A stretch of DNA of 32,518 nt from Stutzerimonas nosocomialis. Its GTDB lineage: Bacteria; Pseudomonadota; Gammaproteobacteria; Pseudomonadales; Pseudomonadaceae. Within the stretch, counting starts at the first letter, position 1. Each line of letters begins with the position of its first letter. Below the pieces are notes generated by a model, which did no database searches, was not told where the DNA came from, and saw only the letters and a program-made list of their open reading frames with translations. This document shows positions 1 through 32,518 of this stretch, one piece after another. The stretch spans positions 1-32,518 of the forward strand of contig NZ_QLAE01000043.1 in NCBI RefSeq assembly GCF_005876855.1. The letters run 5' to 3'. Position numbers and translations under genes: made by a program.

Positions 1-1
1 G

Positions 2-157
2 CAGGAGGCCGAGGAAATGCTGCGCGAGGAACAGCGGCGGCGCCAGCGCCATGGCTATACCCCCGAGGAACTCGCCGAGGGCGAGACCGACGAGCAGGAC
101 AAGGCCGAACTCGAAGAACTTCCGCGCCAGGGGCTGTGGGTGGACATCGAGGTCTGA
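2..157 (+). CDS. C-terminal end of an unidentified protein (5' truncated by window edge)
   Basis: An open frame enters from the left edge in frame 2 and stops at TGA 155-157, giving 51 residues. It is highly charged: a Glu/Arg-rich stretch (EEMLREEQRRRQRHGY) that looks helical, an acidic linker, and a short hydrophobic end (GLWVDIEV). No family is recognisable from this piece. It lies 49 nt before alkB on the same strand with no terminator between, so co-transcription is possible. Coding status rests on the codon pattern and the clean stop; function is unknown. Confidence 0.55.
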   Translation, partial: QEAEEMLREEQRRRQRHGYTPEELAEGETDEQDKAELEELPRQGLWVDIEV

Positions 158-206
158 TCGGCGTGTAGCATGCAACGCCCGTTTCTCCACCTTCATTCAT
201 TTACGC

Positions 207-818
207 ATGATCCTCGATCCTTCCTCCCGGCTGGCGCTGGCCGACGCCGAACTCCATTACCTGCCCGGCTGGGCCGAACCCGCCGAGGCCGATCGCTGGC
301 TCGCCGAACTGATCGAACGGACACCCTGGGCGCAGCCGCAGGTGAGCCTGTACGGCCGGCGTTTTTCGGTGCCGCGCCTGGTGGCCTGGTACGGCGATCC
401 CGAGGCGCGCTATCGCTACTCGGGGCTGCTGCATGAGCCGCTGGCCTGGACGCCACTGCTCACGCAGATCCGCCAACGCATCCAGGACAGCGTCGGCAGG
501 CCGTTCAACGGGGTGCTGCTGAACCTGTACCGAGATGGTCAGGATGCGATGGGCTGGCACAGCGACGACGAGGCCGAGCTCGGACGCGACCCCCTGGTGG
601 TTTCCCTGAGCCTCGGCGCGTCCCGGCGCTTTGACCTGCGCCGCTGCGGCAGCAGCCGCATCGCCCATTCCCTGGCGCTGGAACACGGCTCGCTACTGGT
701 CATGGCCGGTTCCACGCAGCATCATTGGCAGCACCAGATCGCCCGCACGCGCAAGGTTTCGGCGCCGCGGCTCAATCTCACCTTCCGCCTGATCGATCCG
801 GAGCCGGGCCATGAGTAG
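207..818 (+). CDS. alkB: AlkB-type 2-oxoglutarate/Fe(II) dioxygenase (DNA alkylation repair)
   Basis: The 203-residue protein matches the AlkB fold. It has NLYRDG (residues 106-111), the iron ligands H118 and D120 in WHSDD and H176 in WQHQ, and the 2-oxoglutarate-binding R188 and R194 in RLNLTFR. The family oxidatively removes methyl groups such as 1-methyladenine and 3-methylcytosine from DNA or RNA, using Fe(II), O2 and 2-oxoglutarate. The length and the HHWQHQ...PRLNLTFR ending resemble the short ALKBH2/3-like bacterial proteins more than E. coli AlkB. The ATG at 207 is preferred because the frame upstream of it is Arg-rich and overlaps the preceding gene. The stop overlaps the next small gene by 8 nt. 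No ada or other repair gene is adjacent. The substrate is inferred from the family. Confidence 0.9.
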   Translation: MILDPSSRLALADAELHYLPGWAEPAEADRWLAELIERTPWAQPQVSLYGRRFSVPRLVAWYGDPEARYRYSGLLHEPLAWTPLLTQIRQRIQDSVGRPFNGVLLNLYRDGQDAMGWHSDDEAELGRDPLVVSLSLGASRRFDLRRCGSSRIAHSLALEHGSLLVMAGSTQHHWQHQIARTRKVSAPRLNLTFRLIDPEPGHE

Positions 819-972
819 CGACGACAAGGTCATCGACTTCACCACCGAACGCGGCAAACGCATCCATGACCTGAAGGAGAAGCGCCTGACCGAGCTGCGC
901 GATGCCTTCGAAAAGGCCATGCCGCTCGGCAAGGGCCGCAAGAAGGGCAAGGGCAAGCCGAAGAAGCGCTGA
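811..972 (+). CDS. 53-residue basic protein of unknown function
   Basis: ATG 811 lies inside the 3' end of alkB (8-nt overlap), with a GGAG at 800-803 as ribosome site. The product begins MSSDDKVIDFTTERGKR, continues with a predicted amphipathic helix (HDLKEKRLTELRDAFEKAM), and ends in a Lys/Arg/Gly tail (GRKKGKGKPKKR). The tail suggests contact with nucleic acid, but that is inference; no family is recognised. Overlap with alkB points to translational coupling and co-expression. No membrane segment or signal peptide is visible. Confidence 0.7.
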   Translation: MSSDDKVIDFTTERGKRIHDLKEKRLTELRDAFEKAMPLGKGRKKGKGKPKKR

Positions 973-1025
973 GCCCCTATTCCCTCACCGTACGTCCCGC
1001 CATCCCTGGCGCGCCCCCCCTTTTC

Positions 1026-1039
1026 TTGACCTGCGTCAG
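1026..1039 (+). promoter_or_regulatory. Distal Anr/FNR-type box upstream of ccoM
   Basis: TTGACCTGCGTCAG is a TTGAC-N4-GTCAG dyad, close to the FNR/Anr consensus TTGAT-N4-ATCAA. It lies exactly 50 bp upstream of a better dyad at 1076-1089. The 50-bp spacing would put both dimers on nearly the same DNA face. Weaker match than the proximal site. Confidence 0.45.
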
Positions 1040-1075
1040 TATCGGCACCCACCTGGAGGCGGGGCGGCCCGGGCA

Positions 1076-1089
1076 TTGACGCGGGTCAA
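1076..1089 (+). promoter_or_regulatory. Proximal Anr/FNR box and class II promoter of ccoM
   Basis: TTGACGCGGGTCAA is a perfect 5+5 inverted repeat of the Anr/FNR/Dnr type. A -10-like TACCTT at 1112-1117 predicts a start near 1124, which puts the dyad centre (1082.5) about 41.5 bp upstream, the standard position for class II FNR activation. This suggests induction of ccoM at low oxygen, as expected for a high-affinity cbb3 oxidase subunit. Anr and Dnr recognise nearly the same sequence and cannot be told apart here. Confidence 0.7.
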
Positions 1090-1155
1090 TTTTCGGCGGC
1101 CATTCTCGGTTTACCTTGCACCCATCGAAACATTGCAACCGCAGGAGAACGGGAT

Positions 1156-1269
1156 ATGTACGTCGATGAGGTGGTACTCGCAGGGGTGGTCACGGTCGGC
1201 TTGATGTTCGTCTTCTTCGGTGGCATCGGTTATTTCATCTGGCAGGACTCGCGCAAGAAGCAAGGTTGA
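1156..1269 (+). CDS. ccoM: CcoM, single-helix subunit of cbb3 cytochrome c oxidase
   Basis: This 37-residue protein consists of a short N-terminus (MYVDEVV), one membrane helix (about residues 7-29, rich in Val, Gly and Phe) and a charged end (WQDSRKKQG). Size and sequence style match CcoM, the small subunit described in the cbb3 oxidase of Pseudomonas stutzeri, where it helps assembly and stability of the complex in the inner membrane. An AGGAG at 1143-1147 precedes ATG 1156. Anr-type boxes lie upstream and an intrinsic terminator follows, so it is a single-gene transcription unit away from ccoNOQP. The identification is from memory of the family; a generic one-helix peptide is the alternative. 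Confidence 0.75.
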   Translation: MYVDEVVLAGVVTVGLMFVFFGGIGYFIWQDSRKKQG

Positions 1270-1302
1270 TCCTGCCCGATACACAGAGCACGCAAGGCAT
1301 TT

Positions 1303-1327
1303 AGGCGACTTCGGTCGCCTTTTTTTT
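1303..1327 (+). terminator. Intrinsic terminator of ccoM
   Basis: A 7-bp stem AGGCGAC / GTCGCCT with a stable TTCG tetraloop is followed by a run of eight T. It lies 34 nt after the ccoM stop. Confidence 0.9.
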
Positions 1328-1331
1328 CGCC

Positions 1332-1360
1332 TTGAAAAAGGCGCGTTGCGGTTATTAGTT
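1332..1360 (+). promoter_or_regulatory. Candidate sigma70 promoter of the FUSC operon
   Basis: TTGAAA (1332-1337) and TTAGTT (1355-1360) are spaced by 17 bp and resemble -35 and -10 elements. The -10 overlaps the adjacent palindrome, so a bound repressor would block it. The predicted start near 1367 leaves a leader of about 40 nt. Confidence 0.4.
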
Positions 1361-1373
1361 AGCTAGCTAATAA
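1352..1373 (+). promoter_or_regulatory. SlyA/MarR-like operator of the efflux operon
   Basis: A 22-bp dyad has outer arms TTATTAG (1352-1358) and CTAATAA (1367-1373), and contains the perfect palindrome TTAGCTAGCTAA (1359-1370). That core differs by one base from the SlyA consensus TTAGCAAGCTAA known from enterobacteria. In E. coli slyA is divergent from ydhIJK, which encodes the same three protein types found downstream here (DUF1656, HlyD, FUSC). A repressor role is inferred from overlap with the -10; no slyA-like gene lies in the window. Confidence 0.6.
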
Positions 1374-1409
1374 TTTAATCGGTGTGGACCTGTCAGATGT
1401 CCGTGCCGA

Positions 1410-3422
1410 TTGACTTCACCGAGCCCGCGCTTCGTGCCAAACGCCCTTCAGCCATTCGTCCTTCCCGACAGAGCGGCCCTGCAGTTCGCCTGCAAGACCC
1501 TGCTCGGCGCCGGGCTGGCGTTATGGCTGGCCATGCGCTTCGATCTGGAGCAGCCTCAATGGGCGATGATGACGGCGTTCATCGTCGCCCAGCCACTCTC
1601 GGGCATGGTGCTGCAGAAGGGGCTGGCGCGGGTGGTCGGCACGCTGGTCGGCACCTGCATGGCGGTGGTCCTGATGGGGCTCGCGGCCCAGGCGCCCTGG
1701 CTGTTCCTGGGGATTCTCGCGGCCTGGCTCTGGCTCTGTACCGCTGCCTCGACGCTGCTGCGCAGCGCCTGGTCCTATGCCTTCGTGCTGGCCGGTTACA
1801 CGGTGATGCTGATCGGCCTGCCGGCGCTGGCCGAGCCGGTGCTGGTATTCGACCATGCGGTGGCGCGCTGCACCGAGATCCTCCTCGGCATCAGCTGCGC
1901 GACGCTGACCAGCGCGGTGCTCTGGCCGCAACGGGTCCAGCTGCAGCTGGCGCAGCAGGCGCAGGCCGCCTGGCGTTCGTCGCTCGCCAGCGCCCAGGCC
2001 TCGCTGCAGCCGGGCGAGCCGGACCGCCAGGGCCTGCTGGAAATGCTCGGACGGATCGTCGCGGTGGATGCCCAGCGCGAGCACGCCTGGTTCGAAGGGC
2101 CTCGCGGACGCATCCGCGCCCGGGGCGTACGTGCGCTCAGCGCGCGCCTGCTGACGCTGTTGCGCACCGCACGGGCCGTGCGCCGGCAGTTGCGCGAGCT
2201 GTCCGACGCCGAGCGCCTGCACCTAGCGCCCTGGCTCGACGAGGTGCAGGCGGCCTTGCAGGCGCCCGACCTGAACACGCTGCGGGCGCCGCGTGAGCGG
2301 CTGATCGGCGTGGCCCGGGAGCCCGGGCTGGGCGCCAACCTGCATTATTGCCTCGGCCGCCTGGTGTTGCTGCTCGATCATGCGGCGGCTGCCGGCGAGG
2401 CCCTGCAGGCGGTCGAGGAGGGGCGGGAGCCCGAAGGCCGGGGCGGCGAGCTGGCGGCCCATCGCGACCTCACCCTGGCACTGGCCTACGGGCTTCGCAG
2501 TGCGCTCACCTTCGGCGTGCTGGCGACCTTCTGGATGTTCACCGGCTGGACCGCCGCGGTGGGGGCGATGATCCTCGCGGTGGTGGTCTGCGGACTGTTC
2601 GCCAGCCGCGACAATGCGGTGCAGATCGGCTTCAGCTTCCTGCGCGGCATCGCGATGGCGATTCCGGTCGCCTTCGTCGTCGGCCAGCTGCTGCTGCCGC
2701 AGTGGAGCGGTTTTCCGATGCTCTGCCTGGGGCTCGGCGTGCCGCTGTTCTTCGGTGCGCTGGGCATGGCGCGCCCCGCGCTGGCGGGCACCGCTACCTC
2801 GTTCTGCCTGCACACCATCGTGCTGGTCGGGCCGCAGAACTTCATGCGGTTCGATGTGGCCTACTTCTTCGATCAGGCCATCGCCATGCTGATCGGCGTC
2901 GGCTGTGCCGTGACCGCGTTTCGCCTGATCAGCCTGCGCCACCCCGCCTGGCATGGGCGACGATTGCTCGAGGCGACCCTGCGCGACCTCTCGGAACTGA
3001 CCTCCCGGCGCCTGGCCGGAGCCGAGACCTGGTTCGCCGGGCGCATGGCCGACCGCCTGCTGCAGCTGGCGCGGCACCATTCGATCCTGCCGCCGGAGCG
3101 CCGCACGCGTTGGGATGACGGCCTGCTCGGGCTGGACATGGGCGATGAGCTGCTGCACCTGCGGCTATGCCTCGCGGCCGCCAGGCCGGCCGAGCAGGGC
3201 GCCCAGGCGCAGGCGCTGCAGACCTTGCGCCAGGTGCTGGTCCAGGGCCCGTCGCCGCAACGACAGGCGTGGCTCGACACGCCGGCCGAGCGCCTGCACG
3301 AGGTGCTCGCCAGTGCGGCGCCGAGCGATGCGCGCCGCCTGGGCGAGGCGGCGGTCGAACAGCTCAGGCGCAGTTGGCGGCAATGGTGCCGTTTGCAGGA
3401 GGAAACCACCGATGTGGCATGA
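1410..3422 (+). CDS. FUSC-family inner-membrane efflux protein (AaeB/YdhK-like)
   Basis: This 670-residue protein has two hydrophobic blocks of about six helices (roughly residues 20-165 and 353-500), each followed by a soluble region. This is the duplicated layout of the fusaric acid resistance / aromatic acid exporter family. Such proteins work with a periplasmic adaptor to export aromatic acids or other toxic anions. It is followed by DUF1656 and HlyD genes in the same order of parts as ydh/aae operons. The frame has no good ATG: the best starts are TTG 1410 and GTG 1434, both without a clear Shine-Dalgarno, while an ATG at 1397 is in another frame. The N-terminus is therefore uncertain. 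The substrate is unknown. Confidence 0.88.
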   Translation: MTSPSPRFVPNALQPFVLPDRAALQFACKTLLGAGLALWLAMRFDLEQPQWAMMTAFIVAQPLSGMVLQKGLARVVGTLVGTCMAVVLMGLAAQAPWLFLGILAAWLWLCTAASTLLRSAWSYAFVLAGYTVMLIGLPALAEPVLVFDHAVARCTEILLGISCATLTSAVLWPQRVQLQLAQQAQAAWRSSLASAQASLQPGEPDRQGLLEMLGRIVAVDAQREHAWFEGPRGRIRARGVRALSARLLTLLRTARAVRRQLRELSDAERLHLAPWLDEVQAALQAPDLNTLRAPRERLIGVAREPGLGANLHYCLGRLVLLLDHAAAAGEALQAVEEGREPEGRGGELAAHRDLTLALAYGLRSALTFGVLATFWMFTGWTAAVGAMILAVVVCGLFASRDNAVQIGFSFLRGIAMAIPVAFVVGQLLLPQWSGFPMLCLGLGVPLFFGALGMARPALAGTATSFCLHTIVLVGPQNFMRFDVAYFFDQAIAMLIGVGCAVTAFRLISLRHPAWHGRRLLEATLRDLSELTSRRLAGAETWFAGRMADRLLQLARHHSILPPERRTRWDDGLLGLDMGDELLHLRLCLAAARPAEQGAQAQALQTLRQVLVQGPSPQRQAWLDTPAERLHEVLASAAPSDARRLGEAAVEQLRRSWRQWCRLQEETTDVA

Positions 3423-3615
3423 ATGGTCCCTGGGCGGGGTGCTGGTCAGCCCGTTTCTGCCGGCCGCGGTGCTGGCGCTGGCGCTGACCTTCGGCCTGCG
3501 TGCGCTGCTGCGCGCGGCGGGCCTGGGCCGTTGGGTCTGGCATGAAGCGCTGTTCGACTGCGCGCTGTTCGTCTGTGTACTGGGCGTCGTGGTCGCCGTC
3601 CTCTTTCGTCTGTAG
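3412..3615 (+). CDS. DUF1656 small membrane protein of the efflux operon (YdhI-like)
   Basis: A 67-residue protein with two membrane helices (about residues 10-30 and 48-65) and the family's typical MWHEWSLGGVLVSP start. ATG 3412 overlaps the end of the FUSC gene by 11 nt, and an AGGAGG at 3397-3402 precedes it, so translation is probably coupled. DUF1656 proteins regularly sit between FUSC and HlyD partners. Their job is not established, but an accessory role in the pump is a fair inference. Confidence 0.88.
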   Translation: MWHEWSLGGVLVSPFLPAAVLALALTFGLRALLRAAGLGRWVWHEALFDCALFVCVLGVVVAVLFRL

Positions 3616-3624
3616 GAGCTCTGC

Positions 3625-4479
3625 ATGCGCACTGCAATTCGTGTCGCCGTGACCCTGGCCGTGGTGGTGCTGGCCGTGGCCGCCGGCTACAGCCTCTGGC
3701 ATCACTACCTGATCTCGCCCTGGACGCGGGACGCGCGAATCCGTGCCGACGTGGTCACCGTCGCGCCCGATGTCTCGGGCCGGGTGGTCTCCCTGGCGGT
3801 GCGCGACAACCAGCACGTCGAGGCGGGGCAGGTGCTGCTCAGCATCGACCGCGAGCGCTACCAGGCGGCGCTGGACAAGGCCCGCGCGGTGGCCGAGACC
3901 CGCCAGCAGGAGCTGCGCCTGCGTGAGCACGAGGCGGCTCGACGCTCGCAGCTGCGGCAGTCGATCAGCGACGAGCAGAAGGAGAACGCGCAGATCGCCG
4001 CGGCCATCGCCCGGGCGCACTACCGCGAGGCCCAGGCCGAGGTTCGGGTCGCGGAACTCAATCTCGCCCGCGCCGACGTGCACGCGCCGCGCGCCGGGCA
4101 GGTCACCAACCTGCGGCTCGCCGAAGGCAACCATGTGTCGGCCGGCGAGCCGGTGATGGCACTGGTGGCCGACGGCTCGTTCTACGTGCAGGCCTATTTC
4201 GAGGAAACCAAGCTGCCGGCCATCCGTGTCGGCGATCCGGTGCGCATCTGGCCGATGAGCAGCGGCGAGCCCCTGAGCGGCCGGGTCGAGAGCATCAGTC
4301 GCGGCATCACCGACCGCAACGCCAACCCCGACAGCCAGCTGCTGGCCGACGTGGAGCCCACTTTCCAGTGGGTGCGGCTGGCCCAGCGGATTCCGGTGCG
4401 CATCCGCTTCGACAGCCTGCCCGAAGGCATCGAGCTGAGCGCCGGCATGACCGCCAGCGTGCAGGTGGTTGAGGAGTAG
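3625..4479 (+). CDS. HlyD/EmrA-type periplasmic adaptor of the efflux pump (AaeA/YdhJ-like)
   Basis: A 284-residue membrane fusion protein. It has one N-terminal anchor helix (about residues 6-27), then PWTRDARIRADVV and VAPDVSGRVV, the first half of the biotinyl-lipoyl-like domain. An alpha-helical hairpin follows (about 75-140, rich in Glu, Arg and Gln), then the second lipoyl half (APRAGQVTNL) and a beta-barrel region. It would bridge the FUSC protein to an outer-membrane channel. No outer-membrane channel gene is linked, so a TolC/OprM-type partner would come from elsewhere. The ribosome site AGGAG overlaps the stop of the DUF1656 gene, and ATG 3625 follows 9 nt after that stop. Confidence 0.9.
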   Translation: MRTAIRVAVTLAVVVLAVAAGYSLWHHYLISPWTRDARIRADVVTVAPDVSGRVVSLAVRDNQHVEAGQVLLSIDRERYQAALDKARAVAETRQQELRLREHEAARRSQLRQSISDEQKENAQIAAAIARAHYREAQAEVRVAELNLARADVHAPRAGQVTNLRLAEGNHVSAGEPVMALVADGSFYVQAYFEETKLPAIRVGDPVRIWPMSSGEPLSGRVESISRGITDRNANPDSQLLADVEPTFQWVRLAQRIPVRIRFDSLPEGIELSAGMTASVQVVEE

Positions 4480-4518
4480 GGAAGAGCGCGATCTCCGTCG
4501 CGGCAGGGGCAGGCGTAG

Positions 4519-4583
4519 GGGTGGATGGCGCTCTTCCCATCCACCGTGGCTATCCCAGGTGGATGATAAAGCGCCATCCACCC
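4519..4583. repeat. REP-like inverted hairpin pair between convergent genes
   Basis: Outer arms GGGTGGATGGCGCT (4519-4532) and AGCGCCATCCACCC (4570-4583) are perfect inverted repeats. Within them GGTGGATGG (4520-4528) can pair with CCATCCACC (4537-4545), and GGTGGAT (4558-4564) with ATCCACC (4576-4582), giving two head-to-head hairpins. This looks like a BIME/REP element of the GGTGGAT type seen in pseudomonads. It lies between the convergent efflux operon and codA and may stop or stabilise both transcripts; there is no T-run. Confidence 0.75.
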
Positions 4584-4595
4584 TGCATATCTTCC

Positions 4596-5831
4596 TTAGC
4601 AGCGCTCCACCCGCGCGGGCGTGCGCTGCATCAGCAGCCGGCCTTTGCGGATCGAGGCCAGGGCGTGGCCCTGGGTGCGGATCATCTCGTAGTCGCTGGG
4701 CGCCGACAGGATCAGCAGGTTGGCCGGGCGGCCGGGTTCCAGGCCGTAGCCGTCGCCCAGGTTAAGCGTGCGCGCGCTGTTGTCGGTGATCAGGTCCAGG
4801 CCGCGCTGCAGGTCTTCGTAGCCGAGCATGTGGCAGATGTGCAGCCCGGCTTCGAGGATGCGCATGATGTTGCCGTTGCCCAGCGGGTACCAGGGGTCGA
4901 CGATCGAGTCCTGGGCGAAGCAGACGTTCATCCCGGCGCGGTCGATCTCCGCCACGCGGGTCAGCCCACGGCGCTTGGGGTAGGTATCGAAGCGGCCCTG
5001 CAGGTGGATGCTCTCGGTCGGGCAGGAAATGAAGTTGATCCCCGACATCTTCAGCAGGCGGAACAGCTTGGAGCAGTAGGCGTTGTCGTAGGAGCCCATG
5101 GCCGTGGTGTGGCTGGCGGTAACCCGTGCGCCCATGCCGCGCACCCGCGCCTGTTCGGCGAGCACTTCGAGAAAGCGCGAATGCGGATCGTCGGTCTCGT
5201 CGCAGTGCACGTCGACCAGCAGGCCCTTGCGCTCGGCCAGGTCCATCAGGAAGTGGATCGAGCTGACCCCCTGTTCACGGGTGTTCTCGAAGTGCGGGAT
5301 GCCGCCGACCACGTCGGCGCCGATGGCCACGGCTTCCTCCATCAGGCGGCGACCGCCCTCGAAGGACTCGATGCCTTCCTGCGGGAAGGCCACGATCTGC
5401 ATGTCGACCAGATGGCGGGTCTCGTCGCGGACCTCGACCATGGCCTTGAGCGCGGCGAGGGTCGGGTCGGTCACGTCGACGTGGGTGCGCACGTGCTGGA
5501 TGCCGTGGTCGACCAGCATGTCGATGGTCTTCTTCGCCCGCGTCTTGCTGTCTTCATGGGTCACCAGCGCCTTGCGCTCGCCCCAGCGCTCGATGCCCTC
5601 GAACAGGGTACCGCTCATGTTCCAGGCCGGCTCGCCGGCGGTCAGGGTCGCATCGAGGTGGATATGCGGCTCGATGAACGGCGCGGTGACCAGGTTCGAT
5701 GCCGCATCGAGGTCGCCGGCCGGGGTGTCCGCCGGGCCGGCCTGGGGGACGAGGGCGGCGATGCGCTCGCCGTCGAGTTCGATGCGAAACAGCCCTTCTT
5801 TGCCGCGCAGGCGGGCGTTGACGATGTTCAT
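4596..5831 (-). CDS. codA: Cytosine deaminase family protein (CodA-like amidohydrolase)
   Basis: A 411-residue metal-dependent amidohydrolase that follows E. coli CodA along its length. It has EPHIHLD (H56, H58), FPQEG (Q151), HCDE (H209, E212), SHTTAM (H241), IHLQGRFDTYPKRRG (275-289), and D308 as the expected metal aspartate. CodA converts cytosine to uracil and ammonia. The E. coli stretch GHDDVFDPWYPLG is AQDSIVDPWYPLG here, so the residues matching H312 and D314 are Gln307 and Ser309. The E. coli PLVN before IHLQGRF is PTES. These changes flank the substrate pocket, so a related base may be the true substrate. ATG 5831 overlaps the regulator stop as ATGA. It is the last gene of the codB-pucR-codA operon. 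Confidence 0.85.
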   Translation of the reverse strand: MNIVNARLRGKEGLFRIELDGERIAALVPQAGPADTPAGDLDAASNLVTAPFIEPHIHLDATLTAGEPAWNMSGTLFEGIERWGERKALVTHEDSKTRAKKTIDMLVDHGIQHVRTHVDVTDPTLAALKAMVEVRDETRHLVDMQIVAFPQEGIESFEGGRRLMEEAVAIGADVVGGIPHFENTREQGVSSIHFLMDLAERKGLLVDVHCDETDDPHSRFLEVLAEQARVRGMGARVTASHTTAMGSYDNAYCSKLFRLLKMSGINFISCPTESIHLQGRFDTYPKRRGLTRVAEIDRAGMNVCFAQDSIVDPWYPLGNGNIMRILEAGLHICHMLGYEDLQRGLDLITDNSARTLNLGDGYGLEPGRPANLLILSAPSDYEMIRTQGHALASIRKGRLLMQRTPARVERC

Positions 5832-7066
5832 GGGGTACTCCTCGTGTATCGGGGCGACGACAGCCGCCAGATCATCAGGGCCACGGCGACGTTCAGGCGA
5901 TCGTGGGGATCGTCGAACGAACAGCCGGTCAGCGCTTCGATGCGCTGCATGCGATAGCCCAGGGTATTGCGGTGCACCGACAGGCGCTGCGCGGCCAGGG
6001 CCAGGTTGCCGTTCTCGTGGAACCAGGCCTCCAGGGTCGGCATCAGCACCGGCTCGCGGCGCGAATCGTCGCCGATCAGCGCGCCGAGCACCTTGTCGAC
6101 GAAACGGTCCAGCAGGCTGCGGTCGCGAATGGCGCCGAGCAGCTCGAGCACGCCCAGGTCGGCGAAGCAGCACAGGCCCAGGCGCTCGGGAAACGACTGC
6201 GCGGCCACCAGTGCCTGGCGTGCCTCGCCGAGCGCGGTGGTCAGCTGACCCGGACCATGGCCGCTGGCGCTGAGGCCGGCGAACAGGCGCAAGGGTGACA
6301 GGTTCTGGTTCAGCTCATCCAGCGCGGCGGCGAGAGCCTGACGATTGGTCTGCGCCTGGGTCCCGGGCGCGGGCAGCAGGGCGATCCAGTGCTCGCCCTG
6401 GCACACCAGCGGCAAGGCATCGCCCAGTTCGCCGAGCACCTGCTCGAGTCGCCGCTGCAGCCGCTGGCGGCTCGCCTGGAGCCGGCGTTCGGCGTGGTCG
6501 GCCGGCTCGTCGGTGAACAGCCGCTCGCTGTCCTCGAGCTTGATCAGCGCGACCTGGCGCGGCACCGCCAGCGGCAGGTGCAGGCTGTCGGCGCGCTGCA
6601 GCAGCACGTCCAGGGACTGGTAGTCGCCCTCCAGCAGTTGCTGCAGGACATGCTCGCGCGAGCGGCCGCGCATCTGTTCCTGCACCAGCGCGGTGCCGAT
6701 CGCCTGGGTGACCACCACCATCTTCAACTGGTAGGGCTGCTCCAGCAGCGGTACGCCGAGCCGTTCGGCTTCGGCCAGCACCGGCTCGGGGATGGCATGG
6801 ATGAACTCCTCGCCGGTCAGGATCACCACGCCGGCCGCGGCCCGCGCCTGGGCCTCGCCGAGCAGCCGCAGCAGGTTGGCTTCGTCGCGCGGATGGTTGA
6901 TCCCGGTGACGAACACCAGTTCGCCACCCATCACCCAGTCGGCGATGCCTTCGTTTTCGGCGACGTATGGCCAGCGCACCGGGTTGCCCAGCCCGGCGGC
7001 GCCGGCGCGCAGGCGCAGGCTCTCCAGGCCGGGCAGGGCCAGGACGTCTGCGACCGTCAGGCTCAT
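5828..7066 (-). CDS. PucR-family transcriptional regulator of the cod operon
   Basis: A 412-residue protein with an N-terminal PucR-type sensor domain (about residues 5-125, starting MSLTVADVLALPGLE), a middle region compatible with the degenerate GGDEF-like domain of this family, and a C-terminal helix-turn-helix (about 345-405). The HTH carries the family signature LAAQRLSVHRNTLGYRMQRIE. Such regulators typically control purine, pyrimidine or amine catabolism genes in response to the substrate. It sits between codB and codA with ATGA overlaps on both sides (start 7064-7066, stop 5828-5830), so it is made with the genes it probably controls. The effector and operator are not known from sequence. 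Confidence 0.88.
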   Translation of the reverse strand: MSLTVADVLALPGLESLRLRAGAAGLGNPVRWPYVAENEGIADWVMGGELVFVTGINHPRDEANLLRLLGEAQARAAAGVVILTGEEFIHAIPEPVLAEAERLGVPLLEQPYQLKMVVVTQAIGTALVQEQMRGRSREHVLQQLLEGDYQSLDVLLQRADSLHLPLAVPRQVALIKLEDSERLFTDEPADHAERRLQASRQRLQRRLEQVLGELGDALPLVCQGEHWIALLPAPGTQAQTNRQALAAALDELNQNLSPLRLFAGLSASGHGPGQLTTALGEARQALVAAQSFPERLGLCCFADLGVLELLGAIRDRSLLDRFVDKVLGALIGDDSRREPVLMPTLEAWFHENGNLALAAQRLSVHRNTLGYRMQRIEALTGCSFDDPHDRLNVAVALMIWRLSSPRYTRSTP

Positions 7067-8346
7067 GGGCGCGGTTCGGCCAGCGCCGCGTTGCGGCCCA
7101 GCACGGCGCGCTGCGCCTCGAACAGCACGACGTAGGCCAGCGCGCCGACGAGGATGCCGACGATGGGCGCTACCCAGGGCGACAGGTAGGCGCACAGCGC
7201 ACCGATGACGTAGGCCGCCAGCCCCACCCAGTTGAAGGCCGGCAGATGGCTCTCGGCCAGGGCCGGGTAGCGGCCGCGGTGGCCATAGAAGTAGTCGGCC
7301 ATGATCACGCCGCCGATCGGCGGGATGATCGAGCCGAGCAGGATCAGGAAGGGGATCAGCATGTCCGACATGCCGCCGATCGCCAGCAGCGTACCGACCG
7401 CGGCGCCGCCCAGGGTGACCAGCCGGCGACGGTCGGTGCGCAGCAGGTTGCAGCCGGCCGCGGCGAAGTTGTAGATGGTGTTGTCCTGGGTGGTCCAGAG
7501 GTTGAGAAAGAGCATCACCACCGCGGCCATCGACAGGCCCTGCAGGACCAGCACTTCGACGACGTCGGGCTGCTGGTAGACGATGGCGCCATAGGCACCG
7601 GCGACGATCATCAGGCCGTTGCCGATGAAGAAGCCGATCAGGCTGGCGAACACCGCGACCCGGCCGTTGCGGGCGAAGCGGGTCCAGTTGGTGGCCTGGG
7701 TGGCGCCGCTGACGAAGGTCCCGAAGACCATGGTGATGGCGACGCTCAGGGTCATGGTCTCGCTGGGTTCGACCGCCAGCAGCGCATCCAGCCCGCCGAC
7801 GTCGCGCGTGGCGATCCACAGCGAGCAGACGAGCAGGGCGAGCATCGCCGGGACGGCGACCCGCGAGAGCAGGTCCAGGCCCCGGTAGCCGACGAAGGCG
7901 GTGATGCAGAAGCCGAAGCCGAACAGCACCATCAGCGGGATGGTCAGCCCCTCGGGCAGGCCGAGGATCTTCACCAGCACCAGAGCGATGGTGGCGGTGC
8001 CCCAGGCGTACCAGCCGACCTGGGTGAAGCCCAGCAGCATGTCGGACAGCTTGCTGCCGAGCTCGCCGAAGCAGAAACGTCCCATCAGTACCGAATTCAG
8101 GCCGCTGCGGCAGGCGATCAGGCCGAGCACGGCGGCGTAGGCGCCCAGCAGCAGATTGCCGATGACCGCGGCCCAGATCAGGGTGGTGAAGTCGAACGCC
8201 ATGCCGATGCGGCCGCCGGCGAACATGGTGGCGGTGAAGAAGGTGAAGCCGAACAGCATGATCGAGGTGGAAAACAGGCCCTTGCGGGCACCGGCGGGAA
8301 CCTCGCTCAACGGGAAATCGCTGTCGCCTTGGCGTGCTTGAGTCAT
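7063..8346 (-). CDS. codB: NCS1-family cytosine/nucleobase permease (CodB-like)
   Basis: A 427-residue inner-membrane transporter with about twelve hydrophobic segments, similar in length to E. coli CodB (419). Family marks are the N-terminal SEVPAGARKG and FFTATMFAGGRIG region, SGATQATNWTRFAR, NLWTTQDNTIYNF, and IPPIGGVIMADYF. NCS1 transporters import nucleobases and related compounds with H+ or Na+. It is the first gene of the minus-strand operon, followed by the PucR regulator (4-nt overlap) and codA, so uptake and deamination are co-expressed. ATG 8346 follows a weak purine stretch rather than a strong Shine-Dalgarno. Confidence 0.9.
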   Translation of the reverse strand: MTQARQGDSDFPLSEVPAGARKGLFSTSIMLFGFTFFTATMFAGGRIGMAFDFTTLIWAAVIGNLLLGAYAAVLGLIACRSGLNSVLMGRFCFGELGSKLSDMLLGFTQVGWYAWGTATIALVLVKILGLPEGLTIPLMVLFGFGFCITAFVGYRGLDLLSRVAVPAMLALLVCSLWIATRDVGGLDALLAVEPSETMTLSVAITMVFGTFVSGATQATNWTRFARNGRVAVFASLIGFFIGNGLMIVAGAYGAIVYQQPDVVEVLVLQGLSMAAVVMLFLNLWTTQDNTIYNFAAAGCNLLRTDRRRLVTLGGAAVGTLLAIGGMSDMLIPFLILLGSIIPPIGGVIMADYFYGHRGRYPALAESHLPAFNWVGLAAYVIGALCAYLSPWVAPIVGILVGALAYVVLFEAQRAVLGRNAALAEPRP

Positions 8347-8442
8347 GTCCGTAACTCCACAGGGGTGAGTGAAGTCATCGCTCTAGCAGTCGTCATGCCA
8401 GTTCGACCGGCAAGGGCCAACGCTCGAAAACGCCGAGCCAGG

Positions 8443-8459
8443 TTGTGCTCATTGCACAA
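8443..8459. promoter_or_regulatory. Candidate operator upstream of codB
   Basis: TTGTGC-TCATT-GCACAA is a perfect 6+6 inverted repeat about 97-113 bp before the codB start, in the only long intergenic gap of the operon. Position and symmetry suit a regulator site, possibly for the PucR-type protein. No match to a published motif is claimed. Confidence 0.4.
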
Positions 8460-8570
8460 GGGATTGGGGAATCCGGACGCTTTCGAGCCTGTTTCGTTGT
8501 GACATGCGAACAATGCGTGTGCCGCGTTGGTGCGAGGCGGCGCGCGCCTGCACCGCTTTCGCACGCAAAC

Positions 8571-8593
8571 GGAAAGGCCCGCGACGGCGGGCC
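8571..8593 (-). terminator. Hairpin terminator of phaJ1
   Basis: On the minus strand a 7-bp GC stem (GGCCCGC / GCGGGCC, loop GACG on the plus strand) follows the phaJ1 stop by 18 nt and is trailed by a short T-containing stretch. It separates phaJ1 from the codB promoter region. Confidence 0.65.
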
Positions 8594-8611
8594 CGGATGA
8601 CGGCGTGCTCG

Positions 8612-9082
8612 TCAGCCGATGCTGACGGTCGGCACGGCCTTGATTTCCACGGTCTGCGCCTTGCGCGGGGCGAGGATCTCGGCTTCGCCGTCGACCACCA
8701 TCTCGTCGCGCTGGTTGAACACCTGGGTGGCGATGCGCACGCGGAACTTGGGCAGCTTCTCGAGGATTTCCAGGCGAACGGTCAGGGTGTCGCCGAGCTT
8801 GACCGGCAGCGCGAAGCGCATCGTCTGGCCGAGGTAGATGGTGCCCGGGCCGGGCAGCTCGCAGGCGACCGCGGCGCTGATCAGCGCGCCGCTGAACATG
8901 CCGTGGGCGATGCGCTCGCGGAAGAGGGTGGTGGCGGCGAATTCGGCATCCAGGTGCACCGGGTTGTGGTCCCCCGACATCGCGGCGAACAGCTGGATGT
9001 CGCGCTCTTCGACGGTCTTGCTGTAGGTGGCTTTCTGACCGACTTCCAGGGCTTCGTAGGGGGTGTTGCTGAGGCTGCTCAT
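8612..9082 (-). CDS. phaJ1: (R)-specific enoyl-CoA hydratase, MaoC/hot-dog fold (PhaJ1-like)
   Basis: A 156-residue MaoC-domain protein with the hydratase-2 active-site motif SGDHNPVHLD (D38, H43), followed by AHGMFSGALIS and GPGTIYLGQTMRF. Length, start and the VSIG end closely follow P. aeruginosa PhaJ1. The enzyme hydrates trans-2-enoyl-CoA from beta-oxidation to (R)-3-hydroxyacyl-CoA, the monomer for polyhydroxyalkanoate synthesis. It is divergent from fadD2, as in the P. aeruginosa region PA3299-PA3302, which links it to fatty acid activation. No pha synthase gene is in the window. A purine-rich GGAGCG lies just before the start. Confidence 0.9.
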   Translation of the reverse strand: MSSLSNTPYEALEVGQKATYSKTVEERDIQLFAAMSGDHNPVHLDAEFAATTLFRERIAHGMFSGALISAAVACELPGPGTIYLGQTMRFALPVKLGDTLTVRLEILEKLPKFRVRIATQVFNQRDEMVVDGEAEILAPRKAQTVEIKAVPTVSIG

Positions 9083-9294
9083 GGGCGCTCCTTGAATATG
9101 ACCGGTGAGTCACGGCCGGGGTCTGTATCCGGATATTACCCGGTACCGCCCGGATGGGCTGTGAGGCTTGGACGCCACGGATGCCCGCCCGGGCACGTAA
9201 CGGCCGATTGGCGGGCCCGGCGCCCGGGTAATGGGCGCTTGGGAGGCCGTGAGGTGATGGAAGATTCACGCCGCTGATGGAACCGGGCGAGCTC

Positions 9295-9322
9295 TTGCGC
9301 CTTCTTGCCAAGCTGCTAAGTT
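9295..9322 (+). promoter_or_regulatory. Candidate sigma70 promoter of fadD2
   Basis: TTGCGC (9295-9300), 16-bp spacer, then an extended -10 TGCTAAGTT with hexamer TAAGTT at 9317-9322. A similar TGCTAA element precedes fadD1. The -35 is poor. Confidence 0.35.
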
Positions 9323-9377
9323 CGCGGCAGTCCGCCCTGCGCGGGCCAGACAAACTCAGGTAAAGAGGCCAAGAACA

Positions 9378-11066
9378 ATGCAACCTGATTTCTGGAATGA
9401 CAAACGCCCCGCGGGCATACCGAGCGAGATCGATCTGGGAGGGTATCGTTCGGTGATCGAGGTGTTCGAGCGCAGCTGCAAGCAGTACGCCGATCGCCCC
9501 GCTTTCAGCAACATGGGCGCCACGCTCACCTATGCGGACCTGTCGCGCCATTCCGCCGCGTTCGCCGCCTATCTGCAGAACCACACCGACCTCAAGCCCG
9601 GCGATCGCATCGCCGTGCAGATGCCCAACCTGCTGCAGTACCCGATCGCCGTGTTCGGCGCGATGCGCGCGGGCCTGACGGTGGTCAACACCAACCCGCT
9701 GTACACCACGCGGGAGATGAAGCACCAGTTCAAGGATTCCGGCGCGCGCGCGCTGGTCTACCTCAACACCTTCGGCAAGCAGGTGCAGGAAGTGCTGCCG
9801 GAAACCGACATCGAATACCTGATCGAGGCGCGCATCGGCGACATGTTGCCGCCGCTCAAGGGCCTGCTGATCAACGCCGCGGTCAAGCACCTGAAGAAGA
9901 TGGTGCCCGACTACCAGCTGCCCCAGGCGGTGCCGTTCAAGGCCGCCCTGCGCGACGGCGCGCGGCACAGCCTCAGGCCGGTGTCGACGACCCTCGACGA
10001 CATCGCGGTGCTGCAGTACACCGGCGGCACCACCGGCGTTGCCAAGGGCGCGATGCTCACCCATGGCAACCTGGTGGCCAACATGCAGCAGGCGCGGGCG
10101 AACATGCAGCAGCTGGGCGACGACGGCCAGCCGATCATCCGGGAAGGGCAGGAAGTGATGATCGCGCCGCTGCCGCTCTATCACATCTACGCCTTCACCG
10201 TGAACTGCATGTGCATGATGGTGACCGGCAACCACAACGTCCTGATCACCAACCCACGGGACATCAACGCCTTCGTCAAGGAATTGCAGCAGTGGCGGTT
10301 CACCGGCTTCCTGGGCCTCAACACCCTGTTCGTCGCGCTGATGTCGCATCCGGATTTCAAGAAGATCGACTTCTCGGCGCTCAAGGGCACCAACTCCGGC
10401 GGCACCGCGCTGGTGGCCGCGGTGGCCGAGCGCTGGCGCAGCATCACCGGCGTGACGGTGGTGGAAGGTTACGGCCTGACCGAAACCTCGCCGGTGGTCT
10501 GCGCCAATCCGCACGGTGAACGGTCGCGGCTGGGCACCGTCGGCCTGCCGGTACCGGGCACCGCGCTGAAGGTGATCGACGAGCAGGGCAACGAGTTGCC
10601 GCTTGGCGAACGCGGCGAGCTCTGCGTCAAGGGGCCGCAGGTGATGAAGGGCTACTGGCAGCGTCCCGAGGCGACCGCCGAGGTGCTCGACGAAGAGGGT
10701 TGGCTGAAGACCGGCGACATCGCGGTGATCGATCACGACGGCTTCGTCAGCATCGTCGACCGCAAGAAGGACCTGATCATCGTCTCGGGTTTCAACGTCT
10801 ACCCCAACGAGATCGAAGAAGTGGTCATGGCCCATCCGAAGGTCACCGCCTGCGCGGCCGTCGGCGTGCCGGACGAGAAATCCGGCGAGGCGGTCAAGCT
10901 GTTCGTGGTGCCGAGCGACACGTCGCTCACCGTCGAAGAGCTGCAGACCTACTGCCGGGAAAACTTCACCGGCTACAAGATTCCCAGGCACTTCGTCTTC
11001 AGGGATTCGCTGCCGATGTCTCCAGTCGGTAAGATACTGCGCCGGGAACTGCGCGACATCGCCTGA
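9378..11066 (+). CDS. fadD2: Long-chain fatty acid-CoA ligase (FadD2-type)
   Basis: A 562-residue adenylate-forming enzyme. It has the P-loop motif YTGGTTGVAKG (214-224), YGLTETSP (365-372), GWLKTGD (441-447), the hinge DRKKDLIIVSGFNVYPNEIE (461-480), and the C-terminal lysine region PVGKILRREL. It activates fatty acids to acyl-CoA with ATP at the inner membrane. The copy beside phaJ1 and distal to hrpA corresponds by gene order to fadD2 of P. aeruginosa. A strong terminator at 11091-11122 separates it from fadD1, so the paralogues need not be co-transcribed. ATG 9378 is preceded by AAAGAGG. The fadD1/fadD2 assignment rests on synteny. Confidence 0.92.
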   Translation: MQPDFWNDKRPAGIPSEIDLGGYRSVIEVFERSCKQYADRPAFSNMGATLTYADLSRHSAAFAAYLQNHTDLKPGDRIAVQMPNLLQYPIAVFGAMRAGLTVVNTNPLYTTREMKHQFKDSGARALVYLNTFGKQVQEVLPETDIEYLIEARIGDMLPPLKGLLINAAVKHLKKMVPDYQLPQAVPFKAALRDGARHSLRPVSTTLDDIAVLQYTGGTTGVAKGAMLTHGNLVANMQQARANMQQLGDDGQPIIREGQEVMIAPLPLYHIYAFTVNCMCMMVTGNHNVLITNPRDINAFVKELQQWRFTGFLGLNTLFVALMSHPDFKKIDFSALKGTNSGGTALVAAVAERWRSITGVTVVEGYGLTETSPVVCANPHGERSRLGTVGLPVPGTALKVIDEQGNELPLGERGELCVKGPQVMKGYWQRPEATAEVLDEEGWLKTGDIAVIDHDGFVSIVDRKKDLIIVSGFNVYPNEIEEVVMAHPKVTACAAVGVPDEKSGEAVKLFVVPSDTSLTVEELQTYCRENFTGYKIPRHFVFRDSLPMSPVGKILRRELRDIA

Positions 11067-11090
11067 TACCCCGCAACATACGCTGCGAGA

Positions 11091-11122
11091 AATGACCGAA
11101 GCTTTTGCTTCGGTCATTTTTT
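11091..11122 (+). terminator. Intrinsic terminator after fadD2
   Basis: A 12-bp perfect stem AATGACCGAAGC / GCTTCGGTCATT with a TTTT loop is followed by more T residues. It is a strong rho-independent terminator, 25 nt after the stop. Confidence 0.93.
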
Positions 11123-11145
11123 GTCGTCTCGATAGAAAGTCGACA

Positions 11146-11175
11146 TTGTTCGGCCGGGGGCAAAACTGCTAACCT
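11146..11175 (+). promoter_or_regulatory. Candidate sigma70 promoter of fadD1
   Basis: TTGTTC (11146-11151), 18-bp spacer, TAACCT (11170-11175) with a TGC extension as at fadD2. A promoter is needed here because a strong terminator lies just upstream. No PsrA-type GAAAC-N4-GTTTC site was seen. Confidence 0.35.
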
Positions 11176-11275
11176 CAGGCCCGCTTTCTTGCCGGCATCG
11201 CGGTACAAAAGTTAACAAAACACAACAAAACGGCTGACATCTGCGCAGTCAAAGCTGTCGCTTAGGAGTGGGGTT

Positions 11276-12964
11276 ATGACCGATAACTTCTGGAAGGATA
11301 AATATCCTGTCGGGGTCTCGAGCGAGATCGATCCCGACGCTTACCAGAACATCCAGGCGGTATTGAAGTACGCATGCGAGCGTTTCGCCGATAAGCCGGC
11401 GTTCAGCAACCTCGGCAAGACCCTGACCTACGGCGAGCTTTATTCGCTCTCCGGCCAATTCGCCGCCTATCTCCAGCACCACACCGACCTCAAGCCCGGC
11501 GATCGTATCGCGGTGCAGATGCCCAACGTGCTGCAGTATCCGGTCGTGGTGTTCGGCGCCATGCGCGCCGGCCTGATCGTGGTCAACACCAACCCGCTGT
11601 ACACCGCGCGGGAGATGGAACACCAGTTCAACGACTCCGGCGCCAAGGCGCTGGTCTGCCTGGCCAACATGGCGCACCTGGCCGAAGCCGTGCTGCCACG
11701 CACCGGCATCCGGCAGGTCATCGTCACCGAGGTCGGCGACATGCTGCCGACGCTCAAGCGGGTGCTGGTCAACGCCGTCGTCAAGCACGTCAAGAAGATG
11801 GTGCCGGCCTACAACCTGCCGCAGGCGGTGCGCTTCAACGACGCCATGGCCATGGGCCGTGGCAAGCCGGTCACCGAAGCCAATCCGGCCAGCAACGACA
11901 CCGCCGTGCTGCAGTACACCGGCGGCACCACGGGCGTGGCCAAGGGCGCGATGCTGACGCACCGCAATATCGTCGCCAACATGCTGCAGTGCCGCGCCCT
12001 GATGGGTACCGAGCTGGGCGAGGGCTGCGAGGTGATGGTCGCGCCGTTGCCGCTGTACCACATCTATGCGTTCACCTTTCACTGCATGACGATGATGCTG
12101 ATCGGCGCGCACAACGTGCTGATCACCAACCCCCGCGACCTGCCGGCCTTCGTCAAGGACCTGAGCAAGTACCGCTTCACCGGGTTCGTCGGCCTCAACA
12201 CCCTGTTCGTCGCCCTGTGCAACAACGAAGGCTTCCGCAAGCTGGACTTCTCTTCGCTCAAGGCCACGTTTTCCGGTGGCATGGCGCTGCAGCTGGCCGC
12301 GGCCGAGCGCTGGGCCGAGGTCACCGGCTGCCCCATCTGCGAAGGCTTCGGCATGACCGAAACCAGCCCGGTGGTCTCGGTGAACCCCTTCCAGAACATC
12401 CAGATCGGCACGATCGGCATCCCGATGCCCTCGACCCAGTGCAAGGTCATCGACGAGGAGGGCAACGACCTGCCGATGGGCTCCATTGGCGAGTTGTGCG
12501 TCAAGGGCCCGCAGGTGATGAAGGGCTACTGGCAGCGCCAGGACGCCACCGACGAGATTCTGGATGCCGACGGCTGGCTCAAGACCGGCGATATCGGCGT
12601 GATCCAGGAAGACGGCTACATGCGCATCGTCGACCGCAAGAAGGACATGATCCTGGTGTCCGGTTTCAACGTCTATCCGAACGAGCTCGAAGACGTTCTG
12701 GCGACTCTGCCGGGCGTGTTGCAGTGCGCCGCGATCGGTGTCCCGGACGAGAAGTCGGGCGAGGCGATCAAACTCTTCGTGGTCACCAAGCCGGGCGAGA
12801 GCCTGACCAAGGAACAGGTCATGCAGCACATGCATGACAACGTCACCGGCTACAAGCGTCCCAAGAGCGTCGAGTTCCGCGACAGCCTGCCGACCACCAA
12901 CGTTGGCAAGATCCTGCGCCGCGAGCTGCGCGACCAGGAACTCAAGAAGCTCGGCAAGACGTAA
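11276..12964 (+). CDS. fadD1: Long-chain fatty acid-CoA ligase (FadD1-type)
   Basis: A 562-residue paralogue of the upstream ligase with the same motifs at the same positions: YTGGTTGVAKG (from 214), FGMTETSP, GWLKTGD, DRKKDMILVSGFNVYPNELE and VGKILRREL. It differs from fadD2 in the signature glycine-tyrosine (FGMTE rather than YGLTE), which may affect substrate range; that is inference. It has its own upstream gap of 209 nt with a terminator and a promoter-like element, and a good AGGAG at 11264-11268. By gene order towards hrpA it corresponds to fadD1 (PA3299) of P. aeruginosa. Both copies supply acyl-CoA for beta-oxidation. Confidence 0.93.
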   Translation: MTDNFWKDKYPVGVSSEIDPDAYQNIQAVLKYACERFADKPAFSNLGKTLTYGELYSLSGQFAAYLQHHTDLKPGDRIAVQMPNVLQYPVVVFGAMRAGLIVVNTNPLYTAREMEHQFNDSGAKALVCLANMAHLAEAVLPRTGIRQVIVTEVGDMLPTLKRVLVNAVVKHVKKMVPAYNLPQAVRFNDAMAMGRGKPVTEANPASNDTAVLQYTGGTTGVAKGAMLTHRNIVANMLQCRALMGTELGEGCEVMVAPLPLYHIYAFTFHCMTMMLIGAHNVLITNPRDLPAFVKDLSKYRFTGFVGLNTLFVALCNNEGFRKLDFSSLKATFSGGMALQLAAAERWAEVTGCPICEGFGMTETSPVVSVNPFQNIQIGTIGIPMPSTQCKVIDEEGNDLPMGSIGELCVKGPQVMKGYWQRQDATDEILDADGWLKTGDIGVIQEDGYMRIVDRKKDMILVSGFNVYPNELEDVLATLPGVLQCAAIGVPDEKSGEAIKLFVVTKPGESLTKEQVMQHMHDNVTGYKRPKSVEFRDSLPTTNVGKILRRELRDQELKKLGKT

Positions 12965-12984
12965 TCGCCGGCACGCGCTGTAGG

Positions 12985-13011
12985 AAAAAAGCCCGCTTCG
13001 GCGGGTTTTTT
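12985..13011 (+). terminator. Intrinsic terminator after fadD1
   Basis: CCCGC-TTCG-GCGGG stem-loop flanked by AAAAAAG upstream and TTTTTT downstream, so it can extend by A:T pairs. It could work in both directions, but it serves fadD1. Confidence 0.88.
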
Positions 13012-13196
13012 CATGGGCGCGAAAAAACCGACCAGCTGCACGTCTGACTGACGCAACGCCGAGAACCGGGGGCGGCGGGTCCAGTCTAGTGACCAAGGTC
13101 GCGTCCGCTGGAAGCCGTAGGGGACAGTGGCGTACGCACGGCGAATGCCACGCCGGCCTGCCCAACCATGTTCGTCCAATGAAGGATGAGTTACCT

Positions 13197-14801
13197 ATGA
13201 ATAAGAAGAATGTTTGTCAGGTAGTGGGTTCCCTCGCGTTAGCTTCCTCGACCGCTTTTGCCGCGCCGCCTCTGGAGACCGAGGCCTTCAACGACCTCTG
13301 GACTCCGGACAAGCCCAACGCGGCGGTCTGCAATTCGATCCTCCTGGTCAGCTCGCCCATTGGCCTGCCGCGTTGCATGCAGGCCAGCAACGTGATGAAA
13401 CGCCTGGAAGCGCTGCAGGACATCGCCACGCTCAACGGCGGCAATCGCGCCTCGGGGCAGCCCGGTTACCAGGCCTCGGTGGACTACGTGCGCAGCACCC
13501 TGGAGCAGGCCGGCTATCAGGTTTCGATCCAGGCGTTTCCGTTCTCCGCCTACTACCCGGTCGGGCCCGGCACCCTGGCGGCCGTGGCGCCGCAGCCGGT
13601 CAGCTATGTCTGGGAGGAGGATTTCACCTACCTGTCGCAAACCGAGGCCGGCAGCGTCAGCGGGCCGGTGGTCGCGGTCGACGTTGCCCTCGGTGCCGGC
13701 AACACCTCCACCAGCGGCTGCGAGCCGGAAGACTTCGCCGGATTCCCGAGCGGTTCCATCGCGCTGATCCAGCGCGGTACCTGCGACTTCGTGGTCAAGG
13801 CGCAGAACGCCGCCGATGCCGGTGCGGTCGGTGTGGTCATCTTCAACCAGGGCAACACCGAGGACCGCACCGGGCTCGCCAACGTGACCCTGGGCGACGA
13901 TTACCAGGGTGGGTTGCCGGTCATCTTCGCGACCTACGCCAATGGCGCCGCCTGGGCCGACACGCCCGGCCTGCAGCTGAGCTTCTCGGTGGACGTCGTG
14001 CGCGAGCGCACCGAGACCTTCAACGTGCTGGCCGAGACCCGGCGTGGCGACCCGAACAACGTGATCATGGTCGGCGCGCATCTGGACTCGGTGTTCGAAG
14101 GCCCCGGCATCAACGACAACGGGTCGGGCAGCGCCGCGGTGCTGGAGATGGCGGTGCTGCTGCGTCGTGCCCAGCCGCTGAACAAGATCCGCTTTGCCTG
14201 GTGGGGGGCCGAGGAGTCGGGGCTGGTGGGCTCGACCTATTACGTCAACCAGCTGGCCGATGAGGAAAAGGCGCGGATCAAGGCCTACCTCAACGTCGAC
14301 ATGATCGGTTCGCCGAACTACGCGAACTTCATCTACGACGGCGACGGCTCGGATTTCGGCCTGCAGGGTCCGCCCGGTTCGGCGGCCATCGAACGGCTGT
14401 TCGAGAGCTACTTCCGCCTGCGGGGCGCGGCGTCCGAGGGTACCGAGATCAGTTTCCGCTCCGACTACGCGCAGTTCTTCGAGGATGGCATCGCCTTCGG
14501 CGGGCTGTTCACCGGCGCGGAAGGCATCAAGACCGTCGAGCAGGCGCAGCGCTATGGCGGCGCGGCGGGCGAGCCCTACGATGCCTGCTACCACCAGGCC
14601 TGCGACGACCTCGGCAACATCGACATGGATGCCCTGGAGCTGCACGCCGATGCCCTGGCGTTCGCCACCAGTTGGCTGTCGTTGTCGACCAAGGTCATCG
14701 ATGACGAGATCGCGGCCGCCGAAGCGGCGCAAGGCACGACCATCCTGCGTCAGCAAGTGGTCCGCGAGCGCACCCACTGGGGGCATGACTGGATCAAGTA
14801 A
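13197..14801 (+). CDS. Secreted M28 aminopeptidase with PA domain (PaAP-like)
   Basis: A 534-residue protein closely following the secreted leucine aminopeptidase PaAP (PA2939) of P. aeruginosa. It has a signal peptide (residues 1-23, ending AFAA), a short propeptide, an inserted protease-associated domain (about 150-265, with GSIALIQRGTCDF), and an M28 catalytic domain. The expected zinc ligands and catalytic acids are H295, D307, E339/E340, D368 and H466. It releases N-terminal residues from peptides outside the cell; PaAP is exported by the type II system and loses pro-segments afterwards. ATG 13197 is preferred because AAGGA precedes it and a proper signal peptide begins there; in-frame starts upstream would add a charged stretch. 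It is a single gene between terminators. Confidence 0.92.
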   Translation: MNKKNVCQVVGSLALASSTAFAAPPLETEAFNDLWTPDKPNAAVCNSILLVSSPIGLPRCMQASNVMKRLEALQDIATLNGGNRASGQPGYQASVDYVRSTLEQAGYQVSIQAFPFSAYYPVGPGTLAAVAPQPVSYVWEEDFTYLSQTEAGSVSGPVVAVDVALGAGNTSTSGCEPEDFAGFPSGSIALIQRGTCDFVVKAQNAADAGAVGVVIFNQGNTEDRTGLANVTLGDDYQGGLPVIFATYANGAAWADTPGLQLSFSVDVVRERTETFNVLAETRRGDPNNVIMVGAHLDSVFEGPGINDNGSGSAAVLEMAVLLRRAQPLNKIRFAWWGAEESGLVGSTYYVNQLADEEKARIKAYLNVDMIGSPNYANFIYDGDGSDFGLQGPPGSAAIERLFESYFRLRGAASEGTEISFRSDYAQFFEDGIAFGGLFTGAEGIKTVEQAQRYGGAAGEPYDACYHQACDDLGNIDMDALELHADALAFATSWLSLSTKVIDDEIAAAEAAQGTTILRQQVVRERTHWGHDWIK

Positions 14802-14807
14802 GGCCGA

Positions 14808-14838
14808 AGGCTACGCCGGCACGACGCCGGCGTAGCCT
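14808..14838. terminator. Bidirectional hairpin between convergent genes
   Basis: A 13-bp perfect stem AGGCTACGCCGGC / GCCGGCGTAGCCT with loop ACGAC lies between the aminopeptidase stop (14801) and the lipoprotein stop (14840). It has no T-run, so its stop efficiency is uncertain. Confidence 0.65.
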
Positions 14839-14839
14839 C

Positions 14840-15733
14840 TCAATCGGCAGCGGCCTGCAGGGGTACCGACTTCAGCCAGCCGCGCAGGTCCATGAACAGG
14901 GCGCGCTGGCCATCGTCGGCCAGCAGCCGCCCACGCTCCACGTAACGGCCGGCGCCGAGCGAATACCGCAGCGTCTGTTCGCGGCCCGGAGTGTCGGCGA
15001 AGTGGCCTGACTCCAGGTCCATTGCCAGTATGCGCAGGGTTTCGACGAGGTTCGCGCGCAACGCATCCCGATAGGGCTGTGCCTGATCCTTCAGCCAGGG
15101 GGCGAGGCCGATGTTGGCGGTGGTGTCCGCCTTCCAGGGCGCAGCGCCCAGCACTTCGATCCGACCTTTGTAGAGCACCTCATGCCCGAAGCTGAGGGTG
15201 ATCTCGGTGATGAGGCGCGTGCTATCGAAGTCGTTGCCCAGTACGGCCTGGGGCTCGAAGCGCAGCAGATAGGGGCTGGCGTCCTTGACCGGGCCGAGCG
15301 TTCCGAGGTCGAGCTGGTCTCGAAGCTGTCGTTCGAACCAGCTGTCCAGACCCGTGCCCGCGGTCGCCATGCGTAGCGGCGCCACCTGCTGATCGGCTTC
15401 GTTCCGGGCTTCGCCGTGCACGCGCGACCTGTTCAGTTGGCTGACCAGCAGACTGCCGATCATCACGCCGGCGGCGGATGCGCCCGCCGAGCCGCCCTGG
15501 CCGGACACCTGCACCACCGGCGCGGTGTTGAGCGCACGCTCGACCATCTTCTGGCCGTCGACCCTGACATCGCCTTGCACGAGCCGCGCCTGGGTCACGT
15601 CCACCTCGACGCGGTAGCCATAGGCCTTGAGCAGGGCGGCGGGGTCCTGATCGATGTGTGGCCGCAGCGCCTGGGGAGCGCTGCAACCTGCAAGCGCGAG
15701 CACCAGCGCCACCTGCAAGAGTGGCCGGCCCAT
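14840..15733 (-). CDS. Predicted lipoprotein of unknown function (297 aa)
   Basis: The protein starts with a lipoprotein signal (MGRPLLQVALVLALAGC, acylated Cys17; Ser at +2 favours outer-membrane sorting). Near residues 75-100 lies a Gly/Ala-rich hydrophobic stretch (SGQGGSAGASAAGVMIGSLL) that might cross or touch a membrane. The rest looks like a soluble alpha/beta domain with repeated Asp/Leu helices. No family is recognised. ATG 15733 overlaps the stop of the upstream lipoprotein gene by one base (TGATG), so the two are co-translated and probably act together. Calling it a lipoprotein is secure; its role is not. Confidence 0.75.
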   Translation of the reverse strand: MGRPLLQVALVLALAGCSAPQALRPHIDQDPAALLKAYGYRVEVDVTQARLVQGDVRVDGQKMVERALNTAPVVQVSGQGGSAGASAAGVMIGSLLVSQLNRSRVHGEARNEADQQVAPLRMATAGTGLDSWFERQLRDQLDLGTLGPVKDASPYLLRFEPQAVLGNDFDSTRLITEITLSFGHEVLYKGRIEVLGAAPWKADTTANIGLAPWLKDQAQPYRDALRANLVETLRILAMDLESGHFADTPGREQTLRYSLGAGRYVERGRLLADDGQRALFMDLRGWLKSVPLQAAAD

Positions 15734-16434
15734 CAATGTGCGCTCAGCATCTCGGGACGGAACGGGGCGAGGACGCGCTGTTCGCTTTCATCCAGGGCCT
15801 GGTAGAAGGCATTGGTCAGGTTCGGGTAATCCGGGCCCTCGTCCCATTCGCCATCGGCGGCGCGCGTGGCGGCGAAGGCCTGGTAGAACGCCAGGCGGTT
15901 GTCGGCAAGGTCGATGACCTGGGTCAGCCCGCTCACCTGGCTCATCGGCTCGCTGGTGGGCACGATCGAATAGTAGCTGCGCATGGTGCCGGCAACGGTC
16001 ATGGACACCAGGATGAGCTTGTCCACCTGCTGTTGCTCGCGCAGCGGCGTGAAGTCGCGCTTGGCGTAGCCGAGCTTGGCGCTGCTCTCCTTGAAGTTCT
16101 CGAGCTTGACCGGGGGGAGTGCCTTGGCCTGGTAGCCGCGCTGGGTCAGATCGTCCACCAGCTGCTGCGGGATCGTCTCGAAGCTCGCGAGCTCCCAGGT
16201 CTCGACCTTGGCGCGCAGGCCGGCCGCCAGGCCGGTGTTGATAGCCAGGTCCAGCAGACCCTGATTGCCAACCAGCTGAACGGAGGGCTTCGGCAGTTCC
16301 ACAATGGCGACGCCGATGGTCTTGTCGCGCTCGTTCCAGAGCGTCTCTTCGAGGGCGATCGGCAGTTGAGGGGAGGCGCACCCGGTAAGCCAGGCGGCGG
16401 CCATAAGCAGAACGAAGAGTCTGAACAGTCTCAT
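15733..16434 (-). CDS. Predicted lipoprotein of unknown function (233 aa)
   Basis: The signal sequence MRLFRLFVLLMAAAWLTGC ends in a lipobox with Cys19 and Ala at +2. The mature part (about 215 residues) has an early strand-like segment (TIGVAIVELPKPSVQLV) and the stretch YYSIVPTSEPMSQVSGLTQVIDLADNRLAFYQAF, in the style of small periplasmic envelope lipoproteins. No family is recognised. It is the first gene of a two-lipoprotein operon, with an AAAGGA ribosome site at 16443-16448 on the minus strand, and is divergent from hrpA. In-frame starts further upstream lack a signal sequence and are rejected. Confidence 0.78.
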   Translation of the reverse strand: MRLFRLFVLLMAAAWLTGCASPQLPIALEETLWNERDKTIGVAIVELPKPSVQLVGNQGLLDLAINTGLAAGLRAKVETWELASFETIPQQLVDDLTQRGYQAKALPPVKLENFKESSAKLGYAKRDFTPLREQQQVDKLILVSMTVAGTMRSYYSIVPTSEPMSQVSGLTQVIDLADNRLAFYQAFAATRAADGEWDEGPDYPNLTNAFYQALDESEQRVLAPFRPEMLSAH

Positions 16435-16691
16435 GTGCAAGTCCTTTTGAGAGGGGATTGGGGGCGGCGATTCTAGAAAGCAGTGATTGCATATGGCTAT
16501 CACTGGGTCGCGCCAGGCGGCCGGCAGGCCCGTCTTCCTTCGAAAGTTGCGATGCGCTTCTCATCGGAATCGGCGTCAGGGAACAACCTGGCGGGAACCG
16601 CTGAGTTGCCGAGCGGTCGGGGCGGGCGTTTTCGGCTGGCGGGGCAAATCTGCGACAATTGCCGCTTCACTCGAATGCCCCATGGCTGTCC

Positions 16692-19600
16692 ATGACCGAC
16701 GCAACGCCCCATTTCGACACCCTGCACCAGAATCTCGACCAGGCCTTCAGCGCCGACCGCCATCGTCTGCGCCGGCAGCTGCACGAGTTGAGGAAGCGGC
16801 CGGACGAGGCCAGGCTGGCGCAATGGGTCGAGCGCTTCCAGGCTTCGGTCGCCAAGGTCGAGGCGCGCCGCAACAGTGTTCCCGCTGTCCGCTATGACGA
16901 TGCGCTGCCGATCGCGGCCAAGCGCGACGAGATCAAGGTCGCGCTTTCGAAGCACCAGGTCCTGGTGATCGCCGGCGAGACCGGCTCGGGCAAGACCACC
17001 CAGTTGCCCAAGATCTGCCTGGAGATCGGGCGCGGCGTGCATGGGCTGATCGGCCATACCCAGCCACGGCGTCTGGCCGCGCGCAGCGTCGCCACCCGCG
17101 TTGCCGAAGAGCTCGGTGTGCCGCTGGGCGAGGGCGTGGGCTATCAGGTGCGCTTCGAGGATCAGAGCACCGACCAGACCCTGGTCAAGCTGATGACCGA
17201 CGGCATCCTGCTGGCCGAGACGCAGCATGACCGCTTCCTTGAAAAGTACGACACCCTCATCGTCGACGAAGCCCACGAGCGTTCGCTCAATATCGACTTC
17301 CTGCTGGGTTTTCTGAAGACCCTGCTGCCGCGCCGGCCGGACCTGAAGGTCATCATCACGTCGGCGACCATCGACCTGGAGCGCTTTTCCAGGCACTTCG
17401 ACGGGGCGCCGATCATCGAGGTATCCGGCCGCACCTACCCGGTGGACACCTGGTATCGCCCGCTGGCCGCCGAGACCGACGAGGACGGCGAGCGGCTGGA
17501 GGACGACCTGACCGTCGACCAGGGCATCCTCGCCGCGCTGGACGAGATCGCCGCGCACGAGAAGAGCGTCGGCCAGCGCCCCGGCGACGTGCTGGTGTTC
17601 CTGCCCGGCGAGCGCGAGATCCGCGACGCGGCGGAAATGCTGCGCAAGGCCAACCTGAAGTTCACCGAGGTGCTGCCGTTGTATGCGCGCCTGACCCCGG
17701 CCGAGCAGCAGAAGATCTTCCAGCCGCGGCCTGGCCGCAAGATCGTGCTGGCCACCAACGTGGCGGAAACCTCGCTGACGGTGCCCGGCATCCGCTACGT
17801 GATCGACTCGGGCACCGCCCGTATCAGCCGTTACAGCTACCGCGCCAAGGTGCAGCGCCTGCCGATCGAGGCGGTGTCCCAGGCCAGCGCCAACCAGCGC
17901 AAGGGGCGCTGCGGCCGGGTCGAGCCCGGCATCTGCATCCGCCTGTACAGCGAGGAGGATTTCCTCGGACGGCCCGAATTCACCGACCCCGAAATCCTGC
18001 GTACCAACCTCGCCGCGGTCATCCTGCAGATGCTGCACCTGCGGCTGGGCGACATTCAGGACTTCCCGTTCATCGAGCCGCCGGATGGCAAGGCCATCAG
18101 CGATGGATTCAACCTTTTGCAGGAACTCTCGGCGGTCAACCGCGAGAACCAGCTGACCCCGCTGGGTCGCCAGCTGGCGCGCCTGCCGATCGACCCGCGG
18201 CTGGGCCGCATGCTGCTCGAAGCGGCGAAGCTCGGCAGCACGGCCGAGGTGCTGATCGTCGCCAGCGCGCTGTCGGTGCAGGACGTGCGCGAACGCCCGG
18301 CCGATCGCCAGACCCAGGCCGACCAGGCCCACGCCCAGTGGAAGGACCCGGACTCGGATTTCGCCGCGCTGATCAACCTCTGGCGCGGCTTCGAGGAGCA
18401 GCGCCAGGCGCTGGGTTCCAACGCGCTGCGCAGCTGGTGCCGGAAGAATTTCCTCAACTATCTGCGTCTTCGCGAATGGCGCGATGCCCACCGTCAGCTG
18501 CTGCTGATCGTGCGCGAGCTCAAGCTCGATGGCCAACCCCGAGGTTCCGACCGCGAACAGGGGGCGGCTGGAGGGAAAGATCGCGCTCAGGACCGCTCCC
18601 ACAAAGGCGCCGCCGATCACCGTGGGAGCGGTCTCGACCGCGAAGGGGCGGGCGTCGCAGCGAAGGCGGGCGTCCCGGAGCAGAATCGCAGGGTGGAAGA
18701 CGGCGAAGCCTCTTCCACGCGTGCGGCCGAGGCGGGGTCTCAGCCTGTCCCAACCAAGGACAACAAAGTCAACGCCATCGTCCGCCAGCAGGCCGAAGCC
18801 AGCGAGGCCGCGCAGAAGGCCAAGGGCTACGCCGCCGTGCACAAGGCGATCCTCGCCGGTCTGCTCAGCCACATCGGCCAGAAGACCGAGGAGGGCGACT
18901 ACCTGGGCGCCCGGCAGCGTCGCTTCTGGATTCACCCCTCGAGCGTCATCGGGCGCAAGAAACCCAACTGGATCATGGCCGCCGAGCTGGTCGAGACCAC
19001 CAAGCTGTTCGCCCGCATGGTGGCGAAGATCGAGCCGGACTGGATCGAGCCGCTGGCCGGGCATCTGGTCAAGAAGAACCACTTCGAGCCGCACTGGGAA
19101 AAGAAGCGCGGCCAGGTGGTCGCCTACGAACAGGTGACGCTCTACGGGCTGATCGTCGTGCGCCGCCGGCCGGTGCACTACGGCCCGATCGACCCGGCCG
19201 CGGCGCGCGAGCTGTTCATCCGCGAGGGGCTGGTGCGCGGCGAGATCAACAGCCGTGCCCGGGCGCTGGCGGCCAACCGCGAGCTGCTCGAGCGCATGGA
19301 CGAGCTGGAGGCCAAGGCGCGCCGCCGCGACATCCTCGCCGACGAGGAAACCCTGTTCGGCTACTACGACGCGCGCCTGCCCGCCGACGTCTACCAGGCG
19401 GCCAGCTTCGAGAACTGGTACAAGCGCGAAAGCCAGAAAGACCCGCGGCTGCTGGTCATGGGCGAAGAGGACGTGCTGGCCCGCGAGGCGCGTGAGGTCA
19501 CCGCCTCGCAATACCCGGACAGCCTGCGTATCGGCGAGCTGTCGCTGCCGCTGGACTACCACTTCGAGCCCAACCATCCGCGCGACGGCGTGACGCTGCG

Positions 19601-20879
19601 CGTGCCGGCGCCGCTGCTGCCACAACTGCGTCCCGAGCGTCTCGACTGGCTGGTTCCGGGTCTGATCGAAGCCAAGGCGATCGCGCTGGTGCGCGGCCTG
19701 CCCAAGGCGATTCGCAAGAGCTTCGTGCCGGTGCCCGATTTCGTCGGCGCAGCGCTTTCGAAGATCACCTTCGGCGAGGGCTCGCTGCCCGAAGCGCTGG
19801 GGCGCGAGCTGCTGCGCATGACCGGCGCACGCGTGCCGGACGAGGCCTGGGGCGAAGCGGCCGCCGGGCTCGAAAACCACCTGAAGATGAACATCGAAGT
19901 GGTCGATGCGCAGGGCAAGTTCCTCGGCGAAGGCCGTGACCTGGCCGAGCTGACGGCGCGCTTCAACGAAGCCAGCCAGGCGGCGTTGACGGCGCCACGG
20001 CAGAAAGCCGAACAGAAGCCGGTCGAGGCCAGGGGCTTCTCCCAGGTGGCGGAAAAGGCCCAGCAGAAGGTCGCGGGGCTGTCGATGACGGTCTACCCGG
20101 CGCTGGTGGAAGAGGGCGGTGTGGTCAAGGAGGGTCGCTTCCCGACCCAGGCCGAAGCCGACTTCCAGCACCGCCGTGCGCTGCAGCGGCTGCTGCTGCA
20201 ACAACTGGCCGAGCCCGCCAGGTTCCTGCGCAACAAACTGCCGGGCCTCACCGAGCTGGGCCTGCTGTACCGCGACCTGGGCAAGGTCGATGCGCTGGTC
20301 GAGGACATCCTCCTGGCCAGCCTGGACAGCTGCATCCTCGACGGCGAAGCCCAGCTGCCGCGCGACGGCGCCGCCCTGGCCTCGCTGGCCGAGAAGAAAC
20401 GAGGCGACTGGACGGCCCACGCCGAGCGCCTGGCGCGCCTCGTGCTGGATATCCTCAAGCTCTGGCACGGCCTGCAGAAGCGCTTCAAGGGCCGGATCGA
20501 CCTGGCCCAGGCGGTGGCACTCAACGACATCAAGGCGCAACTGGCCAACCTGGTCTATCCCGGCTTCGTGCGCGAAACGCCGGCCGACTGGCTGAAGGAA
20601 TACCCGCGCTACCTCAAGGCGGTGGAACAGCGCTTCGACAAGATCGCCGCCCAGCTGCAACGCGACCGCGTCTGGTCGGGCGAGCTGGCCGGCTACTGGG
20701 AGCAGTACCAGGCGCGCCTGAAGAAGCACCAGCAGGAAGGCAAGCGTGACCCGGAGCTGGCGCTGTACCGCTGGATGCTGGAGGAATACCGCGTATCGCT
20801 GTGGGCCCAGCAACTGGGAACGAAGATGGCGGTGTCCGACAAACGCCTGAACAAGCAGTGGGCGCAGGTGGAGGCCTGA
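16692..20879 (+). CDS. hrpA: ATP-dependent RNA helicase HrpA (DEAH family) with an atypical internal insert
   Basis: A 1395-residue DEAH-box helicase: Walker A GETGSGKT (95-102), DEAH (192-195), SAT (224-226), TNVAETSLT (355-363) and QRKGRCGR (402-409), then the helicase-associated domain and the long HrpA C-terminal region. HrpA unwinds RNA and is linked to mRNA handling and rescue of stalled ribosomes. E. coli HrpA has about 1300 residues; the extra length here is mostly residues 616-712, a low-complexity Arg/Gly/Asp/Ala-rich stretch between RELKLDGQ and AAVHKAILAGLLSHIG. It is encoded by REP-like DNA (18580-18646) kept in frame. ATG 16692 gives a start typical of the family. A weak hairpin follows the stop. 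Confidence 0.95.
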   Translation: MTDATPHFDTLHQNLDQAFSADRHRLRRQLHELRKRPDEARLAQWVERFQASVAKVEARRNSVPAVRYDDALPIAAKRDEIKVALSKHQVLVIAGETGSGKTTQLPKICLEIGRGVHGLIGHTQPRRLAARSVATRVAEELGVPLGEGVGYQVRFEDQSTDQTLVKLMTDGILLAETQHDRFLEKYDTLIVDEAHERSLNIDFLLGFLKTLLPRRPDLKVIITSATIDLERFSRHFDGAPIIEVSGRTYPVDTWYRPLAAETDEDGERLEDDLTVDQGILAALDEIAAHEKSVGQRPGDVLVFLPGEREIRDAAEMLRKANLKFTEVLPLYARLTPAEQQKIFQPRPGRKIVLATNVAETSLTVPGIRYVIDSGTARISRYSYRAKVQRLPIEAVSQASANQRKGRCGRVEPGICIRLYSEEDFLGRPEFTDPEILRTNLAAVILQMLHLRLGDIQDFPFIEPPDGKAISDGFNLLQELSAVNRENQLTPLGRQLARLPIDPRLGRMLLEAAKLGSTAEVLIVASALSVQDVRERPADRQTQADQAHAQWKDPDSDFAALINLWRGFEEQRQALGSNALRSWCRKNFLNYLRLREWRDAHRQLLLIVRELKLDGQPRGSDREQGAAGGKDRAQDRSHKGAADHRGSGLDREGAGVAAKAGVPEQNRRVEDGEASSTRAAEAGSQPVPTKDNKVNAIVRQQAEASEAAQKAKGYAAVHKAILAGLLSHIGQKTEEGDYLGARQRRFWIHPSSVIGRKKPNWIMAAELVETTKLFARMVAKIEPDWIEPLAGHLVKKNHFEPHWEKKRGQVVAYEQVTLYGLIVVRRRPVHYGPIDPAAARELFIREGLVRGEINSRARALAANRELLERMDELEAKARRRDILADEETLFGYYDARLPADVYQAASFENWYKRESQKDPRLLVMGEEDVLAREAREVTASQYPDSLRIGELSLPLDYHFEPNHPRDGVTLRVPAPLLPQLRPERLDWLVPGLIEAKAIALVRGLPKAIRKSFVPVPDFVGAALSKITFGEGSLPEALGRELLRMTGARVPDEAWGEAAAGLENHLKMNIEVVDAQGKFLGEGRDLAELTARFNEASQAALTAPRQKAEQKPVEARGFSQVAEKAQQKVAGLSMTVYPALVEEGGVVKEGRFPTQAEADFQHRRALQRLLLQQLAEPARFLRNKLPGLTELGLLYRDLGKVDALVEDILLASLDSCILDGEAQLPRDGAALASLAEKKRGDWTAHAERLARLVLDILKLWHGLQKRFKGRIDLAQAVALNDIKAQLANLVYPGFVRETPADWLKEYPRYLKAVEQRFDKIAAQLQRDRVWSGELAGYWEQYQARLKKHQQEGKRDPELALYRWMLEEYRVSLWAQQLGTKMAVSDKRLNKQWAQVEA
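18580..18646. repeat. Inverted REP-like pair inside the hrpA coding sequence
   Basis: Two copies of a pseudomonad-type unit face each other. Unit A (18580-18603) reads ATCGCGCTCAGGACCGCTCC then CACA. Unit B (about 18622-18646) is its opposite orientation, GTGGGAGCGGTCTCGACCGC then GAAGG. The arms GACCGCTCCCAC (18591-18602) and GTGGGAGCGGTC (18622-18633) are perfect complements, and unit B holds GCGGTC-TC-GACCGC. The same core occurs at 32397-32416 in non-coding DNA. A further fragment, GACCGCGAA, lies at 18548-18556. Confidence 0.75.
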
Positions 20880-20896
20880 CCGTAGACGGGTGCGGC

Positions 20897-20924
20897 CCTT
20901 GCCGCTGAGCTGTTGCGGGCAAGG
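20897..20924 (+). terminator. Weak hairpin after hrpA
   Basis: CCTTGCC (20897-20903) pairs with GGCAAGG (20918-20924) across a 14-nt loop, 18 nt after the hrpA stop, with no T-run. It lies between hrpA and the convergent cytochrome gene. Confidence 0.35.
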
Positions 20925-20960
20925 CGGTAGGGTCGCCCTGCCTTATCCGGGCCGGGTCGC

Positions 20961-21512
20961 TTACCGATCACCCAGCATGCGCGCCAGCACATCCTCGTCC
21001 TGCGGGCGGCGGCGGTGGATGAAGACCATCGCCACATGGCCGACGATGAGTGCCAGCAGCAGCCAGCCGAGCCAGCTGTGCAGCAGGTTGGCCGGCGCCA
21101 TCAGCCAGTCGATGCGCGGGCCGTCGAAGCCGGGCATCAGTGTCAGGCCGAAGGGCTCGAAGGCGCGGCCCGAGCCGTACTGGCGCAGCAATGCGAGCAG
21201 CGGGACGATCACCATCAGGGCGTAGAGGGCCAGGTGGCCCAGCGTCGCCATGGGGCTCAGCGAGGCGGGGCGGTGGCCGCGGTTGTGCAGCGACCATAGC
21301 CCGCGGGCGATCACGAGCAGGATCAGCAGCAGCCCGACCGTCCGGTGGGTGGCCCAGAGGAACCCTTCGATCGCCGTGTCTTCGAGCAGCAGGTGCGCGA
21401 GTGCTGTCGCGAATTGCCAGGCCAGGATCAGGGCCATGCCCCAGTGAAACAAGCGGCTCGCGGTGCCGTAGCGGGCCGGGGTGTCGTGGAGCTGGAACGA
21501 TGCGCGTTTCAT
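20961..21512 (-). CDS. Cytochrome b561-type diheme membrane protein
   Basis: A 183-residue protein with four membrane helices and the b561/CybB pattern of heme ligands: H23 (LFHWG), H56 (ATHRTVG), H145 (LLHSWLG) and H159 (VGHVAM). These align with the four histidines of E. coli CybB. The family moves electrons from membrane quinol, in some members to superoxide. ATG 21512 is preceded by a perfect AAGGAGG on the minus strand, which rules out the longer upstream frame. It is transcribed alone; the divergent neighbour is the DUF3087 gene and no dehydrogenase partner is adjacent. Confidence 0.88.
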   Translation of the reverse strand: MKRASFQLHDTPARYGTASRLFHWGMALILAWQFATALAHLLLEDTAIEGFLWATHRTVGLLLILLVIARGLWSLHNRGHRPASLSPMATLGHLALYALMVIVPLLALLRQYGSGRAFEPFGLTLMPGFDGPRIDWLMAPANLLHSWLGWLLLALIVGHVAMVFIHRRRPQDEDVLARMLGDR

Positions 21513-21823
21513 TCGCGTCCTCCTTGGTGGTGTGCCGGTTCGGCGCGAGCCGGCCGGGGCTCGGTGAGGTAACCTCGGGCGGCCGCTGGTCAGGGCGCCG
21601 TTCGGCGCCTGCGTCGCGGCCTGTGACACGGCTTGCGGCGATCTCGCAGGCGCGCCGGGCAGGTCGTCTGGCGATAATGCGAAGGATCGGCGACAGGGGC
21701 AACGCCCGAAGGCGCCGGCAACGCTAGAAAAGACCGCCAAGACGGCCGCGCCGCAGGCGGCGTGGCGTCCGTTCACTTCACTGGCCGGGTTTTTTCCGGT
21801 CCGTGCAACCCCCAGGAGTCCGC
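21513..21823. other. Divergent intergenic region (cytochrome b561 / DUF3087)
   Basis: This stretch of 311 nt must hold both promoters. Apart from the AAGGAGG ribosome site of the cytochrome gene (minus strand) and AGGAG at 21813-21817 for the DUF3087 gene, I see no clear dyad operator, terminator or conserved promoter hexamers. Confidence 0.5.
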
Positions 21824-22351
21824 ATGTTCGAGCTGCAATCCGTAGAGGCTGAGCGCTATCGCCAGCAGACCCGGCGTATCGCCTTTACCCTCGCGGCGCT
21901 GTTCGCGGTCCTGGGCATGTTCTTCTCGATGCTCGCGGTACGGCTGTTCGGCGAGGAGGGCGGCGACAACTTCCGCTGGAACCTGCTCGGCGTGCTGGCC
22001 GGCCTCGCCGTCACCGTGGCGGTGGTGCGGCTGACGCTGTGGTCGACGCCCTGGATGGCACCGGCGGTCTATGGCTGGCGGCTCAAGCGCGCCCTCATGC
22101 GGGTGACCAACCTGATGCATCACGTCAAGGCCGGCGTCGCCGCGCGCGACCCGCAGGCGCTGAAGCTGCTGCGCTTCTATCACCTGGGGCTTTCGCAGAT
22201 GCATCGCCTCGACGGCAACCTGTCCGAACTCAGCCAGCACGTGCGCGAGATCGATGCGCACCGGGCGCTGCTGGAGTCGCTCGGCATCGAGGTGGAGCAG
22301 AACCGCCTCGACCCGGCCTGGCTCGAGACGGTCAGGCGCTTCGAGCCCTGA
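21824..22351 (+). CDS. DUF3087 family inner-membrane protein
   Basis: A 175-residue protein with two close membrane helices (about residues 18-42 and 50-68), a short positively charged loop, and a cytoplasmic helical tail (KLLRFYHLGLSQMHRLDGN). The start MFELQSVEAERYRQQTRR and the GGDNFRWNLLGVLAGL segment match what I recall of DUF3087. The function of the family is not established. ATG 21824 is chosen for its AGGAG at 21813-21817. It is followed 171 nt later by the CitMHS gene, with a GC hairpin between. Confidence 0.78.
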   Translation: MFELQSVEAERYRQQTRRIAFTLAALFAVLGMFFSMLAVRLFGEEGGDNFRWNLLGVLAGLAVTVAVVRLTLWSTPWMAPAVYGWRLKRALMRVTNLMHHVKAGVAARDPQALKLLRFYHLGLSQMHRLDGNLSELSQHVREIDAHRALLESLGIEVEQNRLDPAWLETVRRFEP

Positions 22352-22418
22352 GGTCGTTCGGCCTCGCGCTTCTCGCCAGGGCCCCGCCCTGGACATATGC
22401 CCTGACATTTTCCAGGAC

Positions 22419-22437
22419 CGCCCGGCGTCTCCGGGCG
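22419..22437 (+). terminator. GC hairpin between DUF3087 and the CitMHS gene
   Basis: CGCCCGG / CCGGGCG stem with loop CGTCT, 67 nt after the DUF3087 stop. Without a T-run it is only a possible terminator or leader structure of the next gene. Confidence 0.35.
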
Positions 22438-22522
22438 CCGGGCTAAAGGTTCGTGAAAGTTTTGCTTCGTAGTCTCCCCTCGCGCGTGTCGTCGCCCTGA
22501 CAAGAAGAAGAGGAGATACCGT

Positions 22523-23839
22523 TTGTTGACTCTGATCGGTCTGTTGACCATCGGCAGCCTGGTTGCGCTGCTGCTCATCGGGCGCATGTCGCCCGTCCTG
22601 CCCCTGATCGTGGTACCGCTGGTGGGCGCGTTGTTCGCCGGCTTCGGCCCGCAAGAGCTGACCGCCTTCTTCAATGACGGCATCGGCCGCGTCACGGCCA
22701 TCGCGACGATGTTCGTCTTCGCCATCACTTTCTTCGGTGTACTGCAGGACACCGGGCTGTTCCGGCCGCTGATCGGCGGGCTGGTACGCGTCACCCGCGG
22801 CAACGTGATCGCCGTTGCCGTCGCCACCGCCGTGATCGGCATGCTCGCCCACCTGGACGGGGCAGGGGCGACGACCTTCCTGCTGACCATTCCCGCGCTG
22901 CTGCCTCTCTATAAAGAGCTGCGGATGAACCCTTACCTGATGCTGCTCCTGCTCGCCCTGGGCGCCGGCATCTTCAACATGCTGCCCTGGTCCGGCCCGC
23001 TCGGGCGCGCCGCGGCGGTGACCGGCATCGAAGTGACCGACCTGTGGCGGCCGCTGATCGTGCTGCAGGCGGTCGGGGCGGTCCTGCTGGTGATGCTGGC
23101 CGTGCTGCTGGGCGTGCGCGAACGCCGGCGGATCGCGGCGGCCGGCACGCTGGGCGATGGCTCGGCGGGCGACGGGGAAATCCAGTCCCTCGATGCGCCG
23201 CTGTCGGCCGAGGCGCAGGCGCTGCTGAGGCCGGGCCGGCTCTGGCTCAACGGCCTGATCTTCCTGGTGGTGCTGGTGTCGCTGTTCACCGGCGTGCTGC
23301 CGGCCGGCTACATCTTCATGATCGGCCTGTGCGTGGTGCTGATGGCCAACTATCGCGGCGCCAAGGCGCAGATGAGCCGCGTGGGCGCCCATGCGCCGGC
23401 CGCGCTGAACATGGGGATGATCATCCTCGCGGCCGGCTCGATGCTGGGCATCTTCACCGGTACGGGGATGCTGACTTCCATCGCGCAGGACCTGGTCGGG
23501 GTGCTGCCGGCTTCGCTGGTGCCCCAGCTGCACGTGGTGCTGGGGGTGTTCGGGTTGCCGATGGAGCTGATGCTCAGCACCGACGCCTACTATTTCGGCC
23601 TGTTGCCCGTGACCCTGGAAGTCGTCGCCGGCCACGGCGTCGAGCCGGCCAGCGTGGTCTACGCGCTGACCATCGGCAACATCATCGGGACCTTCATCAG
23701 CCCGTTCTCGCCGGCGTTGTGGTTGGCGCTGGGCCTGGCGGGCCTCGACCTGGGGCGGCACATCCGCTATTCGCTGTGGTGGATGTGGGCCTTTTCCCTG
23801 GTGCTGTTCGCCGTCGCCTGGGCCATCGGCCTGTTCTGA
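22523..23839 (+). CDS. CitMHS-family transporter (citrate/metal-citrate:proton symporter type)
   Basis: A 438-residue transporter with about 12 hydrophobic segments. Marks of the CitMHS family are the HLDGAGATTFLLTIPALLPL segment (H110 onward), NMLPWSGPLGRA, LSTDAYYFGLLPV and GTFISPFSPALWL. Members such as Bacillus CitM import citrate complexed with divalent metal, driven by protons. The start is TTG 22523, placed 7 nt after GGAG in AGAGGAGA; no ATG fits. No citrate-responsive two-component genes are adjacent, so regulation is unknown. A GC-rich hairpin follows. The exact substrate is not proven by sequence. Confidence 0.85.
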   Translation: MLTLIGLLTIGSLVALLLIGRMSPVLPLIVVPLVGALFAGFGPQELTAFFNDGIGRVTAIATMFVFAITFFGVLQDTGLFRPLIGGLVRVTRGNVIAVAVATAVIGMLAHLDGAGATTFLLTIPALLPLYKELRMNPYLMLLLLALGAGIFNMLPWSGPLGRAAAVTGIEVTDLWRPLIVLQAVGAVLLVMLAVLLGVRERRRIAAAGTLGDGSAGDGEIQSLDAPLSAEAQALLRPGRLWLNGLIFLVVLVSLFTGVLPAGYIFMIGLCVVLMANYRGAKAQMSRVGAHAPAALNMGMIILAAGSMLGIFTGTGMLTSIAQDLVGVLPASLVPQLHVVLGVFGLPMELMLSTDAYYFGLLPVTLEVVAGHGVEPASVVYALTIGNIIGTFISPFSPALWLALGLAGLDLGRHIRYSLWWMWAFSLVLFAVAWAIGLF

Positions 23840-23846
23840 CGATCAT

Positions 23847-23879
23847 CGGCGCGGGCGGACGAACGAAACCCCCGCGCCG
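23847..23879 (+). terminator. Hairpin after the CitMHS gene
   Basis: CGGCGCGGG (23847-23855) pairs perfectly with CCCGCGCCG (23871-23879) across a 15-nt loop, directly after the stop. No T-run follows. Confidence 0.5.
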
Positions 23880-23929
23880 TGGATCGAAGGCTATAGTGAG
23901 CGGACCTGTCTACGGCGCGGCGAATCCCT

Positions 23930-24088
23930 ATGCGTAACCCGTCCCCCTTGTTCATCGCTGGTGTTCCCCTGTTGACCATCGGCGCTGTGTTCGCGGTCCT
24001 CGGTCTGGCGACCGAGGTCCCACACTTCCTCTACGTGGTGCCGTGCTTCATCGTGCCGGGGCTGGTGATGGTCGCCTGGCCACGCTGA
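23930..24088 (+). CDS. 52-residue two-helix membrane protein, unknown
   Basis: ATG 23930 opens a 52-residue frame with two hydrophobic segments (about residues 7-27 and 32-50, with VVPCFIVPGLVMVAW) and almost no charged residues. A TATAGT at 23892-23897 could be its -10, giving a very short leader; there is no good Shine-Dalgarno. No family is recognised. It stands alone between the CitMHS hairpin and the nirB regulatory region. Moderate confidence that it is expressed, because it is small and isolated. Confidence 0.55.
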   Translation: MRNPSPLFIAGVPLLTIGAVFAVLGLATEVPHFLYVVPCFIVPGLVMVAWPR

Positions 24089-24154
24089 ACCTGGGTTTGG
24101 GGTGCCGGTCCGGACAGGCCCGGCGCCCTGAAACAGTGACCCTCGACGTCGCGC

Positions 24155-24171
24155 TGCACTGTTGTGGTTCG
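24155..24171 (+). promoter_or_regulatory. Possible NtrC-type activator site for nirBD
   Basis: TGCACT-GTTGT-GGTTCG shares one good half with the NtrC pattern TGCACC-N5-GGTGCA. It lies about 150 bp upstream of a sigma54-like promoter, a normal distance for an enhancer. The second half is poor. Confidence 0.3.
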
Positions 24172-24304
24172 ATCCGGCCGTTCGGACCCTCCCTTTTCAG
24201 GCCCTCGCCAATTCCTGCGTGACCCCCGCCTTCAGGCGTAGACCCCAGCATTGACGCGGCCTCTGGCGTGCGGGTAGAGACGTCGAAGCCTGCTTTCCAT
24301 TCGC

Positions 24305-24320
24305 TGGCATGCAATCTGCA
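24305..24320 (+). promoter_or_regulatory. Sigma54-like promoter of nirBD
   Basis: TGGCATGCAATCTGCA fits the sigma54 pattern TGGCAC-N5-TTGCW with the GG and GC pair at the right spacing and two mismatches. Transcription would start near 24331, just before the first leader hairpin. This agrees with nitrogen control of assimilatory nitrite reductase in pseudomonads. Confidence 0.6.
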
Positions 24321-24342
24321 AAACCTCTGTTCACAGAGTCCG

Positions 24343-24470
24343 GAGGGTCATTGGCGACCCTCGAGCGCATCCGCGCCGGACCGGTGAGTCGGGCAACGGC
24401 GCTCGATACTCACTTCAACGAACAGGCAAAGGCGCCTGGAGCTGCTGGTCAGCTCCAGGCGTTTTTTTTT
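24343..24470 (+). ncRNA. ANTAR/NasT-responsive leader RNA of nirBD (dual hexaloop)
   Basis: Hairpin P1 has the stem GAGGGTC (24343-24349) / GACCCTC (24356-24362) and the six-base loop ATTGGC. Hairpin P2 has the stem CAGGC (24423-24427) / GCCTG (24434-24438) and the loop AAAGGC. Both loops have A at position 1 and G at position 4, the signature of RNA bound by ANTAR-domain antiterminators such as NasT. The 3' arm of P2 is also the 5' arm of the terminator at 24433-24461, so P2 and terminator exclude each other. The model is that NasT, released from NasS by nitrate or nitrite, stabilises P2 and allows read-through to nirB. nasST are not in the window. Confidence 0.82.
24433..24470 (+). terminator. 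Intrinsic attenuator terminator in the nirB leader
   Basis: A 12-bp perfect stem CGCCTGGAGCTG (24433-24444) / CAGCTCCAGGCG (24450-24461) with loop CTGGT is followed by nine T. It lies about 45 nt before the nirB start, so nirB needs antitermination. Confidence 0.93.
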
Positions 24471-24515
24471 GTGTGTCAGCAGGCTGACACCGGCTTCGGC
24501 AGAGGTAGGGCAGGC

Positions 24516-27074
24516 ATGAACGCGATCGTTTCCCCCATCGGTAGAGAACGGCTGATCGTCATCGGCAACGGCATGGTCGGCCATCATTGCATCGAACAAC
24601 TGGTCGAGCGCGGCGCGACGGGCCGCTACGAGGTTCACCTGTTCGGTGAAGAACGTCAGCGCGCCTACGACCGCGTCCACCTCTCCGAATACTTCGGCGG
24701 TCGCGATGCCGACTCGCTGGCCCTGTGCGAGGCCGACTACTACGCCCGCCATGGCGTGCAGGCCCACCTCGGCGTGCAGGTCCTGGAGATCGACCGCGAG
24801 CGCCGCGAGCTGGTCACGCCCGAAGGCCGGCAGTCCTACGACAGGCTGATCCTGGCCACCGGCTCCTATCCCTTCGTGCCGCCGATCGCCGGGGCCGAGG
24901 GCAGCGCCCGGCTGGTCTACCGCACCCTCGACGACCTCGACGCCATCCGCGCCGCCGCACAGGGCGCGCGCCGTGGCGTGGTGGTCGGCGGCGGGCTGCT
25001 CGGCCTGGAGGCGGCCAATGCGCTCAAATCCCTGGGCCTGGAAGCCCACGTGGTCGAGTTCGCGCCGCGGCTGATGCCGGTGCAGCTCGACGCCGAGGGC
25101 GGCGCGGCGCTCAAGGCACGCATCGAGGCGCTGGGCGTCGGCGTGCACCTGTCGCGCGCCACCCAGGCGATCGTCACCGGCGAGCAATACGCCTACCGCA
25201 TGAACTTCCAGGACGACGACTTCCTGGAAACCGACCTGATCGTCTTCTCGGCCGGCATCCGCCCACAGGACGCTCTGGCCCGCGCCGCCGGGCTGGAACT
25301 GGGCGCGCGCGGCGGGGTGGCGGTGGACAACGACTGCCGCACCTCGGACCCGGCCATCTACGCCATCGGCGAATGCGCCGCCTGGAACGGCAGCGTGTTC
25401 GGCCTGGTCGCACCCGGCTACAGCATGGCCCGCACCGTCGCCGCGCAGCTCGCCGGCGAGGCGCACGCACCCTTCACCGGCGCGGACATGTCGACCAAGC
25501 TCAAGCTGCTGGGCGTGGACGTCGGCTCCATCGGCGACGCCCAGGGCGCCACCCCGGGCAGCAAGAGCTACCGCTTCATCGATGAGGCCAGCGCCAGCTA
25601 CCGGCGTCTGGTGGTCTCGCCGGACGGCAAGACGGTGATCGGCGCCGTGCTGGTCGGCGACAACAGCTACTACGACACCCTGCTGCAGTACGCGCAGAAC
25701 GGCATCAGGCTGCCGGCCGAACCCTCGGGCCTGATCCTGCCGGCCGGCGAGGGCGCCCCGGCGCTCGGCGCCGATGCGCTGCCGGACACCGCGACCATCT
25801 GCTCCTGCCACAACGTCAGCAAGGGCGCGGTGTGCTGCCAGGTCGATGCCGGTATCACCGATCTGGGCGAGCTCAAGGCCGCGACCAAGGCCGCCACCGG
25901 CTGCGGCGGCTGCGCGGCGCTCCTGAAGCAGGTCTTCGAGCACGAGCTCAGCGCCCGTGGCGTCGAGGTGGACAAGAGCCTGTGCGAGCACTTCGCCCAT
26001 ACCCGCCAGGCGCTCTACGGCATCGTGCGCGTCGAGGGCATCCGCACCTTCGATGAGCTGCTGACCAGGCACGGCCGCGGCCATCTCGGCTGCGACATCT
26101 GCAAGCCGGCGGTGGGCTCGATCCTCGCCTCCTGCTGGAACCAGCCGATCACCGATCCGGCGCTGATTCCGTTGCAGGACACCAACGACACCTTCATGGC
26201 GAACATGCAGAAGAACGGCACCTATTCCATCGTGCCGCGCATCGCCGGCGGCGAGATCACCCCCGACAAGCTCATCGTGCTCGGCGAAGTGGCGAAGAAA
26301 TACGACCTCTATACCAAGATCACCGGCGGCCAGCGCATCGACCTGTTCGGTGCCCAGCTGCACCAGTTGCCGGACATCTGGGGCGAGCTGATCGCCGCCG
26401 GCTTCGAGACCGGCCACGCCTACGGCAAGAGCCTGCGCACGGTCAAATCCTGCGTCGGCAGCACCTGGTGCCGCTACGGCGTGCAGGACAGCGTCGGCAT
26501 GGCCCTGTTCCTGGAGAATCGCTACAAGGGCCTGCGCGCGCCGCACAAGATCAAGTTCGCCGTCAGCGGTTGCACCCGCGAATGCGCCGAGGCGCAGAGC
26601 AAGGACGTCGGCGTGATCGCCACCGACAAGGGCTGGAACCTCTACGTCGCCGGCAACGGCGGCATGCGCCCGCGCCACGCGGAACTGCTGGCCACCGACC
26701 TCGATGACGAGACCCTGGTGCGCTACATCGACCGCTTCCTGATGTTCTACGTGCGCACCGCCGACCGCCTGCAGCGCACTTCGGTCTGGCGCGAGTCCCT
26801 CGAAGGCGGGCTGGACTACCTCAAGGAGGTGATCGTCGCGGACAGCCTGAACCTCGCCGCCGAGCTCGAGGCGCAGATGCAGCACGTGGTCGACACCTAC
26901 GAGTGCGAGTGGGCCAACGCGCTCAAGGACGAGGAGAAGCTCAAGCGCTTCCGCACCTTCGTCAACGACGCGCGCCCCGATCCGGACATCCATTTCGTCA
27001 GGGAGCGCGGCCAGCCACGGCCGGCCCGCGCTTCCGAGCTGCAGCTTATTTCCGTGACAGAGGAGGTGGTCTGA
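24516..27074 (+). CDS. nirB: Assimilatory nitrite reductase [NAD(P)H] large subunit
   Basis: An 852-residue NirB. The N-terminal FAD/NAD(P)H domains carry IVIGNGMVG (dinucleotide site), LILATGSYPFVP, VVVGGGLLGLE and AIGECA. A BFD-like [2Fe-2S] domain has C429, C431, C463 and C466. The siroheme/[4Fe-4S] reductase domain has C646-x5-C652 and C686-x3-C690 (SGCTREC). The enzyme reduces nitrite to ammonium in the cytoplasm. ATG 24516 begins the usual sequence; longer in-frame starts would run through the terminator hairpin. It overlaps nirD by one base (TGATG). Expression probably needs the sigma54-like promoter and antitermination in the leader. No nasA or nitrate reductase gene follows in the window. 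Confidence 0.96.
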   Translation: MNAIVSPIGRERLIVIGNGMVGHHCIEQLVERGATGRYEVHLFGEERQRAYDRVHLSEYFGGRDADSLALCEADYYARHGVQAHLGVQVLEIDRERRELVTPEGRQSYDRLILATGSYPFVPPIAGAEGSARLVYRTLDDLDAIRAAAQGARRGVVVGGGLLGLEAANALKSLGLEAHVVEFAPRLMPVQLDAEGGAALKARIEALGVGVHLSRATQAIVTGEQYAYRMNFQDDDFLETDLIVFSAGIRPQDALARAAGLELGARGGVAVDNDCRTSDPAIYAIGECAAWNGSVFGLVAPGYSMARTVAAQLAGEAHAPFTGADMSTKLKLLGVDVGSIGDAQGATPGSKSYRFIDEASASYRRLVVSPDGKTVIGAVLVGDNSYYDTLLQYAQNGIRLPAEPSGLILPAGEGAPALGADALPDTATICSCHNVSKGAVCCQVDAGITDLGELKAATKAATGCGGCAALLKQVFEHELSARGVEVDKSLCEHFAHTRQALYGIVRVEGIRTFDELLTRHGRGHLGCDICKPAVGSILASCWNQPITDPALIPLQDTNDTFMANMQKNGTYSIVPRIAGGEITPDKLIVLGEVAKKYDLYTKITGGQRIDLFGAQLHQLPDIWGELIAAGFETGHAYGKSLRTVKSCVGSTWCRYGVQDSVGMALFLENRYKGLRAPHKIKFAVSGCTRECAEAQSKDVGVIATDKGWNLYVAGNGGMRPRHAELLATDLDDETLVRYIDRFLMFYVRTADRLQRTSVWRESLEGGLDYLKEVIVADSLNLAAELEAQMQHVVDTYECEWANALKDEEKLKRFRTFVNDARPDPDIHFVRERGQPRPARASELQLISVTEEVV

Positions 27075-27457
27075 TGAACCTGCCCAATGCCCTGCGTGTA
27101 GAGTCCCCGTCCGCCTGCGCGACCCGCTGGCACCCGCTGTGTCAGCGCAAGGATCTGGTCGCCCATTCCGGCGTGGTCGCCTGGCTCGACGGTGAACAGG
27201 TGGCGCTGTTCCATGTGCCGGACAGCGAAACGGGCGATCAGGTGTTCGCCATCGACAACAAGGACCCCAAGTCCGGGGCGAACGTCATCGGTCGCGGCCT
27301 GATCGGCCAGCTCAGGGGCGATCTGGTGATCGCCTCGCCACTGTACAAGCAGCACTTCCGGCTGGCCGACGGCAGCTGCGTGGAGTACCCCGAGCAGCGT
27401 CTGCGCGTCTGGCCGGTGAGGCTGCAGGGCGAACAGGTGGAAATCGGCCTGGACTGA
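27074..27457 (+). CDS. nirD: Nitrite reductase [NAD(P)H] small subunit
   Basis: A 127-residue NirD with the Rieske-like fold (WHPLCQRKDLVAHSGVVAWL, FAIDNKDPKSGANVIGRG, IASPLYKQHFRL). As usual for NirD the Cys/His pairs of true Rieske clusters are absent, so it probably carries no Fe-S centre and acts as a structural partner of NirB. ATG 27074 shares its A with the nirB stop (TGATG), and the AGGAGG inside the end of nirB serves as ribosome site. The gene is the last of the operon, with a gap of 13 nt to a convergent gene. Confidence 0.95.
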   Translation: MNLPNALRVESPSACATRWHPLCQRKDLVAHSGVVAWLDGEQVALFHVPDSETGDQVFAIDNKDPKSGANVIGRGLIGQLRGDLVIASPLYKQHFRLADGSCVEYPEQRLRVWPVRLQGEQVEIGLD

Positions 27458-27470
27458 CCGCCGACCCGCC

Positions 27471-27887
27471 TTAGGGCGTTTCGCAGTTGATCATCCAGCT
27501 GACGCCGAAGCGGTCGACCAGCGAGCCGAAACGCAGCGCCCAGAAGGTCTGCGCCAGCGGCATCTCCACTCGACCGCCTTCGGCCAGCGCGGCGAACAGC
27601 CGCTCGCCATCGGCCACGCTGTCCGGGCTCAGGGTGATCGAGCAGCCCCGGATACCCTCGTACGGCTGCCCGGGCATGCTGTCCGAGGCCATCAACAGGT
27701 GATTCTCCAGGCGCAGGCAGCCGTGCATGATCCTGTCGCGAAAGGCGGGCGGGACGTCGAGCCCCTCGCTTTCGGGCACGTCGGCGAAGGTCATCATCGC
27801 CTCGAGTTCGCCACCCAGGACTTGCTGGTAGAAGGTGAGGGCCGCTCGGGACTGGTCTTCGAAGAACATGTAGGTCGAGATCTTCAT
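27471..27887 (-). CDS. VOC-superfamily protein (PhnB/glyoxalase-like)
   Basis: A 138-residue protein with the PhnB-type pattern: MKISTYMFFEDQSRAALTFY at the start, then QVLGGE, MHGCLRLENHLLMASDSMPG, a central SITLSPDSVADGERLFAALA, and the closing FWALRFGSLVDRFGVSWMIN. It is a two-module beta-alpha-beta fold that often dimerises. Members include metalloenzymes and binding proteins; E. coli PhnB has no proven reaction. No substrate can be named. It lies convergent to nirD and downstream of the curlin-repeat gene, with a hairpin between, so it is probably a separate transcript. Confidence 0.82.
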   Translation of the reverse strand: MKISTYMFFEDQSRAALTFYQQVLGGELEAMMTFADVPESEGLDVPPAFRDRIMHGCLRLENHLLMASDSMPGQPYEGIRGCSITLSPDSVADGERLFAALAEGGRVEMPLAQTFWALRFGSLVDRFGVSWMINCETP

Positions 27888-27974
27888 GGTCGTTTTGCTC
27901 CTGACGACGAGGCAGGATGCCTTCGCTCACTCATAGTCGAACCAGGCAGGCCGGAATCGACAGCCGTCGGGCGT

Positions 27975-27999
27975 TGCGCGGCCCGCTGAAGGCCGCGCA
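27975..27999 (-). terminator. Hairpin after the curlin-repeat gene
   Basis: TGCGCGGCC (27975-27983) and GGCCGCGCA (27991-27999) form a 9-bp stem with loop CGCTGAA, just past the minus-strand stop at 28006. No T-run is present. Confidence 0.5.
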
Positions 28000-28005
28000 G
28001 GGCCA

Positions 28006-29043
28006 TCAGTAACTACCCAGCTGCGTCACCGAGGCGGTGTTGCCGTTGCCTCGCTGGGCGATGGTCGCCTGGTTCGGTGCGCCATAATCGCCGCCCATGT
28101 CCTGGTGGAGGTGCGCCGCATTGAGGTTGCCCGCTTGGCTGATCTCGGCGCTGTTGTAAGACAGATTCTGGTCCGCGCTGATGAAGTTCTCGGTCCCGAT
28201 CTGGTCGATCATCAGGCTGTTGTCAAACATCGTAATGGAGACGATTTCCACGCGGTTGTAGTCCCCGATCGATTGACCTGTCACCTGTGTGCCCGCCGTG
28301 CGAGCGGAAAGTTCGTTACCGGTGCCCTGTTGGAGAAAGGCGATGTCGCCGCGCTCGCCGGCGTGAATCTGTGCATTGTTGGCGGTGCCTGTCTGATGCA
28401 GGTCCACCTCGCCGGCGGCATAGCGGCCCGAGGGTTGCACGATATCGGCAACGTTTGCCGCGCCCTCCTGGATCACATGGGCGATTTCCTGACCGAGGCC
28501 GAACGAGGTCTGCTCCAGTTGTACCTCGTTGGCCGTTCCGTCCTGAACGATGCTCGCTGTGCCCAGGCCGTCCTGGAGTGCGTTGACCTGGTTGTTTTGT
28601 CCGACCGACTCCACTGTCAGGGTGTTGCCGACATAGGTCTGCGAGGCGTTCACGGTGTTGTTCGCGCCTTGCTGGTAGATCACGGCGTTCATGCCCGCGT
28701 CGACCTGCTCCAGCGCGACCGTATTGAGGTAGCCGGACTGTTCGACCTGCGCGGTGACGTTGCCGGCCTCGCGCGTATGCGATTGCCGCACGTCCGTGCT
28801 GTTCGACGCGCCGTACTGGGTCACCGACGCCTGCAGGGTGTAGAGGCCCGGCCCGGTCTGGTCGGTGTGGGCGCTGTTCTGATGCCCGTACTGCTCGATG
28901 ACGGACTGCAGATTCGAGCCTTGCTGGATCTGTTCGGCCAGGTTGGCATCGCCGGTCTGGATGACTTCGGCCAGGTTGCCGGCGATCAGGGGCGCACTGC
29001 CGGTCAGCAGCAGCGCGGTTGCGATGGGTTTGAGCGAAAACAT
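28006..29043 (-). CDS. Secreted curlin-repeat protein (putative functional amyloid)
   Basis: A 345-residue protein with a signal peptide (MFSLKPIATALLLTGSAPLIAG) followed by at least 12 degenerate repeats of the form Q-x-G-x-x-N. Examples are VIQTGDANLAEQIQQGSN, YQQGANNTV, VQDGTANEVQLEQ, LHQTGTANNAQ, SQAGNLNAAHLHQ and AQRGNGNTASVTQLGSY. The Gln/Asn/Gly spacing is that of curlin strands (CsgA/CsgB), which stack into amyloid fibres. There are no cysteines. No csgEFG or fap genes lie nearby, so the export route is unclear. AGGAGG (minus strand) precedes ATG 29043. A biofilm matrix or adhesin role is inferred from the repeats only. It is longer than typical CsgA (about 150 residues). Confidence 0.82.
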   Translation of the reverse strand: MFSLKPIATALLLTGSAPLIAGNLAEVIQTGDANLAEQIQQGSNLQSVIEQYGHQNSAHTDQTGPGLYTLQASVTQYGASNSTDVRQSHTREAGNVTAQVEQSGYLNTVALEQVDAGMNAVIYQQGANNTVNASQTYVGNTLTVESVGQNNQVNALQDGLGTASIVQDGTANEVQLEQTSFGLGQEIAHVIQEGAANVADIVQPSGRYAAGEVDLHQTGTANNAQIHAGERGDIAFLQQGTGNELSARTAGTQVTGQSIGDYNRVEIVSITMFDNSLMIDQIGTENFISADQNLSYNSAEISQAGNLNAAHLHQDMGGDYGAPNQATIAQRGNGNTASVTQLGSY

Positions 29044-29257
29044 GCGAACCTCCTCGTGTCGTCGAGTTCGATCCGATGGCTGGACTGCGCCATCCGGTGC
29101 CGATTGTTGCGCCGTCGTTACCGTTGGGAAATCGCCGTTTCGGTCGAGACGGGGCGGCTGTCGGCATTAATCCGCGAGTCGGGCCGACCTCCGCGTATTG
29201 GCCAATGCGCGCCCGGGCGGTATGGTTTGCCGATCATTCGTCCCGTGGAGAACGCCG

Positions 29258-29695
29258 GTGTCCCTGACTGCCACTTACGATTCGCAGAACATCTTCGCCC
29301 AGATCATTCGTGGCGACGCGCCGTGCTACAAGCTCTACGAAGACGACGACGTGCTCGCCTTCCTCGACGTCTTTCCCCAGTCGTACGGCCATACGCTGGT
29401 CATTCCCAAGCGCTCGGCTGCCTGCAACATCCTCGACGTGGACACCGAGGCGCTGTGCAAGATGGCCGCGGCGGTGCAGAAGCTGACGCGGGTGATCGTC
29501 GCCGAGCTGCAGCCCGACGGCGTGCAGGTCGCCCAGTTCAATGGCGCGCCCGCGGGGCAGACGGTGTTCCACATTCACATGCACATCGTGCCGCGCTATG
29601 CGGGCGAGGGGCTGGGCGTGCATGCCGCCGGCAAGGCGGACCCGGCCGAGCTGGAACGACTGCAGGCGCGTCTGCTCAAGCGTCTCGCGGCTTGA
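29258..29695 (+). CDS. HIT-family nucleotide-binding protein
   Basis: A 145-residue histidine-triad protein with the motif HIHMHIV (H105, H107, H109), preceded by FNGAPAGQTVFH, and with the conserved FLDVFPQSYGHTLVIPKR. HIT proteins hydrolyse adenosine phosphoramidates or dinucleoside polyphosphates in the cytoplasm. The start is GTG 29258, with GGAG at 29247-29250; an upstream TTG would add a non-conserved Arg-rich stretch. It overlaps the possible start of the DUF1615 gene. The exact substrate is not visible. Confidence 0.9.
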   Translation: MSLTATYDSQNIFAQIIRGDAPCYKLYEDDDVLAFLDVFPQSYGHTLVIPKRSAACNILDVDTEALCKMAAAVQKLTRVIVAELQPDGVQVAQFNGAPAGQTVFHIHMHIVPRYAGEGLGVHAAGKADPAELERLQARLLKRLAA

Positions 29696-29703
29696 GCGAC
29701 ATC

Positions 29704-30831
29704 GTGAAGGCCGGGCGGCGGCCGGCGACGCACGCCGCCAGCAATGCATTTCGCCTGTCGGCGCTGGGCCTCGGTGCGCTGCTGGCGCTTGCCGGTTGTG
29801 GCAGCCAGCCCCCGCAGCCGGCCGGGCCGACGCCTGAAGACGTGCAGGCGAAGATCGTCCGACTGATGCCGACCACCGTGAAGGATCGCCAGGCCTGGGC
29901 GGTGGACATCCAGCTGGCGTTCGAGGTGCAGGGCATCGCGCCGACCAACGAGAACATCTGTTCGGTCATCGCGGTGACCGAACAGGAGTCCACCTTCCAG
30001 GCCGAGCCGCCGGTGCCGGGGCTGGCGAAGATCGCCCGCCAGGAAATCGACCGGCGCGCGGCGCGTCTGCACGTACCGGGGTTTCTGGTGGACGCGGCGC
30101 TGCGCACCGAGTCGCCCGATGGCAAGACCTATGGCGATCGGCTCAAGGCGGTGCGTACGGAACGGCAGCTGAGCGACATCTTCGACGACTTCATCGGCAT
30201 CGTGCCGCTCGGCCGGGAGCTGTTCGGCAGCTTCAACCCGGTGCGCACCGGCGGGCCGATGCAGGTGAGCATCGCCTTCGCCGAAAGCCAGGCGCGCCGC
30301 TATCCCTATCCGGTGCGTGGCACCCTGCGCGACGAAGTCTTCACCCGCCGCGGGGGGCTGTATTTCGGCATCGCCCATCTGCTCGGCTACGAGGCCAACT
30401 ACGACCGGCACCTGTACCGCTACGCCGACTTCAACGCCGGCTGGTATGCCAGCCGCAACGCGGCGTTCCAGGCGGCGGTGGCCCGCCTGACCAAGACCAA
30501 GCTGGCACTGGACGGCGACCTGATCATCCACGGCAGCACCGCCGCCGGGCAGACCGAGCGGGCGGTCCGCACGCTTGGCAGCCGGCTGGGCATGAGCGAC
30601 GCGGCGATCCGGCGGGCACTGGTGCAGGGCGATCAGCTCGAATTCGAGCAGACCGAGCTGTACCGCCAGGTCTTCGCGATGGCCGACAAGGCCGCTGGCA
30701 AGCCCGTGCCGCGCGCCGTGCTGCCGGGCATTCGGCTGGAAAGCCCAAAGATCACCCGCAACCTCACCACCGCCTGGTTCGCCAATCGCGTCGAGGAACG
30801 CCACAAGCGCTGCATGGCCCGAGGCCGCTGA
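29704..30831 (+). CDS. DUF1615 family lipoprotein
   Basis: A protein of 375 residues from GTG 29704 (or 379 from TTG 29692, which overlaps the HIT stop). After a basic N-terminus comes a lipoprotein signal, LSALGLGALLALAGC (acylated Cys32). The mature part holds VIAVTEQESTFQAEP, GPMQVSIAFAE, GGLYFGIAHLLGYEANYD and YADFNAGWYASRNAAFQ, which match what I recall of DUF1615. The EQEST and GPMQVS pieces recall the ES and GxMQ motifs of lytic transglycosylases, so a cell-wall activity is possible but unproven. It is probably co-transcribed with the HIT gene and convergent with the DUF445 gene 10 nt away. Confidence 0.8.
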   Translation: MKAGRRPATHAASNAFRLSALGLGALLALAGCGSQPPQPAGPTPEDVQAKIVRLMPTTVKDRQAWAVDIQLAFEVQGIAPTNENICSVIAVTEQESTFQAEPPVPGLAKIARQEIDRRAARLHVPGFLVDAALRTESPDGKTYGDRLKAVRTERQLSDIFDDFIGIVPLGRELFGSFNPVRTGGPMQVSIAFAESQARRYPYPVRGTLRDEVFTRRGGLYFGIAHLLGYEANYDRHLYRYADFNAGWYASRNAAFQAAVARLTKTKLALDGDLIIHGSTAAGQTERAVRTLGSRLGMSDAAIRRALVQGDQLEFEQTELYRQVFAMADKAAGKPVPRAVLPGIRLESPKITRNLTTAWFANRVEERHKRCMARGR

Positions 30832-30840
30832 GAGGACGGT

Positions 30841-32109
30841 TCAGAACCCGCTGATCCACTGGGTCAGGGCGTGCAGCAGCAGCCCGACCAGGCCGCCGAC
30901 CAGGGTGCCGTTGATGCGGATGTACTGCAGGTCCTTGCCGACGCTCTGTTCCATCTGCGCCACCAGTTCGCGGCTTTCCCACTGCTCCACGCGATCGGCG
31001 ATGTAGCGGCCGATCTGCCCGCGGTAGCGCTCCAGCAGGCCGGGCGCGGCGGCCATCAGCCGTTCGTTGATCCAGCCGCGCATCGCCTTGTCGCTAGCCA
31101 GGGCGTCGCCCAGGCCGCGGGTCAGCATGACGATACGGGCACCGATGCGGGAGTCGGGGCGCTCCAGGTCCGCCTGCAGCCAGTCGGTCAGCTCGCGCCA
31201 GAGGCCGTGCAGATACTCGGTGGTGGCCGGGTGTTCGAGCAGTTGCGAGACGATGCGCTCGACTTCCAGGCGCGACACCGGGTCGTGCTTGAGGCGCTCG
31301 ATGTAGTGGGCGACATGCTCGTCGAAGCGCTCGCGCAGCGGGTGCTGCGGATCGTGCGCCACCTCGGCCAGCAACGCGCTGATGCCGTCGACCACCTTGT
31401 TCGCCGACCAGCCGCCCACGGCCTTGCCCAGTCCGAAGTAGCGCAGCGTGTGGACTTCGGCGGTGATGGCGTTGGCGACCAGGGCACGGGTGTCCTCGTC
31501 CTGCAGGATGGCATCGAGCCTGACCAGCACCTCGTCGAGCATCGCCTGGTGGCGGCCCTGGCTGGTGAGCACTTCCAGCGCCTGCCCGCACAGCGGCGCG
31601 AGGTCGATACGGCGGACGCGGCCGAGCACCCTGGCCTGCACGAAGCCGCGTACCCGTTCGTCCCGCAGCGACTCGACGCCGAACCGGGCAATGCCGGTGA
31701 GCTGTTTGCCGACCGCGTCGGCGTTGTCCGGGTGACGCAGCCAGCCGGCCAGCCGGCCGCCCAGGTCCAGCGCCTGGAGCTTGGCCAGCACCAGCGGGGT
31801 GGCCAGAAAGTGGGTGGTGATGAACTCCGACAGCTTGTGGCCGATGCGCGCCTTGCTGCGCGGGATGATCGCCGTATGGGGAATCGGCAGGCCCAGCGGA
31901 TGGCGGAACAGCGCGGTGACGGCGAACCAGTCGGCGATGGCGCCGATCATCGCCGCTTCGGAAAACGAGGCCAGATAGCCCCAGGCCGGGTGGCGCGCCT
32001 CCATCGCCGTCGCCAGGGTGTAAAGCAGCGCGGCCAGCACCAGCAGCAGGCTGGCGACCAGCTTCATGCGCGAGACCGGTGATTGCCAGATGCGGGCAAT
32101 GGACGTCAT
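30841..32109 (-). CDS. DUF445 family inner-membrane protein (YjiN-like)
   Basis: A 422-residue protein with two hydrophobic segments near the N-terminus (about residues 14-35 and 43-66, including GAIADWFAVTALFRHPLG and IIPRSKARIG, the DUF445 signature). A long helical, charged central region follows, and one C-terminal membrane helix (INGTLVGGLVGLLLHALTQW). This layout matches E. coli YjiN. The function is not established. ATG 32109 is chosen because AGAGG lies 6 nt upstream on the minus strand; an ATG six bases earlier is too close to it. Confidence 0.88.
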   Translation of the reverse strand: MTSIARIWQSPVSRMKLVASLLLVLAALLYTLATAMEARHPAWGYLASFSEAAMIGAIADWFAVTALFRHPLGLPIPHTAIIPRSKARIGHKLSEFITTHFLATPLVLAKLQALDLGGRLAGWLRHPDNADAVGKQLTGIARFGVESLRDERVRGFVQARVLGRVRRIDLAPLCGQALEVLTSQGRHQAMLDEVLVRLDAILQDEDTRALVANAITAEVHTLRYFGLGKAVGGWSANKVVDGISALLAEVAHDPQHPLRERFDEHVAHYIERLKHDPVSRLEVERIVSQLLEHPATTEYLHGLWRELTDWLQADLERPDSRIGARIVMLTRGLGDALASDKAMRGWINERLMAAAPGLLERYRGQIGRYIADRVEQWESRELVAQMEQSVGKDLQYIRINGTLVGGLVGLLLHALTQWISGF

Positions 32110-32518
32110 GCACATCCTCTTCTGACGGGCAAAAGCGAGCCGGCATGGCTGCGCCTGTGACAAGAGAGTCGTTTTGCCCGGCGACGTTCGCCGCAGGGGC
32201 TCGGGGCAGGCAGACAAACCGGACCCATCGATAGCCTAAGGGTGACGCCATTCGTGGTCGAGGCCGCTGCCGCATAGGCGCGGTTGCTTGAATGGGAGCG
32301 GTCGGAGACGCCTGGTCCCGATCGCTACGTCTGGCCTGCCCGAAGCCCGTCACGCCGGTCGCGCCGGGCCATGCGGCCATTTGGGTTGCGGTGAGGCCAT
32401 TCGCGGTCAAGACCGCCCCCTCGGGTTCGTGGACGGCACTGTGGGAGTGGACCGTTCCCATGGGTTCGTGGATGGCGTGTGGGAGCGGGGATGAGTGGGA
32501 ACGGGCGCGGTGTGGAGG
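32110..32518. repeat. Non-coding region with REP-like and short direct repeats
   Basis: No gene is supported in these 409 nt. CCATTCGTGGTCGAGGCCGC (32248-32267) recurs as CCATTCGCGGTCAAGACCGC (32397-32416) with three changes; the latter holds GCGGTC-AA-GACCGC. A direct repeat begins GGGTTCGTGGA at 32423 and again at 32462 (about 28 nt, period 39) and ends in GTGGGAGTGG or GTGGGAGCGG. GGGAGCGGTC also occurs near 32295. These units share their core with the pair inside hrpA. The promoter of the DUF445 gene must lie in the left part. Confidence 0.65.

Follow-up and report, generated by a model that had tools for sequence, protein, structure and literature searches.

REPs of the GTAG/CGTC type have been described inside many genes that encode known proteins, where they are read in frame and are often dimeric (Di Nocera et al. 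2013, PMC3733652). The same work suggested flexible linkers and loops as neutral REP sites, noted that the recB genes of two Xanthomonas species are hit by different REPs in roughly one position, named RNA helicases among the REP-bearing genes of Opitutus terrae, and lists GTGG as a known variant of the GTAG head. hrpA is unnamed in the main text of that paper, whose gene list is in the supplement. As with the REPs described there, those that we find in the linker of hrpA lie in frame and, in the window (the whole stretch of 32,518 nucleotides of Stutzerimonas nosocomialis DNA that was analysed), include a dimer. Yet while the genes in that account were mostly hit at different sites, hrpA presents one site that is reoccupied across the Pseudomonadaceae and in a second family.

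Two further kinds of element invite comparison. REPINs are inverted REP doublets that make one hairpin (Bertels and Rainey 2011, PMC3116915); they are called extragenic in that paper, in which 14 of 1,067 invariant REP 16-mers of P. fluorescens SBW25 overlap genes. The pair in our window shares the REPIN form (an inverted doublet, a single hairpin) but is intragenic, and no intact RAYT of its family, here called family A, was found in this genome. Rickettsia palindromic elements (RPEs) are palindromes inserted in frame and translated, and end in CGTC (PMC3733652); within a single genus they occupy many different genes, whereas in hrpA the head reads GTRG and several families have made use of one linker. 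In-frame REPs are therefore already known, and what appears to be new is the hrpA linker as a repeatedly occupied site, given that we found no earlier report of REPs in hrpA in the literature searched (most subscription journals lie outside its coverage). Repeats of this kind being otherwise mostly intergenic, the hrpA hinge is an unusually good place for watching repeat DNA turn into protein.

The hrpA linker of the window and its repeats

The features of the window to which we refer are the following.

16692..20879, plus strand: hrpA, encoding the DEAH-box RNA helicase HrpA (TIGR01967, NF008348, Pfam; open frame from TTG 16659)
18528..18824, plus strand: HA2-OB linker, 99 codons, an insert relative to E. 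coli (alignment of 81 HrpA and alignment with E. coli)
18579..18602, minus strand: family A REP in reverse orientation (GTGGGAGCGGTCCTGAGCGCGATC on the minus strand)
18622..18645, plus strand: family A REP in forward orientation (GTGGGAGCGGTCTCGACCGCGAAG), in a head-to-head pair with 18579..18602
18688..18719, plus strand: decayed family B REP (GCAGGGTGGAAGACGGCGAAGCCTCTTCCACG)
32241..32267, strand not given: diverged REP-like unit, non-coding, a direct repeat with 32390-32416 (85%)
32292..32303, plus strand: diverged family A head with one mismatch, non-coding (ATGGGAGCGGTC at 32292)
32390..32416, strand not given: diverged REP-like unit, non-coding, resembling the tail half of a REP

The product of hrpA scores 1988 bits against TIGR01967 (DEAH_box_HrpA), above the equivalog cut-off of 722.75, and 1554 bits against NF008348, and it is matched by the Pfam families HA2, OB_NTP_bind and DUF3418. 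The gene starts at ATG 16692 and has its stop at 20879; the longest listed open frame begins at TTG 16659, and in the numbering of that frame HA2_C occupies residues 512-571 and the OB fold residues 727-802. By alignment, 7 residues (611-617) separate the two aligned blocks in E. coli HrpA, against 99 in the HrpA of the window. This agrees with a first-pass annotation made from the sequence alone, which had placed an in-frame insert at 18537-18828 (residues 616-712, counted from ATG 16692) and had held that E. coli HrpA lacks a comparable linker. An AlphaFold2 model of the region around the linker (with 28 relatives) gave a mean pLDDT of 42 and a pTM of 0.23 and was discarded as too weak overall; its lowest values fell in the linker, within a model that was weak throughout. 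We infer that the HA2-OB linker is disordered. Rfam at gathering thresholds yielded no match in the linker. Elsewhere in the window it recognised the small RNA PhrS (RF01673; 1124-1329, plus strand, 164.7 bits) and the Pseudomonas sRNA P18 (RF01671; 3433-3567, plus strand, 61.9 bits, barely above the gathering score of 60).

The forward family A copy consists of a GTGG head, then a stem and a GCGA end, as in REPs of the GTAG-type superfamily, in which an unpaired GTAG-like (GTRG) head precedes a stem of 5-13 bp closed by a short loop, and shares a 26-nt exact match with an intergenic copy (L095); in the reverse copy the stem is mismatched, and by itself this copy folds weakly (-4.9 kcal/mol). 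Together, the two form inverted arms of 22 nt (18581-18602 and 18622-18643) that are 86% complementary and spaced 19 nt apart, with an inner core (18591-18602 and 18622-18633) of 12 bp without mismatches, and the facing pair with 12-bp perfectly complementary arms that had been noticed in the linker DNA was thus re-found. The pair makes one long hairpin from two inverted REPs, as a REPIN does: for RNA 18578-18648 the folding energy is -39.4 kcal/mol, against a shuffle mean of -26.2 (z -4.68; 0 of 200 shuffles equal). Further downstream, and overlooked in the earlier reading, lies the decayed family B REP, which resembles GTAGGGTGGAAGACGGCGAAGCCTCTTCCACG of three relatives (L002, L005, L006) and whose surroundings (18686-18724) fold at z -3.56. 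These local hairpins were used in place of the fold of the whole 292-nt stretch, which was set aside as evidence (z -1.54, 9 of 200 shuffles equal). In being inserted in frame inside a protein gene the linker repeats are like RPEs, but a GTGG head in place of the CGTC end led us to reject that assignment.

Seed matches with at most two mismatches number 12 in the window, where the chance mean is 7.1 and 4 of 100 shuffles reach 12; because this is barely above chance, the case for the seed is carried by its count in the genome. The 12-base family A seed GTGGGAGCGGTC has 34 copies in the 4.76-Mb genome, compared with 2 for a control (the seed reversed, uncomplemented), and the 24-nt unit is thus not rare there, in line with the first-pass annotation. 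Gene calls came from a simple codon-based gene finder made for this analysis; by these, 32 of the 34 seeds lie outside predicted genes and the other two are both in hrpA, so that family A is multicopy and mainly intergenic, as expected of a REP. The related units reported at 32.2-32.5 kb are present, but they are diverged, the nearest head being ATGGGAGCGGTC, with one mismatch, at 32292.

The family B seed GTAGGGTGGA has 76 genome copies (control 4), of which 69 lie between genes, 5 across gene ends and 2 inside genes. At five places (L121, L137, L139, L144 and L145) a family B repeat overlaps the predicted end of a gene by about 4 bases, the stop codon seemingly being supplied by the repeat. 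Of the 10-mer family B seeds, the two that lie within genes (L135, L157) showed no REP stem by eye. RAYT matches in this genome comprise one copy with an internal TAG (on contig C6) and, on contig C31, one partial and one split, and no intact RAYT was seen among them. The C31 pieces (G000:C31:33280-34396; L151, L263) lie between family B REP heads in a REPtron-like layout; no family A or B heads were seen within the 3.4 kb surrounding the C6 copy. Among these RAYT matches, none was found beside family A heads.

Linkers of relatives and of a second family

HrpA is present in each of the 198 Pseudomonadaceae genomes that were drawn. The comparison uses the best 80 among 579 confirmed relatives, each of which carries the label Pseudomonas, Stutzerimonas or Azotobacter; with the window they give 81 hrpA whose linkers range from 17 to 99 aa. 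Exact A (GTRGGAGC) or B heads occur in 57 of these 81 linkers, and the 13,932 nt of linker contain 90 heads, compared with 3 for the other 326,979 nt of the open frames; these three look like chance, since two are in ordinary coding DNA and the third lies upstream of the match. Three linkers (L007, L008, L010) are identical, and when distinct linkers are counted once the figures become 55 of 79 linkers and 88 heads. Once the patterns are relaxed and a third family, C, is included, the positives rise to 61 of the same 81 linkers (the window and the best 80 of 579). Under a strict definition, family A REPs number 58 in linkers and 1 elsewhere in the frames (L042, on the upstream border of its open frame), 25 in 128,420 nt of flanking intergenic DNA, and none in the 435 predicted flank genes (351,576 nt). 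Bare 8-mer heads do occur in flank genes (10 of 98 flank hits), but none meets the strict definition and several are one conserved site, and they were treated as chance.

The REP families differ from species to species, and an A pair and a B repeat are stacked in the same linker in the window, L004 and L017. The first-pass annotation had proposed that a REP-type doublet, kin to multicopy non-coding repeats, landed in frame at the HA2/OB junction; this stands, except that it is not a single event of one genome, since heads are present in 57 of the 81 linkers and belong to at least two families besides the third. The same alignment of 81 HrpA bears out its expectation that relatives would not have one shared linker of conserved sequence. 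In L058, and also in L050 and L079, the REPs are themselves broken by additional in-frame inserts.

We added 100 further linkers from genomes with listed places in other genera, several small-genome genera lying outside the sample, and the combined set comprises 181 rows (some duplicating named genomes) and 154 distinct linkers. Of the latter, 83 carry A, B or C repeats and 71 do not, and ten have 7 aa. At the other extreme, L172 (G019:C14:37950-39000) has a 240-aa linker that apparently consists of tandem copies of a family B cluster with the frame kept.

Sampling of the class covered 184 genomes, 109 of which had an OB-region match; from these, 40 linkers were taken, half of them chosen for long frames. 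We parsed 37 of the 40 (21 by pattern and 16 by eye, leaving 3 unparsed), and 33 of the 37 were short. One of the long ones, L271, contains a 27-bp inverted repeat. In the family to which it belongs (f11; our guess is Xanthomonadaceae), 60 of 60 genomes were matched, and 27 of the 30 loci listed were parsed. Among these 27 linkers, five have inverted repeats of at least 12 bp (27, 18, 17, 13 and a borderline 12 bp) where codon shuffling leads one to expect 0.38, and the loci contain 8 such repeats in 79,231 nt outside the linkers. Palindromes other than those of the Pseudomonadaceae, with arms of 13-27 bp, thus sit at the HA2-OB linker in 4 of the 27 parsed f11 linkers, and three of the linker repeats are multicopy in their own genomes (11, 6 and 10 copies with the hrpA ones counted; none for the controls). 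In another linker, L327 (G416), the peptides NPPLKKGGRGDL and NPPFSKGEE hint by eye at a further palindromic repeat, the longest exact inverted repeat found there being only 9 bp.

Reading frame, turnover and the origin of the linker repeats

We consider it likely that HrpA has a permissive spot in its HA2-OB linker, at which small palindromic repeats have come to land time and again. Repeats would arrive by the usual REP route, either through copying by a RAYT-type single-strand transposase or through recombination among copies. Insertions elsewhere in HrpA, or with a stop or a hydrophobic stretch in frame, would be lost, and those in the linker would survive because it may act as a surface tether of free length. 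Once opened, the linker would take more repeats, which could explain both the stacked families and lengths that run from 7 to 240 aa. The HrpA of the window probably gains a charged tether in this way, at close to neutral effect. No insertion event was seen among these linkers, and no target-site signature was found.

Use of the reading frame is close to uniform in the 154 distinct linkers: one frame is used by 45 of 45 forward and 33 of 34 reverse A copies, by 26 of 26 forward and 15 of 15 reverse B copies, and by 4 of 4 forward and 8 of 8 reverse C copies, although these counts span related sequences and hence are not independent events or trials. The single exception is a reverse A copy (L042) read in a different frame. 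Such uniformity argues that the repeat is translated. Stops account for part of it, given that forward A and forward B each have one closed frame; for reverse A, none of the three frames is closed in the subtypes typed. As a rule, the repeat is read in the most hydrophilic of its open frames, with the exception of the GGCC subtype on the forward strand, and this argument rests on the other subtypes, the family C consensus having been out of register. Most likely, the frames have been filtered by selection at the linker.

Occupancy of the linker changes many times on the HrpA tree. This is a quick tree of 81 rows, built with the linker excluded, on which 24 of 78 inner branches are weak and gain and loss are indistinguishable; it requires at least 22 changes for family A, 13 for family B and 2 for family C, while the four oriented heads need 20, 24, 12 and 7, and the stem type of family A changes 18 times. 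L007 differs in its linker from L006 and L009 despite 88-99% identity in 150-nt windows on either side, and the linkers of L072 and L077, both from metagenome bins, are unlike between flanks that are 96-100% identical. Such changes might, alternatively, be mostly replacement and loss and not new transposition, if a few old insertions (or one) opened the linker and resident REPs then overwrote its content by gene conversion or recombination. We regard this as possible though doubtful. The uniform frames would fit it, as would pairs at similar places of the linker in many species, yet the families sit at different spots and stack, the order within pairs is not constant (reverse then forward A in the window and L004, forward then reverse in L013 and L022), and the second family has unrelated palindromes. 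Overwriting also accords with the finding of linker subtypes among the resident REPs of the three genomes for which places were listed, where the linker subtype is the main resident type (L020), is among two main types (L022) or is the minor of two (L045). The search for resident types covered six genomes, with counts only for L004 and L043; that of L037, whose linker REP has a loop outside the search pattern, gave no resident-type match.

That the same linker has been struck by several unrelated repeat families could also mean that a transposase, or a single-stranded state of the DNA, draws repeats to it, with tolerance playing a minor part, but one common target sequence for unrelated families is improbable, and we think this explanation unlikely. 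REP starts in 11 genomes with 7-aa linkers number 226 to 839 in five, 7 to 71 in four and none in two, and the first five thus have abundant REPs without one in the linker, which also speaks against a preferred target. REP supply alone is therefore insufficient to fill the linker.

Retention of the RNA hairpin for a function, such as ribosome slowing or control of hrpA mRNA, is in our judgement improbable. The hairpin of the window pair (-39.4 kcal/mol) might suggest it, and in 45% of 77 REP-bearing linkers folding lies at z < -2 against synonymous shuffles; however, only 18% of 60 linkers of 100-320 nt without a recognised REP do so, which indicates that structure follows the repeat. Median z is -1.69 in the former and -1.2 in the latter, both leaning negative, perhaps as an effect of the codon model. 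Stems are, moreover, broken in many relatives, and 7-aa linkers exist, including in REP-rich relatives. With less excess structure where REPs are lacking and such short linkers in REP-rich relatives, the initial suggestion that the hairpin could slow translation or be processed within the mRNA is not supported.

REPs near stop codons affect ribosome stalling. A more specific and quite speculative version, to which we give very little credence, is that a hairpin in the hrpA frame could pause or collide ribosomes and that HrpA would thereby act on its own mRNA, repeats being recruited repeatedly and any palindrome serving. HrpA rescues collided ribosomes in E. coli (PMC13159725, citing Campbell et al. 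2025). Were such a brake real, ample HrpA would clear ribosomes ahead of the synthesis of the OB and C-terminal domains, and scarce HrpA would let them pass.

The hrpA linkers offer natural replicates for asking how repeat DNA is turned into protein, a question for which the usual evidence is the isolated case. At this one position in a conserved enzyme the repeats vary across many species, and near relatives have a linker that is empty or of another kind, which allows direct comparison of insertion, of the choice of frame, of decay and of the consequences for the enzyme. A further caution is that HrpA linkers are unusable as phylogenetic or domain signals.

Chance palindromes of GC-rich, low-complexity coding DNA, which the low complexity and variability of the linkers might bring to mind, are hardly credible and already refuted by the counts, as inverted repeats of at least 12 bp occur in 20 of the 81 linkers of the Pseudomonadaceae set (the window and the best 80 of 579) where codon shuffling gives 0.2, and exact copies of the repeats exist genome-wide. 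The other 326,979 nt of the same frames contain 11 inverted repeats of this length, six of which are one shared site.
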